From contig NZ_CP046176.1 in assembly GCF_013009555.1 (NCBI RefSeq), positions 4,805,501-4,869,500 on the forward strand: 64,000 nt of DNA, given 5' to 3'. This document shows positions 1-64,000 of the stretch, in pieces. The position numbers and the translations under genes are program-made. Each line of letters begins with the position of its first letter. Position 1 is the first letter of the stretch. Source of the stretch: Phocaeicola dorei. GTDB taxonomy: Bacteria; Bacteroidota; Bacteroidia; Bacteroidales; Bacteroidaceae. The notes below the pieces were generated by a model, which did not search any database, was not told the origin of the DNA, and worked only from the letters and a program-made list of their open reading frames with translations.

Positions 1-94
1 GGGATAAGTCGGATGACAGTAGGTCTTATTTTCATAGAACTCTAACCTAATCTATTGCTAAATAGATATTTATTACACTGCCTTATGGGCGCAC
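1..94 (-). mobile_element. 5' end of a group II intron inside mobC (cut by window edge)
   Basis: Read on the minus strand, the mobC frame meets GTGCGCCC at position 94, the classic 5' end of a group II intron. The next 90 bases align with the start of the complete intron in traG: both have GTGCGCCC, an ATCTxTT...AAxAGAT stem, then ATTAGG, TGAAAATAA and CCGACTTATC. The stem differs by a compensated pair (C-G in traG, A-T here), so this is a related but distinct intron. The body, reverse transcriptase and 3' splice site lie left of the window. The in-frame stop at 73-75 is within the intron and does not mark the end of mobC. Confidence 0.85.
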
Positions 95-1083
95 TTTAGG
101 TACCAGATGATTGCGGCAAGCAGAATGATGGGTGACTCCACAAAGAAATCCCCCTGCTTTTCAATCCAGGTGCGATTGAGGTTGAGCATTATCGTATAAC
201 TCGCCTCATACGCATCGGAGATATCCGTCATGAATTTCGGATTGATGGGATTGCAGCGGTGTGACCTGTGCGGATCGTCGAAATTGATGACATAGAACCG
301 GGGCTTGACCTTGTACTTGTCCATGTTGTTCAACAACGTGTTGTAAGCGATGGTGGAAAGGTCGTCGAACTTGTAATCGTAGATGTAACAACTGTATCCT
401 TTGGAAATCATCTGGCGTATGTAATTGTTTACCACGGCATACGACTTGCCCGATCCGGGCGTGCCAAGCACGATGGTGGCACGAAAGGGATTTACTACGT
501 TGATCCATCCGTCATGCTGTTTTCCCTGAAAGCGGAAGCTGGTAGGCAGGTTGACGGAATACTCGTTCTCCAACAACCGGGTTTCCTGCTGGAAGGATTC
601 ATTTTCGATATTGAACACATCCCCCATCAGGTTATGCCTGTAAAGCCGGCTCATCCACAATCCCGCCATCAGTAGACCGAGGTAACCTGCGGTAAGTGTT
701 ACAACGTACAGTATGGTGCTTATCATGTGCGGCAGGGACAGGTCAAGCAGCCACCAGTTCAGAAAAAACAGCACGCATCCGGCTACCAGTGCCGCGTAGA
801 TTTTGGGCCAGGTGATTTTTTCACCTTTAACTCCATGTGTTCCTAGGCAGGATATTGCCAGTAAAGTCACTGCCAACAGTTTGGTCCAGAGAATACAGTT
901 GAAAATACCCGTCGTATTGTTGAAGTTTACCAGAATCTTATCTATGACCGCAAGATTCAGATGCCATGCGGTCATGCTCGGATAGCAGTACACATAGACG
1001 TGCACCACCAAAAGAAAAATACTCACAGCCCTGCCGAATTCCATTATCTTAGCGAGAGCCCTCAAATCGTCTTCCTGTTGCAT
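95..1083 (-). CDS. mobC: MobC/VirD4-like coupling protein, first exon
   Basis: This is the N-terminal half of the coupling ATPase that delivers the relaxase-DNA complex to the conjugation channel. About four hydrophobic segments occupy residues 10-150. A Walker A motif, GTPGSGKS, lies at residues 207-214. The family is normally about twice this length. The coding sequence is interrupted in the codon for Lys330, after its second base, by the intron beginning at 94, so the Walker B half lies beyond the window. It is downstream of mobB with a 36-base gap and is probably cotranscribed with mobA and mobB. The start at 1083 is the first ATG in frame after the mobB stop. Identity comes from synteny and the P-loop; I infer it is functional only if the intron splices. 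Confidence 0.88.
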
Positions 1084-1119
1084 AAGGATTGTGTATAAAA
1101 AGGTTGATACTTGTTTTGT

Positions 1120-2367
1120 CTAAATGCCACGCTTGCGTCCGGTCTTCTTCTTTTTCTTCATGCGGCGTGCAAAGGCTTCCTCCTCGTAATCCCGCGGATT
1201 GGTTTCCATAGAAAGAATGCCTGCCGCCAGTTCGAGCGTGCTAGAGGATTCGTGACGGTGATGCTGCCAAAGCTCTGTAGCGGAATGTCCACCCCGTTCC
1301 TTTTCGGGTATGTTTTCCAACCATTTGAAATAGTCGTTGAACACATTGGCGGAAAACTCCTTGCCCATGCGTGAACCGTTGAACACCTCCCGTCGGTCGT
1401 GGTCAATGAAGGTGACACCGTAGATACGCCCCCGCTCATTCTCACGGAACACCACATCGATATTTTTTTGCCCCAGCAGTTCCACAAACCGTTTCCGTGA
1501 ATCCGCCTGCCGCAAGGCACGGGCGATGTCCGCCTGTATGGAGGGTGCCCATTTCCCCTCTTTGAGAGCTTTCAGATTCATCAACATCCGCTTTTCCAAC
1601 AGTTCATTCCCGAAGCGTTTTCCGAAACGTGAACTCTTGAACGGCGGACTGACCACCTTGCCGGTATCATCCGTGGCAGAATAGACAATGCCGGTGTAGG
1701 GTATGCCGTTGTATTCCCCCCTGATCTGTTTCGCCTCGATGTTGAGTGTGGAAAGCAGTGCGCTGTATTCCCCGAAAGTCTGGAAACGGTAGCTTTCCAG
1801 TACGGCTTTAAGGGTGTTGCCTACCTGATGGCGGACATCTCCCAAGGAAGCGTCCACCTTTTTTAGTTCCGCTTTCGGATTCCGCCTTTCCGTGTCCGCT
1901 CCGTTGCGCAAGCCGAAATCCGTTTCCAGTTCCCGACAGGCGGTCATGGAACGGCGATGCTCGTAGGCGTCACTGATCTTTTTTCCCTGTCCGTCCACAC
2001 AGACACTGACGATATGAATGTGGGCATTATGGGTATCGGCATGTTTGTAGGCTATGTACGGCTGATTCCCATAGCCCATCTTCTGCATATACCGTTCCGC
2101 CAACTCTACCAATTGCCCATCAGTCAGCCGGTCTTCCGGTGCTGGAGAAAGGGAGATATGCAGGACGGGCTTCTCCGTATTGCGGTTTGCCAGCAGGTAG
2201 TTCTCAAAAGAGAGCAATGCCAGACGTATGTCCTCACTGGGCAATCCCAATCTGTCGGAAATCATGCGGTTGCCCGAAAGAATCTCGGCGGTACCTGCCG
2301 TTACCTTGTCGTAGTTATAGGCAAGTGCTCCGTAAAGGCTTGTTCCGTGACTTATTTTTGCAACCAT
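1120..2367 (-). CDS. mobB: MobB relaxase (mobilisation nuclease)
   Basis: A relaxase that would nick oriT and stay covalently bound to the transferred strand. The N-terminal domain carries an early tyrosine-rich stretch (HGTSLYGALAYNY, residues 7-19), a HISLSP strand, and the metal-binding histidine motif HADTHNAHIHIV typical of the Relaxase/Mobilisation nuclease family (MOBP-like). The C-terminal half is charged and ends in a basic run (KKKKKTGRKRG). It is 415 residues, normal for Bacteroides MobB. Its start overlaps the mobA stop by 16 bases, indicating translational coupling. It forms the mobA-mobB-mobC operon reading away from the candidate oriT. Confidence 0.92.
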   Translation of the reverse strand: MVAKISHGTSLYGALAYNYDKVTAGTAEILSGNRMISDRLGLPSEDIRLALLSFENYLLANRNTEKPVLHISLSPAPEDRLTDGQLVELAERYMQKMGYGNQPYIAYKHADTHNAHIHIVSVCVDGQGKKISDAYEHRRSMTACRELETDFGLRNGADTERRNPKAELKKVDASLGDVRHQVGNTLKAVLESYRFQTFGEYSALLSTLNIEAKQIRGEYNGIPYTGIVYSATDDTGKVVSPPFKSSRFGKRFGNELLEKRMLMNLKALKEGKWAPSIQADIARALRQADSRKRFVELLGQKNIDVVFRENERGRIYGVTFIDHDRREVFNGSRMGKEFSANVFNDYFKWLENIPEKERGGHSATELWQHHRHESSSTLELAAGILSMETNPRDYEEEAFARRMKKKKKTGRKRGI

Positions 2368-2774
2368 TTCCGCTCGTATTCCTGGGTTAGCACCATGACT
2401 TTTTTACATACAAGCATCAGTTCGATGCTCAGTTTCTCCAACCTGTAGAGCAATGCCATCGCACGTTTTTCCCCGAAATTGTTCTTCAAGGTCCGGACAA
2501 CCTGATTGTAGTTGTTTCCGACGGCCTGAAACTGCCTGTGGAATTCGGTCAGTTTGATGTAGTAGTCCATTGTCGCCTTGTCGATTTTCACAACTTTAAT
2601 GCGACCTCCAAAAATGGATTTCTTGATGAATCCCGCTTTTTCTTTCATGCCGGATTCAGAGAATGCCGCTTCAAAGCGTACGTTTTCTTCATTTGTCAAC
2701 TTGATGCCGTAACGATGTATGGCCGGATCTGCTTTGGGCTTTCGTCCCATTTTTTTCCTTGAGCTTTCTTTCAT
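2352..2774 (-). CDS. mobA: MobA relaxosome accessory protein (ribbon-helix-helix)
   Basis: A small basic DNA-binding protein predicted to bind oriT and recruit the relaxase. After MGRKPKADP there is a ribbon-helix-helix-like segment (HRYGIKL followed by two helices), then GNNYNQVVRTL, the NxNQ motif seen in MobC/MbeC-type mobilisation proteins. The frame is open further upstream to 2900, but those residues run through the oriT hairpins and look non-coding. I chose the ATG at 2774; an ATG at 2750 preceded by AAGGA is an equally good start. It lies directly beside the oriT-like repeats. Confidence 0.85.
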   Translation of the reverse strand: MKESSRKKMGRKPKADPAIHRYGIKLTNEENVRFEAAFSESGMKEKAGFIKKSIFGGRIKVVKIDKATMDYYIKLTEFHRQFQAVGNNYNQVVRTLKNNFGEKRAMALLYRLEKLSIELMLVCKKVMVLTQEYERKWLQK

Positions 2775-2833
2775 GCACTTTAGGGAATTTATGATTTGAC
2801 TTTTTTCCAGATTTTTCGACTTTGGAGAAAAAT

Positions 2834-2981
2834 CCCCCGGCTTTTGCCGGGCAAGTTGGTTTTGGGATGCCCGAAAAGTTTCGGGCTGCCGAAAACACAA
2901 CTTGCTCTGTTCGCTTGAACAGAGAATCCTCCTTCGTCGGATTGCTGCGCGACGTTCACGGAACGCTGTGGTCCGACGAAG
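2834..2981. other. Candidate oriT: cluster of four inverted repeats
   Basis: Four palindromic units lie in tandem between mobA and the rightward tra genes. They are: CCCGGC-tttt-GCCGGG (2836-2851); a nested structure at 2851-2905 with outer arms GCAAGTTG/CAACTTGC and inner hairpin GCCCGAAA-ag-TTTCGGGC; CTCTGTTC-gctt-GAACAGAG (2905-2924); and long arms CTTCGTCGGA/TCCGACGAAG (2932-2941 and 2972-2981) enclosing CGTTC-acg-GAACG. Such clusters immediately upstream of relaxosome genes are the usual layout of CTnDOT-type oriT. The nick site cannot be assigned from sequence alone. Confidence 0.7.
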
Positions 2982-3059
2982 TCAGTTCTTTTCCATCGTC
3001 TGATTCCGATTTTGCAAAATTAGACAGTGATAACCGATTGGTAAACAGCGTTTGATATG

Positions 3060-3089
3060 ACATTTGATGACATCTGACGACATCTGATG
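3060..3089. repeat. Three tandem 10-bp iterons
   Basis: Three direct repeats of exactly 10 bp: ACATTTGATG, ACATCTGACG, ACATCTGATG. The same 10-mer is tandemly repeated at 5511-5550 in front of traE. A 10-bp period places each copy on the same DNA face, as expected for a cooperatively bound regulator. They sit between the candidate oriT and the TACTTTTG promoter box of the traA operon. Confidence 0.85.
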
Positions 3090-3131
3090 TCAGGTAGGGG
3101 AAATGTTGGTGGAAGTTTCAAAAATAGCCGC

Positions 3132-3139
3132 TACTTTTG
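3132..3139 (+). promoter_or_regulatory. Predicted promoter -7 box of the traA operon
   Basis: TACTTTTG matches the Bacteroides TAnnTTTG consensus exactly. It is 42 bases downstream of the last iteron. No clear TTTG -33 box is present, which fits an activator-dependent promoter. A start here would give a leader of about 340 nt before traA. Confidence 0.55.
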
Positions 3140-3182
3140 GCACAGTGCATGAGGGCATACATTGAAACATTGTCCTGTAAGG

Positions 3183-3424
3183 GGTATTGCTTGCCTGCCA
3201 CAGGTGGTGCATGATGTGAATGCGGCATCATCCCTATATGTGCAATGCCATATATGCTGCACGACAATTCTGCATGACGGAATACATTGCATCCGTGCAA
3301 TGCACCTTATATGGCAATGCCCATCGGCAACCGGTATTACACTGGTGCAATATGGTATGCAATGTATTCATGCAAACCGGCAAACAATGCGTCATTGCCA
3401 TATACCAACGGATGCATTGCCGTG
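3183..3424 (+). repeat. Structured traA leader rich in GCAATG/CATTGC
   Basis: This non-coding stretch holds seven copies of GCAATG or its complement between 3241 and 3420 (at 3242, 3285, 3297, 3314, 3359, 3393 and 3415). They form overlapping inverted repeats. The best are CATTGCA-tccg-TGCAATG (3285-3302) and a 12-bp perfect pairing TATATGGCAATG (3308-3319) with CATTGCCATATA (3393-3404). A near copy at 3241-3256 could compete for the same partner. It could be a folded mRNA leader or a protein-binding array. Small overlapping reading frames here are composed of the repeats and do not look real. Confidence 0.65.
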
Positions 3425-3484
3425 TGATGAAACAAAAAAATCCAGACAGATATGAAACAAATTATACACTCTAAATTCAAGTCT

Positions 3485-4246
3485 ATGAAGAAAGAACCTT
3501 TATTTGTCGCTTTGAGCAACCAGAAAGGCGGTGTGGGAAAATCCACGTTCACGGTATTGCTCGCCAGTTACTTCCATTACCTGAAGGGGTATAACGTACT
3601 GGTGGTGGATTGTGATTATCCACAGCACAGCATCAGTACCATGCGGAACTGGGAAGTGGGAAACATTGAAAAGAACGTGCATCTGCAAAACCAGCTGGTG
3701 GAACAGTTCGGAGCAAGCGGCAGGAAAGCCTACAGCATCCTGAACTCCACTCCGGAAGAAGCCCGGGAAACGGCCGGACGCTTTCTTGAAAAGTCGGAGC
3801 TGGATTATGACCTTGTCCTTTTTGACCTTCCGGGCACCGTAAATGTGCCAGGTGTATTCCAGTCCGTAATCAATATGGATTATGTACTCACCCCCATCAC
3901 GCAGGAAAGAATGGCAATGCGGAGCAGCATGTCTTTTGTCCTTGCCATCCGGGAATACATGCACCGGCATAAGGATGTACCCTTGCGTGGTATCCATATG
4001 TTCTGGAACCGGATGGACAAACGTGTTTCCAAAGACCTGTATAACGGCTATACTGAAATTTTCCGTTCGCTGAAATTGCCGGTACTGGAAACCGTCATTC
4101 CCAGTGCAGAACGTTACAAAAAAGACTCCGGAATGAAAGGGCCTCTGTTCCGCAGCACTTTGTTCCCTCCATCTTCCTCCGCAATGAAAGGAAGCAGTCT
4201 GGACCTGCTGGCAGCGGAAATAGAAACCATACTGAAACTTCAATAA
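3485..4246 (+). CDS. traA: TraA, ParA/MinD-family ATPase
   Basis: First gene of the traABx operon. It has the deviant Walker A KGGVGKST (residues 14-21), a DCDYPQHS switch segment near residue 50 and LFDLPG near residue 115, all standard for ParA-type ATPases. Members of this family partition DNA or position secretion machines; the role of TraA in Bacteroides ICEs is not settled. An in-frame ATG at 3452 would add 11 residues (MKQIIHSKFKS); I prefer 3485 because MKKEP leads straight into the first beta strand. It is followed 8 bases later by traB, a possible ribbon-helix-helix partner. Confidence 0.9.
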   Translation: MKKEPLFVALSNQKGGVGKSTFTVLLASYFHYLKGYNVLVVDCDYPQHSISTMRNWEVGNIEKNVHLQNQLVEQFGASGRKAYSILNSTPEEARETAGRFLEKSELDYDLVLFDLPGTVNVPGVFQSVINMDYVLTPITQERMAMRSSMSFVLAIREYMHRHKDVPLRGIHMFWNRMDKRVSKDLYNGYTEIFRSLKLPVLETVIPSAERYKKDSGMKGPLFRSTLFPPSSSAMKGSSLDLLAAEIETILKLQ

Positions 4247-4254
4247 AAACAATT

Positions 4255-4704
4255 ATGACCACCAAAAGAAGAACGGATTACCAAGTGGACGAGGAGGCAT
4301 TGAAACGCATGATGGCAGGAGATGTGACCGCTTTGGAAAGAACGGTTCCTCCGGAAGAGGAGCCGGAAACAAAAAGTCTGGCTGGACCTTGTCCGGAGAA
4401 ACAGGAGAAGAAAAGCGGTTCTTCCAGACAGCAAATAAAAAAAACACCGGATGGAGCGGCTGATTCAGATGAATACCGGAGCCGGTTTCTGAAAGTGAAA
4501 CTGTCGGGAGCAAGAAGGCAGACCTATATTAACGATACATTGTACAGGACTGTTGCCAAAGTATTGCCGGTCATTGCACCGGAAATGTCTGTCCCCATGT
4601 TTTTAGGGAGTGTACTGTCAGACCATCTGGAAAGGTATCAGCATATCATCAATGAAATATATAATCAAGAAGCAACTCAAAAGCCAATAGAATGGAAGAA
4701 ATAG
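4255..4704 (+). CDS. traB: TraB-like protein (DUF3408 type) with possible ribbon-helix-helix
   Basis: A 149-residue protein with a charged, low-complexity N-terminal half and a compact C-terminal domain. The C-terminal pattern RRQTYIND followed by two helices (YRTVAKVLPVI and SVPMFLGSVLSDHLERY) reads like a ribbon-helix-helix DNA-binding fold. The family name DUF3408 is from memory and was not searched. It lies 8 bases after the ParA-like traA and overlaps the next gene by 13 bases. The arrangement resembles ParA plus small adaptor cassettes, or VirC1/VirC2. Confidence 0.75.
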   Translation: MTTKRRTDYQVDEEALKRMMAGDVTALERTVPPEEEPETKSLAGPCPEKQEKKSGSSRQQIKKTPDGAADSDEYRSRFLKVKLSGARRQTYINDTLYRTVAKVLPVIAPEMSVPMFLGSVLSDHLERYQHIINEIYNQEATQKPIEWKK

Positions 4705-5357
4705 TTTATTTATCAATACGGTTCGGCTGTACCGCTTATCTGTTATATAAGGTATGGAAACAAAAAGAGAGAATAGGTAAAATCTGTGATCTGCTTTATA
4801 CTCCCCGCAATCGGCCACAAGCAGAAAAAGACAACGGTGAACCGGGAAATGCACAGGATGTAATGGGAGCTACCCGCTTTGTCTATCTGGACGAGAATGC
4901 CGGGAAGACCGTCGCCCCTTACATGAGCCAGCAACTGGAAACCGGAAGTGATTTTATCGGAGCGGATAAGGATATTCCGGAAGATGAAGTGGAATGCAAA
5001 CTGCCTTTGGAGGAGATGAGAATGCTGAAAGAAGAACAGGAGGAACTGGACAGCCGCTCTCCCGAAACGGAAGCCATTGCTCCGATGGTTACTCCTGCTG
5101 ACCTGCTCAATGTAGGCGACGTGCTGCTTAACCTGAATGGTGCCGGCTCGGACGAGAACAAATCATACAGGGCGGCCATGACACTGCATTCCATCCGGGA
5201 AACGGACATGTTTGAACTGTTCTCCTCCCAAGTGGAGAACAAGAAGCTGATTGAGGAACTGATGGGGAAGTATGTGGATAAGGAGGGGAATGCGTTGCCT
5301 TTGAAAAGAGAGAGGAAAGAAAGCAAACATGTTACTGACTGGAGGAATCTGGTCTGA
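4692..5357 (+). CDS. Conserved ICE protein of the traA operon (TraC/TraD position)
   Basis: A 221-residue protein starting with one hydrophobic segment (YLSIRFGCTAYLLYKVW) that may anchor it to the inner membrane, followed by an acidic soluble domain. No enzymatic motif is visible. The C-terminus (GKYVDKEGNALPLKRERK) is basic. Position in the operon matches the TraC/TraD slot of CTnDOT-like elements (DUF4122 comes to mind, unverified). The start overlaps traB, so translation is probably coupled. Terminators follow at 5383 and 5448, ending the operon. Confidence 0.7.
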   Translation: MEEIVYLSIRFGCTAYLLYKVWKQKERIGKICDLLYTPRNRPQAEKDNGEPGNAQDVMGATRFVYLDENAGKTVAPYMSQQLETGSDFIGADKDIPEDEVECKLPLEEMRMLKEEQEELDSRSPETEAIAPMVTPADLLNVGDVLLNLNGAGSDENKSYRAAMTLHSIRETDMFELFSSQVENKKLIEELMGKYVDKEGNALPLKRERKESKHVTDWRNLV

Positions 5358-5382
5358 AAAGGCAATATTTGTCATGTTCGGA

Positions 5383-5418
5383 AAATCCTGTATGCGTTAA
5401 AGTATATGGGATTTTTTA
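5383..5418 (+). terminator. Rho-independent terminator after the traA operon
   Basis: AATCC paired with GGATT, followed by a run of six T. It lies 25 bases beyond the stop codon of the third gene. Confidence 0.6.
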
Positions 5419-5447
5419 TATGATGTACCCATTTAACGAAAACATGC

Positions 5448-5487
5448 AACAGGCATTCTTCCAAAGTGGAGGAAACCTGTTTTTTCT
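5448..5487 (+). terminator. Second, stronger terminator before traE
   Basis: Stem AACAGG plus TTCTTCC pairing with GGAGGAA and CCTGTT, followed by TTTTTTCTTTTTC. It isolates the traE-traQ operon from the traA operon. Confidence 0.7.
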
Positions 5488-5510
5488 TTTTCATCCGTTG
5501 TACGGCAAAG

Positions 5511-5550
5511 ACATCTGATGACATTTGATGACACCTGATGACACCTCTGA
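5511..5550. repeat. Four tandem 10-bp iterons upstream of traE
   Basis: ACATCTGATG, ACATTTGATG, ACACCTGATG, ACACCTCTGA: three good copies and a degenerate fourth of the unit also found at 3060-3089. They end 22 bases before the TATCTTTG promoter box. Confidence 0.85.
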
Positions 5551-5572
5551 ATCATAGCGCATTATCCCCATT

Positions 5573-5580
5573 TATCTTTG
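5573..5580 (+). promoter_or_regulatory. Predicted promoter -7 box of the traE-traQ operon
   Basis: TATCTTTG fits TAnnTTTG exactly. No TTTG box sits at the usual 19-21 base spacing; the iterons occupy the region just upstream of where it should be, consistent with activation through them. Confidence 0.6.
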
Positions 5581-5622
5581 TTGTCGAATTCAAATTTATG
5601 TCTTACCCAAACGATTCGACAA
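5581..5622 (+). promoter_or_regulatory. Inverted repeat spanning the traE leader to its start codon
   Basis: TTGTCGAAT (5581-5589) is perfectly complementary to ATTCGACAA (5614-5622), with a 24-base loop. The first arm lies at the expected transcription start and the second runs into the A of the traE ATG at 5622. It could be an operator or an mRNA stem that hides the start. Confidence 0.6.
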
Positions 5623-5918
5623 TGAAAAGAAGAATCCTTTTTTCTGTGATGTGCGCGGTCATCGCCGCAAACACCTTTGCGCAGGGCCAGGGCCTTGCGG
5701 GTATCAACGAGGCAACCAGCCTCATGACCTCGTATTTCGATCCCGCCACCAAACTATGCTATGCCATCGGTGCGGTGCTTGGTCTGGTAGGCGGTATCAA
5801 GACCTATGGCAAATTTTCCAGCGGAGACCCCGACACTTCGAAAACCGCCGCCAGCTGGTTCTTTGCCTGTATCTTTCTGATCGTAGCCGCCACCATCTTA
5901 CGTTCCTTCTTCCTCTAA
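5622..5918 (+). CDS. traE: TraE (DUF4134), small membrane pilus-type subunit
   Basis: A signal-like N-terminus (MKRRILFSVMCAVIAANTFAQ) precedes two hydrophobic segments around residues 42-58 and 78-95, the size and layout of VirB2-like subunits. It is the first gene of the channel operon. In-frame ATGs upstream at 5598 and 5538 exist; 5622 gives a proper signal peptide. DUF4134 assignment is by family memory and synteny with traF and traG. Confidence 0.85.
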   Translation: MKRRILFSVMCAVIAANTFAQGQGLAGINEATSLMTSYFDPATKLCYAIGAVLGLVGGIKTYGKFSSGDPDTSKTAASWFFACIFLIVAATILRSFFL

Positions 5919-5923
5919 AGCCT

Positions 5924-6253
5924 ATGGAATATCCGGTAAACAAAGGTGCCGGCAACCCCGTCGAGTTCAAAGGACTCAAGTCGCAATACCTGTTCGTCTT
6001 TGCCGGAGGGCTTGCGATGGTGCTCCTTATGGTAGTCTTTCTTTACCTGACGGGGGTGGACCAATGGATATGCTTATCCTTCGGAATCCTATCCGGCAGC
6101 CTGTTGGTGTGGGTGATATTCCGTTTGAATGCCCGTTACGGTGAACACGGGCTGATGAAGCTGCTGGCTGAAAAACGGCATCCACGCTATCTGATTCACC
6201 GCAAGAGAGTTTTCAGATTATTCACAAGAAGAAGAAAAAAACAACAATCATGA
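5924..6253 (+). CDS. traF: TraF (DUF4133), VirB3-like inner-membrane protein
   Basis: A 109-residue protein with two adjacent hydrophobic helices (LFVFAGGLAMVLLMVVFLYL and LSFGILSGSLLVWVIF) and a strongly basic C-terminus (RLFTRRRKKQQ). VirB3-like proteins sit in the inner membrane and interact with the VirB4 ATPase, here encoded next. The start is 5 bases after the traE stop. The stop overlaps the traG start (ATGA-type overlap). The same frame is open upstream, but that extension overlaps traE and is a shadow. Confidence 0.87.
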   Translation: MEYPVNKGAGNPVEFKGLKSQYLFVFAGGLAMVLLMVVFLYLTGVDQWICLSFGILSGSLLVWVIFRLNARYGEHGLMKLLAEKRHPRYLIHRKRVFRLFTRRRKKQQS

Positions 6254-8323
6254 GAAATGTATTAAAGGCGGAAACGCTGGAACGCAGATTCCCCCTGTTG
6301 TCGGTAGAAAACGGCTGTATCGTGAGCAAGGATGCCGACCTGACCGTGGCTTTCGAAGTGGAACTGCCCGAACTGTACACGGTAACGGCGGACGAGTATG
6401 AGGCAATGCACTCCTCCTGGATCAAAGCCGTGAAGGTATTGCCGGAACATAGTGTCGTCTGCAAACAGGACTGGTTTGTCAAGGAAACCTACCGTCCGAA
6501 GACCGATGACGGAGAACAGAGCTTCCTGACACGCAGCTATGAGCTGCATTTCAATGAAAGACCTTACCTGAATCACAAATGCTACCTGTTCCTGACGAAG
6601 ACAACCCGCGAACGCAGCCGCCGGAAGAGTGACTTCAATACCCTTTGCCGGGGATTCCTGTTGCCCAAAGAGATAACCGACAAGGATGCTGCCGCCCGCT
6701 TTCTTGAGGCGGTGGAACAGTTCGAGCGTATTATGAATGATTCCGGACATATAAGGCTTCGCCGTCTGGAAACAGACGAAATCACCGGTACGAAGGAACG
6801 TCCCGGACTGGTGGAAAAATACTTTTCCCTCTCGCTGGAGGATGAGACCGCCGTATTGCAGGACATCTGCCTCAAGCCCGGCAGGATGCGCATCGGTGAC
6901 AAACGCCTCTGCCTGCATACCCTTTCCGATACGGAAGACCTGCCCGGCAGACTTTCCACGGACATGCGCTACGAGAGGATGTCCACGGACCGCAGCGACT
7001 GCCGCCTCTCCTTTGCCGCACCCGTAGGACTGCTGCTGTCATGCAACCACATCTATTCGCAATACGTGTTCATCGACGACGCACAGGAAATCCTGCAGAT
7101 GATGGAGAAAAACTCGCGCAATATGCTCTCGTTGTCAAAATACAGCCGGAGCAATGCCGTTAACCAGGAGTGGACGGAGATGTATCTTGATGAGGCACAT
7201 ACCAAAGGAGTGCTTCCCGTCAGATGCCACTGCAACGTCATCGCCTGGGCGGAGGATGCGGAAGAGTTCCGCCGCATCAGGAACGACACGGGCAGCCAGC
7301 TGGCCATGATGGAATGCACGCCAAGGTATAACACCATTGACACACCGGTCATCTATTGGGCGGGAATCCCCGGAAATGCAGGCGACTTTCCATCCGAAGA
7401 ATCCTTTTATACCTTCCTGGAACAGGCCGTATGCCTCTTTGCCGGAGAGACCAATTACAGGAGCTCGCCCAGTCCGTTCGGCATCCGGCTGGCAGACCGC
7501 CAGAACGGGATACCGGTGCATGTGGATATTTCCGACCTGCCCATGAAAAAAGGCATCATTACCAACAGAAATAAGTTCATCCTCGGGCCTTCGGGCAGCG
7601 GAAAATCCTTTTTCACCAACCACCTTGTCCGCCAATACTACGAACAGGGAGCGCATATCCTGCTGGTGGACACTGGAAACAGCTACCAGGGGCTGTGCAG
7701 GATGATCCATGACCGTACCAACGGGAAGGACGGGATTTACATCACGTATGAAGAGGACAATCCGATATCCTTCAACCCGTTCTACACCGAATCCGGAAAA
7801 TTCGATGTGGAGAAGCGTGACAGTATCAACACGCTGATACTGACCTTGTGGAAACGGGAAGACGAGTCGCCGAAACGTTCGGAGGAGGTCGCTCTTTCCG
7901 GAGCAGTGAACGCCTATATCCGAAAGATTTCGGAGAACCGGAACATCAGACCGGACTTCAACGGTTTCTATGAGTTTGTCGCCGATGACTACAGAAGAAT
8001 GATTGAAGAGAAAAAGGTGCGTGAGAAGGATTTTGACATTGACGGTTTTTTGAACGTTCTGGAACCGTTCTACCGGGGCGGAGACTATGACTTCCTGCTG
8101 AACTCCGACAAGGAACTGGACCTGACAGGCAAACGGTTCATCGTATTCGAACTGGACAATATCAGCAGCAACAAAGTGCTTCTTCCGGTGGTGACACTGA
8201 TCATTATGGAAACTTTCATCGCCAAGATGCGCAGGCTCAAAGGTATCCGTAAGATGATATTGATAGAGGAATGCTGGAAAGCCCTGATGTCCGCCAATAT
8301 GAGCGAATACATCAAGTACCTTT
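6250..8323 (+). CDS. traG: TraG, VirB4-like conjugation ATPase, exon 1
   Basis: The main energising ATPase of the secretion channel. Exon 1 encodes the N-terminal VirB4-like domain, Walker A GPSGSGKS at residues 446-453 and the Walker B-like KMILIEE ending at residues 673-674. The gene is split in codon 692 (Phe), after its first base, by a group II intron. Joining 8323 to 10813 restores a single frame of 841 residues, and the sum of exon lengths is an exact multiple of three. The ATG overlaps the traF stop. Confidence 0.95.
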
Positions 8324-8883
8324 GTGCGCCCGTAAAGATTGCATCGTAAATATCTCTTTGGCAAGAGATTAGGAACGTGTTCTTTGAAAATAACCTATCA
8401 TCAGCCGACTTATCTGTTTCGGGAAAACTTAACCGAGCAGGGAGTGTAGCATGTCGGAAAAGTCATAAGTCAGTTAGTTACCAAACTGCGACTGAATGGC
8501 GAGATGAAAAGATAGATATGAGGATAAAGTCCGAATTGATTGAACGATAGTCTGAGTGGTCCCCCTTGAGGCTATGGCGTAAGGTAACTATCAACCGCCA
8601 TATCGTGATACTACTTCAGTGAATAGGTATGAATGTAGCAAGAACTTATCACGACACAACCGCAGTAAGCGAGTAAAGGACGGAAGTCGTATCCGACAAT
8701 CTATCATGCCAACAGTTACGATGTGATAAACGGGGATTACCTATCCCGAAGTGCCGAAAGGCTATTAGGTTCGACCTATGAAAATTCGGAGTGGTAACGG
8801 AGCTTCCATAGTAGTTTGAGCAAGGTAACGCCTTGTACATGGCGAAGGGAAGCAGCTAATTATTAATACAATTAACGGAAAAT

Positions 8884-10707
8884 GTGAGAGACATTATGAG
8901 AAGTCCAGAAAGAGTATTAAACAGTCTATCAGAACACAGTAAGGATGCAAGCTATAAGTTTGAACGTCTTTACAGAATTTTGTTCAATGAGGAAATGTTC
9001 TATGTTGCCTATCAGCGTATTTACGCTAAAGAAGGTAACATGACTAAAGGTTCGGACGGTCAGACCATTGACAACATGAGCCTGAAACGAATTGAAAAGT
9101 TGATTGATACGTTAAAAGACGAAACGTATCAACCCCAACCGTCAAAGAGAGTGTACATACCGAAGAAAAACGGTAAGAAAAGACCTCTTGGCGTGCCGAC
9201 TTTCAATGACAAGTTGATACAGGAAGTGGTAAGAATGGTATTGGAAGCCATATACGAGGGAAGTTTTGAATATACCTCGCATGGGTTTCGTCCCAATCGA
9301 AGCTGCCATACTGCATTAACTCATATCCAAAAGGAGTTTAGCGGTGCAAAATGGTTTGTAGAGGGAGATATAAAAGGCTTCTTTGACAATATAAACCATG
9401 ATGTATTGATAAACATTCTCTCGGAGCGCATTGCGGATGAACGATTCATCCGACTGATACGCAAGTTTTTGAAAGCTGGATATGTCGAGGAGTGGCAATT
9501 CCACAATACTTACAGTGGCACACCGCAAGGGGGTATCATCAGCCCGATATTGGCTAATATATACCTTGACAAGCTGGATAAGTATATAAAGGAATACATA
9601 GCCAAATTCGACAAAGGGAAGAAACGAAGATTCAGTAGAGAAAGTATGGACTTTGGCAATGCAAGAAAACGTATTGTGCGAAAATTGAAATCCGTAAAAG
9701 ATGAAAGGCAAAGGACAAAGCTAATCCTTGAACTGAAAGCAATAGAAAAAGGACGGGCTAAATATCCCAACGGCGAAGAAATGGACGCCGATTACAGAAG
9801 AATGAAATATGCAAGATATGCAGATGATTTTCTTGTGGGAATTATCGGAAGCAAGCAAGATGCACAACAGATAAAGGAAGATATTAAAAACTTCCTTGCT
9901 GATAAACTGGCATTGGAGCTGTCCGATGAAAAGACACTTGTCACTCACACGGAAAGACCAGCCAAATTTCTCGGATATGAAATCACTGTAAGAAAGTCCA
10001 ACGACCAAAAAAGGGATAAACGGGGTAGATTAAGAAGAACCTATGGTAAAAGGGTCTGCTTAAATGTCAGTATGGAAACTGTCCGTAAAAAACTTTTCAA
10101 TTTGGGAGTCTTAGAACTGACAAACCGTAACGGAAAGGAAATATGGAAACCGAAATGTAAATCGGGACTGATATTCAATGATGACCTTGAAATCCTTGAT
10201 AGTTATAATCGAGAAATCGTGGGTTTCTATAACTATTACTCCATAGCCAACAACTGCGCCCATGCCTTGAATAATTTCAAGTACATCATGGAATACAGCA
10301 TGTACAAAACGTTTGCAGGCAAATATAAATGCCGTACACGTGAGGTAAACAAAAAATATCGTAAGAACGGTAGGTTTATCATAAAACACATGACTAAAAC
10401 AGGTGTAAAGGAAAGATTCTTTTACGATGGTGGCTTCAAACGAAAGAAACCCACCTATAAATCGGAATGTGACACTATGCCACGAACAATTTATACTGCG
10501 GGACGGACAAGTCTTGTTGAAAGGCTGAAAGCCCGTGAGTGTGAACTATGTGGAGCGACAGACGACCTTGTTATGCACCATGTAAGGAAGCTAAAGAACT
10601 TGCAGGGAAAGGAAAGCTGGGAACGACACATGATTGCCCGCAAACGCAAGACGATTGCAGTGTGCAGGAGTTGTCATAAGAAGATACATGACGGAAAGAT
10701 AGACTGA
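8884..10707 (+). CDS. Group II intron reverse transcriptase/maturase with HNH nuclease
   Basis: A 607-residue intron-encoded protein. Reverse transcriptase blocks are clear: KKNGKKRPLGVPTFNDKLIQ, HGFRPNRSCHTAL, EGDIKGFFDNI, GTPQGGIISPILANIYL and the catalytic YADD at 312-315. A maturase/thumb region follows. The C-terminus is an HNH/zinc-finger endonuclease (CELCG at 553-557, MHHV, CRSCHKKIH). It would assist splicing and drive retrohoming. It is complete with no frameshift, so the intron may be mobile. The start is the first ATG; one at 8896 is also possible. Confidence 0.95.
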   Translation: MRDIMRSPERVLNSLSEHSKDASYKFERLYRILFNEEMFYVAYQRIYAKEGNMTKGSDGQTIDNMSLKRIEKLIDTLKDETYQPQPSKRVYIPKKNGKKRPLGVPTFNDKLIQEVVRMVLEAIYEGSFEYTSHGFRPNRSCHTALTHIQKEFSGAKWFVEGDIKGFFDNINHDVLINILSERIADERFIRLIRKFLKAGYVEEWQFHNTYSGTPQGGIISPILANIYLDKLDKYIKEYIAKFDKGKKRRFSRESMDFGNARKRIVRKLKSVKDERQRTKLILELKAIEKGRAKYPNGEEMDADYRRMKYARYADDFLVGIIGSKQDAQQIKEDIKNFLADKLALELSDEKTLVTHTERPAKFLGYEITVRKSNDQKRDKRGRLRRTYGKRVCLNVSMETVRKKLFNLGVLELTNRNGKEIWKPKCKSGLIFNDDLEILDSYNREIVGFYNYYSIANNCAHALNNFKYIMEYSMYKTFAGKYKCRTREVNKKYRKNGRFIIKHMTKTGVKERFFYDGGFKRKKPTYKSECDTMPRTIYTAGRTSLVERLKARECELCGATDDLVMHHVRKLKNLQGKESWERHMIARKRKTIAVCRSCHKKIHDGKID

Positions 10708-10717
10708 AATTAGTGGA

Positions 10718-10751
10718 GAGCCGGATACGCTGAGAGGTGTAAGTCCGGTTC
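10718..10751 (+). ncRNA. Group II intron domain V
   Basis: A 34-nt hairpin beginning GAGCCGGA and closing with TCCGGTTC. It contains the AGC catalytic triad, a GAGA tetraloop and a two-base bulge position typical of domain V. This is the ribozyme active site and confirms the intron class. Confidence 0.9.
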
Positions 10752-10812
10752 GGGGGCGAGCATTTGGAAACCTGCCATAGAAATATGATAAGGCGCCGGG
10801 TGCTTAGCCTAC

Positions 10813-11264
10813 TTAAGACCGTCAGAAAATATTTCGGCGAGGCTGTGGTGGTGACACAGGAGGTGGACGACATCATCAGCTCTCCGATTGTGAAAGAGGC
10901 CATCATCAACAACTCTGACTGCAAGATACTGCTTGACCAGCGGAAATACATGAACAAGTTCGAGCACATCCAGCGGCTGCTCGGTCTGACCGAGAAAGAG
11001 AAAGGGCAGATTCTTTCCATCAACCAGGCGAACCATCCCGGGCGCTTCTACCGGGAAGTATGGATAGGGCTTGGAGGAACCTGCTCGGCAGTATATGCCA
11101 CGGAAGTGAGCGAGGAAGAATACTTCACGTTCACGACCGAGGAGTCGGAGAAACTGGAAGTACAACGGATTGCCGGAGGGCCGGAGGGCAGTCTGGAAGG
11201 AGCCATCCGCCGTCTGGCGGAGAAAAAGCGAGAGGAACAGAAACAGGTATTAAACCCGAAATGA
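10813..11264 (+). CDS. traG: TraG, exon 2 (C-terminal ATPase domain)
   Basis: Continues from the split Phe692 codon: KTVRKYFGEAVVVTQEVDD, then SPIVKEAIINNSDCKILLDQ and the C-terminal region ending KQVLNPK. The segment holds the sensor-like VVVTQE strand that follows Walker B in VirB4 ATPases, so exon 1 alone could not make an active enzyme. Its stop overlaps the ATG of the next gene. An apparent start at 10764 lies in the intron and is not used. Confidence 0.93.
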
Positions 11265-11629
11265 AAACGATTATGAGAAACAGACCCCTTATGAGGCTGG
11301 CGGTATGTCTGATAAGCATGGCCGCCATGATATTGCAGAGCTGTTCGGAAAGCGGTATCGACCGCGACAAGATCTGCGGAACGTGGACCAGCGTGGAAGG
11401 CAGACCTGACGTGCTGGTATACAAGGAAGGAGAATGCTATAAGGTGACGGTGTTTTCCCGTAGCGGGAGAACCCGAAGGCTGAAGCCGCAGACTTACCTG
11501 CTGGTGGAAGAAAACGGAAACCTGTTTGTCAATACGGGCTACCGTGTCGATGTGTCCTACAATGAGGCAGCCGACGTGCTGACATTTTCACCGGGCGGAG
11601 ACTATGTAAGGAAGGAGGAACGGGCATGA
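11261..11629 (+). CDS. Small tra-operon lipoprotein (DUF3876-like)
   Basis: A 122-residue protein with a lipoprotein signal (LQSC) followed by a small beta-rich domain (GTWTSVEGRPDVLVYKEGE..., TYLLVEENGNLFV). It is embedded by ATGA overlaps between traG and traI, the slot sometimes called TraH in this family of elements. Predicted to be anchored in a membrane as part of the channel. The DUF number is recalled, not searched. The longer upstream frame overlaps traG and is rejected. Confidence 0.78.
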   Translation: MKTIMRNRPLMRLAVCLISMAAMILQSCSESGIDRDKICGTWTSVEGRPDVLVYKEGECYKVTVFSRSGRTRRLKPQTYLLVEENGNLFVNTGYRVDVSYNEAADVLTFSPGGDYVRKEERA

Positions 11630-12255
11630 AGGCAAGAACGCTTCTGATCGGAACGGCATTTGTACTGGGCGTTACCGGAGCACGCGCCCAATGGGTGGTG
11701 ACAGATCCCGGCAATCTGGCCCAAAGCATCATAAACATGTCGGACAATATCGCCCATACCTCAAAGACGGCAGTCAATACGGCAGAAAGCTTTGCCGAGA
11801 CAGTAAAGATCTATGAGCAGGCCAAGAAATATTACGACCAGCTGAAATCGGTCAACAACCTGATACAGGATGCCCGCAAGGTGCGTGACATCATCCTGAT
11901 GGTGGGCGACGTGTCCGACATCTATGTAACCAACTTCGGCAAGATGATGAACGATGAAAACTTCTCACCGCGCGAACTGGACGCCATCGCCTTCGGTTAC
12001 ACCCGCCTGCTGGAAGAGAGCAACGGCGTGTTGCAGGACCTGAAACAGGTTATCAATGTCAGTACCCTGTCCATGACCGACAAGGACCGTATGGACGTGG
12101 TGGACAACTGCTATTACGAGATGCGCCGTTACCGCAACCTTGTGAGCTATTATACGAACAAGAACATAGCCGTAAGCTACCTCAGGGCCAGAAAGAAGAA
12201 CGACCTGGAACGTGTGATGCGGCTCTACGGGAATGAAACCTCCAAATACTGGTAG
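11626..12255 (+). CDS. traI: TraI (DUF4141), VirB5-like secreted subunit
   Basis: A signal peptide (ending ARAQ) and a mostly helical mature protein, with repeated coiled-coil-like stretches around residues 40-90. These features match VirB5-type pilus-associated proteins. ATG overlaps the preceding stop and traJ begins 2 bases after its own stop. Confidence 0.87.
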   Translation: MKARTLLIGTAFVLGVTGARAQWVVTDPGNLAQSIINMSDNIAHTSKTAVNTAESFAETVKIYEQAKKYYDQLKSVNNLIQDARKVRDIILMVGDVSDIYVTNFGKMMNDENFSPRELDAIAFGYTRLLEESNGVLQDLKQVINVSTLSMTDKDRMDVVDNCYYEMRRYRNLVSYYTNKNIAVSYLRARKKNDLERVMRLYGNETSKYW

Positions 12256-12257
12256 CC

Positions 12258-13271
12258 ATGATGCCGTTGTCGATAGATTTTGCCAACCTGCACACCATAC
12301 TGGCAACCCTGTATGACGAGATGCTTCCCCTTTGCGAGGACATGATGGACGTGGGCAAGGGACTTGCCGGACTGGGTGCGTTGTTCTACGTTGCCGTCCG
12401 TGTATGGCAGTCGATGGCACGTGCCGAACCGATAGATGTCTATCCCCTGCTGCGTCCCTTTGCCATAGGCATCTGCATCCTGCTCTTTCCCACGCTGGTG
12501 CTCGGCACGCTGAACAATATTCTCAGTCCCATCGTGCAGGGCACACACAAGATGCTCGAAGGACAGACGATGGATATGGAACAGTACCGGATCCAAAAGG
12601 AGGAACTGGAAAAGGAGGCCATGCTCCGCAATCCCGAAACAGCATATCTGGTAAGTGACGAGGAGTTTGACCGTCAGCTGGATGAACTGGGCTGGTCAAC
12701 CATAGATACCGCCTCCCGGCTGGGCATGTATGTGGAAGTCGGGATGTATAATCTGGAAAAGAAAATCCGGGATGCATTCCGCAGCCTGCTGGAGCTGATA
12801 TTCGCAGCGGCATCGCTGCTGATAGACACCGTGAGGACTTTTTTCCTGGTCGTACTCTCGATACTGGGACCGGTAGCGTTCGCCTTCAGTGTATGGGATG
12901 GATTCCAGTCCACGCTCGGACAGTGGTTCACGAGATATATTTCCGTTTACCTGTGGCTTCCGGTCAGCGACCTGTTCAGCACCCTGCTTGCCAAGCTTCA
13001 GGTACTGATGCTTCAGAATGACATTCAGGAACTGCAGAACAATCCGGACTACTCGATAGACAACTCGAACAGTGTCTACATCATCTTTATGCTGATCGGG
13101 ATTATCGGATACTTCACCGTGCCTACGGTAGCAGGCTGGATAGTGCAGGCAGGCGGTGCCGGAAACTTCAGCCGTAACCTGAACCGTACGGCCACCAAGA
13201 CAGGCGGCCTTGCAGCCGGAGCAGGCGGTGCCGTATTGGGGAATATCGGAGGCAGGCTGAGGGGCAAATAA
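12258..13271 (+). CDS. traJ: TraJ, VirB6-like polytopic membrane protein
   Basis: A 337-residue inner-membrane channel component. Several hydrophobic segments are visible: around residues 28-50, 60-80, 180-215, 230-245 and 270-300. The C-terminus is Gly/Ala-rich (KTGGLAAGAGGAVLG), as in other VirB6/TrbL relatives. The 122-base gap before traK holds nested inverted repeats (GACGGG/CCCGTC with TCCGGT/ACCGGA). Confidence 0.88.
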   Translation: MMPLSIDFANLHTILATLYDEMLPLCEDMMDVGKGLAGLGALFYVAVRVWQSMARAEPIDVYPLLRPFAIGICILLFPTLVLGTLNNILSPIVQGTHKMLEGQTMDMEQYRIQKEELEKEAMLRNPETAYLVSDEEFDRQLDELGWSTIDTASRLGMYVEVGMYNLEKKIRDAFRSLLELIFAAASLLIDTVRTFFLVVLSILGPVAFAFSVWDGFQSTLGQWFTRYISVYLWLPVSDLFSTLLAKLQVLMLQNDIQELQNNPDYSIDNSNSVYIIFMLIGIIGYFTVPTVAGWIVQAGGAGNFSRNLNRTATKTGGLAAGAGGAVLGNIGGRLRGK

Positions 13272-13393
13272 ACCCTGCGGAGCCTCCTTCCCATGAGTCG
13301 GGCAACCCAAGATGACGGGTCCGGTGACCTGTCGGAACGGGATGTCCCGTCATACCGGAAATATTTATTCATTCAAACCAGACATCAAAAAAA

Positions 13394-14017
13394 ATGGAAT
13401 TCAAGTCATTGACAAACATTGAGAGCAGCTTCAAGCGCATCCGCCTGATGTTGGCGGTCTTTGCTTGCTGCTGTGCGCTCGTTACCGGATATGCGCTGTG
13501 GAGCTCATACCGCTTTGCCGAGAAGCAACGCGAGAAAATCTATGTGCTTGACGGGGGTAAATCGCTGATGATGGCCCTTTCGCAGGACCTCTCACAGAAC
13601 AGGCCTGCCGAGGCGCGGGAACATGTAAGGCGCTTTCACGAACTGTTTTTCTCGCTCTCACCCCAGAAGGATGCCATCGAGCACAATATCAACCGTGCCC
13701 TGCAACTGGCAGACAAGAGTGCCTATCACTACTATGTGGATTTTGCCGAAAGAGGGTATTACAACCGCCTGATTTCAGGCAACATCAACCAGGTGGTGCA
13801 TGTGGACAGCGTGGTGTGCGACTTTGCCGCCTACCCTTACAAGGTGCGGACATATGCCCGGCAGCTGATTATCCGTGAAAGCAACGTGACCGAGCGCAGC
13901 CTCGTAACTTCCTGCTCGCTTCAAAACACAGGACGTTTGGATGACAATCCCAACGGATTCATTATCGAGCAGTTTACCGTGCTGGAGAATAAGGACATAA
14001 GAAGTGCGGAACGATGA
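13394..14017 (+). CDS. traK: TraK, VirB8-like bitopic channel protein
   Basis: A short cytoplasmic N-terminus, one transmembrane helix (residues 18-37) and a periplasmic domain, the VirB8 layout. The sequence MEFKSLTNIESSFKRIRL is characteristic of Bacteroides TraK. The stop overlaps the traL start. Confidence 0.9.
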   Translation: MEFKSLTNIESSFKRIRLMLAVFACCCALVTGYALWSSYRFAEKQREKIYVLDGGKSLMMALSQDLSQNRPAEAREHVRRFHELFFSLSPQKDAIEHNINRALQLADKSAYHYYVDFAERGYYNRLISGNINQVVHVDSVVCDFAAYPYKVRTYARQLIIRESNVTERSLVTSCSLQNTGRLDDNPNGFIIEQFTVLENKDIRSAER

Positions 14018-14316
14018 GGGGAAAACGCGGATTCTTCGGCCATGCGGACAGCCGGGTACGGCTGTTCTGCCGGCGGCTGACAGGAAAGCAGCGCATCCTT
14101 CTGGCAGGCACGGCCTCGTTCCTGCTTGCTGCCTCCTGCCTGTACTCGATTCTCTCCTGTGTATCCCGTTTCGGGGAGCCGGGCCAAAGACCGGCAATGG
14201 GACATATCCGTTCCGTCGTGTTCCGGCCGGAAAGAACAAGAAACATTCATTCAAACATCCATAAACATGAAAATGGACTTTCAGAAAATCAGGGAACGGC
14301 TCGGAGTGTCAAATGA
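14014..14316 (+). CDS. traL: TraL (DUF3989), small inner-membrane protein
   Basis: A 100-residue basic protein with one transmembrane segment (residues 29-47). Its last 16 codons overlap the start of traM by 50 bases, longer than the usual few bases. The C-terminal part (NIHSNIHKHENGLSENQG) may therefore be constrained mainly by the traM frame. Assignment rests on position and topology. Confidence 0.78.
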   Translation: MRGKRGFFGHADSRVRLFCRRLTGKQRILLAGTASFLLAASCLYSILSCVSRFGEPGQRPAMGHIRSVVFRPERTRNIHSNIHKHENGLSENQGTARSVK

Positions 14317-15574
14317 CAAGCCGCTGACTCCCGAAGAGAAGCGCCGGCGCGCAAAGTATATTGTCTATCCGTTTTTCTGCCTGCTGTGCATGGGGTTCCT
14401 CCTGCTGGTATTTAGCCCGTCGGAAAAGGAGAAGGCGGAAATGGAAAAAGGCAGGGGTTTCAACGTGGAGATGCCTTCACCGGAAGATTCGGAAATGGAG
14501 GGCAACAAGGTAAGCGCCTACGAGCAGGAAGCACTAGCAAAAAAGGAAAAATGGCGCAGGGGAACCTTCCAGGAAATGTCCGAATTGCTCAACAAGGACG
14601 GTCAGGATACTGCCGGTCTTACCGCAGGAAAAGCAAACATGGAACTTCCGCCGGAACCGGAAAAGGGGAAAGCCCCCGGCTCCATCCGTTCCTCTGCAGA
14701 AGCCTACCGGAATATGAACCGTTCGCTGGGCACTGTATATACCCGGAATGAAAATCAGCCAAACGTCGATCTGCTCCGCCGTATTGAGGATCTGGAAAAA
14801 GAAAGGAAGCCGGCGGAAGAACAGGCGAAAGGCCAGACCCTGGAAGAAAAGATGGCTCTGCTGGAAAAGTCCTACGAGCTGGCTGCCCGCTACAACGGGA
14901 AAGAGCCGGATGCTTCCTCTACAACAAATGCCCCAAACAGCCGGAAAGAACGGACGGCTGTCCGGCCTGTAAAACGGGTACAGAACCGGATGGTGTCATC
15001 ACTGGCCCAGCCTGCAGGCAATGAAGACATTGCTTCCGGATATGCAGGCGAGAGAAATACCGGCTTCCACACCCCGGTAGGCAAAATGCCATCTTCCGGC
15101 AGGAATACCATCGCCGCCTGTGTGCATGGCACGCAGACCGTATCTGACGGACAGGCACTGCGTATCCGCCTGCTTGAGCCGATGGCAGTGGACGATCTCC
15201 TTATCCCAAAAGGTACGGTACTGGTCGGCGGCACACGTGTCGAGGGGGAACGGATGGGAATCCTGATCGAGACAGTGGAGTACAGGGGCACGCTGTTCCC
15301 GGTGGAACTCGAAGTGTATGACGCTGACGGGCAGCAGGGAATCCTTGTACCGAACTCGATGGAGTATGATGCCGCACGTGAGATTGCCGCCGGCATGGGC
15401 ACCTCTATAGGAAGCAGCATCAATATCTCAACGGATGCCGGAGCGCAGATTGCCTCGGATGTGGGCAAGGGGGTGATACGGGGTGTGTCACAATATGTGG
15501 GCAAGAAGATGCGCACGGTGAAAATCACCCTGAAGGCCGGGCACCGGCTGTTGCTGCATTCTCCTGAAAAATGA
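14267..15574 (+). CDS. traM: TraM, VirB10-like channel protein
   Basis: A 435-residue protein: short cytoplasmic tail, one transmembrane helix around residues 35-52, a long charged and Pro/Glu-rich periplasmic linker, then a C-terminal beta-barrel-like domain with VirB10/TrbI hallmarks (IPKGTVLVGGTRVEGERM). It would span the periplasm. The frame is open to 14126, but those extra codons overlap traL; MKMDFQKIRERLGV is the natural start. Confidence 0.92.
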   Translation: MKMDFQKIRERLGVSNDKPLTPEEKRRRAKYIVYPFFCLLCMGFLLLVFSPSEKEKAEMEKGRGFNVEMPSPEDSEMEGNKVSAYEQEALAKKEKWRRGTFQEMSELLNKDGQDTAGLTAGKANMELPPEPEKGKAPGSIRSSAEAYRNMNRSLGTVYTRNENQPNVDLLRRIEDLEKERKPAEEQAKGQTLEEKMALLEKSYELAARYNGKEPDASSTTNAPNSRKERTAVRPVKRVQNRMVSSLAQPAGNEDIASGYAGERNTGFHTPVGKMPSSGRNTIAACVHGTQTVSDGQALRIRLLEPMAVDDLLIPKGTVLVGGTRVEGERMGILIETVEYRGTLFPVELEVYDADGQQGILVPNSMEYDAAREIAAGMGTSIGSSINISTDAGAQIASDVGKGVIRGVSQYVGKKMRTVKITLKAGHRLLLHSPEK

Positions 15575-15624
15575 AGGAGGAAAGGAAATCAACCATTTAT
15601 TCACCAATCAACCAAGAAACACAC

Positions 15625-16539
15625 ATGAAGAAGATTCTGATGATGCTTGCCCTGATTGCGGGCACAGTGGCTGCATACGCGCAGCAGAGCAGCGGGGATT
15701 ATTATGAAGGACTGAGCCGCAAGATCGGATTCAGCCGGATGATTCCCCCGCACGGTCTGGAAATCACATATGACAAGACCGTACATATTATTTTTCCCTC
15801 TCCCGTGAGATATGTGGACCTGGGTTCGCCCAATCTGATAGCGGGCAAGGCGGACGGTGCGGAAAATGTGATCCGTGTGAAGGCAACCCGGAAACATTTC
15901 CGGAGCGAGACAAACATGAGCGTAATTACCGAAGACGGCAACTTCTATACATTCAACGTCAAGTATGCCGACGAGCCTTTGCTGCTGAATGTGGAAATGT
16001 GCGACTTCATCCATGACGGAGAGGCCGTGAACCGTCCGAACAATGCGATGGAAATCTACTTGCAGGAACTCGCCGGGGAGTCTCCCCGTCTGGTACGGCT
16101 GATCATGAAATCCGTGTATGAACAGAACAAACGCAAGGTCAAGCATATCGGCTGCAAACGGTTCGGAGTGCAATATCTGCTTAAAGGACTTTATGCGCAC
16201 GGCGAACTGATCTATTTCCATACCGAAGTGAAGAATGCCACGAACGTGCCTTTCGACGTGGACTTCGTGACCTTCAAGATCGTGGACAAGAAAATCATGA
16301 AACGTACCGCCATGCAGGAACAGGTCATCTATCCGCTTCGTGCCTTCAACTATGTGACCCGTGTGGACGGGAAGAAGAACGAGCGGACGGTGTTTGCCCT
16401 GCCCAAGTTCACCATTCCCGACGACAAGAAGCTGATAGTGGAAATGTATGAGAAGCAAGGCGGCCGGCATCAGTCCTTTGATGTGGAGAATGAGGACCTG
16501 GTACGCGCAGAAACCGTCAATGAACTGAAAGTCAGATGA
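15625..16539 (+). CDS. traN: TraN (DUF4138), VirB9-like outer channel protein
   Basis: A signal peptide (MKKILMMLALIAGTVAAYAQ), then a beta-rich protein containing EITYDKTVHIIFPSPVRYVDLG, the N-terminal strand pattern of VirB9/TraN. It is expected to contact the outer-membrane part of the channel together with TraM and TraO. I start at 15625 because the open frame to 15571 would bury the signal peptide. Confidence 0.9.
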   Translation: MKKILMMLALIAGTVAAYAQQSSGDYYEGLSRKIGFSRMIPPHGLEITYDKTVHIIFPSPVRYVDLGSPNLIAGKADGAENVIRVKATRKHFRSETNMSVITEDGNFYTFNVKYADEPLLLNVEMCDFIHDGEAVNRPNNAMEIYLQELAGESPRLVRLIMKSVYEQNKRKVKHIGCKRFGVQYLLKGLYAHGELIYFHTEVKNATNVPFDVDFVTFKIVDKKIMKRTAMQEQVIYPLRAFNYVTRVDGKKNERTVFALPKFTIPDDKKLIVEMYEKQGGRHQSFDVENEDLVRAETVNELKVR

Positions 16540-17123
16540 ACGCCATGAAAAGAAACTTCCTCTTTATTATCCTCCTGCTTGCCCTCTTTACGGGGCAGGC
16601 AGAAGCCCAACGCCGCCTGCCGGGAATGAAAGCCGTCCGCTTCACCACTGAAATGGTCGACGGATTTTACAGCCGGGCAAACCGTCACGATGCAGGCTAT
16701 GCCTTCTCGCTGGCTGTATCCACCTGTACCGGGAACGGAAACCAGTGGATGTTTGGCGGTGAGATGCTGAAACGTAACATCCCTTACCGGAGTACGCATA
16801 TACCCTTGTCGCAATATACGGGGGAAGGCGGTTATTACCATACGCTCTTTTCCACCCCCGGCAAGTCCTTCTTCCTGAACCTCGGCGCTTCCGCCCTGTT
16901 GGGCTATGAGACCGTGAACGAAGGAGACCGGCTGCTGGATGACGGAGCCGTTTTGCAGCAATGCGAGTCTTTCATCTATGGCGGCGCGGTAACGCTGGAA
17001 GCGGAAGGATACCTGTCCGACAGGGTTGTCCTGCTGGTGCGTCTGCGTGAGCGTTTCGTGTGGGGCAGTGCCTCGGGGATCTGCCACTTCCAGTATGGAA
17101 TCGGAGTAAAATACATTTTCTAA
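16536..17123 (+). CDS. traO: TraO, outer-membrane beta-barrel-like channel protein
   Basis: Signal peptide ending QAEAQ, then alternating strands finishing with an aromatic C-terminus (FQYGIGVKYIF), typical of outer-membrane barrels. ATG overlaps the traN stop. In CTnDOT the primase-like traP follows; here traQ follows directly. Confidence 0.87.
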   Translation: MNAMKRNFLFIILLLALFTGQAEAQRRLPGMKAVRFTTEMVDGFYSRANRHDAGYAFSLAVSTCTGNGNQWMFGGEMLKRNIPYRSTHIPLSQYTGEGGYYHTLFSTPGKSFFLNLGASALLGYETVNEGDRLLDDGAVLQQCESFIYGGAVTLEAEGYLSDRVVLLVRLRERFVWGSASGICHFQYGIGVKYIF

Positions 17124-17143
17124 CCTTAAAAGAATACATACCC

Positions 17144-17602
17144 ATGAAAAGAAAAATCCTTGATTTTATGCTGACGGCCTGCTGTATGGCATTCTCCTTT
17201 CTTGGTCTTGTCGCTTGTGACAATGAGCTGGATATCAGACAGGAATACCCGTTTACGGTAGAGTCCATGCCGGTAGCGGATGAGATTACCGATGGGGAGA
17301 CTGTGGAAATCCGGCTGGAAATCAAGCCGGAAGGGAACTTTGCCGGAACCGTCTATACGCTAAGGTATTTCCAGCCGGACGGCAAGGGCAGTCTGAAGAT
17401 GGAGGACGGCACGGTACTGAAGCCCAATGACCGTTATCTGCTGAACGAATGGAAATTCCGTCTTTACTATACTTCGCAAAGCGGCAAGGAATCCCAGACC
17501 ATAGACCTCTATCTTGAAGATAATTGGGGGAATCTGCAACAATTGACATATGATTTTAATGGAAAGGATACGGATGAAGAAAATAACAAGGAGGCTGCAT
17601 GA
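17144..17602 (+). CDS. traQ: TraQ (DUF3872) lipoprotein
   Basis: A 152-residue protein with a lipoprotein-type signal (FSFLGLVAC) and a small Ig-like domain (EYPFTVESMPVADEITDGETVEIRLEI in two parts, strands around residues 35-110). An acidic tail (GKDTDEENNKEAA) follows. The stop overlaps the lysozyme start. The longer frame from 17060 overlaps traO and is rejected. Confidence 0.87.
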   Translation: MKRKILDFMLTACCMAFSFLGLVACDNELDIRQEYPFTVESMPVADEITDGETVEIRLEIKPEGNFAGTVYTLRYFQPDGKGSLKMEDGTVLKPNDRYLLNEWKFRLYYTSQSGKESQTIDLYLEDNWGNLQQLTYDFNGKDTDEENNKEAA

Positions 17603-18078
17603 AAAGAATACCGGCTGTTATGATCTTTCTGTTACTTGTCTTGTACGGCAAGGCGGAAAATCCCCCGTCTGACAAAGATAAGGCGGTAGCCTGCATCAAG
17701 CGGTGGGAAGGCTGGCACCGGGGGAAAATGCCTTACATCGGTTACGGACACCGCCTGCTTCCCCATGAAACGCTGACCGAGAACCTGAGTGAGGCACAGG
17801 CAGACTCACTTTTGAGATGCGACCTTGAACGGTGTTTGAAGGTATTCCGAAAATATGGGAAAGACTCGCTCCTTTTAAGTCTGTTAGGCTTTAATGTAGG
17901 CTGTTACCGTCTGATCGGCAACGGCAAGATACCTAAAAGCAAACTGATTCAGAAACTGGACAGCGGCAACCGGGATATTTACAGGGAATATGTATCGTTC
18001 CGCTGTTATCGGGGGAAAGTCATTCCAAGCATAGAGAGAAGAAGAAAAGAGGAGTTTGAACTGTTCTATATTCCGTAG
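17599..18078 (+). CDS. Conjugation-associated lysozyme (phage-type, GH24-like)
   Basis: Last gene of the tra operon. After a signal peptide it has CIKRWEGWH, carrying the catalytic glutamate, and YIGYGHRL, the two hallmark motifs of T4/P22-type lysozymes. About 159 residues, normal for the family. Likely opens the peptidoglycan locally for channel assembly. Followed by a strong terminator. Confidence 0.88.
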   Translation: MKRIPAVMIFLLLVLYGKAENPPSDKDKAVACIKRWEGWHRGKMPYIGYGHRLLPHETLTENLSEAQADSLLRCDLERCLKVFRKYGKDSLLLSLLGFNVGCYRLIGNGKIPKSKLIQKLDSGNRDIYREYVSFRCYRGKVIPSIERRRKEEFELFYIP

Positions 18079-18091
18079 ATTGCTTGCTGAT

Positions 18092-18128
18092 AAAGGTTTG
18101 GTTGTTACGAGACGACCGAACCTTTTTT
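18092..18128 (+). terminator. Terminator of the traE-lysozyme operon
   Basis: AAAGGTTTGGTTG pairs with CGACCGAACCTTT (including G-T pairs) and is followed by TTT. It lies 14 bases after the lysozyme stop. Confidence 0.8.
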
Positions 18129-18360
18129 ATTTGTCCGGCATGAACATATCCCTAACAGGGGATTGTAAAGTTCCATTCCACAATAAACCTTGAATACCGT
18201 AACAGGAAACAGATGGAACATCGGAATGTGCATGACTAAAGATCTGTATTTATGTCATAGGGCACATGAAACATAAAAGTCCCTTGGGCAGAATGACTCC
18301 AATTGCCATATTAGATGCATATTCCCAAAGCGGGCAGAATCAAGAACCGGGAAGTGGCTA
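18129..18360. other. Intergenic stretch, nothing recognised
   Basis: About 230 bases between convergent operons. A loose inverted pair GTTCCA/TGGAAC is present. I see no reading frame, promoter box or RNA I would defend. Confidence 0.5.
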
Positions 18361-18420
18361 AAACGGAAACGCCACAGGTATGATGTGATATACATCCCCT
18401 TGTGACGTTTCTGTTTTTTT
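18361..18420. terminator. Bidirectional terminator between the tra and accessory operons
   Basis: AAACGGAAACGCCACAGG pairs with CCTTGTGACGTTTCTG and has T-runs on both strands. It closes the leftward accessory operon. Confidence 0.75.
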
Positions 18421-18442
18421 AAGATGTATTTGTCTGCTGTTC

Positions 18443-19354
18443 TTACTTTTGAAGCAAGTATTCCCCTATTGAACGATACCGGTCTTTGATTGCGGCATTT
18501 TCATTGAATCCATTCAGACAATGGAGCAAGGCTTTCTCCAAAGTGGTGTATCTGCGGTTAAAACATTGCGGATTGTCCAGGCAATAGGCATTCAAGGCAT
18601 ATCTGTATGGGGCATATTCAGGATTATCCTCTTTTGTGATTTTCACATGCCAAGGAAAGTGTATCCGCAGAGTGAATGACCGTGTTTCCCCTTTTGTAAT
18701 CCGTTCCTCTTCCTCCAGCATTTTTTTCACGAGGGACCTGTCCAGCAACGGATATCCATATTCCCTGTAATGTTTGATATGGCAGCAATACTCCGTTGCG
18801 TATTGCTTCAATTCTTCCGGTCTTATACCATAGTGTTCCCCATAGAAAAGCAGCACTTCCCTGCCTGTTACGATAACGGGCTTTCCGTCCGCTTCATGTT
18901 TAAATACCTGCCGTTCCATCTTTTCCCTGTCTGTCAGCAAGGCAAAACCGAAACATTCCGTAAGGGTGAAACTTTCCCTGCCGGGAACGGACAGCCCAAT
19001 AAGCCTTTCCAATGTGTGGCAGTAAAAGAAAATACCGTCATCGGCCATACCGGTGTCTGGTGAAAGCATAATTCTTACATCCTTGACCTGACCGCTGTCC
19101 CTTTGGACAATCCGGCAATTCGCGTAATGTGGCTCACAAGCATTCTCTTTCTTGAACCTGTGGTATTTCTCCAAAATTTCGTTCCGGATTTCCTCCTTGT
19201 CGGTCAAGGCAACTCCCAATCCGCAGTTTTCGCACCATCCGTAATAAAAAGCTTCGTCCGTGAAGTGGTCGAACCCTTTTGTGTTGGGGTTTACCATTGC
19301 CTCACACCTGACATTGGCCGATCCGCATCTGCTGCACACTATATTATTTCCCAT
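18443..19354 (-). CDS. Unknown ICE protein with N-terminal zinc ribbon
   Basis: Not recognised. The N-terminus has CSRCGSANVRC and, 24 residues later, CENCG, giving four or five cysteines suited to bind zinc. The rest is a mixed alpha/beta protein with no catalytic motif I can name; it contains the stretch SFTLRIHFPWHVKITKEDNPEYA. It is the last gene of the seven-gene leftward run headed by 24571 and has its own short gap (62 bases) from the DUF932 gene. Confidence 0.75.
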   Translation of the reverse strand: MGNNIVCSRCGSANVRCEAMVNPNTKGFDHFTDEAFYYGWCENCGLGVALTDKEEIRNEILEKYHRFKKENACEPHYANCRIVQRDSGQVKDVRIMLSPDTGMADDGIFFYCHTLERLIGLSVPGRESFTLTECFGFALLTDREKMERQVFKHEADGKPVIVTGREVLLFYGEHYGIRPEELKQYATEYCCHIKHYREYGYPLLDRSLVKKMLEEEERITKGETRSFTLRIHFPWHVKITKEDNPEYAPYRYALNAYCLDNPQCFNRRYTTLEKALLHCLNGFNENAAIKDRYRSIGEYLLQK

Positions 19355-19416
19355 TGTTCTTCTGCTTTACGGGCGACTCACGGCCGCCCTTGTCATACAA
19401 TTCGGTTGTTATTCTC

Positions 19417-20571
19417 TTAATTTATCTTTACCCGGTTCATCAGCTGTCCCGAAATTTCATGCAGTTCCCGGCAGCGTTCCGGCTGCTGTTCCCTTGCAAA
19501 GGCGGTGATTCCCTGTGTCAGTTTCCATAGCGTGGCCCCGCCTGTAACTCCGTCGTCAGGATTGTTGTTCATCAGCAGTTTCTCGACCTCACGTCCCTCG
19601 TTTTTCAACAAGGCTCCTTTCTGCACCAGATTCTTCAGTTCCCTGTCGAAATCCACGTCTATCTCCGATGCTCCTTGAATTTCGATGGCCTTCTGCATGA
19701 TGGTGTCTTTGCTGTACAGTCCTTTAGTCAGGTCGGAAACAGCCGATACGGTGGTTTGCGTGTCCAGTTCGTAGGTCTTTTGGGAGAGGGACAGGGATTC
19801 CGGCAGTCGGCCTCCAAGGTGTATCTGCCGCATGACGGACTCCCTGACCATCCCGTTCAGGCACGCCCCGTTGAGCAGGAACGACCGCATATCGACCGAT
19901 CCGTTGCCATAGTCGGATGTGGAGAAGCGTGCTCCTGCGAAGATGATGACCGTTCCGTTCTTACGGGTGGGTATCTCTATCGGAGTGGGCAGGATTGTCT
20001 CACACCATACTTTCGTGTCGTTCATATAGGCATCGGACACGACTGCTCCCTGTCCTCCCGCCTCACGGATGAAAGCGGTCAGGATATCCACCGAGTTCAG
20101 CCGACGGTAGGAGTCCGACAATACGCCCCGGACTTCCATTCCTACCGCCCGTATCAGTACCCGTGTACGCTCGGTCCATCCCGAATGCTCGTTCAGGATG
20201 GTGGCGCACAACTGTTTCTGCCAAACATCCCCGGCGGAAAGCTCGCGCAGGTATTTGGTGGGAATGCCCATCTTCTCCGAAATCTGGCTTATGGCGTTGC
20301 CGTGCAGGTTGAAGTTCCCTTCGGGCATTGCCATCTGTACCCTTCCTTCCGCTTTGAAAGAGATAACGGGGCGTTCCTTGCTACGTTGGCTTACCCCGAT
20401 GGGAGCGATGAAATCCTGCGCGATCCGTCCCTCACTGAGCAGACGGTTGATGGTGTCCATGACACCACCTTGCCTGCCTTCTATCATCCGCTGTACCTTG
20501 TTAATGACTACCTGGTTGAGGCCCTGCTGTTTCTGTACCGATGCAGCTGCCGGCATTACTGTTGTTTCCAT
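19417..20571 (-). CDS. DUF932-family phage/plasmid-like protein
   Basis: A 384-residue soluble protein of the DUF932 type found in phages, plasmids and ICEs. Family-like segments include ISFKAEGRVQMAMPEGNFNLHGNAISQISEKMGIPTKYLREL (two blocks near residues 75-115), VLSDSYRRLNSVDILTAF and FSTSDYGNGSVDMRSFLLNG. The biochemical function of the family is unknown. It sits between the metallopeptidase and the zinc-ribbon gene in one operon. Confidence 0.82.
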   Translation of the reverse strand: METTVMPAAASVQKQQGLNQVVINKVQRMIEGRQGGVMDTINRLLSEGRIAQDFIAPIGVSQRSKERPVISFKAEGRVQMAMPEGNFNLHGNAISQISEKMGIPTKYLRELSAGDVWQKQLCATILNEHSGWTERTRVLIRAVGMEVRGVLSDSYRRLNSVDILTAFIREAGGQGAVVSDAYMNDTKVWCETILPTPIEIPTRKNGTVIIFAGARFSTSDYGNGSVDMRSFLLNGACLNGMVRESVMRQIHLGGRLPESLSLSQKTYELDTQTTVSAVSDLTKGLYSKDTIMQKAIEIQGASEIDVDFDRELKNLVQKGALLKNEGREVEKLLMNNNPDDGVTGGATLWKLTQGITAFAREQQPERCRELHEISGQLMNRVKIN

Positions 20572-20597
20572 AATACTATGTTTTTAATGTTGATGAA

Positions 20598-21479
20598 TCA
20601 GAATTTATTCTTAGAGCTTGTCTTGGTTGTTTTAGTATGTCCCATGTATTTTTCTTCTGACAAACGGATATAATCCTCTTCGCTATATCCGGTCAGCCCG
20701 AACAGTTCATAATATCCGGGGAAAGTTTTTTTTCCCGCTTCCGGTATATGCATGCTGGTTCCCTTGTGGCAGCAGATGATATGCCGGACAAAGCGGTAAC
20801 ACTTGCAAAGATCAGCCACGACGGTATATTCGTTGTCCGTATGAGGTTCGTAATATCCACAGGAAAGATTGATACAGGATACTTCCAGACCGTTTCTTTT
20901 CAAAGCCGCCACATCTGTATTCAGTCCCTGTGCCGGCTTGTAGCCGTACTTCCGGACATCTATAGCTGAAATGAACTCGTTGGAGCAGAGCTTCATCCCA
21001 TTGATTTGTGTTACCATATCCCCGTTCCCTTTCCGGTCACACTGAATCACGAAACGGCAATCGGAAAAGAAGGACATATCGGCATGGCTGCTGCCTATGC
21101 ATCCCACCTCCTCCTGTACGAAGAAGGCACATTTCACCGTCTTGCAATCCTCCAGGCATTTCAGGCAGATCCAGATGCCGTTCTTGTCATCCGCACCGAT
21201 TCCGGTCATCCGTTTACGCTTGTGATCATAGCCGACAATCATCGAGTCCGCCACAAGATGGGCTGCATAAGAGCCTGTCTTGCGCCAGTGTACCTCATCC
21301 ATGTGCGCCACGACACAGGGGTAGCTTTCCCGGTTGCCTTTGACCGCATAGATGTTTCCGTACCTGTCTTGCCGGAAAGGAATCTCCATCTTTTTGAGTT
21401 CCTCTATGATGAATTTAGCCATCTTCCCCTCTCTGCCAGAGGGGGAAGAAATGCCGTAAAGAGCCATTAGTTTTTCCAT
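20598..21479 (-). CDS. M20/M42-type zinc aminopeptidase-like protein
   Basis: A cytosolic di-zinc peptidase fold with all metal ligands visible: His59 in AHMDEVH, bridging Asp98 in GIGADDKNG, the catalytic Glu123-Glu124 pair in FVQEEVGC, Asp148 in VIQCDRKGN and His213 in YYEPHTDNEY. The N-terminal YGISSPSGREGKMAKFI is typical of PepT/M42 enzymes. At 293 residues it is shorter than PepT, so the lid domain may be reduced. A complete metabolic-type peptidase within an ICE operon is unexpected. It is 12 bases from the gene upstream and cotranscribed. Confidence 0.83.
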   Translation of the reverse strand: MEKLMALYGISSPSGREGKMAKFIIEELKKMEIPFRQDRYGNIYAVKGNRESYPCVVAHMDEVHWRKTGSYAAHLVADSMIVGYDHKRKRMTGIGADDKNGIWICLKCLEDCKTVKCAFFVQEEVGCIGSSHADMSFFSDCRFVIQCDRKGNGDMVTQINGMKLCSNEFISAIDVRKYGYKPAQGLNTDVAALKRNGLEVSCINLSCGYYEPHTDNEYTVVADLCKCYRFVRHIICCHKGTSMHIPEAGKKTFPGYYELFGLTGYSEEDYIRLSEEKYMGHTKTTKTSSKNKF

Positions 21480-21491
21480 GATAATGATATT

Positions 21492-22727
21492 TTAGGAAAT
21501 GAACAATTTTTCGATTTGCAGGTATCGTCTGAATTCCGGTACGGGACGCCCTTTACGAAAGAGAAAAGACGGATATTTCTTTCCTTTATATTCCACTGAT
21601 AATCCTTTCAGGACTTTCCCGAATACGGTAGATACATAGTACATATCCTGACAGTTCTTGCAGAATGCCGCATCCGGGAAGATATGTATCTTCCCGCATT
21701 TGGGACATACATATTTTTTCCTGTTTGCACACCCTTCCGTGCTCCGGCAGGTGGCTATGCTCGTGTCGCCCTCCGTATTTCTCAGTTCCAGGTTACCGTC
21801 CGTCAGATGGAGGCTGTAGAACGTGTCGAGGTAAGGCACCCCTTTCTTGTGCCACCTGCAGGCGGGCACTTTCACCGTCAAAGAAACCTGTATATTATCT
21901 CCGGCCGCCCATTCCTGCTCCTCAATGGGATTCAGTACGGTGAAATCCGTTGTATGTGTATAATCGTTGTATCTGCGTCGCAACAGGATACCTGCCTCCT
22001 GCGCCTGCTTGCGGATCAGTTCGATGACGAATGCGTGTGAGGAATAGATACGATCCAGCAGGGAGGCGGCAATCGGTGTGTTTATTGATTTCCACAATGT
22101 TATCTCGTTCCATACAATGGCCCGTCCGACCACATTGCTGCTGTCATCCCTTGCCACGAGTATTTTGGCTCCTGCGAAATTGGCATAGAAATCCGCTGCA
22201 TTACGGGCCTTGTCTTCATATCTCATACAGGAGTTGTGCAGGCTGGATTCGCTACCGTCAGATATGGGACTATAGTTGCTTTCCAGATAAGCCTCCATAA
22301 AATCGTTCATACTGTCATGCAGTCTGATTGTGACCTTGCTGTCCAGTGAGATGGCGCTGCAGAAATAGTTGATTTCATCGGGCTGGTACGGTCCTAGATT
22401 TTTGAACAGCTCGATAAACGTGGACGGTTCCAGATCTGTCCGGTTCTCCGGAAACCAGGGCGCCTGCGGATTGTTCCGGTCCGGGAAATTGGGATGGCCC
22501 AAGTCTTTGTTGCATGCCGTGAACACGATCCGGATTTTCTTGAACGTGCCGGCTTCCGTCCGTTTGCGTTTGGTGGAGAAAAAATTGTAGGACCCCCGTA
22601 TGACTTCTTCCACCGGTACGTTCTTTTTTACTTCCGAAAGGATATCTTTGGCTATCACACTTCCGTTTTCCGCCGCATGCATCAGGCGGGATTTCAATTC
22701 GTTGCTAACATTCAGTTTCATAATCAT
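21492..22727 (-). CDS. Unknown ICE protein with C-terminal zinc finger
   Basis: A 411-residue protein, no named family recalled. The central region SLHNSCMRYEDKARNAADFY...ILVARDDSSNVVGRAIVW resembles a segment seen in uncharacterised phage proteins. A zinc-finger pair CPKCG...CKNC lies near residues 348-368. No enzyme motif identified. Two adjacent starts (MIMKL) are possible. Part of the seven-gene operon, 12 bases from both neighbours. Confidence 0.72.
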   Translation of the reverse strand: MIMKLNVSNELKSRLMHAAENGSVIAKDILSEVKKNVPVEEVIRGSYNFFSTKRKRTEAGTFKKIRIVFTACNKDLGHPNFPDRNNPQAPWFPENRTDLEPSTFIELFKNLGPYQPDEINYFCSAISLDSKVTIRLHDSMNDFMEAYLESNYSPISDGSESSLHNSCMRYEDKARNAADFYANFAGAKILVARDDSSNVVGRAIVWNEITLWKSINTPIAASLLDRIYSSHAFVIELIRKQAQEAGILLRRRYNDYTHTTDFTVLNPIEEQEWAAGDNIQVSLTVKVPACRWHKKGVPYLDTFYSLHLTDGNLELRNTEGDTSIATCRSTEGCANRKKYVCPKCGKIHIFPDAAFCKNCQDMYYVSTVFGKVLKGLSVEYKGKKYPSFLFRKGRPVPEFRRYLQIEKLFIS

Positions 22728-22739
22728 TCGGTTTATTGT

Positions 22740-23498
22740 TTATAAATTCTGTTGTTTATATGGCAATTGTTTCTTGCCAGGCTGCATTTGGCGCAATTTC
22801 TCTTTCCGCTTTCTGAGCAGGTCAACGGACATGTTCCTGCTTGTCCGATATTCCTCCTCACTCATCCGGCGAATGGAGGGAATGCCCGTCCGGGTCAGTG
22901 TATGGTTTACCATCCAGCCGTCCATGAAGTTTTCGGGGCAGAGGCTGTCATGGTGGATGACCTCACCTATGCAGCCATGTACGAGCATGTTGCAAACGGT
23001 CATCAGGCAACAGGTACGGCTGACATCCTCTGCAACCAGATAATTACCCAGGTGGCGTACATGATATGCCAGCAGCAGCCTTCCGCTTCCGCATGTCGGG
23101 TCACAGATACGTTTCCCTGTCGCTGTCTCCCCCGAATCGGTACATAAGACCATCAGGTCGCAGATATCCGGCGGAGTGAAGAACTGTCCGTTCACCTGCC
23201 GACCGCTTTTGGAGGATATTGCCATGAAGAGGTCACCGAACGCATCAAACCATCCGCCGGATTGCAATTCCCGCTGCATGAGCCGTATCCATCCGGTAAG
23301 CATTTCCATAAAATGCCTGTTCTGCTGCCGTTTGTATTTCCAGTCCATAAGGGGCGGTGCGCCGGGAGAGAACCCGTGAATGACATAACGCAGGAAATCG
23401 TTGAAAACGGATATCGGATCGTAGCCGTTCGAATAGGCGAAATCACAGACCATTTTCTCAAGCGGACGTATCGTCTGCGGTGTGTTGTATGGTACCAT
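22740..23498 (-). CDS. N6-adenine methylase-like protein without NPPY motif
   Basis: The SAM-binding half of a type I-like adenine methyltransferase: FFTPP (residues 106-110) and motif I DPTCGSG (133-139). After the HHDSLCPENF strand, where motif IV (NPPY/F) should follow, the sequence reads WMVNHTLTRTG; no NPP is present anywhere downstream. The protein is only 252 residues and has no specificity partner nearby. It may bind SAM or DNA without methylating, or use an altered motif. It lies in the seven-gene leftward operon. Confidence 0.82.
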   Translation of the reverse strand: MVPYNTPQTIRPLEKMVCDFAYSNGYDPISVFNDFLRYVIHGFSPGAPPLMDWKYKRQQNRHFMEMLTGWIRLMQRELQSGGWFDAFGDLFMAISSKSGRQVNGQFFTPPDICDLMVLCTDSGETATGKRICDPTCGSGRLLLAYHVRHLGNYLVAEDVSRTCCLMTVCNMLVHGCIGEVIHHDSLCPENFMDGWMVNHTLTRTGIPSIRRMSEEEYRTSRNMSVDLLRKRKEKLRQMQPGKKQLPYKQQNL

Positions 23499-23499
23499 A

Positions 23500-24306
23500 T
23501 TACTCTGATTTTTTATAGATTGTTACTATATGTCTTTTATGGTCAGTCTGTATCCTGACGGGAGAAATGCCAAGGAAAGAGAGATGGGTGTCCGCTTTCA
23601 GCATGTTCCATTCCCATGCAGGAAGTTCCTTCCATTCCATACGGTATGCCCAGAGTATGAACAGACCGGGACGGAATCCGTTGAAAAGCTTTCCGTGCAG
23701 AATCCCGACCAGCCGTTCCAGTTCTTCCCGCGAGTAAAGGGTGAATGCCTCATTCCGATAGACAAAGGCATCAGCCGGTTCAATATCCGGCTGACACTCG
23801 ATGAGGTATCTCGTCCATTCTTTTGTGGTGTACTTTTCGTACAGAGGATCGGGTTCCGTGTATTTCCATGCCCTGACGAATGTGTGGAAGAGGACGGCAC
23901 CGTTCCTGTGCCTTCCGGTATGCCCCCACATCCGGAACTGTTTGCTGCGTATGCCATCGGGAATCAGCAATTCCGGACCGGTTGTAACCCAAGGGCCTCC
24001 TTCGGTATTGTAACCGGTACACTTTTCATTTTCATGGCAAAAAGGTGTCTGTGGGAGAAGGCAGATATGAACTTCCCGGTCATCGCCCCTTTCAATGTGT
24101 GCCTGCGGATAATAGTCACCGCCACGGGTGATATAAGTGACAACGTCTCCTGCAGTCGGTAAACCGACTCTTTCCCTGTCCTCCCGCATCCTTGAAATCA
24201 GCCGGTTCACCTTCTCCACATCACATTCCTTTATGGAGCAGGCACACCCTTCATGCCTGTTGAGCAGAGTCAGACTTTCCAGGTCATAAAAATTACCGTA
24301 CTTCAT
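23500..24306 (-). CDS. Conserved ICE protein (DUF4121-like)
   Basis: A 268-residue soluble protein beginning MKYGNFYDLESLTLLNRHEG. Cysteine pairs (CACSIKEC) and many aromatic residues are notable; no catalytic motif is recognised. DUF4121 is a recollection for this N-terminus and size, unverified. The frame extends upstream to 24399, but those 31 codons overlap the preceding gene almost entirely. It overlaps that gene by 14 bases, so coupling is likely. Confidence 0.72.
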   Translation of the reverse strand: MKYGNFYDLESLTLLNRHEGCACSIKECDVEKVNRLISRMREDRERVGLPTAGDVVTYITRGGDYYPQAHIERGDDREVHICLLPQTPFCHENEKCTGYNTEGGPWVTTGPELLIPDGIRSKQFRMWGHTGRHRNGAVLFHTFVRAWKYTEPDPLYEKYTTKEWTRYLIECQPDIEPADAFVYRNEAFTLYSREELERLVGILHGKLFNGFRPGLFILWAYRMEWKELPAWEWNMLKADTHLSFLGISPVRIQTDHKRHIVTIYKKSE

Positions 24307-24571
24307 ATTGAGATCGTTTTTGTTGATACAATTTGACCTGACGGGTAACCATGTCGCAGAACTTCTGTCCGTTCTCCTTCTCGCTTCTGAAATAGGCAAT
24401 CATGTCCCAGAGATTCCGATTGAAGTAGCCGGTCCATTTTTCGTAATAGTGACTTCCATAGACCTTTCCGAACGTTTCCTCGAAAAGTGCAGGAGTCAGC
24501 CCTTCATCCCCGTGGTGGTTGTATTGCCACAGGGAGACAAGCAGCAGCTGGTTATAATCCAGTGTTTCCAT
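24293..24571 (-). CDS. Small unknown protein heading the seven-gene operon
   Basis: A 92-residue protein, METLDYNQLLLVSLWQYNHH at the start, rich in aromatic residues, with predicted helices and no known motif. It is the first gene after structured element A. The start at 24571 follows TTTTTTAAG-type sequence and is the only ATG that gives a full-length product. Confidence 0.7.
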   Translation of the reverse strand: METLDYNQLLLVSLWQYNHHGDEGLTPALFEETFGKVYGSHYYEKWTGYFNRNLWDMIAYFRSEKENGQKFCDMVTRQVKLYQQKRSQYEVR

Positions 24572-24641
24572 ATCTGTTCTTTTTTAAGTAAAACATCGGC
24601 CTACATGGGTAGGCATTTTTATTTCTTGATGTCTTTCCAGT

Positions 24642-24788
24642 CTGTTTTCCGGGGATTGCGGCAAGGCTTGGCGAAAGAAAATACCGCAGCGAAGCGAGGA
24701 TGATTTTCTTTCAGCCAACCCAGCCCCTGAAAGGGGCCGCCTTGCACAATCAGCCCGGAAAACGGCTATCTTTACAGCAAGAAATGAA
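24642..24788. ncRNA. Structured repeat element, copy A
   Basis: A three-way-junction-like fold. P1: CCGGGGATTGCGGCAAGGC (24649-24667) pairs with the segment 24739-24758. P2: TTGGCGAAAGAAAAT (24668-24682) pairs with 24703-24718 with one bulged A. P3: GCCCC-tgaaa-GGGGC (24723-24737). A second copy lies at 29569-29716 with compensatory changes. It sits 71 bases before the first gene of the leftward seven-gene run, with a further hairpin GCCTAC-atgg-GTAGGC (24599-24614) in between. It could be an mRNA leader, a separate RNA or a DNA-level site. Confidence 0.7.
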
Positions 24789-24827
24789 AAAGCAGACCTC
24801 GGATTCTCTGTTCTGAAGTCTGCTTTT
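24787..24827 (-). terminator. Terminator downstream of the DUF4120-like gene
   Basis: AAAAGCAGAC pairs with GTCTGCTTTT, giving a U-run on the minus strand. Its flanks (ATGACCGAAAAGC and GCTTTTTCATT on the minus strand) are shared with the terminator at 25173-25213. Confidence 0.8.
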
Positions 24828-24852
24828 CGGTCATTGTCAAGTTTCATGTTTT

Positions 24853-25143
24853 TCAGGTATGTATCTGCCATCCGTGGAACGGCTGCAATGTTACGGCAAA
24901 CGACCTGTCAGGTATTCCATGATAGAGCAGACCTCCTACGATACCTATTCTTCCATCAGCATAATGCTGGGTAAAGCCGAACGAGTATGGGGCATGGTCA
25001 TAGTAGAGTGAAATCTCACTGGGATAGTCAGGATTCCCTTCCCAACTCTTCAACCGTTCCAAGCACTTTTGAAGTGAGGTGTCACCAATGGATTCGGCAT
25101 AGCGCTTTACGTTCTCGAAATGTTCTTCATTCAGGATTTTCAT
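24853..25143 (-). CDS. Small conserved protein (DUF4120-like), monocistronic
   Basis: A 96-residue protein: MKILNEEHFENVKRYAES, then LYYDHAPYSFGF and the C-terminus QPFHGWQIHT. The pattern matches my recollection of DUF4120 from Bacteroides mobile elements; function unknown. It is isolated between two look-alike terminators, so it should be transcribed alone. Confidence 0.75.
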   Translation of the reverse strand: MKILNEEHFENVKRYAESIGDTSLQKCLERLKSWEGNPDYPSEISLYYDHAPYSFGFTQHYADGRIGIVGGLLYHGIPDRSFAVTLQPFHGWQIHT

Positions 25144-25172
25144 AACTTTGGTGTTTTATCTGTTAAACAATG

Positions 25173-25213
25173 AAAAAGCGAACTCCGGCTTTTCAGCACT
25201 GGAGTTCGCTTTT
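25173..25213 (-). terminator. Terminator of the six-gene accessory operon
   Basis: AAAAGCGAACTCC pairs with GGAGTTCGCTTTT. It lies 25 bases beyond the stop of the 25238-25735 gene and has the same flanking bases as the terminator at 24787-24827. Confidence 0.8.
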
Positions 25214-25237
25214 CGGTCATACTTGAATTCCATGTCG

Positions 25238-25735
25238 TCAAATAAAGGGTAAGTCGGTATCTTCCAGCATGGGCGCGAGCATCCGGCACATTTCGTAAGA
25301 CGCTTGATTTCGGCTGTCAATCCGGCACGACTCACGTTTTGCCATGGCGATGATACATGCCTTTATTGTTTTGAAAAATGTCTGTTCCAAGGTCTTATGG
25401 AAAAACGGGAGTGTCTCTGCAAAACGTTCGGGACTGAATCCCGTATCATTCAGTGCCTGTTCCAGTGCCTTTGCCGCCTTATACTCCCGGCTTTGTTCCA
25501 ACCGTTCCGGTAAACCTCCGGACTGCGCTATATGGAGCTGGCGTTCCAGTTCGGTAACGGCTGCCGAGAGCAACAGCTTGATGGCATCCGGATTTCCGAT
25601 GCCGAATTTCCGGTTGTCGGTTGTGTGAAATTCGATCAGGTTTACAGAGCCGTTCTCCTGAAGATTTCTGTAGTGCGTCAGGTTCTCACCCAGCATCTTT
25701 GTTCTTTGATTATCCATAGTTTTATTCATTTTCAA
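25238..25735 (-). CDS. Unknown helical ICE protein
   Basis: A 165-residue, mainly helical soluble protein. Leucine- and alanine-rich stretches around residues 55-110 could form coiled coil. No family recognised. The first residues (MKMNKTMDNQ) offer several starts. Last gene of the six-gene leftward operon, 24 bases after its neighbour. Confidence 0.68.
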   Translation of the reverse strand: MKMNKTMDNQRTKMLGENLTHYRNLQENGSVNLIEFHTTDNRKFGIGNPDAIKLLLSAAVTELERQLHIAQSGGLPERLEQSREYKAAKALEQALNDTGFSPERFAETLPFFHKTLEQTFFKTIKACIIAMAKRESCRIDSRNQASYEMCRMLAPMLEDTDLPFI

Positions 25736-25759
25736 GATGTGTAAAAGACTCGTCTGTTT

Positions 25760-26740
25760 TCAGTCAATCCAAAACGTGCCGCAATGCGGACATTTGGTAC
25801 CGCATGGGAAGCTGTTTATATAATAGGTATCTCTGTGACGTTTATGGTTCATGTCTCCAAAAGTACATCCGCCTTCCCGAAACCTTTTTTCATAAAGAGC
25901 TTCCTGCTTCTGATATTCATTTATGTGACTCTTCTGCAAAGTGACTTCCAGAGGCATCATTCCGGTTTCCCAACGGGTGGAATCACACCAGCTGTTCAAC
26001 AACCCGCAAATTTCATTCGCATAGGAATAATGTACCTGAGAATCCACAAAAAGATTGTCCCTGTAGAACGGAAGGGTGATGTCAGTCTGAAGACTTACAT
26101 GATACCCCGCACCATTCCGGCTGTCTACAATAGCAACAATGACACCTCCATAGAATCGGATGCGCTTGAAATCATGTGAAGTATCTCCCGTAATCAGTCT
26201 GGAGAATATGGCATTGAAATAGATGCGGAGTTCGCCACCGTACGGAGCATTGACCAGAAGTTCATGGAGTTCATCGGTAAACAGCCCTTCCTTCAGTTGA
26301 AGCGCTCGTCTGATTTTACGAAGAGAGACCGTTTCGGATTCTCCGCGCCCACAGCCTCCGTACACATAGCCCTCGATTTCGACTCCAAGGGAGTAGAACA
26401 TATTGGTTACAGCGGAATTGTCTATCAGTTCTTCTGCCGGATCGGTATTGTTCCGTTCGTAAAGCAGGTCTTTTATCTTCTCCTCATGTCGGATATATTC
26501 GGCGGATTTCCCGTCCGCTTCCATCTCATTCCGTATCTCCGAGAGATACCCTTGCAGGTTGTCATGTTCCTGATCGGCATACCACTCCAGGATTTGTTCT
26601 TCCAATGGACCGAGACTGTTCCGACGGATGCACTGCTCCTGCAAATCATCATGGCTGTCCAAATTCTCCCGGTAGTCCACGTAATAGAGGCTGACCGAAT
26701 GAGGAACATAGTCCGTCCAGGATTGTTTTTCCTTCTTCAT
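25760..26740 (-). CDS. Unknown ICE protein with C-terminal CPHCG
   Basis: A 326-residue acidic protein, not recognised. A glycine-rich GGCGRGESE segment lies near residue 130, and a CGTKCPHCG pair of cysteine knuckles lies at the very C-terminus, a possible zinc site. Its start overlaps the stop of the upstream gene (ATGA-type). Confidence 0.7.
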   Translation of the reverse strand: MKKEKQSWTDYVPHSVSLYYVDYRENLDSHDDLQEQCIRRNSLGPLEEQILEWYADQEHDNLQGYLSEIRNEMEADGKSAEYIRHEEKIKDLLYERNNTDPAEELIDNSAVTNMFYSLGVEIEGYVYGGCGRGESETVSLRKIRRALQLKEGLFTDELHELLVNAPYGGELRIYFNAIFSRLITGDTSHDFKRIRFYGGVIVAIVDSRNGAGYHVSLQTDITLPFYRDNLFVDSQVHYSYANEICGLLNSWCDSTRWETGMMPLEVTLQKSHINEYQKQEALYEKRFREGGCTFGDMNHKRHRDTYYINSFPCGTKCPHCGTFWID

Positions 26741-27102
26741 ACCGCTTCCTCCTCTGTCTTTAATGTTGTCACATCATCCACTCCGTTGACGGGCGGCAAA
26801 CAATCTATGATATATGACAGATGTCCGGCAAAGGCTTCATCCGGCTGGAAGTTTACCTCATTCCCGTATTCATTCTCTACACCATAGAGGCGCAAGTTGC
26901 CGTTCTCGATGGTAACCCTGCAAATCAGCACATCAGCCGGAGCCGGTTGTACGCTGCCTGTATTGACAGCAATGACGGGGCATTCCCCATCATTGCTGTT
27001 CCATTCATAGGAAGCTCCATGCAGTTCTATGGCTGCATACAATTCCCTGTATTCCATTTCTTTGATAGCCCTTATCCGGGCGTAAAAGTCTGTATGGTTC
27101 AT
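26737..27102 (-). CDS. Small unknown ICE protein
   Basis: A 121-residue protein beginning MNHTDFYARIRAIKEMEYRE. Beta-rich, with GNLRLYGVENEYGNEVNF; no known motif. The frame is open to 27171, but the extra residues are Cys/Phe/Pro-rich and implausible. It overlaps the next gene by 4 bases. Confidence 0.7.
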   Translation of the reverse strand: MNHTDFYARIRAIKEMEYRELYAAIELHGASYEWNSNDGECPVIAVNTGSVQPAPADVLICRVTIENGNLRLYGVENEYGNEVNFQPDEAFAGHLSYIIDCLPPVNGVDDVTTLKTEEEAV

Positions 27103-27177
27103 ATTGCGTTTTTTTGTTGGATTTCTGATACATGTGCAGAATGGAAACCCTGCCGGGAACCCATCCTGCATACTGAT

Positions 27178-28071
27178 TCAAGCCTGCACTTCCTTCTTTT
27201 CCATTCTGATGCTCCGCAGCTTGTACAGCAGGTAATGGAACAGTTCCAGGTCGTAGATGCGGTAAAAGAACTTTTCCCCTGTTTCTTTGACCGTTCCGGC
27301 GAAAGACACAGACTCTCGGTTGGTGGGATATTGCAGAAAATCCCCGTTTGCTGACAGGGTATGTCTGTTTTGCACCACTCTTTCCAGGAATCTGCCCATA
27401 TCGTCGTTTCCCTCATAGCCGGAGAAGTAGAGGAAATGATGGCGGCGCAAGCTTTGGAGAACCCTGGTTGTTTTCTGTCTTGCATCCTTGCCGGAGGATT
27501 CGTCCGTACCTTTCACCAGGTTGCAGATGAATTTCTTCTCTCCATTTTTGTCAAGGAACAGATATGGGACTATAACTGTGAAACTATGCCGTGTATGGTC
27601 AAATATTCCCATTGGTTTTTCTTTGAGGATGCCGCCTTTGAATGTGACCTTCCGGTAATGTCTGTCCATTTGCTGTTCCAAATCCTTTCTTGGTGTGTTC
27701 ACGGAACGCAGCCCCGTAAAATACCGTCCGTCTATCCGGAAGCAGAACCGGTGAATGCCGGCATGATACGGCTCGCTCATGAAAAAGAAATTCCGGGTGT
27801 GCCGGATGGGTGGCTGGGTGTCCATATAGTCAAAATAGTCCTCTTCCGTAATTTCACAGAACGGGGCGCAGAGAGACTGCAGGTGGATCTGCATTTTTTT
27901 GCAGATGGCATTCCCGGGCACGGCAATGAGGCTGGGGTTATTTTCCCTTTCCCTCAATTCTTCCAGTGTTTCGTGACCATAATCACTATGTATCCCATCA
28001 GACATGACGGTCAGGCAACTGCCGTCAAAGCAACGTGAATCAATGATGAATCTCAAATTGTCGTTTTTCAT
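27178..28071 (-). CDS. Unknown ICE protein, about 300 residues
   Basis: Not recognised. The N-terminal half has HETLEELRERENNPSLIAV, the C-terminal half FYRIYDLELFHYLLYKLRS. No signal peptide, membrane segment or catalytic signature seen. It starts 3 bases after the upstream stop, indicating tight coupling within the six-gene operon. Confidence 0.7.
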   Translation of the reverse strand: MKNDNLRFIIDSRCFDGSCLTVMSDGIHSDYGHETLEELRERENNPSLIAVPGNAICKKMQIHLQSLCAPFCEITEEDYFDYMDTQPPIRHTRNFFFMSEPYHAGIHRFCFRIDGRYFTGLRSVNTPRKDLEQQMDRHYRKVTFKGGILKEKPMGIFDHTRHSFTVIVPYLFLDKNGEKKFICNLVKGTDESSGKDARQKTTRVLQSLRRHHFLYFSGYEGNDDMGRFLERVVQNRHTLSANGDFLQYPTNRESVSFAGTVKETGEKFFYRIYDLELFHYLLYKLRSIRMEKKEVQA

Positions 28072-28074
28072 GGC

Positions 28075-29208
28075 TCAGATGTTTTGAAGGTCCAACAATC
28101 TTTTTGCGGCACCGAGAGCATTGGAGGTAAGCTGCCGTTGCCATGCCTTGTTTTTGGGTGACCAGCGGAATCCGGAGGATTTCAGTTCCTTTCGTCTGCT
28201 GTCTTCGGGAATCCTGTCAAACAGGATCTGAAGGCGGTCTTCCCCATAGTTCCATACAAGTGTTCCGCCCTCGAACGGCACTTCCTTGTTTTCCCGGCTT
28301 TGCATCGCTTTCAGCTTTTCGCGCATCCGTTCCGCCAGTTCCGGCAATTGGAAGAATTTGTTTCTCGGTGTGATGACGGGTTTCTTCACCCTTGCGTTAT
28401 ATTCGGAAATGAAGTCCACGGCCCTACGGACGATTTCCACTTCCCCGTGATTGGCCAGGGTGGATACCTTGTTCAGGATGCTGCTGACAAACAGGGCACG
28501 GCTATAGCCCCGGCATTGTCCGGTATCAATCCCATGGATGGTGTCGGCGCTGCTCTTGATGTCGCGTTTGAGCGTCTGCCATGCCTTTTCCTGTTTCTCT
28601 TCCTCCGGTCGTGCGGCTTCCTTTTTCCGTCTGATGGTTTCAAGAACTTTTTTCCGCCAATTGCGGAATTCTTCGTAACAGTTCTGATAGCTTCTGTTCG
28701 TTTTTTCCTGCCTGTAGTAATCAAATCCGCTCCGTCCCGTCACCATCGGGTTGGCACAGTGGGAGAGGACCGAGAGCTGGGCGGACAACTTCTGCCGGTA
28801 GGCGGCGATGTATGTATCCCCTTCCTCTTCCGGCATGAGTTGCAGGTCGTTGTGCAGCTCCTCTCCGTAAATCATGATGTCCGTCTCGCCGCGAATCTCC
28901 GGATTGAAGGAACTCCAGGCGTATGCGTCGCAAGCCTGTTTCCACATATCATCCAGATAGCCCGGATGTTTGAATGCTACGGCTTGCCAGTCTTTGAAAT
29001 CCCTGGAATGCAATTCATTGCGATCTTCCGGATTTCCGTACAGGTGTACATAGTTGCCCGTTCCATGATGCTCCTTTCTGAAATGGAACGGTACGGGGGG
29101 ATAGTCCGTACCTTTTTTCCGGATCATCGTGACCCTGTGTGCATTCTCTATGGTAAGGTCTGCTACTTGCTCTTCGCAGACCTTTGCTGTTGTTTCATTC
29201 ATAATCAT
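28075..29208 (-). CDS. Unknown ICE protein with C-terminal SPKNKAWQRQLT domain
   Basis: A 377-residue charged protein. Its C-terminal 60 residues (VWNYGEDRLQILF, then GFRWSPKNKAWQRQLT) are a module I recall at the ends of several plasmid and ICE proteins of unknown role. The central part contains a helical, Lys/Glu-rich linker around residues 180-220. Second gene of the six-gene operon, 14 bases after its neighbour. Confidence 0.72.
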   Translation of the reverse strand: MIMNETTAKVCEEQVADLTIENAHRVTMIRKKGTDYPPVPFHFRKEHHGTGNYVHLYGNPEDRNELHSRDFKDWQAVAFKHPGYLDDMWKQACDAYAWSSFNPEIRGETDIMIYGEELHNDLQLMPEEEGDTYIAAYRQKLSAQLSVLSHCANPMVTGRSGFDYYRQEKTNRSYQNCYEEFRNWRKKVLETIRRKKEAARPEEEKQEKAWQTLKRDIKSSADTIHGIDTGQCRGYSRALFVSSILNKVSTLANHGEVEIVRRAVDFISEYNARVKKPVITPRNKFFQLPELAERMREKLKAMQSRENKEVPFEGGTLVWNYGEDRLQILFDRIPEDSRRKELKSSGFRWSPKNKAWQRQLTSNALGAAKRLLDLQNI

Positions 29209-29222
29209 TACTTTTTTAAATG

Positions 29223-29498
29223 TCAGCCGTAAATCATTTCTTCCAGTTCATCGTCCGTCAACAGGCGGATCTCTTCGTCCGAACAATAGTAAGCGATTTC
29301 TTCGTCCAAATCGAATGCTGCCGGATCAAGGCTTCTGATGCCATCCAGCAGTTCCTGTTCCAGTCTTTCTACGGAAACCAGATAGTTCCCATCTTTGCCT
29401 TGCACTTCCCGTGCAGGATAGCTCATTTCCCGATAAACCAACATCGTCATTTCCGGATTGGCTTCCTGCTGTCCTTTGCTTGTCGTCTTTCTGTTCAT
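29223..29498 (-). CDS. Small acidic protein heading the six-gene operon
   Basis: A 91-residue protein with a strongly acidic C-terminal half (DLDEEIAYYCSDEEIRLLTDDELEE). Acidic proteins of this size on mobile DNA can be DNA mimics or antirestriction factors, but there is no direct evidence here. It is the first gene after structured element B. Confidence 0.68.
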   Translation of the reverse strand: MNRKTTSKGQQEANPEMTMLVYREMSYPAREVQGKDGNYLVSVERLEQELLDGIRSLDPAAFDLDEEIAYYCSDEEIRLLTDDELEEMIYG

Positions 29499-29568
29499 AC
29501 CTTTATTTTTTAAAGTTTGACATGATCGGCTCCATGGAGCCGGATTTTCGTTTTCTTACTTGCCGGGC

Positions 29569-29716
29569 TGTCCTTTGTCGGGGATTGAGCAAGGCTTGGC
29601 AAAAGAAAATACCGCAGCGAAGCGAGGATGATTTTCTTTTAGTCAACCAGCCCCTGAAAGGGGCCGCCTTGCGCAATCAACCCGACAAATGGCTATATTT
29701 GCAGGTAAGAAATTGA
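29569..29716. ncRNA. Structured repeat element, copy B
   Basis: The same fold as 24642-24788. P1 is TCGGGGATTGAGCAAGGC (29578-29595) with 29666-29685. P2 is TTGGCAAAAGAAAAT (29596-29610) with 29631-29646. P3 is GCCCC/GGGGC (29650-29664). The 20-base P2 loop and P3 are identical to copy A, while stem differences are paired. Near its right end TATATTTG (29694-29701) matches a plus-strand promoter box. A palindrome CGGCTCC-at-GGAGCCG (29527-29542) lies between it and the operon start at 29498. Confidence 0.7.
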
Positions 29717-29750
29717 AAGGACGGCAGGATATTGTGAATTATAGATTACA

Positions 29751-29779
29751 AAAAAAGCCATCCCTAGGGGGACGGCTTA
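29751..29779 (-). terminator. Integrase terminator
   Basis: On the minus strand GCCGTCCC-ccta-GGGATGGC is followed by TTTTTTT. It lies 18 bases beyond the integrase stop. Confidence 0.8.
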
Positions 29780-29797
29780 ATGACTGAATTTGTATAC

Positions 29798-31075
29798 TTA
29801 TTGTGCAAGACGCTCCTTCACGTTGTTCATTGCTTCTTTCAGGCTGCTGTTCATGACCCGTGCATAATGCTGTGTCATACGTGTGGAGGCATGGCCGAGC
29901 ATGACGGAAACATCTTGAAGAGGCACATTGTTGGCAAGCGTGACCGTAGTCCCGAAAGTGTGACGGGCTACATGCGTGGTCAGATTCTTCTTAATGCCGC
30001 AGAAATCGGCTATTTCCTTGAGGTAGCTGTTCATCTTCTGATTACACATGACGGGCAAACAGCATCCTTTCTTAATGCAGGTCGGATGTTCCTTGTATTT
30101 CTCCAATATGGCCAGGGGTACGGGCAGCAATGGAATATTGCTGATGGAAGAGGCCTTCCTACGGTGTTCCAATTTGACCCTTCCTTTTCTTATCCACCAG
30201 TCTCCGAGATTGTCCTGTACCAGATTCTCTTTGTTCAGACTGGCAACATCGGAGAATGCCAGACCGGTGAAACACGCGAAGACAAAGACATCCCTGACCA
30301 GTTCAAGCCGTGGAATGGTGAATTTCTTTTTCATTACGGTCTGCAACTCGTCATAGGTCAGGAATACCGGATCGGTCTCGTCCTGCTCCATCTTGTAGCC
30401 GTAAAAGGGATTCTTGCGTATCCATTCCTTTGCCAATGCCATATTGGTAAATTTCTTGAAGCATTTCATATAACGGACTATGGTGTTCCGGCACAACCCC
30501 GCCTCCGTTTTCAGGTAGATGTCAAACGCACGGATGAACTCCGGTGTCAGCTCATGGAAAGTGACATCCTCCTTTCCGTAATAAGAGGGGATGAGCAGCT
30601 GTAATTTCTTCACCACGTTCTTATACCGGTTGATCGTGACGGGAGAGTAGTCTATACCCGCCAATGTTTCCATTTCCTTGATGCCTTCCCTCATGGTGCC
30701 GAGCAGTGTACGCATTTCGGTGTCTTTCCCGAAAACACGTTTAAGAATCAGTTTTGGGGTAATCAAGGCCTGTTCCAATACCAGTTCCTTGTGTTTTTCC
30801 AAGGCGCGTGCGTGCAGTTCAGCAATATAGGCGTTCAGTGCCACTGATGCCCTGTCCCTGCCTTTACTGCATCCTTTGGCGGCGTTCCATAAGTTCAGGG
30901 GTACGCTTCTTTGGATACGTACATCGTCATAGTCTCCATTGATGGTTATCCGCATCAATACCGGTGCCTCACCGTTTTTCAACAATTTCGTTTTAAGCAC
31001 GAAAAACAGAATGTTCATTGTTCCTTGTTTCATCACTTTTGTTTTTTGAGGTGTTACATTCAATTGTTTCGTCAA
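29798..31075 (-). CDS. ICE tyrosine recombinase (IntDOT-type integrase)
   Basis: A 425-residue site-specific recombinase that would excise and integrate the element. An arm-binding N-terminal domain and a SAM-like core-binding domain precede the catalytic domain. Visible catalytic residues are His368 and Arg371 (HVARHTF), His395 (MLGHAST) and the nucleophile Tyr404 (QHYARV). The position of the usual first arginine reads TGLAFSDV, without Arg, as is also known for IntDOT. A start at an internal ATG (MKQGT) is possible. It is the last ICE gene before the tRNA genes. Confidence 0.93.
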   Translation of the reverse strand: MTKQLNVTPQKTKVMKQGTMNILFFVLKTKLLKNGEAPVLMRITINGDYDDVRIQRSVPLNLWNAAKGCSKGRDRASVALNAYIAELHARALEKHKELVLEQALITPKLILKRVFGKDTEMRTLLGTMREGIKEMETLAGIDYSPVTINRYKNVVKKLQLLIPSYYGKEDVTFHELTPEFIRAFDIYLKTEAGLCRNTIVRYMKCFKKFTNMALAKEWIRKNPFYGYKMEQDETDPVFLTYDELQTVMKKKFTIPRLELVRDVFVFACFTGLAFSDVASLNKENLVQDNLGDWWIRKGRVKLEHRRKASSISNIPLLPVPLAILEKYKEHPTCIKKGCCLPVMCNQKMNSYLKEIADFCGIKKNLTTHVARHTFGTTVTLANNVPLQDVSVMLGHASTRMTQHYARVMNSSLKEAMNNVKERLAQ

Positions 31076-31435
31076 AACCGGATGGCATGAGGACGTGGAG
31101 CGAAATGTTAAATTCGGTGGCTTTTTTGAGGGACTTGTGGAAAAGCCATAAAAATCCCATTTTTCTCAGGTTCGAATTGCCTTTTGTATCCCGGGTTCGA
31201 TTCCTTTTTTTTATCCCGATGGGAAATACCGAATTTTTAAATTTCTTTCACTTTTTCGACTTCATCCGGTCATGTGTGCAAAATTACTTTTTCACACCGG
31301 AGATTGAAATTGTCAAACAGCTGAAAAACAATGAAGTATGGTGCATATTTATGGCTTTTTCAAAAGCCTTAAAAAAAGCCACTGAATTGGCAAAGTCCAA
31401 CTTCACAAATATGTAGCGGAATGCGTAGTGAGGGT
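31076..31435. other. ICE end and junction region, no gene
   Basis: About 360 bases without a convincing gene. It holds two TGGCTTTT/AAAAGCC-type hairpins (about 31118-31148 and 31353-31368), two T-arm-like motifs (GGTTCGAATTGCC and GGGTTCGATTCC near 31170-31205), and the candidate attachment core at 31278-31287. Confidence 0.55.
31278..31287 (-). other. Candidate attachment-site core (GTAATTTTGC)
   Basis: On the minus strand this fits GTANNTTTGC, the core consensus I recall for CTnDOT attB sites. It is flanked by GTGTG (31274-31278) and CACAC (31293-31297) with CCGG on both outer sides, so it has an inverted-repeat setting as expected for a tyrosine recombinase. It could alternatively be a minus-strand promoter box for int (TAATTTTG). 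The matching site at the other end is outside the window. Confidence 0.4.
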
Positions 31436-31474
31436 AAAAAAAAGAACCCTTGAACTATCTCTAATTCAAGGGTT
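31436..31474 (-). terminator. tRNA-Phe terminator
   Basis: AACCCTTGAA pairs perfectly with TTCAAGGGTT, with eight T on the minus strand after it. It follows the tRNA-Phe 3' end by about 30 bases. Confidence 0.85.
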
Positions 31475-31506
31475 TTCATGTGTGAAAAGCATTTATGTAC
31501 TTTCTT

Positions 31507-31582
31507 TGGTGGTGCCACCAGGAATCGAACCGGGGACACAAGGATTTTCAGTCCTTTGCTCTACCAACTGAGCTATGGCACC
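31507..31582 (-). tRNA. tRNA-Phe (GAA)
   Basis: A 76-nt cloverleaf with acceptor stem GGTGCCA/TGGCACC, D-arm GCTCAGTTGGTAGAGC, anticodon GAA in loop CTGAAAA, T-arm CCCGGTTCGATTCCTGG-like, and encoded CCA at the 3' end. Its 3' end faces the ICE. Confidence 0.97.
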
Positions 31583-31657
31583 AAGTCAGTGGTTAAGCAC
31601 ATAGGAACTTACTTCTCAGCACATTCAATAAAAAACTTAGCTTCTCGTTTGTGGTTG

Positions 31658-31688
31658 CAAAGGTAGACATATTTTTTGATTCTACAAA
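31658..31688 (-). promoter_or_regulatory. tRNA-Phe promoter
   Basis: On the minus strand TTTG (31688-31685), 19 bases, then TACCTTTG (31665-31658): a full match to the Bacteroides TTTG/TAnnTTTG consensus. Confidence 0.8.
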
Positions 31689-31716
31689 TTTTCTACAAAT
31701 TTTCTGTGAAATTCTT

Positions 31717-31745
31717 TTTGATTTCAAAAAAATGCCTTACCTTTG
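31717..31745 (+). promoter_or_regulatory. tRNA-Pro promoter
   Basis: TTTG (31717-31720), 17 bases, then TACCTTTG (31738-31745), 17 bases before the tRNA. Confidence 0.75.
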
Positions 31746-31762
31746 CACTCGCAAAACAGAAA

Positions 31763-31835
31763 CGGAATGTAGCGCAGTTGGTAGCGCACTACGTTCGGGA
31801 CGTAGGGGTCGGGCGTTCGAGTCGCCTCATTCCGA
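31763..31835 (+). tRNA. tRNA-Pro (CGG)
   Basis: Acceptor stem CGGAATG/CATTCCG, anticodon stem CTACG/CGTAG around loop TTCGGGA (anticodon CGG), T-arm with GTTCGAGTC. CCA is not encoded. An open frame running through this gene is spurious. Confidence 0.95.
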
Positions 31836-31850
31836 CACTGTAAAGGATAA

Positions 31851-31886
31851 GAGGGTGTATCGTAATGAACGATGCACTCCTTTTTT
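31851..31886 (+). terminator. tRNA-Pro terminator
   Basis: GGGTGTATCGT pairs with ACGATGCACTC (one G-T pair), followed by a six-T run. Confidence 0.8.
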
Positions 31887-32289
31887 CATCATGCCCTATA
31901 GTAACCAGTTAACTGAAATGAAGACTTATCCAAGAATTATGAGAAAAGATTATTCGAGAATTCTTGCCCGATTTCAAAAAGTTACATTTTTCCCTACCAT
32001 AGTAGTTGGAATCCTGATACAAGTTCTGCCGGATCCTGCACCAAGTTCTGTGAAATCTTGTGCCAAGTTCTGCCTCACGACCTCACTCTTCCAGTGAAAA
32101 GACTAAATATTTACTTTTAGAAATAATAAAGAAAAATATAGATAGCGCTCCAGTTCTGCCACAACCGCCAATCGGGAGGGAACGGCAAACCAATGTCCTA
32201 AAGCATAAAACCTCTGCGGTTAATAAAAGGCCGGTTACCCCATTACATGAAGTAACCAGCCATCCATTATCCTGTTACCTAGTTAATTA
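31887..32289. other. Non-coding stretch with a 22-bp tandem repeat
   Basis: Apart from the repeat at 32009-32074 and a weak GGTTAC/GTAACC hairpin (32233-32257), which may end the hydrolase transcript, nothing recognisable is present. Confidence 0.5.
32009..32074. repeat. Three 22-bp tandem repeats
   Basis: Three adjacent 22-bp units sharing ATCYTG...CAAGTTCTG. AAGTTCTG starts at 32021, 32043 and 32065, an exact 22-base period. A fourth, isolated CAGTTCTGCC lies near 32150. Confidence 0.8.
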
Positions 32290-33333
32290 TCAAAACTTAT
32301 AAGCTGCTTTACGTAACTCTTTCACTGAACCAAATGGTTTATTGGGCTTCAGGTAACGACCCATGAACTTATAAATGTCCAGACGAATCTTGCTTGACTC
32401 ATAAGTGTCTAACCGATCAAAACTATGCGCACCGGGAGCACGCTCAAATATCTTATATTCAAACTTTTTGCCTTCTGCTTTCAAAGCTCGAATCATTGAT
32501 TCCACTTCGATCACATTTACATCATCATCACTGGTATTGGTGTAGATAAGTAACGGGTCTTTCAACTTCTCCGCATGCCACACAGGAGAGCGCCGTTTGT
32601 ATTCCGCAATATTATCCTTGGCAGTCTGCCCGATATGATTCTTGGCCGAAAAGATTTTGCGATAACTGTCGCTGGCATATCCCATACGCATGATTACATC
32701 CGAAACCGGCACACCGGCGAAACCACATTTATATTGTCCCGGATAATTGAAAAGATTCATCAGCGTAATCATACCACCATGACTCCATCCCATGATACCC
32801 ACACGGTTACCATCCACAATATCAAAATTATCCACCATATAGTTACGGCTGATATATACATCCTCATTCTCCAATCCACCATAATCAATATTATTGTATG
32901 TACCCGAACCATATCCTGTACTTCCCCGGTAATCCGCTGCTACCACAATATATTCCTGCGCTATCAACTCGCGGATGATATGAGCATAATAGGTGTCCAT
33001 ATCGGCATGTACCCCACTATGAGGAAATACGATTAACGGATATTTCTTGTTTTCATCCACGCTTTTGGGAATAAAAATGTATGCTCTGAATTTAAGTTCG
33101 TTACCGGCACTCATCGAAGTAGGGTTGAACTCCTTCCAACGCGGTGGTCCACATAATATTACCTTATCTACATGGGCGATATCACCCACTTTCTCGTACC
33201 ACAGGACATCATCAATTTTTTTCATTAACTGGTCAAACTGATGAACGGACAACTGTGCCCGTACTATTCCGGGCATACTACATAGGCAGCACACCAATAC
33301 CACAAATTTTACTATTCTGTTTTTCATAAGCAT
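32290..33333 (-). CDS. S9-family (prolyl oligopeptidase-like) alpha/beta hydrolase
   Basis: A secreted or periplasmic serine hydrolase with signal peptide (ending VRAQ). The nucleophile elbow is GWSHGG with Ser184; the acid is in TSDDDVN and the histidine in PGAHSFD. The order and spacing fit the catalytic domain of S9 peptidases without the beta-propeller. It lies 27 bases after the SusD-like gene and is likely the third gene of the SusC/SusD operon. Substrate may be a peptide or an ester. An alternative start is three codons in. Confidence 0.87.
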   Translation of the reverse strand: MLMKNRIVKFVVLVCCLCSMPGIVRAQLSVHQFDQLMKKIDDVLWYEKVGDIAHVDKVILCGPPRWKEFNPTSMSAGNELKFRAYIFIPKSVDENKKYPLIVFPHSGVHADMDTYYAHIIRELIAQEYIVVAADYRGSTGYGSGTYNNIDYGGLENEDVYISRNYMVDNFDIVDGNRVGIMGWSHGGMITLMNLFNYPGQYKCGFAGVPVSDVIMRMGYASDSYRKIFSAKNHIGQTAKDNIAEYKRRSPVWHAEKLKDPLLIYTNTSDDDVNVIEVESMIRALKAEGKKFEYKIFERAPGAHSFDRLDTYESSKIRLDIYKFMGRYLKPNKPFGSVKELRKAAYKF

Positions 33334-33360
33334 ATATTTAAATAATAATTATATAGAATA

Positions 33361-34803
33361 TCAACTCTTGGGGTATCCCGGATTTTGTTCCATTTCAGGA
33401 CTAAAGATAAACTGGTCCTCAGGAATCGGCAACACACATTTATAAAAATCCCAATCCACTTCTTCGTCCACACTGGGCAAATGATATCCTCCCTTCCGAA
33501 TAATAGTCTTACCATTCCGCAGCAAATCAAAGAAACGATGTCCTTCACCTACCAGTTCCTTACTTCGCTCGTCCAAAACACGATCCAAAGTATAGTCAGC
33601 CATTGTCACCTCGTTATCGGGATTACCCCGTTTCACAATATCGTTCAAATAGCCAAGTCCTTGAACCGCAGCATCACCACCCAACTTACAACCAGCCTCA
33701 GCAGCAATCAGGTACACTTCGGACAAGCGAAGAACCACATTATTACATTCCAACGGTGCAGTCTTCATGTCCGTTCCTCTCAGTTTGTACAACCACCATA
33801 CCGTTTTTCCCGCATATTTATTCTCCTCCAGCAACTGCCCACGCACATCTCCCGGATCAGCCAGCATCTGCTCCGCATATTTCTGAGTGACAAATCCCTT
33901 CTGATAGCCATACCAGTTCAATAAATACCCCCATGAATCCCGTCCTGGAGTATCATCCACACTATTGGCTATCTCAAAAAACGATTCCGAGCCAAACTTG
34001 GTTTCCACCGACCAGGCAGCCACATATTTCTCATGCGGATAAAGTGCATAGCTTCCCGATGCATCCACGTCCTTTATCAGTTGATCCGCCATATCAAACG
34101 CTTTCCGGTTATCATTATGATATAGGTAAACACGAGCCAGCAATGCACGGGCCGCATACTTGTTCATACGCCCGTTATTTTTCTCTTCGGACATCAATGT
34201 AACCGCCTCTTCCAGCGTTTCTATAATAAAATCGTACGCTTGAGCAACAGTAGAACGAGAAGGATTTTCGTATGTTCCCACCAAATGATCTATCAACGGA
34301 GCACCCAGTGACGCACCATTATCTTTCGTATAAGGATATCCAAAGCAACGGGTCAAATCAAACTGGCAAAGCGCAATCACTGCCATCGTTTCACCTTTCA
34401 AAGCATTCAGTTTCTTTTCATCCCCACTTTCAATTTTTCCTTCGGCAATAGCATTCAGAATATTCCACGCCTCACGAAGAATATAAAAAGGTCGTCCCCA
34501 CAATGAACCGGCATTCAAACTATTAGGACGATGATTGAACATATAGCATGTATTGCATACTCCACTTTCCTCAGAACTCTGCATATCATCCCCCTTCATA
34601 TCTCCATAGGCAAACATAGCAGCCCCATAATATCCGGAACCCGACATCAGATCATACAATCCATTCACCGCATTATCCACATCGGTTACTGTACGGAAAG
34701 CTATAGCAGTAGGAATCTTATTGCTAGGAGCTGTATCGAAGAAATCACCACAACCGGTAACAAGTAGTGAAGCTAATCCTAAAATAAAAAGTATTTTTTT
34801 CAT
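33361..34803 (-). CDS. SusD/RagB-like outer-membrane lipoprotein
   Basis: Lipoprotein signal ending LLVTGC, then the TPR-containing SusD fold: N-terminal AFRTVTDVDNAVNGLYDLM and the C-terminal LDERSKELVGEGHRFFDLLRNGK and DQFIFSPEMEQNPGY blocks. It captures ligand at the cell surface for the SusC-like transporter encoded 29 bases upstream. 480 residues, normal length. Confidence 0.93.
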   Translation of the reverse strand: MKKILFILGLASLLVTGCGDFFDTAPSNKIPTAIAFRTVTDVDNAVNGLYDLMSGSGYYGAAMFAYGDMKGDDMQSSEESGVCNTCYMFNHRPNSLNAGSLWGRPFYILREAWNILNAIAEGKIESGDEKKLNALKGETMAVIALCQFDLTRCFGYPYTKDNGASLGAPLIDHLVGTYENPSRSTVAQAYDFIIETLEEAVTLMSEEKNNGRMNKYAARALLARVYLYHNDNRKAFDMADQLIKDVDASGSYALYPHEKYVAAWSVETKFGSESFFEIANSVDDTPGRDSWGYLLNWYGYQKGFVTQKYAEQMLADPGDVRGQLLEENKYAGKTVWWLYKLRGTDMKTAPLECNNVVLRLSEVYLIAAEAGCKLGGDAAVQGLGYLNDIVKRGNPDNEVTMADYTLDRVLDERSKELVGEGHRFFDLLRNGKTIIRKGGYHLPSVDEEVDWDFYKCVLPIPEDQFIFSPEMEQNPGYPKS

Positions 34804-34832
34804 AATGGTTCTGTTTTTAGTGCAATTGATGA

Positions 34833-37800
34833 TTAAAATTTAAGTTCCAACCCGAAAGCATAAGTTTTCAATGGAGGGGTGTAAAATCCTACCACACCAC
34901 TCATCTCAGGATCATATTGGCCGTAAGCTGCCCATGTCAACAAATTCGTACCCGAGAAATAAATACGGGCATTCCCTATTCCTAATTTCTGCAACCATGC
35001 TTTAGGAGCATTCAATCCCAATATCAGACTTTTCAGACGAATATGATCCGTAGAATGGATGGCACGCGAAGAATTATAGTTACCCCCTTTTTTATTCCCA
35101 TATACAAAACGGGGGACATCCGTTATATCACCCGGTTTCTGCCAACGGCGGCGTTGCTCGGTACTTTTATTGCTTATCACTGAATAACCATCATCTTGCA
35201 GAATGTAGGATGCATTATCATACGAATAACCACCGAAACTATAAGATAAATTGAATGACAAGTCAATGAATTTATAATTAAAGGTATTCATAAAGCCTCC
35301 CGAGATAGTAGGCGTAATATCTTTCAACGGAATAGGACTTGCCTGTCCCGGATCGGTCACTTTATTTTTTGTATAATTGCCATTCTCATCCTGTTGGTTA
35401 TCATAATACAAGGCACTTCCAGTCTCAGGATCCACCCCCGCATACTCACGCAGATAAATAGTATTAAATGGATAACCTTCCTTACGTACATACCTGCCAT
35501 CCACAAACCAAGGCAGATCTGCCAGTTTCAGAATCTTATTTTTATTATGGCTCAAATTGAAGGCGGTAGTCCAGCTGAAATCTTTCGTCTTGATGTTATT
35601 GGAACGAACTTCAAGTTCCACACCGGTATTCCGCATCTGTCCCACATTGGTCAGCAGAGAAGAAAAACCGCTGATGGAATTCAATTGCTTGCTCATCAAT
35701 AAATCTTTCGTTGTACGCGTGTACCAATCCAAAGAAACATTCACACGACTGAACAAGCCGATATCCAGCCCCAAATTCAGTGCATAATTCTTCTCCCAAG
35801 TCAGTTCCTCATTCCCCAATGTACTTTCCCACGGAGAAGGTTTTCCATTATAAAACGCCCCTGTGGTATAAGTACTCTGATAACCATAATATGAAGAGGG
35901 AAGATTCCCATTCACCCCATAGGAAGCACGAAGTTTTAAATCACTTAATACTGATTTCAACGACTGCATGAACTTTTCCTGAGAAAGTCTCCATGAAGCG
36001 GACAAGGACCAGAAATTCCCCCAACGAGTATCGGGAGACAAGCGGGATGATCCATCCCTGCGAAAACTGAAACTGGCATAATATTTATCACCATAAGAAT
36101 AGTTCACACTAGCCACATAGGACATTAATGCATCTTCCTGCAATTTCTGGTCAGCATCTATCGGATCGGCTGCATTTCCCAATGAAGTGTTGATATCCTG
36201 CCCGTAAGTTTTCTTTGCAGCATACAAATCCTCATAATCATACTTCATCACCTCGAAGGCAGCGACCGCACTAACAGAATGTTTACCGAAAGTTTTAGAA
36301 TAAGTCAGATTATTCTGTGAAGTATACCGCATACGGTCAGTCATCTGCATACGTCCCCGTCCCTGATAAGTAGCTCCATCACGTCCTTCAGGAGACTGAA
36401 AGAAAAAGTCCTTTGTCAACGAATAATCTACCGTAAACACACTGGATATCTTCAAATTGTCCCACACATTATAAGCTATTTTAGCCGTACCCATCGCACG
36501 TACCGTCCGAGCATAATAATCATTCACCTCGGCCTCCAATACCGGATTATATCCATTGTTTTCACGATACCCGCTGGCATACGTTCCATCCTCATTATAA
36601 ATGGGAGTAGAAGGCGTCAGATTCACTTTTGATGCATAAATGGCACTTCCATAAAATTTACCCTCAGGTAAATGAACGTTCTTTGTCCACGAAAAAGAAG
36701 CGTTCATTCCAAATTCCACCTTTTTATACTTGTTACTTGCATCCACACGCCCCGTAAAGCGCTCCATTTCTGAATTCAGGGAAACACCCGTCTGCTTGGT
36801 ATATCCCAAAGAACCGATAAAACTGGAATTTTGGTTGCCAGCACTAGCAGACAGGTTATAATCCTGTTGATAACCTTTCTTGAACAGAGCGCTTTCCCAA
36901 TCCGAATACCCCTGAGGCAGGCGTTTGGCATACTGGTCGATATTCGCATCAGCATACTGCTGTGCCTCTTGTTCACTTACTCCCTTATCCAGTTGAAAAT
37001 TAACCAGTCCTTCATGAATCAATTCCCTCCTTTCCTCACCTCCCATCAGCGGACGATATGTATAAGCGAAATCAGTGATTCCATATTTTGCCGCCATATT
37101 GACACGAAGTTTACCTTCTTTTCCTTTTTTAGTAGTGATAAGCACTACTCCATTAGCACCTTTCGCACCATACAATGAAGCCGAGGCTGCATCCTTCAAA
37201 ACAGTGATACTTTCAATATCTGCCGGATTCAACGTTTCAATAACTCCCATTCCTCCCGCTTCGGACATACTGGTAAAGTTACTCAAGTCATAAGATGGAA
37301 TAGGCACTCCATCTAATACATACAGAGGCTCGGTGGAAGCATTCATAGAAGCGATTCCCCGTACCCGTAAAGTTGTTTTCGCACCGGGTTGCGAAGAAGT
37401 ACCGGCAACTACACTGATGCCCGGTATATTCGATTCAATCATCTGCCCTACGGATACAACAGGTAATGCCTCCAGTTTTTCTGTAGTCAGAACAGAAGCA
37501 GATCCCGTATAAGTTGCCTTCTTGAAATCTCCATATCCGGTAACGACCACTTCGTCCAACGTATTGGCATCTTCTTTCAATACAATATGAAAGTCTCCCT
37601 TCCCTTTTGTCGGAATATCCTGTGCCAGATATCCTATATAGCTCACAACCAACGAAGCGGATTCGTCCACTTCCAACGTAAACTTTCCATTAAAGTCGGT
37701 GATAACCCCATTGGTGCTTCTACCTTTTTCCACCACATTGGCACCAATCAGAGGTTCTCCCATTACATCTTTCACCACTCCCGTCACTCTTTTCTTTTTA

Positions 37801-38138
37801 GAACCAGGCCGCGAAACAGCTTTCTTCTCGATGAAATAGATTTTGTTGTTTCTGATCTCAAAAGTAAGATCAGTGCCTGAAAGGAGTCTTGTCAATGCCT
37901 CCTTCAGTGTAACATCTTTGAGTTGCATGGTTACCTTACGATTCACATCGACCAACTGGTCACTGAAAACCAAGCTCATACCAGTCTGACTTTTAATAGA
38001 TGCCAGTACTTTTTCCACCCTCTCATTCTTAAAGTCTAAAGAGACTTTTTGCGACTGTGCTGAAACAGTAAAGCCAAATAAAAGGACTCCCAACAGCAGT
38101 AATGTCTTCATTTTGGTTCTTGCTTTCATTTTCATCAA
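34833..38138 (-). CDS. SusC/RagA-like TonB-dependent transporter with STN domain
   Basis: A 1101-residue outer-membrane transporter. A signal peptide is followed by a secretin/TonB short N-terminal (STN) domain (about residues 30-105), a carboxypeptidase-like Ig domain (about 118-195), the plug beginning DEVVVTGYGDFKK, and the barrel ending in FGLELKF. The STN domain is the part that signals to FecR-type anti-sigma factors, matching the fecR/ECF pair just upstream. Confidence 0.95.
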   Translation of the reverse strand: MMKMKARTKMKTLLLLGVLLFGFTVSAQSQKVSLDFKNERVEKVLASIKSQTGMSLVFSDQLVDVNRKVTMQLKDVTLKEALTRLLSGTDLTFEIRNNKIYFIEKKAVSRPGSKKKRVTGVVKDVMGEPLIGANVVEKGRSTNGVITDFNGKFTLEVDESASLVVSYIGYLAQDIPTKGKGDFHIVLKEDANTLDEVVVTGYGDFKKATYTGSASVLTTEKLEALPVVSVGQMIESNIPGISVVAGTSSQPGAKTTLRVRGIASMNASTEPLYVLDGVPIPSYDLSNFTSMSEAGGMGVIETLNPADIESITVLKDAASASLYGAKGANGVVLITTKKGKEGKLRVNMAAKYGITDFAYTYRPLMGGEERRELIHEGLVNFQLDKGVSEQEAQQYADANIDQYAKRLPQGYSDWESALFKKGYQQDYNLSASAGNQNSSFIGSLGYTKQTGVSLNSEMERFTGRVDASNKYKKVEFGMNASFSWTKNVHLPEGKFYGSAIYASKVNLTPSTPIYNEDGTYASGYRENNGYNPVLEAEVNDYYARTVRAMGTAKIAYNVWDNLKISSVFTVDYSLTKDFFFQSPEGRDGATYQGRGRMQMTDRMRYTSQNNLTYSKTFGKHSVSAVAAFEVMKYDYEDLYAAKKTYGQDINTSLGNAADPIDADQKLQEDALMSYVASVNYSYGDKYYASFSFRRDGSSRLSPDTRWGNFWSLSASWRLSQEKFMQSLKSVLSDLKLRASYGVNGNLPSSYYGYQSTYTTGAFYNGKPSPWESTLGNEELTWEKNYALNLGLDIGLFSRVNVSLDWYTRTTKDLLMSKQLNSISGFSSLLTNVGQMRNTGVELEVRSNNIKTKDFSWTTAFNLSHNKNKILKLADLPWFVDGRYVRKEGYPFNTIYLREYAGVDPETGSALYYDNQQDENGNYTKNKVTDPGQASPIPLKDITPTISGGFMNTFNYKFIDLSFNLSYSFGGYSYDNASYILQDDGYSVISNKSTEQRRRWQKPGDITDVPRFVYGNKKGGNYNSSRAIHSTDHIRLKSLILGLNAPKAWLQKLGIGNARIYFSGTNLLTWAAYGQYDPEMSGVVGFYTPPLKTYAFGLELKF

Positions 38139-38221
38139 TAGTATTAGTTTGAAACAAAAGAATTTCTTATATAGGCTAACACATCACTCCAAAGAAGGTA
38201 TGAGTCCATTTTTCATTTTTT

Positions 38222-38262
38222 AGAAAAAAAATAGATGCAAGTGTATTCACTCACATCTATTC
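38222..38262 (-). terminator. fecR terminator
   Basis: On the minus strand AATAGATG ... CATCTATT encloses an inner GTG/CAC pair, followed by TTTTTTT. It separates fecR from the SusC-like gene, which must have its own (probably ECF-type) promoter in 38139-38220. Confidence 0.75.
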
Positions 38263-38284
38263 CACTTTTCTTCTATAACCCTCG

Positions 38285-39283
38285 TTATTTAGAAGTTACT
38301 TCAAATACACCTTCTTCTATTTCCGTAAAAACAATATTCGAAACGGCTTCCAAATCATAGAGCACATCTGATGCATTGACTTTTCCTGTTGACAGAGTAA
38401 ACCTGTTCTTCAATACCGCAGAATCTTTCACTATGAAATGAACATCATAATGTCTTTCCATTACCTTTATAATTTCACCGAGTGGAGTCAGATAAAAATT
38501 AAGGCTGTTGACACGCCATGCCGAAATCTGTTCCATATTATCCGGACGGGAGATCAGGCATTTCCCCGACTGACGGTTATATTCCGCACTCTCCCCCGGA
38601 ACAAGTCTGTACTCCTTCGCATTATGATCTCTGAAAAGAATTCCTCCTTCATCCAAGGTTATCCAAATATTGGGTTCGGCGGAATATGCCTTTACATTGA
38701 ATTTTGTTCCAGTTACTCTCACTTCCACCCCTTGCAAATCCACCTTAAAAGGGCGGTTCTCATCTTTGGCAACATTGAAATACCCTTCTCCCCAAAGCTC
38801 CACCGTACGATTGAACAATCCAAACTGCTTGGGATACCTCAAGCGAGAATCCGAGTTCAAATGTACAATACTGCCATCCTGTAAAATCACCCGGATCTGT
38901 TCACCATAAGGAACATTTATGTCAGCATATTCCGGTTCAGAGAAAATGCCCGTCCGGTTTGCCAAAAAGAACAAGGAAACACTTAAAAAAACAAACGGTA
39001 ACAGCACAGCCGCCACCCACATCCATCTGCGACCAACCGGGCGTTGTCCGCGCTCACATTTTATCTCATTCATAAAACGCGCTTTCATCTTTACTTCAGG
39101 TATGGAATGCGAGTCAACACTTTCCGGCATCTCTTCCGACAACATCCCGATTTCCCAGTCAAAGCGTTCCGACAAATACTTATTACCTTCTTCCGTAGCA
39201 AACCAACCAACTACTTTCCGAGCTTCTTCAGGAGAAGCTTTGTTGTCAAGCACTTTATCTATCACCGACTCATCTATCTTCAT
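38285..39283 (-). CDS. FecR-like anti-sigma factor
   Basis: A 332-residue inner-membrane regulator: cytoplasmic N-terminus, one transmembrane helix (WMWVAAVLLPFVFLSVSLFF, about residue 85-105), then the periplasmic FecR domain (QDGSIVHLNSDSRLRYPK, RTVELWGEGYFNV) and a C-terminal DUF4974-type domain that contacts the STN domain. Pairs with the sigma factor 59 bases upstream. Confidence 0.93.
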   Translation of the reverse strand: MKIDESVIDKVLDNKASPEEARKVVGWFATEEGNKYLSERFDWEIGMLSEEMPESVDSHSIPEVKMKARFMNEIKCERGQRPVGRRWMWVAAVLLPFVFLSVSLFFLANRTGIFSEPEYADINVPYGEQIRVILQDGSIVHLNSDSRLRYPKQFGLFNRTVELWGEGYFNVAKDENRPFKVDLQGVEVRVTGTKFNVKAYSAEPNIWITLDEGGILFRDHNAKEYRLVPGESAEYNRQSGKCLISRPDNMEQISAWRVNSLNFYLTPLGEIIKVMERHYDVHFIVKDSAVLKNRFTLSTGKVNASDVLYDLEAVSNIVFTEIEEGVFEVTSK

Positions 39284-39342
39284 AATCTATTTTTTTGTAT
39301 ATTTATAATAACACCTCATCACAACAAAAGTATGAGTACATT

Positions 39343-39933
39343 TCAGACTATTAAATTAATCCATATCACAGGAAACCATATAATTAAAGACTCTATCTCG
39401 TTACGGAGGGCTTTTATAGCCTGTGTGTAATGGGATTTCACAGTAGGAACAGTTATCCCCATCCTGTCGGCTATTTCCTGATTGGATAATCCATATTCTA
39501 TTTTCAACAAGCAGATTTTTTGTTTCTGAGGAGGAAGTTTATCTATAGCAACCCGCAGGAATTTTCCGAGTTCACCATTTTCAAATTGTGTCAAAAAGTC
39601 GTCTTCATCTTCATCATTCACTTGTTGGGCCATTTCGTATAGTTTCTCGAAAACCAAACTACGATGCCTCAATTCATTCAGTATATAATTCTTTAAAATA
39701 GTAAATAGCAAACTACGGATACCCGACTCAAAGCTAAAATTTGTCCGCTGCTCCCACAATTTCATAAAAAGATACTGAATCGCATCTTCCGCCTCTTCTT
39801 CTGATTTCAAAAAACGATAGGCTATGGTATATAATAACCGGTTATAGCGTTCAAAAACAGCGGCAAAGGCATATTCTTTCCCACGGCGAAGATCGTCATA
39901 TAGTTTCTGATCAAAATCCGGATATTGATTCAT
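39343..39933 (-). CDS. ECF sigma factor
   Basis: Sigma region 2 (FAAVFERYNRLLYTIAYRFL, then EEEAEDAIQYLFMKLWEQR) and region 4 (LPPQKQKICLLKIEYGLSNQ, then EIADRMGITVPTVKSHYTQA) are complete. 196 residues. It should activate the SusC/SusD/S9 operon when the FecR signal is relayed. Confidence 0.94.
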   Translation of the reverse strand: MNQYPDFDQKLYDDLRRGKEYAFAAVFERYNRLLYTIAYRFLKSEEEAEDAIQYLFMKLWEQRTNFSFESGIRSLLFTILKNYILNELRHRSLVFEKLYEMAQQVNDEDEDDFLTQFENGELGKFLRVAIDKLPPQKQKICLLKIEYGLSNQEIADRMGITVPTVKSHYTQAIKALRNEIESLIIWFPVIWINLIV

Positions 39934-40225
39934 AATAAATGCTTTTCCTAGTTTTATTAAAAGGACGACTTAACACAAAGATAGTATAATTGAACCTATC
40001 TTGTCTCAGAATACTCAAAAAATATACATCATTTCGTTTTTTAGTTCCAGAATTCTTTACACAATTTACTCCCCAACTCCAGACTCCGAAAGTTACGAAT
40101 ATCCCTTCTTATAAATAACAGTTATCTCTGATATAAAACTTGGACCCGAAAGATTATACATCTTACAAGTGCAACATATATAATGATAACACCTGAAGAT
40201 TTATAATGTGTCACGGCATCTTCTA
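39934..40225. promoter_or_regulatory. Intergenic region with ECF gene promoter box at 39976-39983
   Basis: On the minus strand TATCTTTG (39983-39976) fits the -7 consensus about 43 bases before the sigma factor start. No matching -33 box at standard spacing. Nothing else recognised in this 292-base stretch. Confidence 0.5.
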
Positions 40226-41782
40226 TCAATTAAAATCATAATTAAACCAATCAAAATAACATTTACCGCCTATTCCCAACGTATTATATGAATACAAGCC
40301 CACACGCGCACCTTTCCAATCGCCGAACTTTAACGAATAAGCATCTCCACATAAAATAAAATTACAGTTATCAAAACTATAGAACAACTGGCAGCGATTC
40401 TTCTTTGCATCCAACATAACACGTAAATAGATTTTTTTACCGGAAACCATCTTTACTTGCTGAACGTCACCATTTTTTTCTAAATACAGATAATTTTTAC
40501 CTTCCTCACGACTAATGCCAATTCCGTTATAAAGACTGCCTGTGCAGAACAATCCACCTCTTTGTCCATCAGCCAGCGCTGAAAAATCAAGCAACACAGT
40601 GGCTGTGCTTAGATACCCCATACATTTTTGAGTTAACATATTGCGAGATTCTCTTAATGTTGCAGCCTTCAAGGCTTTCAAAGCAAGCCAGCCCCTACGC
40701 TCATTTAAACTCCAATGAGTATTCACTGGATTATGATTAAACTGCCATTGCAGCCCTAAAGTGTAAGAATTGAAATCATCAGTCGTTTGAGGGTGAGAAA
40801 CAAGAACACTTTTGCTTACACCAGGCTTTGTCCAAACCTTTACCGGCTCACCTATCCCATTCATATCCATATCCACCCCTATCACGGGCCAATTCTCCAT
40901 CCAACAAACAGGCTGCAAATGCACGACACGTCCCAAAGGTTCTGTCAATTGGAAATGAAAAAACCACCATTCTCCTTCAGGCGTATCTACTAAAGCCCCT
41001 TGATGAGGACCATTTACAGTAGTGTTTCCCTGTTCCAAGACTACTTTCTTTTCGTATGGTCCATAGATATTTTTTGAACGTAAAATAGTCTGCCATCCTT
41101 CGCCTACTCCCCCTTCAGGAATGCTTAGATAATAATAACCATGCCGTTTATAAAATTTAGTTCCCTCAGCTACAGGACCTGTATAAATAATTTTCCCATC
41201 ATCCAACAAAGTTTTACCATCCGGAGTCATACGATGTAGATAAATAGGACCTGCCCCTAACTGGCTACGCCCCATGTAGGCCTGTCCATCCTCATCCCAA
41301 AAAGGACAGGGGTCCTCCCAGCCGCCTATATTCTTCACACAATGCAACGGCGTCCACGGGCCATGAGGATCAGTAGCAGTACTCATCATCAGTCCTTCTC
41401 TAGGTGTACAAAAATAAATCCAAAATTTACCATCATGAAAACGGATAGCAGGCGCCCAAGATCCTCCTCCATAATTTTCATTATTATCCCATCCGGGAAA
41501 ATCAAACCGATTATACACTTGACTGATGATTCTCCAGTTCACCATATCATCTGATTCTAACACCGGCATCCCGATATAATGAAAATCAGAGCAAACCATA
41601 TAATATTTATCTCCCACTCTAATCACATCAGGATCAGAATAATCTGCATTTAAAATAGGATTTATATAAGTTCCATTACCTTGGTCACCCCAAGAAACAG
41701 CTTGTCCTTGTACCTTTTCCGACAAAAACAGCAAAACAAACAGAAAAGCCAAAAAGAAAAATCTCATAGTATCATTCATCAT
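40226..41782 (-). CDS. GH43 glycosidase (arabinofuranosidase/xylosidase type)
   Basis: A signal peptide and five-bladed propeller catalytic domain. The general base Asp is in YSDPDVIRVGDKYYM, the modulating Asp in GWEDPCPFW, and the general acid Glu in GPVAEGTKFYK. A C-terminal beta-sandwich (from about residue 330) completes it, as in many GH43 arabinofuranosidases and xylosidases. Exact specificity cannot be read. A hairpin lies only 12 bases upstream of the ATG. Confidence 0.9.
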   Translation of the reverse strand: MMNDTMRFFFLAFLFVLLFLSEKVQGQAVSWGDQGNGTYINPILNADYSDPDVIRVGDKYYMVCSDFHYIGMPVLESDDMVNWRIISQVYNRFDFPGWDNNENYGGGSWAPAIRFHDGKFWIYFCTPREGLMMSTATDPHGPWTPLHCVKNIGGWEDPCPFWDEDGQAYMGRSQLGAGPIYLHRMTPDGKTLLDDGKIIYTGPVAEGTKFYKRHGYYYLSIPEGGVGEGWQTILRSKNIYGPYEKKVVLEQGNTTVNGPHQGALVDTPEGEWWFFHFQLTEPLGRVVHLQPVCWMENWPVIGVDMDMNGIGEPVKVWTKPGVSKSVLVSHPQTTDDFNSYTLGLQWQFNHNPVNTHWSLNERRGWLALKALKAATLRESRNMLTQKCMGYLSTATVLLDFSALADGQRGGLFCTGSLYNGIGISREEGKNYLYLEKNGDVQQVKMVSGKKIYLRVMLDAKKNRCQLFYSFDNCNFILCGDAYSLKFGDWKGARVGLYSYNTLGIGGKCYFDWFNYDFN

Positions 41783-41793
41783 TAAAAAAGAAA

Positions 41794-41833
41794 ATTGCCT
41801 TCATCATTCCTAAAGATAAATGATAAAGGCAAT
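41794..41833 (-). terminator. Terminator/attenuator between the GH36 and GH43 genes
   Basis: ATTGCCTT and AAGGCAAT arms with internal ATCATT/AATGAT pairing; on the minus strand a TTTTCTTTTTT run follows. It ends the alpha-galactosidase transcript but also lies just before the GH43 start, so it may set readthrough. Confidence 0.75.
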
Positions 41834-41862
41834 ACACTAAATTATATACAATCAATCCCAAA

Positions 41863-44019
41863 TCATTCAGCTACAACTTCAATTACGCGACTGTTAAGTT
41901 GCTGTGCAGTAAACAAATTCAATCCTACATTCATCAAAAATTCTCCTGAGAAAACCTCACCATTACCTGATAAAGAAGAGTTGGCTCCGGGCATTAAGTT
42001 AATTTCTTTCACACGATACATTTTGTCTGCATCAAGCCCCTGCAAACGCACCGGCAATATTTTTTCCGCATAACGAGGATGAATATCGAAAGCAAATACC
42101 GCTGCTTTATCCTTATCTTTGCCCACATACATAGTAGAGGTATGATTACTGCCATAAGGAGAAACTAAACGATACATATCACCTTCCAGAACTACCGGCT
42201 TCAAACGGTTATAATTCTGCACAGCAGTACGGCAATAAGTTTCATCATCCTTACTCATATCCGCTAATTTGATATCAAAACCAAGTTTGCACATCATAGC
42301 CACATCCGTACGGAATTTCACACTGCTATTCTTATTCCATGTAGTAACATGAGCGCACATTGTCTTGGCTGGGAACACCTGTGAGAATCCCCACTGAATA
42401 AATAAACGTTCAATAGGGTCAGTATTATCACTAGGCCAGAATTCTGTAAAATATTTCAAAGCCTCATAGTCTGAGCGTCCACCACCACCGGAACAAAGCA
42501 TCATCGGCAGGTTAGGATATTTTGCTTTCACACGCTCCAATACATTATACAGGCCACGCACATAATCAATATATAAATGTGACTGTTTATTTTTCAAATA
42601 AACAGAGTAAATATTCGTAATAGGACTATTGCAATCCCATTTGAAGAAAGCGATATCAGGATATTTAGTCATCAAATTGTCCACAACTCCGAATACATAA
42701 TCCTGTACTTTCGGATTGCTCAAATCCAGAACCAATTGGTTACGGAAATAATACTCGTCACGATTCGGAAGATGAATCACCCAATCTTTATGCTTTTCAT
42801 ATAATTCACTTTTAGGATTCACCATTTCCGGTTCAATCCAAATACCAAACTTTATACCTTTTTTCTTAGCCGCTTCCGTCAGATAACCTACGCCGTGAGG
42901 AAGTTTATCAGCCGTTTCATCCCAGTCACCTAATCCTTGATGGTCACCACTGCGCGGATACTTGTTGGCAAACCAACCATCATCCAACAAAAACATATCC
43001 ACACCCAGTTCTACTGCATCATCCATCAGCTTCACCAATTTCGCTTCATCAAAATCAAAATAGGTGGCTTCCCAGTTATTCAACAAAGTCATACGAGTCT
43101 GGTTCCCATCCTTCACCTGATACTTACGGGCCCAATCATGGAAATTACGGCTAGCCTGTCCTTTACCTGTAAAACTGTAAGTAAAATAGAAATCGGGAGT
43201 ACGAAAGATTTCATTCGGTTTCAGACTATATTCCGAAGCATACGGATTAATTCCTGATATAACACGGAGTTCATTCTTATTATCCACCTCGAATACAAAA
43301 CTGAAATTACCCGTCCATCCTAATGTTCCGACCAACACTTCACCTTGGTTCTCTTCTGATTTTCCATCCAATGAAAGTTGGAAGAAAGGAGAGCAGAACA
43401 TATTGGCACGTGCTCCCAATTTAGTATCAATCGTTTTTTTACCAAATTCCAAAGGTTGTTCCTTCACATGCGCCTCACTAGCCCAGTCTCCCGAGAATTC
43501 AGTCAGGAAATAGTTGGCACGATTCAAGTGCAACATGGAAGACGCGTACTTATGAAGCTGCACAGGTTTCTTTTCCTGGTGGCTGATTTCAGTGAAAGTC
43601 TTTATCAAATTTTCTTTCTGATAAGCCACATAATGAAGTTTTACAGTTACAGGATATTTATCATCCTGCATAGTAATCACCACTTCATCTACCCCCGGCG
43701 ACACTTGATTCCGAGTATGAGAAACATATTTTAATAAAGTAGAAGGATTGCCATCATTATGTACTATATGAATAGCCGGTTCAAAATAATCTTCCATGCC
43801 ATGAGTAAGATATGCTTCGCTACCCTGTGGCAAATGGGCAATATCTGTAGCATAATTCAACTTCTTTCCCAAATAACTTTGATATAGACGTCCGTTATTA
43901 CCAACCCAGTAAATAAGGTCTACATTTTCTGTACTAATTTTAATTACTGGCTTATCTGCCGCTTTTAACATAAATGATATGCATAAAAAACATATCAAGA
44001 AGAATAATCTTTCTTTCAT
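41863..44019 (-). CDS. GH36 alpha-galactosidase
   Basis: A 718-residue secreted enzyme (signal ending LKAADK) with the GH36 layout: N-terminal beta-supersandwich, central TIM barrel and C-terminal sheet. The nucleophile is Asp462 in FFKWDCN and the acid/base Asp531 in EFWPSDNTD. NNWEATYFDFDEAKL, LDDGWF and IWIEPEMVN are family hallmarks. It would release terminal alpha-linked galactose. It is divergent from the AraC gene. Confidence 0.93.
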   Translation of the reverse strand: MKERLFFLICFLCISFMLKAADKPVIKISTENVDLIYWVGNNGRLYQSYLGKKLNYATDIAHLPQGSEAYLTHGMEDYFEPAIHIVHNDGNPSTLLKYVSHTRNQVSPGVDEVVITMQDDKYPVTVKLHYVAYQKENLIKTFTEISHQEKKPVQLHKYASSMLHLNRANYFLTEFSGDWASEAHVKEQPLEFGKKTIDTKLGARANMFCSPFFQLSLDGKSEENQGEVLVGTLGWTGNFSFVFEVDNKNELRVISGINPYASEYSLKPNEIFRTPDFYFTYSFTGKGQASRNFHDWARKYQVKDGNQTRMTLLNNWEATYFDFDEAKLVKLMDDAVELGVDMFLLDDGWFANKYPRSGDHQGLGDWDETADKLPHGVGYLTEAAKKKGIKFGIWIEPEMVNPKSELYEKHKDWVIHLPNRDEYYFRNQLVLDLSNPKVQDYVFGVVDNLMTKYPDIAFFKWDCNSPITNIYSVYLKNKQSHLYIDYVRGLYNVLERVKAKYPNLPMMLCSGGGGRSDYEALKYFTEFWPSDNTDPIERLFIQWGFSQVFPAKTMCAHVTTWNKNSSVKFRTDVAMMCKLGFDIKLADMSKDDETYCRTAVQNYNRLKPVVLEGDMYRLVSPYGSNHTSTMYVGKDKDKAAVFAFDIHPRYAEKILPVRLQGLDADKMYRVKEINLMPGANSSLSGNGEVFSGEFLMNVGLNLFTAQQLNSRVIEVVAE

Positions 44020-44048
44020 GGTATTATTTATCGATTAAAATTATAGTG

Positions 44049-44056
44049 CAAAAATA
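44049..44056 (-). promoter_or_regulatory. Promoter box of the GH36 gene
   Basis: TATTTTTG on the minus strand fits TAnnTTTG, 30 bases from the ATG. Confidence 0.5.
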
Positions 44057-44173
44057 GGGAGAGAAGCTCAAAAATCCCTACTCAAATGCGCCATAAAATA
44101 AGAATTTTGACGCTTATACCCTCAAAATCATCGAAATCAAGCCTGTATTGTAGGTAAAATCAAGGAAGTCTGC

Positions 44174-44181
44174 TATCTTTG
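44174..44181 (+). promoter_or_regulatory. Promoter box of the AraC-type gene
   Basis: TATCTTTG, an exact consensus match, 25 bases before the ATG at 44207. Confidence 0.6.
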
Positions 44182-44206
44182 TTATCCAATTCTAATACAT
44201 GGATAT

Positions 44207-45103
44207 ATGCCACGAATTAAAGAGGGATTTAAAGGAGAACGCGCCATCGTACTTCCTGCTTTTCTGATTGAAGAATTAAAGCAAGATCCGTTAGGCAGCG
44301 AACTTTACATTACAGATATAGGATATTATCCTCATGCCTGTTTTCATTACCGGAAACGCAACACCGAGGAAGCAACCGAGTTTATCCTTATTTATTGTAT
44401 GGAGGGAGAAGGGTGGTTCGAGTTAGACAAACATCGATATGTAGTTACCGCCAACCAATTTTTCATTCTACCTAAACACCAGGCACACGCTTATGGCAGT
44501 AATGAGAGAAATCCCTGGACTATTTACTGGATCCATTTCAATGGAACAAAAGCTGCATTTTTCAGTGCCGGTTTTGACCGTCCGAAAGACATCACTCCAC
44601 AAGAGGATTCACGAATCAAAGAAAGATTAGTACTCTTCGAGGAAATCTACTCGTCCATCAGCTCCGGATATAGCAAAAACTATATGCTTTATGCCACTAC
44701 CAGTCTTTTCCATTTTTTAGGTTCCATGAAGTTTATTGGTGAATATCGGGATTGCGGTTCTATGCGCAATGGTTGCAGAAGCAAGGATGTGGTGCAAATA
44801 GCGATTCATTTCATGCAAGAAAATTTGAGCAAAACCATTCGCCTAGCAGATATCGCTGCGGAAGTAAACCTCTCAGTTTCCTATTTCTCCAATCTGTTTG
44901 AAGAAAAGACAGGCTCCTCTCCTCTTCGATATCTTACCTATCTCAGAATACAGGAAGCCTGTCACTACCTGGATTTTACTAACCTAAAAATTAACCAAAT
45001 AAGTCCCTTGGTAGGCTATGAGGATTCTCTTTATTTCTCCCGGTTATTTACTAAGACGATGGGGATGCCTCCATCAGCTTATAAAGAAAAGAAAAAAGGT
45101 TAA
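44207..45103 (+). CDS. AraC-family transcriptional regulator
   Basis: A 298-residue one-component regulator: N-terminal cupin sugar-sensing domain (FILIYCMEGEGWFEL, ILPKHQAHAYG, WTIYWIHFNG) and C-terminal double helix-turn-helix (LADIAAEVNLSVSYFSNLFEEKTGSSP in two parts, then VGYEDSLYFSRLFTKTMGMPP). Divergent from the GH36 gene, which it may control. It converges with the esterase gene with only 12 bases between the stops. Confidence 0.93.
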   Translation: MPRIKEGFKGERAIVLPAFLIEELKQDPLGSELYITDIGYYPHACFHYRKRNTEEATEFILIYCMEGEGWFELDKHRYVVTANQFFILPKHQAHAYGSNERNPWTIYWIHFNGTKAAFFSAGFDRPKDITPQEDSRIKERLVLFEEIYSSISSGYSKNYMLYATTSLFHFLGSMKFIGEYRDCGSMRNGCRSKDVVQIAIHFMQENLSKTIRLADIAAEVNLSVSYFSNLFEEKTGSSPLRYLTYLRIQEACHYLDFTNLKINQISPLVGYEDSLYFSRLFTKTMGMPPSAYKEKKKG

Positions 45104-45115
45104 GACTTACACCAT

Positions 45116-47095
45116 CTACCAACAGTCGGTCCGGAAAGGGGCAACCGGGAGCCCGTTCTCTCCGTACAAATTACAATCCGGATTATCTGCCCAGCCATAA
45201 CGTGCAGCAAGAGGGGCAGGAACTTCAGTAGAAGAAAGTATAATTTTTCCATCATGGACCATAGCCTCTGCCGGATAAAATACACGGTCCGGCCCTGCAA
45301 TGGTAAAGCCTTTTAAAGTTGTACCTTTAATCTGAAATCCATCTTGCTTTTGTCCGAAATCCAATTCCATCTTGTTCCCCTTAATTATATAATTTTGGAA
45401 TACAGGAGCCGAACTTGAAACATTTTTTCCATAACTACCGGCCAGGGCAACCAAAGCTAAACGGCGTCCCACCTCTTGCTTATTCTTAGGATGAATATCA
45501 TCAGCCAAACCAATATCAATGGTCACGGCCATACCAACTTGGTCAAGTTTTAATGCTTTAGTTTGCGCTTCACGCAAAGCCGCCCATTCGGAATCCGGCT
45601 GTATTTTCTTGGATTCCATAAAATTAGCCAATTGTACAAAATAAAAGGGGAAATCACTCCGCCATTGTCGGCGCCAATCCGTAATGAGAGCAGGAAACAA
45701 ATCTCCATATTGTTCTGAACGACCTACATTAGCTTCACCTTGATACCATATTACTCCTTTAATGGGAAAAGCAGTCCATGGTTTGACCATCGCATTGAAC
45801 AGCACCGTAGGATAACTGGAGCTTTGAACAGGAGAAATCGGTGCAGGTGGAAATCCTGTTAAAGAAAGTCCGATACGATATTTCCAATCTCCAGCCAAAC
45901 TGATCCGCTTTCCATCAGCTTCTACATAAAGGTCCTCCGCCTTGCCATGAATACCGCCTTCTCCACCAAAATCAGAAACACGAACAGCAAGAACCGCCTT
46001 ACCAGCCTTCACTAGTTTTGCAGGAATGGTATAAGTACGCGGTGTCATATAGCCTGCCCCTCGGGCAATCTCCACCCCATTAAAATAAGTGATATCTTCA
46101 TCATCAATCATTCCTAAATTTAGTTTTAACGGTTTACCAATCCATTCTGCTGGAATTTCAAAACTACGACGGAACCATACTACTCCATCAAAATTTTTCA
46201 ATCCATTCTTTTCCCAGTAATCAGGAAGGCACATATCCCACCATTGTCCTTCTGACAAGTCCGGTGCAATCCAGCAAGGCTTATCTTCCTCCATTCCCTT
46301 ATCTTCCTTAGAAAAAAGAGATTGCCACTCAGAGCGTTCTTGATTATAGGCCTTTTCCATACGAATAGGGTCAAAGTCCAATTGTTCCATCTTAGCCAAC
46401 TCTTCACGAAAGCCCAGCACCTGTTTCAATGTTTCATAGCTGGTCCACGCTTCAGCAGGCGTTCCTCCCCACGTACAGTCAATCACACCCACAGGGACAT
46501 TTAATTCTTTCCATAATGAACGGGCATAAAAATAAGCGAGTGAAGAGAATTCAGGAATTGTGGCGGAAGAACATTCCTGCCAACCTCCCATAGTAGACTC
46601 CATATCACTCAACGGAATTACTGAAGTATTCTTCTTCACTTGAAACAAACGGATAGAAGGATAATTCGCCTCCGTTATCTCCTGCTCATAATTCATGACT
46701 TTCCCCCAACCCGCAACAGGCATCTCCATATTAGACTGACCAGAACAAAACCATACCTCTCCCACCATTACATTTTTTAATTGCAATTTCTTACCATCCG
46801 TAAATGTCAACGTATAAGGCCCTCCTGCAGCAGGAGTAGGCACAGACAAACTCCAATAACCGTCCTTATTCACCTGAGTCACATACACTTCATTATTCCA
46901 GCCTGTAGTTACTTTTAAGATTTTACCCAATACCGCTTTACCATGAAAAGTAACCTCCGTATTTTGCTGAAGAACCATATTGTCCGTAAAGTAAGCGGGT
47001 AAGACCACCTTGGCGTAAGAATTTACATACGCCAAGAGAGAAACACATAAAAACAATATTTTATTTCCCATATTTACCAAATTCATTTGTTCCAC
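45116..47095 (-). CDS. Sialate O-acetylesterase-like SGNH carbohydrate esterase
   Basis: A 659-residue secreted protein. The SGNH catalytic serine is in FCSGQSNMEMP, further blocks are WGGTPAEAW and IWYQGEANVGR, and the Asp/His dyad is in DDIHPKNKQE. A GH2-like sandwich domain is inserted mid-protein (about residues 290-410). Such esterases remove acetyl groups that block glycosidases. It is the last gene of the SusC/SusD-led operon, 83 bases after GH2. An in-frame ATG two codons inside is possible. Confidence 0.88.
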   Translation of the reverse strand: MEQMNLVNMGNKILFLCVSLLAYVNSYAKVVLPAYFTDNMVLQQNTEVTFHGKAVLGKILKVTTGWNNEVYVTQVNKDGYWSLSVPTPAAGGPYTLTFTDGKKLQLKNVMVGEVWFCSGQSNMEMPVAGWGKVMNYEQEITEANYPSIRLFQVKKNTSVIPLSDMESTMGGWQECSSATIPEFSSLAYFYARSLWKELNVPVGVIDCTWGGTPAEAWTSYETLKQVLGFREELAKMEQLDFDPIRMEKAYNQERSEWQSLFSKEDKGMEEDKPCWIAPDLSEGQWWDMCLPDYWEKNGLKNFDGVVWFRRSFEIPAEWIGKPLKLNLGMIDDEDITYFNGVEIARGAGYMTPRTYTIPAKLVKAGKAVLAVRVSDFGGEGGIHGKAEDLYVEADGKRISLAGDWKYRIGLSLTGFPPAPISPVQSSSYPTVLFNAMVKPWTAFPIKGVIWYQGEANVGRSEQYGDLFPALITDWRRQWRSDFPFYFVQLANFMESKKIQPDSEWAALREAQTKALKLDQVGMAVTIDIGLADDIHPKNKQEVGRRLALVALAGSYGKNVSSSAPVFQNYIIKGNKMELDFGQKQDGFQIKGTTLKGFTIAGPDRVFYPAEAMVHDGKIILSSTEVPAPLAARYGWADNPDCNLYGENGLPVAPFRTDCW

Positions 47096-47178
47096 TATTA
47101 TATTCTTCTTTAATCATACATCATCGGAAGCTACACCAATCTGAATTTCAAATTCTCCAAGCTCCACCAACTCGCATC

Positions 47179-50121
47179 TTATTTATTATTATAAGGTGTT
47201 ACCAACAATTTATAGGAACCACCTTGCAATAAAGCCTCATCAAAAGTAATACATATATCTTTGGTTTCACCCGGCATCAATGTGAAATAATTGTCATTCA
47301 TAATAGCAGGAAGAATACGCTCTCCATCCGAGGTCCGAACAGCCTGAACATATACTGCAAACGCCACACCTTTTGCAGACTTTAGGTGAGCTATAGCTGC
47401 CCGAATCTCTGCCTGACCATTTTTACGCAACAATTTAGAAGAAACTTTCAATTCGGCTGCCGGCAAAGTATTCAAAGCCGTAAAGTCCAAACGGTCGTTG
47501 CCACGCCAATAATTGTTTTCAGAAACAACCTTTCCTGATTTATCTTTCAACGTCAAGCGGATAAAATGTACATCGCTCAAACCCTCACTAGGCTGTGTTC
47601 CACCCAATACATCAAAACTCCATAATGAATAACCAAACCACCAACCTAGTTCCGTCCCAAACATACGTACATAACGGGCATCAACTTCGGGGAAAGTAAT
47701 TTCATCTATTCCTCCACGTCCTTCATCAGTTTTATATACTTCTTTCCAAGTCTCGGCGTCATCTGACACTTGAATCTTATATCCTTTACCAAAAGATGCC
47801 TCCCAATTCAAGCGAACCCCACCTACGGGTTGCACACTGCCCAAATCCACATAAAGCCATTCATTTTCCGCTTTTGCCGCTGCCCAACGGGTATCTTTTT
47901 TCCCATCCGTAGCATCTGAAGGCTGTCCATAAGTGGTACTTGAAGCAAAGGTCGGTTTATTTAATGACAGATTTTTACGCTCTTTATTGAAATCTATCGT
48001 AAAACATTGCACAGTAGAATTGCTAGGAGAGTTCACAATAGCTGATTTTGTATAAGCCTCCACAGACTTTCCATCCAGATTGTAAACTTTTACTTCAGCA
48101 GTCAAACCTTCCATATCACATGCTGTGGTATTAGCAATCTTCACACCGTCCGTCACAGGATTCCAAAGAATATGCACCGGTTCACAGGCTGATTTTGCTC
48201 CCCAAAAGGCTCCTGTCAAATCATAATAATAGTCATAAGTTTGCCAAACCATAGACGGATATGCCGACTGTCCCATCCAAGTCATGATACCTGATGCATC
48301 CTCCCACATACGATCCAGCCAACCCTCATACATAGCCTTATTAGATTCAATATTGACAAGCTGAGCCTTACGGCAATAATCTTCAATCCCTTCGGGCTTG
48401 CCAAAACCTTTGGTTATAGAAGCATCATAACGATCGGGAGCTGCATTAAAAGCATTTTGGCCAAAATAGTGCTTGTTCCACATTTCATCACGAGGCCACC
48501 AGTTCTCCTTGGGCATAAATTTCTTGAAGCTTTCAAAGGTAGGAACTACAGCTGTGCCAATTTCTGTACGAAATCCCCAGCCACGCGCCGGATCTCCTTC
48601 CAAGCCATCAGGATATTTAGTAAAATAAAAGCGAGGCTCAAATGCTCCCCACGGACCACTACCGGTCAAGCCCTGAGCATGGGAGTTTGCTTGAAAATAA
48701 CGATCACCTCCATCAAAGGTCCTAATATTTTCCGCCATCCATCCTTCTAAAGGAGGCTGAGGATTAGATTCATTATCGCCACACCACACGGCTATACTAG
48801 GGTGATTACGCACACGTTTTATTTTCTCCATCATATTATTATTGAACACATTGAGGTCATAAGGCAAATTCGGATTAGAGTTTATCCAAAAATCATCCCA
48901 TACCATAATGCCATATTTGTCACATGCCTCGTAGAATTCATCATCTGTAACAGAGCCGAGCCAATTACGTATCATATTAAAATTCATTTCCTTATGCAGG
49001 CGGACTTTGGTATCATATTCCTCGCCACGGCAACGAAGCATATATTCAGACATCCCCCAATTCGCTCCCTTAACAAATACCGGAATATCATTAATATAAA
49101 TATGGAATGTATTGCCCTCTTTATCATAAGAATATTTCTTTATACCAAAAGAAACATCTTTCGTTTCCGAAACTCTTCCATCCACCATCACCTCAAACTT
49201 ACAATGATAAAGATTGGGTTCTCCATACCCATTTGGCCACCACAGACGCGGCTGGTCTATACACAGTTGTGGAAAATAGCGTTTGTCAAACTTCACCTGT
49301 TCAGTAGTATGGGCATTCACGTCTAATTCTTTTTGAAAAACAATGTTTCCTGGGGTAATTGTTCCGCGCACCAATACCTTCGTCTTTTCTACCGAATTAT
49401 TCTTGACATCAAGCGCCACACTCAAATCCGCTCTGGCACGGGTAGGTAAATTAGTACGTATCCAAGGATCAATTAAAGTAGCTGTTCCCGTATTAGTAAG
49501 AAATACCTTATCGGTTATACCACTATTCAACCCCGGCACATAAGGCATCCAATCCCATCCGCCACTAGACAAATAGGTTGGACTGCCCTGATTAGCCAAT
49601 GGAGTATCAGGCATATGAACAAGTACAGCCAATACATTTTCTTTATCACGATTTACTATTGAAGTAACATTAAAATGTCCACGATGCATAAACCCATCCA
49701 GTTTACCTAATAATGTTCCATTCAGATAGACTTCCGCACGACGGTTTACCCCATTAAAATTCAACCATATCAATTCTTTTGTAAAATCAGCAGGAACACG
49801 GAATGTAGTACGATACCAAAAGCTACAGTCGTATTTGTCGCGATTTACCTGATGAATATTGTCACCAAAGTTAGGATCTTTCTCCAGCCCTGCTATTACA
49901 TACGAATTAAAAGCTGTTCCAGGCACAACAGCATCTACCCAAGCAGAAACATTGTATCCGTTTCCACAAAGTGACTTCACATCCGTTCCGACTTCAGCCT
50001 GAGGCTTTAACTTCCATTTCATTTGTGGGTTATCGCTATGTAAATACACAGTTTGAGCATGCAGTACTTGCATACATCCCAGTAGGGCTAATACAACCCA
50101 TGTTTTTTTTACGTTTTTCAT
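47179..50121 (-). CDS. GH2 glycosidase with F5/8 type C (CBM32-like) domain
   Basis: A 980-residue secreted GH2 enzyme. Jelly-roll and Ig domains precede the barrel; candidate acid/base Glu451 is in WCGDNES and candidate nucleophile Glu520 in FRTEIG. A discoidin-like carbohydrate-binding domain (about residues 715-835: TFASSTTYGQPSDATDGKKD) is inserted before a C-terminal sandwich. The barrel motifs look closer to the exo-beta-glucosaminidase/beta-mannosidase side of GH2 than to LacZ, but specificity is uncertain. Confidence 0.88.
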   Translation of the reverse strand: MKNVKKTWVVLALLGCMQVLHAQTVYLHSDNPQMKWKLKPQAEVGTDVKSLCGNGYNVSAWVDAVVPGTAFNSYVIAGLEKDPNFGDNIHQVNRDKYDCSFWYRTTFRVPADFTKELIWLNFNGVNRRAEVYLNGTLLGKLDGFMHRGHFNVTSIVNRDKENVLAVLVHMPDTPLANQGSPTYLSSGGWDWMPYVPGLNSGITDKVFLTNTGTATLIDPWIRTNLPTRARADLSVALDVKNNSVEKTKVLVRGTITPGNIVFQKELDVNAHTTEQVKFDKRYFPQLCIDQPRLWWPNGYGEPNLYHCKFEVMVDGRVSETKDVSFGIKKYSYDKEGNTFHIYINDIPVFVKGANWGMSEYMLRCRGEEYDTKVRLHKEMNFNMIRNWLGSVTDDEFYEACDKYGIMVWDDFWINSNPNLPYDLNVFNNNMMEKIKRVRNHPSIAVWCGDNESNPQPPLEGWMAENIRTFDGGDRYFQANSHAQGLTGSGPWGAFEPRFYFTKYPDGLEGDPARGWGFRTEIGTAVVPTFESFKKFMPKENWWPRDEMWNKHYFGQNAFNAAPDRYDASITKGFGKPEGIEDYCRKAQLVNIESNKAMYEGWLDRMWEDASGIMTWMGQSAYPSMVWQTYDYYYDLTGAFWGAKSACEPVHILWNPVTDGVKIANTTACDMEGLTAEVKVYNLDGKSVEAYTKSAIVNSPSNSTVQCFTIDFNKERKNLSLNKPTFASSTTYGQPSDATDGKKDTRWAAAKAENEWLYVDLGSVQPVGGVRLNWEASFGKGYKIQVSDDAETWKEVYKTDEGRGGIDEITFPEVDARYVRMFGTELGWWFGYSLWSFDVLGGTQPSEGLSDVHFIRLTLKDKSGKVVSENNYWRGNDRLDFTALNTLPAAELKVSSKLLRKNGQAEIRAAIAHLKSAKGVAFAVYVQAVRTSDGERILPAIMNDNYFTLMPGETKDICITFDEALLQGGSYKLLVTPYNNK

Positions 50122-50150
50122 ATTATAGTCTTTTCATATTTATCAATCAT

Positions 50151-51173
50151 CTATTTCTCTTTTTGCACCTGAAAACTAAACAAGGTGCAATGCTCATAAG
50201 CTTTCTCCGGTAACACCAGGCAAGAAGGAAAATCCGAATGAGAAGGAGTATCCGGATAAAATTGTGTTTCCAAACAGATGGCTGTATCCGGTCGGTCATA
50301 ATATCCCGCTGTATACAAAAGAACAGCAGGCAAATCAGTCATCACTGTCATTTTTCTTCCTGTAACAGGTTCATATAAAGAAGCAGCCTCTAACATCTCC
50401 TCAGACATTTTATCTTTCAATATATAGCAATGATTATATCCTTTATTCCAAAGTAATTGCTCATGATCAGCATATAAGTCTGCACCTACCGGTTTTAGGG
50501 AAGTAAAGTCAAACGGAGTATTTTTCACCTTCATCTTTCTTCCCGTAGGAATGAACGCCGAGGTAGTATCCAATATCCGGTCAGACGAAATATGCAACCG
50601 ATGCTCTGTTATCTTTTTTCCATTTCCGCGCAAATTGAAATATGCGTGATTAGTCATATTGATGTAAGTAGCACAGTCTGTTTCCGCATAATGCCGTACA
50701 GAAAGTTCATTGTCCTCATTGAAACGATAGTCTGTTATCACATGGATATTTCCCGGGAAACCTCCTTCTCCGTCTGGCGAATACAGACTAAAACGGATGC
50801 CATCCGGTAATTCTTCCCATTGCCACACCTTGTTATGAAAGCCGGAAAAACCTCCATGATTGGTATTATTCCCATCATTAACTTCCAAATGGAAGGTTTT
50901 CCTATCTATTGTAAAAGAAGCATCAGCAATACGATTGGCAAATCTGCCAACAGTTGCTCCCATATAATAAGAATCTTTCAAATAATCGGACAAGGTATCA
51001 TAACCGATCAAAATATTGGCTAATGCTCCCTGAACATCGGGTACTGAAGCTGTAATCCAACGTGCCCCCCAATTAGTGAATTCCATATAAGCTCCCGAGG
51101 AGTTCATTACGGTAAATCGTAATATAGGTTTTCCGTCAGAGGTATAAGTTTCTATTTTATGTATTATTTTCAT
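50151..51173 (-). CDS. Aldose 1-epimerase (galactose mutarotase)
   Basis: A cytosolic 340-residue mutarotase. Catalytic features: histidines in NTNHGGFSG and INMTNHAYFNL, and the glutamate base in AICLETQFYPDTP. Interconverts alpha and beta anomers of released sugars, typically galactose, before kinase entry. It lies 29 bases upstream of GH2 in the same operon, supporting a galactose-containing substrate. Confidence 0.93.
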   Translation of the reverse strand: MKIIHKIETYTSDGKPILRFTVMNSSGAYMEFTNWGARWITASVPDVQGALANILIGYDTLSDYLKDSYYMGATVGRFANRIADASFTIDRKTFHLEVNDGNNTNHGGFSGFHNKVWQWEELPDGIRFSLYSPDGEGGFPGNIHVITDYRFNEDNELSVRHYAETDCATYINMTNHAYFNLRGNGKKITEHRLHISSDRILDTTSAFIPTGRKMKVKNTPFDFTSLKPVGADLYADHEQLLWNKGYNHCYILKDKMSEEMLEAASLYEPVTGRKMTVMTDLPAVLLYTAGYYDRPDTAICLETQFYPDTPSHSDFPSCLVLPEKAYEHCTLFSFQVQKEK

Positions 51174-51197
51174 ATTATTCCAAATTTCAGAAAAAGA

Positions 51198-51242
51198 AAA
51201 AGCATCAGGTAGGAAGCAGATGTTTCCTCCTGATGCTTCTAA
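51198..51242 (-). terminator. Stem-loop after the second SusD-like gene
   Basis: On the minus strand AAGCATCAGGAGGAAA pairs with TTCCTACCTGATGCTT, followed by TTTCTTTTTCT. It lies 21 bases after the SusD stop and probably lowers expression of the downstream enzymes relative to SusC/SusD. Confidence 0.75.
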
Positions 51243-51262
51243 TTTATATGGATAGAAACAAT

Positions 51263-52882
51263 TTATTTGCTATATCCCGGATTCTGATCTTCAGGGCCGA
51301 ATGCATCATTTGTTTTAATTTCAGTATCAGGAATAGGATAGCGCTTATGGAAATCTTGAATTGTCCCTGATTCTTTTGCCCAACGGTTACGTTCTTTTAT
51401 CAATTCTACAAATTTATTAGTACGAAGCAAATCAATACGTCTCCAACCTTCGAAACAAAGTTCACGCAAACGTTCATCCATTACTTTATCACGGAATTCA
51501 TCTTTGCTCATTCCCGAATTCCATTTCTTATCTTCTGGCAAGTTTCCTCCCCATGCACGAGTACGAATTTGATTATTCACGATCTGTACTGCTTCCGAAG
51601 TCTGTCCTAATTCATTCAGACATTCAGCATGCAATAATAATATATCAGCATAACGAATCATTGAAAAGTTCTTACCAGAATTCCACATGTTATTAATGCC
51701 AAGCCCTGAAAGAATATCTGTACGATAGTCTTCATATTTCTTTATATGCGGTTCCAATTCATCTGTAGTTCCCGTCCATTGAGTCTTTGACAAATCAGGA
51801 GTTACATATTCAAATGTTCCATCTTCTGAATATTTATTAGTATAATACGTAAAATCATAACGCAATGCTTCTTCTTTACGCAAATCTCCATCTTCCCAAA
51901 TGCCACCTTCTTCTACCGTCTTATAAGCAAAAGGAGTCGGAACTAGAAAGTCGTAACCAGAGAAAGAGCATCCCTGACCAAACCAAGAGTCACATGCACG
52001 AGAACCACAATCAAACTCCCAATAATTACAATCAGGATATACATTATTAAATTGCAACTCAAACAATGACTCTTTTGTATTAGGATTATCATAACGATAC
52101 AAGTCAGCATAATTATTCAGCAATTCATATCGCCCCATATTAATAATAGTCTTAAAACATTCATCAGCCTTGGCAAAATCCCGTAATCCTGTCTCTTCCG
52201 GAGCTGCCATATAAGCCTTTCCTAACATGGCCCATGCAGCCCCAACAGTAGCACGCTGCGGTTCACTATTATAAGACTCAGGCAAATTATTGGTAGCAGT
52301 AATAAAATCATTAATAATATATTCCCATACAGTCTTTAAAGGTTGACGTCCCAAGCCCAATTCATCAGTACGGTTCATATCTATCACAGGGATTTCACCC
52401 CAATACATACTTAATTCAAACATTAATAAACCACGAATAAAGCATGCCTCTCCCATCAACTGTTTAGCACGTTCCGGTTCTTCAGTGGTCATACCCAATG
52501 CATATATAGCTTTAGCAGCTGAAACGACAGCCGGCCAACGGTTGTTCCAAATAGAACTAACCTGAGTAGATGTAGGATTCAACTGTCCATTATATTTATC
52601 CATACCGGCTTGATCGCCTGAAGAAATCAACTGATAATTACCCTGCTGTGTTTCATCTGTCCCCAAATAAGGCATCAATCCATTACGTCCTTCTTTACAG
52701 CCCCTATAACTCTTATACAATCCAAGAACTAAAGGTTCTACATTATCTATTTTTTCAAATACTTGTTCTTCAGTCAAAGATCCCGTAGGTTCTACCTGCA
52801 AAAAATCCGAGCAAGAGGAGGTTTTCAGTGCAAAGGTCAAAGCCAAAGCATATATCGCACTATATCTATATATCTTTTTCAT
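51263..52882 (-). CDS. SusD-like lipoprotein of the HTCS-controlled locus
   Basis: A 539-residue surface glycan-binding protein. The N-terminal signal ends in KTSSC (a somewhat unusual lipobox), followed by SusD hallmarks GSLTEEQVFEKIDNVEPLVL, LRELCFEGWRRIDLLRTNKF and the C-terminal FGPEDQNPGYS. Encoded 45 bases after its SusC partner. Confidence 0.93.
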   Translation of the reverse strand: MKKIYRYSAIYALALTFALKTSSCSDFLQVEPTGSLTEEQVFEKIDNVEPLVLGLYKSYRGCKEGRNGLMPYLGTDETQQGNYQLISSGDQAGMDKYNGQLNPTSTQVSSIWNNRWPAVVSAAKAIYALGMTTEEPERAKQLMGEACFIRGLLMFELSMYWGEIPVIDMNRTDELGLGRQPLKTVWEYIINDFITATNNLPESYNSEPQRATVGAAWAMLGKAYMAAPEETGLRDFAKADECFKTIINMGRYELLNNYADLYRYDNPNTKESLFELQFNNVYPDCNYWEFDCGSRACDSWFGQGCSFSGYDFLVPTPFAYKTVEEGGIWEDGDLRKEEALRYDFTYYTNKYSEDGTFEYVTPDLSKTQWTGTTDELEPHIKKYEDYRTDILSGLGINNMWNSGKNFSMIRYADILLLHAECLNELGQTSEAVQIVNNQIRTRAWGGNLPEDKKWNSGMSKDEFRDKVMDERLRELCFEGWRRIDLLRTNKFVELIKERNRWAKESGTIQDFHKRYPIPDTEIKTNDAFGPEDQNPGYSK

Positions 52883-52927
52883 TGTTGTGTTTTCTTTTAA
52901 AGTTAGACTATTTATTCTATCCTTCCA

Positions 52928-55900
52928 TTAAAAAGCCAAATTAAGACCAAAAGTATACATACGTGTAGGAGGATACCAATCACCAGTTTCCGGATCATAA
53001 CCATTATAATTAGTTAAGCAAAAAAGATTAGAACCAGTGGCATAAACACGCAGGTTAGCCAGTTTCAGAGCATTTATCACTTTAGTTGGGAAAGTATAGG
53101 CCAATGTCAGAGCAGACAAACGCAAGAAAGAAGCTTTCTGTACACTAAAATCCATAGAACTTGCACCATAATGATTATAATCAAAGCCAGCCAACACACG
53201 TGGAAATTCAGCATCTGTATTTTCAGGAGTCCAACGATCCAACAAATCCGTTGATGCGACTCCAGATCCAGTACTTCCAATCAAAGTTTCATACCAAGGA
53301 CTCAATTTTTTAGCCCCATAAGAATAACTGAATACTGCATTTAAAGACAATCCCTTCCAAGAAAAATCTGTAGAAAAACCGCCATAAAACTTAGGATCAG
53401 TGGAACCAATTACAACACGGTCATTTTGATCTATCTGTCCATTATTATCATAATCCAACGGATACAAATCACCAGGATTCACATTATATCCATTCCAATT
53501 TATTTTATTCAAACGATCCATATCAATTTCTTGGGCGATTCCACCTGTTTTCCAAATATAAATTGTGTTACGAGACTCACCAAGGAATAAATTACCTTCT
53601 TTTTGAATATTACGATCACTATCTACATTATATACAACATCATTATCACCATATAATTGAGTTACCTTATTTTTATCCATAGACAATGTAGCTGCAAAAT
53701 TCCATTCAAAATCTTTAGCTCTTACCAAATTGGCATTCAAAGCAAATTCCAAACCTTTGTTTTCAATCGCACCTATATTTTCAATAGTACTGCTGAAACC
53801 AGTAGTCGTAGGCAACGAATGGCTCATTAACAAATCCTTATTTTTTATCAAGAAAGCATCAACAGACAAACGCACTCTATTCTGTAAGAAAGCCATATCT
53901 ACTCCTAAATTCCATTGTTTTTGTTTCTCCCAACTAATATCTGGAGTACCACGTCGCCCATTGGAAACAAAAGAATTCGTATAACCTGTATCGGAAGTAC
54001 CCGTATAGCTGACATTATATAAAGATAAATAGGCAAAATCATCAATATTCTGATTACCAACGATACCAAAACCAGCACGTAACTTTAACTGATCAAAAAT
54101 CGTCTGATTTTTCATGAACTTTTCTTCTGTAATATTCCAAGCTGCAGACACAGACGGAAAAATACCCCACTGATTTCCTTTAGCAAATTTAGAAGAACCG
54201 TCGTAACGCGCTGTCGCCGTCAATAAATATTTACCCGCATAGTTATAGTTAACACGAGCGATATAAGATAATAATGTTTGCTCGGACCAAGCTGTACTTA
54301 AGCCGCGCTGATCTTTTTTATAACCAGATCCCAAACTATGATATCCAAATAAATTAGTGCCAAACCCTGTTGCCGTAGCATTAATATAATTATACGTAGT
54401 CCGTGTAGCACTGGTACCAACCATCGCATTCAACTTATGTTTACCGAAAGAGGCTTCATAAGACAATGAATTATCCCATTGCCATACAGTACGTGTATCT
54501 CTATCATCTTTGGCTTCACCTTGTGTTCCATAACGTTCCGACTCATAAATATCATTCGGGGTATATTTATTTTGCTGCTTTTGAGCATAATCAATAGAGA
54601 AAGTAGAACGCAAGTTTAATCCTTCAATAGGATTGATATTAATATAATTAGAGCTCAACAAGCGATTATACACCAAATCATTATCGACTTTCAAAGAACG
54701 TAATGGATTAAAATTATTTTGGTCAAAAATACCTTGCCAATTTAAAGTTTCAATCTCATCAGAAATTTCCAACATCGGATTAGCACAACGTGCACGATTC
54801 ATTACTCCATCATCAACCAACGTGTTCTCGGTACGTGTAAAAGTTGTATTAGTACCTACTTTCAGCCAGGATTTAATCTGTTGATCCGCATTAATACGTC
54901 CTGTGTATTTTTCTTGTTCAGACTTCTCAATTACACCTTTATTGTCTGTATAACCAAAACTAATATAATAAGAACCTTTATCATTGCCATTCGAAAGACT
55001 TACTACATGATTGTGTTGTACTCCAGTACGGCTCACAGCATCCAGCCAATCATAATTTTTATTATTGTTGTAGGCATCGAATTCATAATCAGCAAAAACA
55101 GTATTCGATCCCATTATCACATCATTGATATAAGCATTGACATCTCCATCAGGATTTGTTTGCATATAACCATTCGTATAGGCCTCCTTTCTAAGTTCAA
55201 ATAATTGACGAGTATTCATAGTTTTTGGAGTATTAGCATAGGTCTGAAAGCCAATCCAGCCATCATAAGAAACTTTACCTTCGCCTTTTTTACCCTTCTT
55301 AGTTGTAATAACAACAACACCGTTGGAACCACGTGAACCATACAGAGCTGTAGCTGATGCATCTTTCAAGACCTCAATAGAAGCCACATCATTCAAATTG
55401 ACTGCATTAAATCCAGAGAATGAATTATCCATAACCATACCATCTACGACATAAATAGGGTCTGTAGATCCATTAATTGTATTAATACCACGAATTTTAA
55501 TAGATGCATCATCCGTAGGACGCGTAGGTTGAGAAATGAACACACCTGCGACACGACCTTGAAGAGCTTGATTTACATTTGTTACTGGTTTTTCTTCCAA
55601 TACTTTAGAACTAACACTGGCAACAGCTCCCGTCAAATCACTCTTCTTCATCGCAGTGCCTACAACAACCACTTCATCTAATGTTTCAGTATCCTCCGAC
55701 ATCACAACTTTGACTGGTTGGTTACCCATTATTTTAACATCTTGTGCAACATATCCTATATAAGAAATATGCAATGTTTCCCCTTTCTGAACTGATAATG
55801 TAAATTTACCATCAAAATTGGTAATAGTCCCATTGGCTGTACCTTTTACCACTACACTTGCACCAATGATAGGTTCGGATGTAACATCCACCACCTGTCC

Positions 55901-55981
55901 TGTAACCGTTATGTTCTGTGCTAGCATATTGCAGCAACAAAACATGATAAGGATTAAATTAATAAGCCTAATTCTTTTCAT
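52928..55981 (-). CDS. SusC-like TonB-dependent transporter of the HTCS-controlled locus
   Basis: A 1017-residue transporter: signal peptide, carboxypeptidase-like Ig domain (about residues 25-105), TonB box and plug starting DEVVVVGTAMKKSDLTGAVA, and barrel ending TFGLNLAF. It has no STN domain, in contrast to the 34833-38138 transporter, consistent with control by the hybrid two-component regulator and not by an ECF/FecR pair. Confidence 0.95.
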   Translation of the reverse strand: MKRIRLINLILIMFCCCNMLAQNITVTGQVVDVTSEPIIGASVVVKGTANGTITNFDGKFTLSVQKGETLHISYIGYVAQDVKIMGNQPVKVVMSEDTETLDEVVVVGTAMKKSDLTGAVASVSSKVLEEKPVTNVNQALQGRVAGVFISQPTRPTDDASIKIRGINTINGSTDPIYVVDGMVMDNSFSGFNAVNLNDVASIEVLKDASATALYGSRGSNGVVVITTKKGKKGEGKVSYDGWIGFQTYANTPKTMNTRQLFELRKEAYTNGYMQTNPDGDVNAYINDVIMGSNTVFADYEFDAYNNNKNYDWLDAVSRTGVQHNHVVSLSNGNDKGSYYISFGYTDNKGVIEKSEQEKYTGRINADQQIKSWLKVGTNTTFTRTENTLVDDGVMNRARCANPMLEISDEIETLNWQGIFDQNNFNPLRSLKVDNDLVYNRLLSSNYININPIEGLNLRSTFSIDYAQKQQNKYTPNDIYESERYGTQGEAKDDRDTRTVWQWDNSLSYEASFGKHKLNAMVGTSATRTTYNYINATATGFGTNLFGYHSLGSGYKKDQRGLSTAWSEQTLLSYIARVNYNYAGKYLLTATARYDGSSKFAKGNQWGIFPSVSAAWNITEEKFMKNQTIFDQLKLRAGFGIVGNQNIDDFAYLSLYNVSYTGTSDTGYTNSFVSNGRRGTPDISWEKQKQWNLGVDMAFLQNRVRLSVDAFLIKNKDLLMSHSLPTTTGFSSTIENIGAIENKGLEFALNANLVRAKDFEWNFAATLSMDKNKVTQLYGDNDVVYNVDSDRNIQKEGNLFLGESRNTIYIWKTGGIAQEIDMDRLNKINWNGYNVNPGDLYPLDYDNNGQIDQNDRVVIGSTDPKFYGGFSTDFSWKGLSLNAVFSYSYGAKKLSPWYETLIGSTGSGVASTDLLDRWTPENTDAEFPRVLAGFDYNHYGASSMDFSVQKASFLRLSALTLAYTFPTKVINALKLANLRVYATGSNLFCLTNYNGYDPETGDWYPPTRMYTFGLNLAF

Positions 55982-56020
55982 AATTTGTAAATTTAAGTAC
56001 GATTTAAAGTTTATATTGGT

Positions 56021-58048
56021 TTATTCTTCCACTTTGAAAATTACAACATCACATGCAGGAACCGTTACTTCCAGATTGGTTTTAGCAGTACTTTCAATGC
56101 CACTCCATAATTCTTTCAGCCTATATTCCTTTGACGAATCCAACCCCAGACGCTCTAAAGCTGTAGTCATCTTCAACTCTTGATCCATATAGTTGAACAC
56201 AGCATAATAAGCCTTACCATCCTTATCCATGCGTACAAACTGATTTTCTGACTTTTCACCATTCCCATCTACAGGATGGAAAGATTCCCCATTGGCTATA
56301 GCATTGATCTCAGCATTAGTCAGATATTTCATCGCCTTCTCCTTCACTTCTTTAGAACCGCCTTTGCTGAAATCATCTCCAGCAATGAAAATTCCTGTAA
56401 TGACCCCCGAAGTAACACGCGCTCTGTTCTCACCATCTGTAGCATCACGCAATACAATATGGTCAGGATCATTAAACTGATAAACCTTATCCTGCCACCA
56501 ACCGTATGAAAGTGCATTCAAGGTATATTCAGTATCCTTCATCTTATTCCACGCATCACAAGCAATTCTTCTAGACTGAGCATAATGAGCAGGAAAAACA
56601 GGAGAAATAGAAAGATTGATATACATATCGCCAAAATATTTGTCAAGCAATTGCATTCCATAGTTATATCCCTGAATACCTGTTTGTATTTCCGGATTAT
56701 ACCATTTGTCAGCCTCCATCGCCCCATGTGTCATAAAATCCATTTTCACATATTCAAAACCTGCCCGATGAAAGAGTTCCGATGTACGCTTCATCATAGC
56801 TTCAATAGCTGGATGGGTAGGATCAACAGCATACGCTCCGTCTAATTCCTGCGGTTTTCCATTTGCATAGAGATACACATCTTTATATTTATACCCCGGA
56901 ATTTCTTTTATTTCACGTTCAGGATTTTTAGCCCAATCAGTAAACGGAGTCCAATAAACGCCGGCTATCTGACCGTTTGCCTTACATCTATCCACAAAAG
57001 CTTTCAACTCCTCTTCTGAAAAACTATTCCAACCAGAATCCAAACCTGTATAAACCAGATTATCCGAATTCACAAAATGATGGGACTGCAAATTCTCTTT
57101 ATAAAAATCAGAAACTTCCAATGCTTTCGGATAGGTCAGATTAAATTGCAACGCTCCCCAGCTGTTCCAGCCAAAAGGAACAGCTTTATCCCAAGCTTTG
57201 GGCGGAGCAATCACAGCATTAGCCTGAGCGTATTCTTCCATGCCTTCACGCCAGTCTTCAAAAAATCCTACTAAAATCTTAGGCGACTTGATTGTCGTAC
57301 CTTTCAATGCACCGTGAGGTTTCGAATCACGCGTTGTCTTATCAGCAACACCCCCATAACATACCAATGAACCTACATTATATATATTACCTTTACCTAT
57401 TGTTATACCTGTTTTCCAAGAATCGTGTTCCACAGAACCTATCACCATAGCTTCACGATCATCATTATTAAATATGGCAGTAACTTCATAACTAGTCAAT
57501 TCTGTAAATGTGAGCGGATGAGATTGGTATCTGATCCAACAGTCATTATCGAAAGGAATGAAAAGCGCACGATTATTTTCACCCTGGTTCAGGACTTCAG
57601 ACATTCGGTCCACATTGACCGGCGCCATATAATTCGAAGCCATTTCAGACGTACTTTCCAAAGTAAAATCTGTCAACACATAATCCTTTGTCGGATATAC
57701 ATAAAAAGATTGAACCAGTACAGGCAAATTATTCCCAGTATAAGTCACCTCATAATGATACCCTTCTCCAAAATGATCATTGATTTTTCTTGTAGAAACA
57801 TGATGCTTTGCATAATCACGAGTCGAAACAACACTGTCGGCCAATTTATAAGCTGCATATACATTATCATAAATAAGCTTAGAGCCTTTGCTGATATCAA
57901 TACCATTAGCGTGAGCATCGTACTCCAAAGACCATTCACCGACATTTAGATTTGCATTTTCAGTACACCCGGACAAAATAAGACCGGAAACACTCAATGC
58001 AGAAACACAGAGAAACAATGATTTTAAAGTTAACCAATTATTCTTCAT
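56021..58048 (-). CDS. Clan GH-D alpha-galactosidase-like lipoprotein (GH27/GH36 type)
   Basis: A 675-residue enzyme with lipoprotein signal (LILSGC, Cys28). Barrel motifs FGWNSWGALQ and GLDSGWNSF resemble GH27/GH36; the candidate nucleophile is Asp437 in YVKMDFMTH. The acid/base is not certain; Asp in RIACDAW is a candidate. Likely surface-exposed and first gene of the operon leading to SusC, SusD, mutarotase, GH2 and esterase (39 bases to SusC). Confidence 0.82.
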   Translation of the reverse strand: MKNNWLTLKSLFLCVSALSVSGLILSGCTENANLNVGEWSLEYDAHANGIDISKGSKLIYDNVYAAYKLADSVVSTRDYAKHHVSTRKINDHFGEGYHYEVTYTGNNLPVLVQSFYVYPTKDYVLTDFTLESTSEMASNYMAPVNVDRMSEVLNQGENNRALFIPFDNDCWIRYQSHPLTFTELTSYEVTAIFNNDDREAMVIGSVEHDSWKTGITIGKGNIYNVGSLVCYGGVADKTTRDSKPHGALKGTTIKSPKILVGFFEDWREGMEEYAQANAVIAPPKAWDKAVPFGWNSWGALQFNLTYPKALEVSDFYKENLQSHHFVNSDNLVYTGLDSGWNSFSEEELKAFVDRCKANGQIAGVYWTPFTDWAKNPEREIKEIPGYKYKDVYLYANGKPQELDGAYAVDPTHPAIEAMMKRTSELFHRAGFEYVKMDFMTHGAMEADKWYNPEIQTGIQGYNYGMQLLDKYFGDMYINLSISPVFPAHYAQSRRIACDAWNKMKDTEYTLNALSYGWWQDKVYQFNDPDHIVLRDATDGENRARVTSGVITGIFIAGDDFSKGGSKEVKEKAMKYLTNAEINAIANGESFHPVDGNGEKSENQFVRMDKDGKAYYAVFNYMDQELKMTTALERLGLDSSKEYRLKELWSGIESTAKTNLEVTVPACDVVIFKVEE

Positions 58049-58128
58049 AATATTATTAGTTTGTCAAAGAGATAAATCTACTTAAGGTTTGCTTTACTGT
58101 TCGGAATTCTTTTCCTTTCAAGCATGGT

Positions 58129-58136
58129 CAAAAGTA
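58129..58136 (-). promoter_or_regulatory. Promoter box of the GH-D/SusC/SusD operon
   Basis: TACTTTTG on the minus strand fits TAnnTTTG; predicted leader about 75 nt to the ATG at 58048. No standard -33 box, as expected for an HTCS-activated promoter. Confidence 0.5.
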
Positions 58137-58168
58137 GGCATATCTTGACAACCTGTTAATATACAAAC

Positions 58169-58244
58169 GCAGCAATAAATAGGATTTTTGCAGCAATGAC
58201 TCATCTGCGTCCGAAGAATCCGCAAATGTGTCATTTTTTGCTGC
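58169..58244. promoter_or_regulatory. Candidate HTCS operator: spaced GCAGCAAT repeats
   Basis: GCAGCAAT occurs at 58169-58176 and 58190-58197, 21 bases apart, with an inverted TTGCTGC at 58238-58244. They lie upstream of the operon promoter and just downstream of the HTCS gene. The second and third copies can also pair (GCAGCAATGAC with GTCATT and GCTGC), so a terminator role for the HTCS gene is an alternative. Confidence 0.45.
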
Positions 58245-58255
58245 ATTTCTTTCAA

Positions 58256-61200
58256 TCAGAGATTCTCCGTCAAATCTATTTTAGCTTTTTCCTTGGATGT
58301 TTGATACTGTTTCTCAAACTCTTTCGGAGTCATTCCGAATTGTTTCAGGAATAATTTACTGAAATAAGATGAAGAGTTTATTCCTACCATATAACAGATA
58401 TCCCCAATACGGTATTTACCTTCCTGAATCAATTCGGCCGCTTTTTTCAAACGGATCAACCGAATGAAATCTATGGGTGAAAGATTAAACAGAATCTTTA
58501 TTTTCCTCAATAAGCTGGAACGGCTCATACATAAGATATCAGCCATACGTTCCACATTGAAATTTTCATCTGAAATATTCTCTTGAATTACATTAATTAC
58601 TTTATTCATAAATTCTTCATCCGCCTTGTTCATCTGCATATTATGCACAGGAAAAAAAGGACGTTTAGAGAATGCCTCACGTTCTTTTCTACGATTGCTG
58701 AGTAAAGACAAAATCTGACTCTTCAAATAATTGAAAGAAAAAGGTTTCTCCACATAAGCTTCCGCTCCTATCTTCAATCCGTTAATTTTACTCTCCAAAT
58801 CGTTCTTGGCGGTAAGGAAAATAACCGGAATATGACACAAATCAATATCCCCCTTTATTTCCTTACATAATTCATAGCCATTCATCACCGGCATCATGAT
58901 ATCACTGATTACCAAATCTATGTGATTACTACGTAAAACATCCAACGCTTCCTGTCCATTCACAGCAGTTTCCACCGTAAACAAAACTTCCAATCGTTCA
59001 AAGATAAAAGATCTCATACTTTCATTGTCCTCTACTAACAATAAAGTATAACCTTTCATTTGGTCTGTTTCTGTTGATGTTTCCTCATCCAATACTTCTA
59101 TATTTTGCTCCACTACCTTCTCTATTTGCTGCCTTACTTCCTCTTTATTCAAAGGAATGATCAAAACAAATGTATTCTCCGGTTGTTCTATATCCAAATA
59201 AAGCCTGCCTTTATGTAAAGTGGCTAGCGAACGAGCTAAAGGTAATCCTATGCCTACTCCCATCCGAACTGTATCCTTCTTCTCCATCTGATAAAAGGGT
59301 TCAAAAATCTGTTGGCTGGACGCTTCAGGTATCTTTTCTCCGTCACTGACAATACGAACTGTAAAATCAGCTTCATCTTGGAATAAATCTATCGTAATGG
59401 TATGACGGGCATATTTCAAAGCATTATTCAACAAATTACTCAATACTTTTGTGATAGCCTCCTTATCTATGGCAGCCATAATTCTTTCTTGGGGAATATG
59501 CTGCAATAACTCTTTCTGCTTTTGCAGAATAGTAGGCTCAAAACGAGCAATCGTTTCATTCAGCAATGCCGTTACATCAACCGTTTCAAATTTCAGTTCA
59601 AATTTGCTCGCCCCTATTTTCTGAAAATCAAGCAACTGTCCAGTCAAATCTAATAATCTCTTGGTATTCTGCCCGATTACTTTCAAATTCTTATTCAATT
59701 TCTGATCCTTGATATCCATTTCCTCAATTGCTTCCAACGGACCATTTATCAATGTCAAGGGCGTGCGCACCTCATGAGCTATTTCAGTAAAGAAACTGAC
59801 TTTTGATTCATAGAGTTCTTTCTCCTTCTCAATTTCAAATAACTTCTGCTTTTCTTCCATCTGTTTCTCTTTGCGTCTTCTATACCAAAAGAACCAGCAA
59901 AGTACAACACAGATTCCCCATATAATATACAGAAAATAAGCCCAGACGGACTGCCACCAAGGAGGCAGAATAACAATGGATAAAGACCGGGTAGCATAAG
60001 GGCCTTCTTTGGCACTATTGGTAGCCCGCACTTGCAAGATATAATCTCCCGGAGGCAGTTTAGCGTAAGAAATATTCTGATTACTCGCTGCCCGTATCCA
60101 GTCTTTGTCCAACGGAACTAATTTATAATAATACTGATTGGACTCCGTAGTAGAATAACTTAATAAAGCAACATCGAAACTAATATTTGCCTGATCATAA
60201 GGTAATATAATTTCATCTGTATGTTCTATACACTTTTTCAAAGGAGAATTAGGAGTGTGAACTGTTATTTCCTGATTATAAATGCTGAACTTTGAAATAT
60301 AAACAGGTGGTAAGAAATTTATTTTCTCTGAAGAGTTAGGATCAAATGCAATCAATCCGTCTATACCACCAAAATAAAACTTACCGTCCTCACCCTTCAA
60401 AGCTGACTTATAATTAAACTGATTCCCTAATAGACCATCTTTAGTGGTATACACCCGTATATCTTTTGATTCCGGATTAAATCTAACCAGTCCACGATTT
60501 GTTCCAAACCATAAATTTGATTGTTCATCTTCCAAGATCTTATAAGCCACATCATCTGGTAAACCGTCTTTGATAGAAAAAGTAGTAAAATCATCCGTTT
60601 GAGAATTATAACAACAAATACCACCACGATCCGTAGAAATCCAAATACGGCCTTTACAATCCTGCATGACAGAACTCACAGAATTAGAGCTCAATGTATT
60701 TTCCTTACCTTCCTCATGAGTATACTTTTTAAAAAGATTCTTATGGGGATCATACTTCCATAACCCACTTCCCATGGAGGCGAACCACATCATTCCATCT
60801 TTATCTTGAAATACATCAAAAATCCAATCAAATCCCACTTCTTCCACTTTGTCAAAATGAAAACTTGTAGGAGCAGCTTTATAAAGTCCCCAGCCTGTAC
60901 CAATCCACTTATATCCTTCATTATCTATAAAAAAAGTATAAACACTTCCTTCTCCTATATTTAACTCCTCAGGAGTATAATGACAAACTTTATTCTCGGG
61001 TAATTGAATCACATCCAATCCTTGCTTAAACAAGCCACAGAACAATTGGCTTCCTTTGACAAACATTCCCAAAGTAACCATATAGTTCCCTTTATCATAA
61101 TCGTTCAATCTCAACCGCCTTACCTTTCCGGAAGCAATATTTAATATGTTCACCCCATCATCTTCAGTGCCAATCCATATGTTACCCTTATTATCAGAAG

Positions 61201-62287
61201 CTATCTCTCTTACCCGTTTCGTTGTTAATGAGTTCCCATCACTCCCAGGTACATATTTATCAAACAATAAATCATGATGAGGCAGATAATCCACCCCGCC
61301 AAACATGGTTCCCAGCCAAATTCCCCCTTCCCGATCTCGGTAAATAGTATAAATAATCTTATCTGACAAACTGAACGGACGCATCAGATCTTGCTTCAAA
61401 TGAACTATTTTATTCTTCCTCTCATTTACAACAAACAAACCTTCGTGAGTTCCCACCCATAGTTCATTGTCAAAACAGGCTACATTACGTACAAATGTAT
61501 GGTTAGCCTCCGGTATATCTATTTTTACCAGCTGATTCGTACCGGGATTATATTTCATTAGTTCCCCTTCATGAATAGCCATTGCAATCCAATCACCATA
61601 ATTACAAATAAAATTAATATTCTTTCCCTTTAACGAACGCCCGGTTTTATCAACACAATATTGTTCAAATTTATCCGTATTTCTATCATATCGAAAAAGT
61701 CCGACTCCCCATGTACCAACCCAAACATCACCATCAGGGCGTACCAAAATACAATCCGGAGCTTCTGTTTTAAAATGCTCTTTGTTGGTTACTTCATAAA
61801 AATAAAGCTTCTCATCCTTATAGCGAAAAACTCCCTGATCAGGAATTACAATCCAAATATTCCCAATAGAATCCGCCACAATATTAGATACCCAATTATT
61901 CATATTCACCCCTTCTTCTGTTTCCATATTCATTGCCGTGAATATATCCAAGGCAGGATTATAACGATAGACTCCTCTATCCGTTCCTACCCATAACTGA
62001 CGTTCCTTATCTTCAAACAAAGCAGAAATATTATGGTTTCCCGTACCGGCTACATAGTCATCACAGTTCATCTGTACAATAGAAGTTCCATCAAAACGGT
62101 TCAAACCATTTTTTGTACCAAACCACATAAACCCGTAACTATCCTGAATGATAGCCTTCACATTACTTTGTGATAGTCCATTCTCACCCGTTATATGAGA
62201 AAAATAAAAATTGGACAATCCCCTATCAACTGCCTGTAATGTAAATACAACATACAAACAACATAAAATGAGCAAAGTCTTTTTCAT
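58256..62287 (-). CDS. Hybrid two-component system sensor/regulator (HTCS)
   Basis: A 1343-residue single-chain regulator. After a signal sequence come about fourteen two-component propeller repeats (GLSQSNVKAIIQDSYGFMWF-type), a Y_Y_Y domain, a transmembrane helix near residues 780-802, HisKA with His838 (AHEVRTPLTL), an ATPase domain (NLLNNALKYA, GVGIGLPLA), a receiver with Asp1129 (VISDIMMP) and a C-terminal AraC helix-turn-helix. It senses a periplasmic oligosaccharide and activates the locus. All phosphorelay residues are intact. Confidence 0.96.
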   Translation of the reverse strand: MKKTLLILCCLYVVFTLQAVDRGLSNFYFSHITGENGLSQSNVKAIIQDSYGFMWFGTKNGLNRFDGTSIVQMNCDDYVAGTGNHNISALFEDKERQLWVGTDRGVYRYNPALDIFTAMNMETEEGVNMNNWVSNIVADSIGNIWIVIPDQGVFRYKDEKLYFYEVTNKEHFKTEAPDCILVRPDGDVWVGTWGVGLFRYDRNTDKFEQYCVDKTGRSLKGKNINFICNYGDWIAMAIHEGELMKYNPGTNQLVKIDIPEANHTFVRNVACFDNELWVGTHEGLFVVNERKNKIVHLKQDLMRPFSLSDKIIYTIYRDREGGIWLGTMFGGVDYLPHHDLLFDKYVPGSDGNSLTTKRVREIASDNKGNIWIGTEDDGVNILNIASGKVRRLRLNDYDKGNYMVTLGMFVKGSQLFCGLFKQGLDVIQLPENKVCHYTPEELNIGEGSVYTFFIDNEGYKWIGTGWGLYKAAPTSFHFDKVEEVGFDWIFDVFQDKDGMMWFASMGSGLWKYDPHKNLFKKYTHEEGKENTLSSNSVSSVMQDCKGRIWISTDRGGICCYNSQTDDFTTFSIKDGLPDDVAYKILEDEQSNLWFGTNRGLVRFNPESKDIRVYTTKDGLLGNQFNYKSALKGEDGKFYFGGIDGLIAFDPNSSEKINFLPPVYISKFSIYNQEITVHTPNSPLKKCIEHTDEIILPYDQANISFDVALLSYSTTESNQYYYKLVPLDKDWIRAASNQNISYAKLPPGDYILQVRATNSAKEGPYATRSLSIVILPPWWQSVWAYFLYIIWGICVVLCWFFWYRRRKEKQMEEKQKLFEIEKEKELYESKVSFFTEIAHEVRTPLTLINGPLEAIEEMDIKDQKLNKNLKVIGQNTKRLLDLTGQLLDFQKIGASKFELKFETVDVTALLNETIARFEPTILQKQKELLQHIPQERIMAAIDKEAITKVLSNLLNNALKYARHTITIDLFQDEADFTVRIVSDGEKIPEASSQQIFEPFYQMEKKDTVRMGVGIGLPLARSLATLHKGRLYLDIEQPENTFVLIIPLNKEEVRQQIEKVVEQNIEVLDEETSTETDQMKGYTLLLVEDNESMRSFIFERLEVLFTVETAVNGQEALDVLRSNHIDLVISDIMMPVMNGYELCKEIKGDIDLCHIPVIFLTAKNDLESKINGLKIGAEAYVEKPFSFNYLKSQILSLLSNRRKEREAFSKRPFFPVHNMQMNKADEEFMNKVINVIQENISDENFNVERMADILCMSRSSLLRKIKILFNLSPIDFIRLIRLKKAAELIQEGKYRIGDICYMVGINSSSYFSKLFLKQFGMTPKEFEKQYQTSKEKAKIDLTENL

Positions 62288-62307
62288 AGCTTGTTCAAAA
62301 TTTGAGT

Positions 62308-62315
62308 CAAAGATA
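62308..62315 (-). promoter_or_regulatory. HTCS promoter box
   Basis: TATCTTTG on the minus strand, 20 bases before the ATG; exact consensus. Confidence 0.55.
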
Positions 62316-62344
62316 AAAGAAAAAAAGGATAAATAATGCCAATA

Positions 62345-62380
62345 TAAAAGAAATAGAGGGTTGCCCCTCTATTTCTTTTC
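62345..62380 (-). terminator. GH97 terminator overlapping its stop codon
   Basis: AAATAGAGGG (62351-62360) pairs perfectly with CCCTCTATTT (62365-62374); the TAG stop of the GH97 gene (62369-62371) is inside the stem. A CTTTTAT tract follows on the minus strand. Confidence 0.75.
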
Positions 62381-64000
62381 ACGAATGACTATTACAAATC
62401 CCCCACCAGAAGCCATAAACATTTCAATAATATTCTTATTATCTATATCCATTATTTTATGTTCGTATAAATTAGCATTCTTGTTACTTCTTTTTTTATC
62501 CTGAAAAATTTCAATGGTATATTTCTTATCCTGAGGCAGGAAAGAGCAATCCACCTGAATTGTTCTCTCTCCCCAAGCATTCAATCCGCCTATATACCAA
62601 GTATTTCCTTTCTGCTTGGCCAACACGGCATATTCGCCCACACGGGCAGCTAAGGGAATCGTCTGATCCCATGAAGTCGGTACTTCCGCTAAATACTTTA
62701 AAATATCAGGATACTTACGATACTCATCCGGAGAATCACATAAACTGGCAAATGGTGCGGAAAGTACAACAAACAAGGCCAATTCATGTGAACGAGTCCC
62801 CAATGAACTAGGCAACCCCGGATCGATCGGCTTAAATTTCTCCAATGTGCTGTTACGCATCGAACCCGGAGTATAATCAATTCCACCTCCCAGCATACGG
62901 GCAAAGATACATTGAAGCTGATAATCCGGATTAGAAGTGGTATCCCACTTAAAACATTCCGCACATCGCATGGCTTCATAAGAAAGGATATTAGGATATG
63001 CCCGATGAAGTCCGGTAGGCTTGCTGCATCCATGAAAATCCACCATAAGATGCCGCTCAGCACAAGCCTTTGCCAGATTTTCATATTGAGGGATTATTTG
63101 GGCATCATCACGATCAAAAAAATCTATTTTTACCCCAACAGCACCCCATTTGCTGATAGAATCCAAATAACAATGCGGATGTTGGAATAAAGTAGCAGCA
63201 ACAGTCCAAAGCCATACACCTACTTTTTTTTCTTTTCCATAGCGTATCACCTCTTTTATATCAATATTCTTATTCAAATCAGCATGATTAAAAACATTGC
63301 TCCAACCGGCATCGACCAGCAGATAAGGTATCTTGTTTTCGGAAGCGAAATCAATATAATACTTGTACATCTGCGTCGAAAGGTTTTGATGACCGGAAGG
63401 GAAAGGAGCTTTTTCCAAAATAGCACAATGCCACCATTCCCAAGTTGCTTTACCAGGACGAATCCAATCCGTATCCTTTATTTGTTGGGGCTTGGCCAGT
63501 AAGTAAATCATTTCATTAGTCAGTAGTTCCTTATCATCCTTGGCTACAATAGCTATACGCCAAGGGAAAGCATGATTACCAGCAGTACGTGCTAAATAAT
63601 TCTCCCTCTCTTTAACTACCGTAATAAAATTTCCCCAACTGCCCATCTCTATTTTTTTAGGATAGGCCGCCCAATAACCTTTCATCTTGCCATCTTCCTT
63701 ACGAAGATACATACCCGGATAGTTATTCAAATCTGATTCAGCCACCACAACACGCACATTCTGCATCTTGTTTGTAAATAAAGTTGGTGTAATACCATAT
63801 TTATGTTCTTCTATTTTAGAAATGCCCTCGTAAAGCACATTGCTCAACTCCCAAGCTGTAAAATCAGTTGTTTCGGGTAAAATAACTGCCGGATCATCGC
63901 CCAGATTAAAAGAAGCTTCTTCATCAGCTACAATCAAAGAATCCTGCTCCGGAAGATTTCCACAAAAACGATATGCCATTCCTTCATTATACATCCGGAA
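62369..64000 (-). CDS. GH97 glycoside hydrolase, retaining alpha-galactosidase type (partial)
   Basis: The frame runs off the right edge, so the N-terminus is missing. Visible are the end of the N-terminal sandwich, the barrel (TWEWWHCAILEKAPFPSG, LLVDAGWS) and the C-terminal sheet. GVKIDFFDRDDAQ carries an Asp (63122-63124) at the position of the retaining nucleophile of BtGH97b-like alpha-galactosidases; inverting SusB-type enzymes lack it. This supports an alpha-galactoside target for the locus. Confidence 0.9.
   Translation of the reverse strand, partial: FRMYNEGMAYRFCGNLPEQDSLIVADEEASFNLGDDPAVILPETTDFTAWELSNVLYEGISKIEEHKYGITPTLFTNKMQNVRVVVAESDLNNYPGMYLRKEDGKMKGYWAAYPKKIEMGSWGNFITVVKERENYLARTAGNHAFPWRIAIVAKDDKELLTNEMIYLLAKPQQIKDTDWIRPGKATWEWWHCAILEKAPFPSGHQNLSTQMYKYYIDFASENKIPYLLVDAGWSNVFNHADLNKNIDIKEVIRYGKEKKVGVWLWTVAATLFQHPHCYLDSISKWGAVGVKIDFFDRDDAQIIPQYENLAKACAERHLMVDFHGCSKPTGLHRAYPNILSYEAMRCAECFKWDTTSNPDYQLQCIFARMLGGGIDYTPGSMRNSTLEKFKPIDPGLPSSLGTRSHELALFVVLSAPFASLCDSPDEYRKYPDILKYLAEVPTSWDQTIPLAARVGEYAVLAKQKGNTWYIGGLNAWGERTIQVDCSFLPQDKKYTIEIFQDKKRSNKNANLYEHKIMDIDNKNIIEMFMASGGGFVIVIREKK

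Follow-up and report, generated by a model that had tools for sequence, protein, structure and literature searches.

Promoters that work on single-stranded DNA have been shown in enterobacterial plasmids. The F plasmid carries two copies of such a promoter, Frpo, which are 92% identical and about 5 kb apart (PMC9849209). We have analyzed a stretch of 64,000 nucleotides of the Phocaeicola dorei genome (the window), in which two copies of a folded element, A and B, form a pair much like that of F as described there. A repeat finder aligns A and B at 87% identity over 75 nt and at 88% over 58 nt, and the spacing between them is 4.9 kb. We propose, with a probability of about 0.8, that these elements are Frpo-like single-stranded DNA (ssDNA) promoters for the primary sigma factor of Bacteroidota, expressing establishment genes, among them one for a DNA methyltransferase, in the recipient.

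An earlier note on this DNA had placed a duplicated three-stem fold at 24642-24788 and 29569-29716. Both copies are present at those places, and the compensatory changes that it had listed are found in the sequence (C24649-G24758 in A becomes T29578-A29685 in B, and G24673-C24712 becomes A29601-T29640). The fold is real, and what has to be corrected is its extent: the stems reach further, to TTTCTT/AAGAAA, at the limits given in Table 1. Each strand of A and B beats all 200 of its own dinucleotide shuffles in folding (z from −4.3 to −5.3), and a 30-nt core has two exact occurrences in the window and none in 100 shuffles. A and B each sit between the end of a minus-strand gene and a minus-strand start codon (24571 and 29498, respectively); beyond both 3′ arms, the window has same-strand gene ends and no divergent gene. 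A 95-aa minus-strand ORF (24584-24871) spans copy A. Nor is the duplicated pair alone, as the genome itself gives ten BLAST matches at E ≤ 0.001.

Table 1. Coordinates in the window of the two elements, of the operons behind them, and of further features of the ICE.
Feature	Positions	Strand	Remarks
Element A, candidate folded single-strand promoter	24620-24787	+ (plus strand folds)	DNA-parameter fold −48.5 kcal/mol plus vs. −45.7 minus
Conserved P2 head, element A	24682-24711	+	TACCGCAGCGAAGCGAGGATGATTTTCTTT
−33 box TTG, element A	24742-24744	+	paired with 5′ arm
−7 box, element A	24767-24774	+	TATCTTTA; one letter off TAnnTTTG; 22 nt after TTG
Short second hairpin, element A to operon A interval	24599-24614	−	expected mRNA 5′ end
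First gene, operon A	24293-24571	−	92 aa; without Pfam or NCBIfam match
DUF4121 gene, second in operon A	23500-24399	−	E 3.5e-131
N6 DNA methyltransferase domain protein, operon A	22740-23498	−	PF02384, E 2.2e-9
Element B, candidate folded single-strand promoter	29550-29715	+ (plus strand folds)	−43.0 kcal/mol plus vs. −41.3 minus
Conserved P2 head, element B	29610-29639	+	
−33 box TTG, element B	29669-29671	+	
−7 box, element B	29694-29701	+	TATATTTG; 22 nt after TTG
Short second hairpin, element B to operon B interval	29527-29542	−	
First gene, operon B	29223-29498	−	91 aa, acidic; without Pfam match
Second gene, operon B	28075-29208	−	377 aa; no family above cut-off
Inferred oriT	2850-2925	+	variable hairpin, then conserved ACACAACTTGCTNTGTTCG on plus-strand 3′ side
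Relaxase (MobA/VirD2-like)	1120-2367	−	lagging side of oriT if nic on plus strand
attR	31493-31531	.	39 bp identical to genome 4730765-4730803 (attL); overlaps tRNA-Phe 3′ end

The duplicated fold belongs to a dispersed Bacteroidales family. Our set has 136 non-identical copies, with subsets of 66 copies, of 44 diverged copies (<80% identity), and of 38 copies used for geometry and for swapping arms. The core pattern is found in 33 of 399 genomes of a family-level sample, and in one of 99 genomes of a wider phylum sample, that one being the genome analyzed here. Among the matches listed, the named loci are all from Bacteroidales, bar two in MAGs titled Clostridium/Clostridiales that we take for binning errors. 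When RNAalifold is given a plain MAFFT alignment of the 44 diverged copies, it recovers the P2 stem alone, with 11 pairs of which 4 show double changes, since the outer arms cannot be aligned by sequence. For that reason, we used an arm-swap test instead of a covariance model. In this test, we compared the pairing between the two arms of one copy with the average pairing obtained with arms from 37 other copies. The native combination is the better one in 36 of 38 copies for the inner stem, in 35 of 38 for the outer stem, and in 37 of 38 for P2. Moreover, there are 23 arm positions with three or more types of Watson-Crick pair among those that are paired in at least 60% of a set of 20 copies. 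The three-stem fold holds across homologs, and by the arm-swap test they covary. The fold also remains without a named RNA family, as the earlier note had it: there is no Rfam match at gathering score, and none overlapping an element up to an E-value of 10. A permissive-threshold Rfam search returned only matches far below gathering scores, none of them on the elements. The 5′ UTR folds at z < −2 in 20 of the 44 copies.

The two strands can be told apart by their mismatches. In a strand-neutral fold of the 44 copies below 80% identity, G·T outnumbers A·C by 32 to 11 (p = 0.002). The ratio is 47:15 in the 66 copies and 110:29 in all 136, and folding the opposite strand gives the same outcome; helix by helix, the counts (9:2, 8:3, and 3:2) are weak singly. 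This excess of G·T identifies the plus strand, opposite to the mRNA, as the folding strand, and not the mRNA strand, so that what had been said of a single G-T pair favoring the plus strand holds family-wide. The plus strand is the more stable one in 37 of the 44 copies, and the other 7 fold no better on it. The element had been left suspended between a plus-strand fold and a minus-strand leader. The plus strand does fold, but that the element is an RNA finds no support, and probably it is not one. Fold and position no longer contradict each other if the molecule that folds is the plus strand of the DNA during transfer, with the minus-strand mRNA copied from it as template.

The 3′ arm carries a Bacteroides promoter, TTG-N22-TAnnTTTG. 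For Bacteroidota, PMC7366714 gives a consensus of TAnnTTTG at −7 and TTTG near −33; we scored the −33 box as TTG only. In 84 of 136 copies, the 140 nt on the 3′ side of the core include an exact TAnnTTTG, which in 83 of the 84 lies 40-59 nt from the core; at the mirrored place in the 5′ arm, it occurs in none of the 136. The spacing from TTG to the box is 19-24 nt (22 nt in 79 of 127 copies), and 7 of 134 parsed copies have no recognizable box; a strict −33/−7 pair is present inside the 3′ arm in 39 of 66 copies and absent in 27. Over 38 copies, pairing is 0.96 at the −33 box, 0.35-0.44 at seven of the eight −7 bases, and 0.88 over the next 15 nt, with a second dip at −14 to −12. Both boxes are thus rebuilt by a hairpin of one strand, which is what a single-strand promoter calls for. 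In the duplex, the boxes are directed away from the operon, whereas in the folded strand the polymerase would run into it. A gene-facing TTG-N19-24-TAnnTTTG is found on the gene side (200 nt) in none of 66 copies, and on the far side (300 nt) in one of 66. The tra operon in the window has a gene-facing promoter, TTG-N23-TACTTTTG, and the mob operon has two gene-facing boxes. We also considered the element as a plus-strand RNA and rejected that reading; in only one of 66 copies is there a full promoter from which a plus-strand transcript would include the fold.

The elements lie upstream of operons. An ORF starting with ATG is found 74-131 nt from the core in 64 of 66 copies, in agreement with the earlier claim that each copy precedes an accessory operon of an ICE, although this ORF test is loose, an ATG ORF of at least 55 aa being found on the far side too in 43 of 66. 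The first genes make 21 BLASTP groups. One acidic first-gene family (L038 and four more) has a pI of 4.1 and charges from −22 to −32. We take it to resemble DNA mimics such as ArdA; a PDB sequence search with this family gave no match.

The ICE to which the window belongs is about 106 kb long (106.3 kb). Counted from the inferred nic in oriT, its four copies come at 21.8, 26.7, 31.9, and 41.5 kb. The nearest one is behind the tra genes and does not adjoin oriT. Among copies with an oriT match at a distance of up to 100 kb, 78 are concordant in their orientation relative to oriT and none is discordant, over 23 oriTs. The places considered were 77 of the 117 in the list of pattern places and 3 more from BLAST; the 40 others in the list are on contigs that have no oriT match, and of these 80 places 2 drop out for being more than 100 kb away. 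The concordance may be due in part to the descent of the ICE backbone from a common ancestor. When mapped linearly, 31 of the 78 copies are on the mob side of their own oriT, and placement after the att junction was checked for the window's ICE alone. On the plus strand, the conserved tail of oriT follows the hairpin on its 3′ side, and this conservation suggests a nic on the plus strand. The usual place of the relaxase is the lagging side (PMC11541004). The folded strand is the template strand of the gene, with a fixed oriT orientation in 78 of 78; from the oriT conservation, we infer that it is the nicked strand as well.

In the mechanism that we propose, the plus strand of the ICE would be the T-strand, entering the recipient 5′ end first during conjugation. 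Each element would then form a long hairpin, imperfectly paired and branched at its head. The 3′ arm would act as the non-template strand, with the −33 TTG paired and the −7 TAnnTTTG in a preformed bubble, and the 5′ arm would act as the template, continuing into the operon. In the recipient, RNA polymerase carrying the primary sigma factor of Bacteroidota would bind the fold and transcribe the operon before second-strand synthesis. In double-stranded DNA, the boxes would face the other way and the operon would stay silent. The proposal builds on the fold and the strand that forms it, the boxes with their geometry, the arm covariation, the absence of a conventional gene-facing consensus promoter, and the fixed oriT orientation. 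The polarity of the nic, the recruitment of the polymerase, the early timing, the silencing in the duplex, and the establishment role of the genes are what we would deduce from these. It is likely that the elements would also prime the complementary strand with RNA, as is reported for Frpo.

The place of the elements between a gene end and a start codon, and a minus strand that folds well too, would also fit a structured leader RNA of the minus-strand operons, be it a riboswitch, an antiterminator, or a stability element. We find this very improbable, since the G·T/A·C asymmetry points to the other strand, a full gene-facing promoter is found upstream in one of 66 copies, the 21 groups of first genes are unrelated, and the conserved boxes on the opposite strand would be left without explanation. 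Those boxes could instead be an ordinary duplex promoter firing outward to make an antisense or small RNA, the hairpin being the binding site of a regulator. The element and the tra promoter have the same spacing class (22 vs. 23 nt), and therefore the −33/−7 pair could work in duplex too. But such a promoter gives no account of arms that pair through and past the −7 box, of the strand asymmetry, or of the tie to oriT orientation, and no divergent gene lies past either 3′ arm in the window, all of which leaves it a slim chance.

The anatomy is also that of an ssi, where the polymerase makes a primer for complementary-strand synthesis and no mRNA, and Masai and Arai reportedly described Frpo in 1997 in both roles, promoter and primer site. 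One primer site per ICE would be enough, yet there are several per ICE (four in that of the window), and in 64 of 66 copies a gene follows at a set distance of 74-131 nt; the operons, moreover, have no other promoter. Priming without mRNA is very improbable. Finally, invertible promoters are common in Bacteroides, and inverted repeats flanking a promoter directed away from the operon could be a phase-variable promoter in its OFF position. We give this almost no credence: the ON orientation is never observed (mirrored box in 0 of 136), the oriT orientation is the same in 78 of 78, and the arms differ at the −7 box itself.

If the elements work as the ssDNA promoters that we propose, this device evolved once more, and with other boxes, in the ICEs of gut Bacteroidales. 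They would be a marker for those genes that the recipient expresses first. Among the genes so marked, many are of unknown function and would become candidates for a role in anti-defence. Direct tests of early gene expression during Bacteroides conjugation would also become possible. A broader claim, which we would put at even odds, is that Bacteroidales ICEs carry an independently evolved single-strand-only promoter regulon. Each ICE would then have many establishment operons, unrelated to one another, that are read from the strand as it comes in, by way of the primary sigma factor of Bacteroidota, and that are off in the resident duplex; the branched head, near-fixed in sequence, would be a dedicated recognition part without a counterpart in Frpo.

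Like Frpo1/Frpo2 (ssi3) of F and the ssDNA promoters of ColIb-P9, the elements are long hairpins before several operons, with promoter boxes rebuilt in the stem; as in those systems, the strand that folds would be the transferred one, and the T-strand would be the template of the genes. The two F repeats that we take for Frpo1/2 fold at −140.1 and −146.8 kcal/mol on the T-strand vs. −129.0 and −132.5 on the other strand, the T-strand being the better folder in F, as the probable T-strand is in the elements. The resemblance does not extend to sequence, where the best match to the F region with both repeats has an E-value of 0.33, so the elements do not group with the Frpo family. Their boxes are a −33 TTG and a −7 TAnnTTTG where Frpo has −35/−10 (our own scan of the two F repeats found no −35/−10 pair); they are about 165 nt long where the F repeat is over 550 nt; and they are on a Bacteroidales ICE, further from oriT than in F. 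Samuel et al. 2024 (PMC11541004) report Frpo′ and Frpo* candidates in leading regions. These, like our elements, are predicted to be ssDNA promoters on the T-strand, and the operons behind them are for anti-defence. The search in that paper combined BLAST to known Frpo with TTGACA/TATAAT boxes, unlike the boxes here, and the string "Bacteroid" has 0 occurrences in the main text as available to us. A literature search of open-licence papers found no description of ssDNA promoters in Bacteroidota. EGeRS1 of the pLS20 plasmids (PMC8708921) is similar in that repeats lie ahead of several establishment operons. Its authors rejected an ssDNA promoter because the fold has no promoter and the nicked strand is the non-template. 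On both points the elements described here are the opposite, on the nicked strand by way of the polarity suggested by oriT.

Elements A and B are present as the earlier note described them, both in the sequence and by repeat comparison, and their stems reach out to TTTCTT/AAGAAA. Either strand of either copy folds better than all 200 shuffles. We propose, with a probability of roughly four in five, that these elements of Bacteroidales ICEs are single-stranded-DNA promoters of a type that is new and probably arose by convergence. They have no Rfam family match, in agreement with the earlier note, which could name no RNA family of this shape. BLAST finds ten matches in the element's own genome (5.63 Mb, one contig), matches in 12 of 201 family genomes, and further matches in 7 plasmid records, 2 phage records and 4 viral-contig stretches. 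The core pattern occurs in at least 120 stretches of genome contigs, and among the matches listed nearly all are titled Bacteroidales. Our working set consists of 136 non-identical copies with enough flank, leaving out those with short flanks or other cores; clustering gives 44 copies at <80% identity and 66 at <90%.

Which strand folds can be asked by forbidding G.T pairs, so that both strands are treated alike, and then counting single mismatches within helices. On the plus strand of the 44 copies, there are 32 G.T against 11 A.C mismatches (p = 0.002), so the plus-strand preference noticed in two copies holds across the family. The bias persists when the complement is folded instead (38:9, expressed for the plus strand), and the counts by helix are 9:2, 8:3 and 3:2 (38 copies). 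The ratio is 47:15 in 66 copies and 110:29 in all 136, larger sets of related copies for which p-values come out too small. Once G.T pairs are permitted, 37 of 44 copies fold more stably on plus, and the mean advantage of plus is 2.95 kcal/mol. The mismatch asymmetry and this greater stability together argue that it is the strand opposite the mRNA that is under selection to fold.

The arm sequences vary, yet each arm fits its own partner. When arms are swapped among 38 copies, own-arm pairing exceeds the mean of foreign arms in 36 copies for the inner stem, 35 for the stem beyond the -7 box and 37 for P2, in agreement with the covariation suspected from A and B; the own arm is the best of the 38 in 22, 19 and 21 copies, respectively. 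In a set of 20 copies whose spacing is 22 nt, at least three Watson-Crick types occur at each of 23 arm positions that are paired in at least 60%. A plain alignment fold recovers P2 alone.

The Bacteroidota primary sigma factor is described as recognizing TAnnTTTG at -7 and TTTG near -33 (PMC7366714). Of 136 copies, 84 carry an exact TAnnTTTG within 140 nt on the 3′ side of the core, and in 83 of these the box is 40-59 nt away; the mirrored position of the 5′ arm has it in 0 of 136. Looser boxes are found in 127 of 134 parsed copies, 19-24 nt after TTG (22 nt in 79 of the 127). Mean pairing is 0.96 at -33, drops to 0.35-0.44 at seven of the eight bases of the -7 box, and is 0.88 immediately after it; there is an additional dip at -14 to -12. 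In duplex DNA, the predicted arm promoter is directed away from the gene. On the folded strand, as a matter of geometry, the 5′ arm would be the template of the arm promoter, and transcription would run on into the gene. This transcription and its timing are putative. A strict promoter is found within the arm in 39 of 66 copies; a strict gene-facing one is found beyond the far arm in 1 of 66, and on the gene side of the element in 0 of 66. By contrast, the window's tra operon has TTG-N23-TACTTTTG; two -7 boxes face the genes of its mob operon, neither preceded by a TTG at that spacing.

An ATG ORF of at least 55 aa starts 74-131 nt from the core in 64 of 66 copies. Since the far side also has some such ORF in 43 of 66, the argument rests on how narrow the range of distances is and on the recurrence of protein groups, rather than on the presence of an ORF. 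By BLASTP, the first genes fall into 21 groups, of which the singletons are in part perhaps spurious. At other loci, the genes behind elements include YpsA/SLOG, DUF4326 and, as first genes at five loci, very acidic proteins of 163-169 aa (pI 4.1, charge -22 to -32) that are possibly DNA mimics. One gene directly behind an element has a weak sigma-70-like match, below cut-off. Because most genes behind the elements have no known family, 'establishment genes' is a putative label. A second short hairpin between element and start codon would sit near the mRNA 5′ end; the element-to-start stretch folds at z < -2 in 20 of 44 copies (mononucleotide shuffles). In the related genome G080, one extra copy precedes a DUF4120 gene; in the stretch of the window compared with it (25144-25240), ahead of the DUF4120 gene, there is no element match, only a repeat of a terminator-like region.

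Coordinates of the elements and associated features (window positions unless a related locus, L, or the contig is named)
Feature	Position	Strand	Remark
Element A	24620-24787		
Element B	29550-29715		
Second short hairpins	24599-24614; 29527-29542		
Genes behind A			92-aa protein without known family; DUF4121; N6 DNA methyltransferase domain
Terminator-like region	25169-25235		
Relaxase	1120-2367	minus	MobA/VirD2-like
Inferred oriT	2850-2925		variable-sequence hairpin, conserved tail 3′ of it on plus
traG-like ORF	6250-8349		
Group II intron RT/HNH ORF	8884-10707		Rfam intron match 10716-10812
Further ORF	10764-11264		
attL	contig 4730765-4730803		39-bp direct repeat
attR	31493-31531		in tRNA-Phe
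Acidic first-gene proteins	L038:1723-2229; L054:7004-7492; L157:1158-1661; L080:5269-5760; L133:7335-7826		
Gene with weak sigma-70-like match	L010:1660-2217		below cut-off
Extra copy, G080	L011:2093-2156		ahead of DUF4120 gene

Besides the relaxase, the minus strand of the ICE encodes a MobC-like protein and a coupling protein; the tra genes are on plus. A group II intron sits between the traG-like ORF and another ORF (6250-11264 overall). The TGTTC..TTGAACA part of the oriT tail is kept in 18 of 20 aligned loci. In known oriTs, the strand that is nicked is cut on the 3′ side of such a hairpin. The relaxase gene is described as usually on the lagging side (PMC11541004). From the sides of the oriT tail and the relaxase, we infer that plus is probably the T-strand. 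Among 399 family genomes, 33 have the element core and 25 the oriT pattern. The listing has 117 element places, of which 77 are on the same contig as an oriT match (the 40 on other contigs are left out); three BLAST places bring these to 80, of which two, >100 kb from any oriT, are set aside. Relative orientation is identical in all 78 remaining places, around 23 oriTs. The window's ICE measures 106.3 kb between att sites, and its four copies follow oriT on the circle by 21.8, 26.7, 31.9 and 41.5 kb. In other ICEs, 31 of 78 copies are on the mob side by linear map, ICE ends being located for the window's ICE alone.

In plasmid F, Frpo1 and Frpo2 are described as 92% identical and ~5 kb apart, and early expression in the recipient is said to depend on them (PMC9849209). 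As a control we took the 559-nt repeat pair ahead of ssb and the next operon, assigned by position to Frpo2 and Frpo1. In both, the T-strand folds more stably than its complement, and a scan found no -35/-10 pair on these repeats, so the control supports the strand only. The pLS20 paper gives two tests for a single-stranded-DNA promoter, boxes in the fold and the nicked strand as template (PMC8708921); our elements have their boxes in the fold, and the nicked strand would be their template. They have no sequence similarity to plasmid F; thus, they would resemble Frpo in working, while standing outside the Frpo sequence family.
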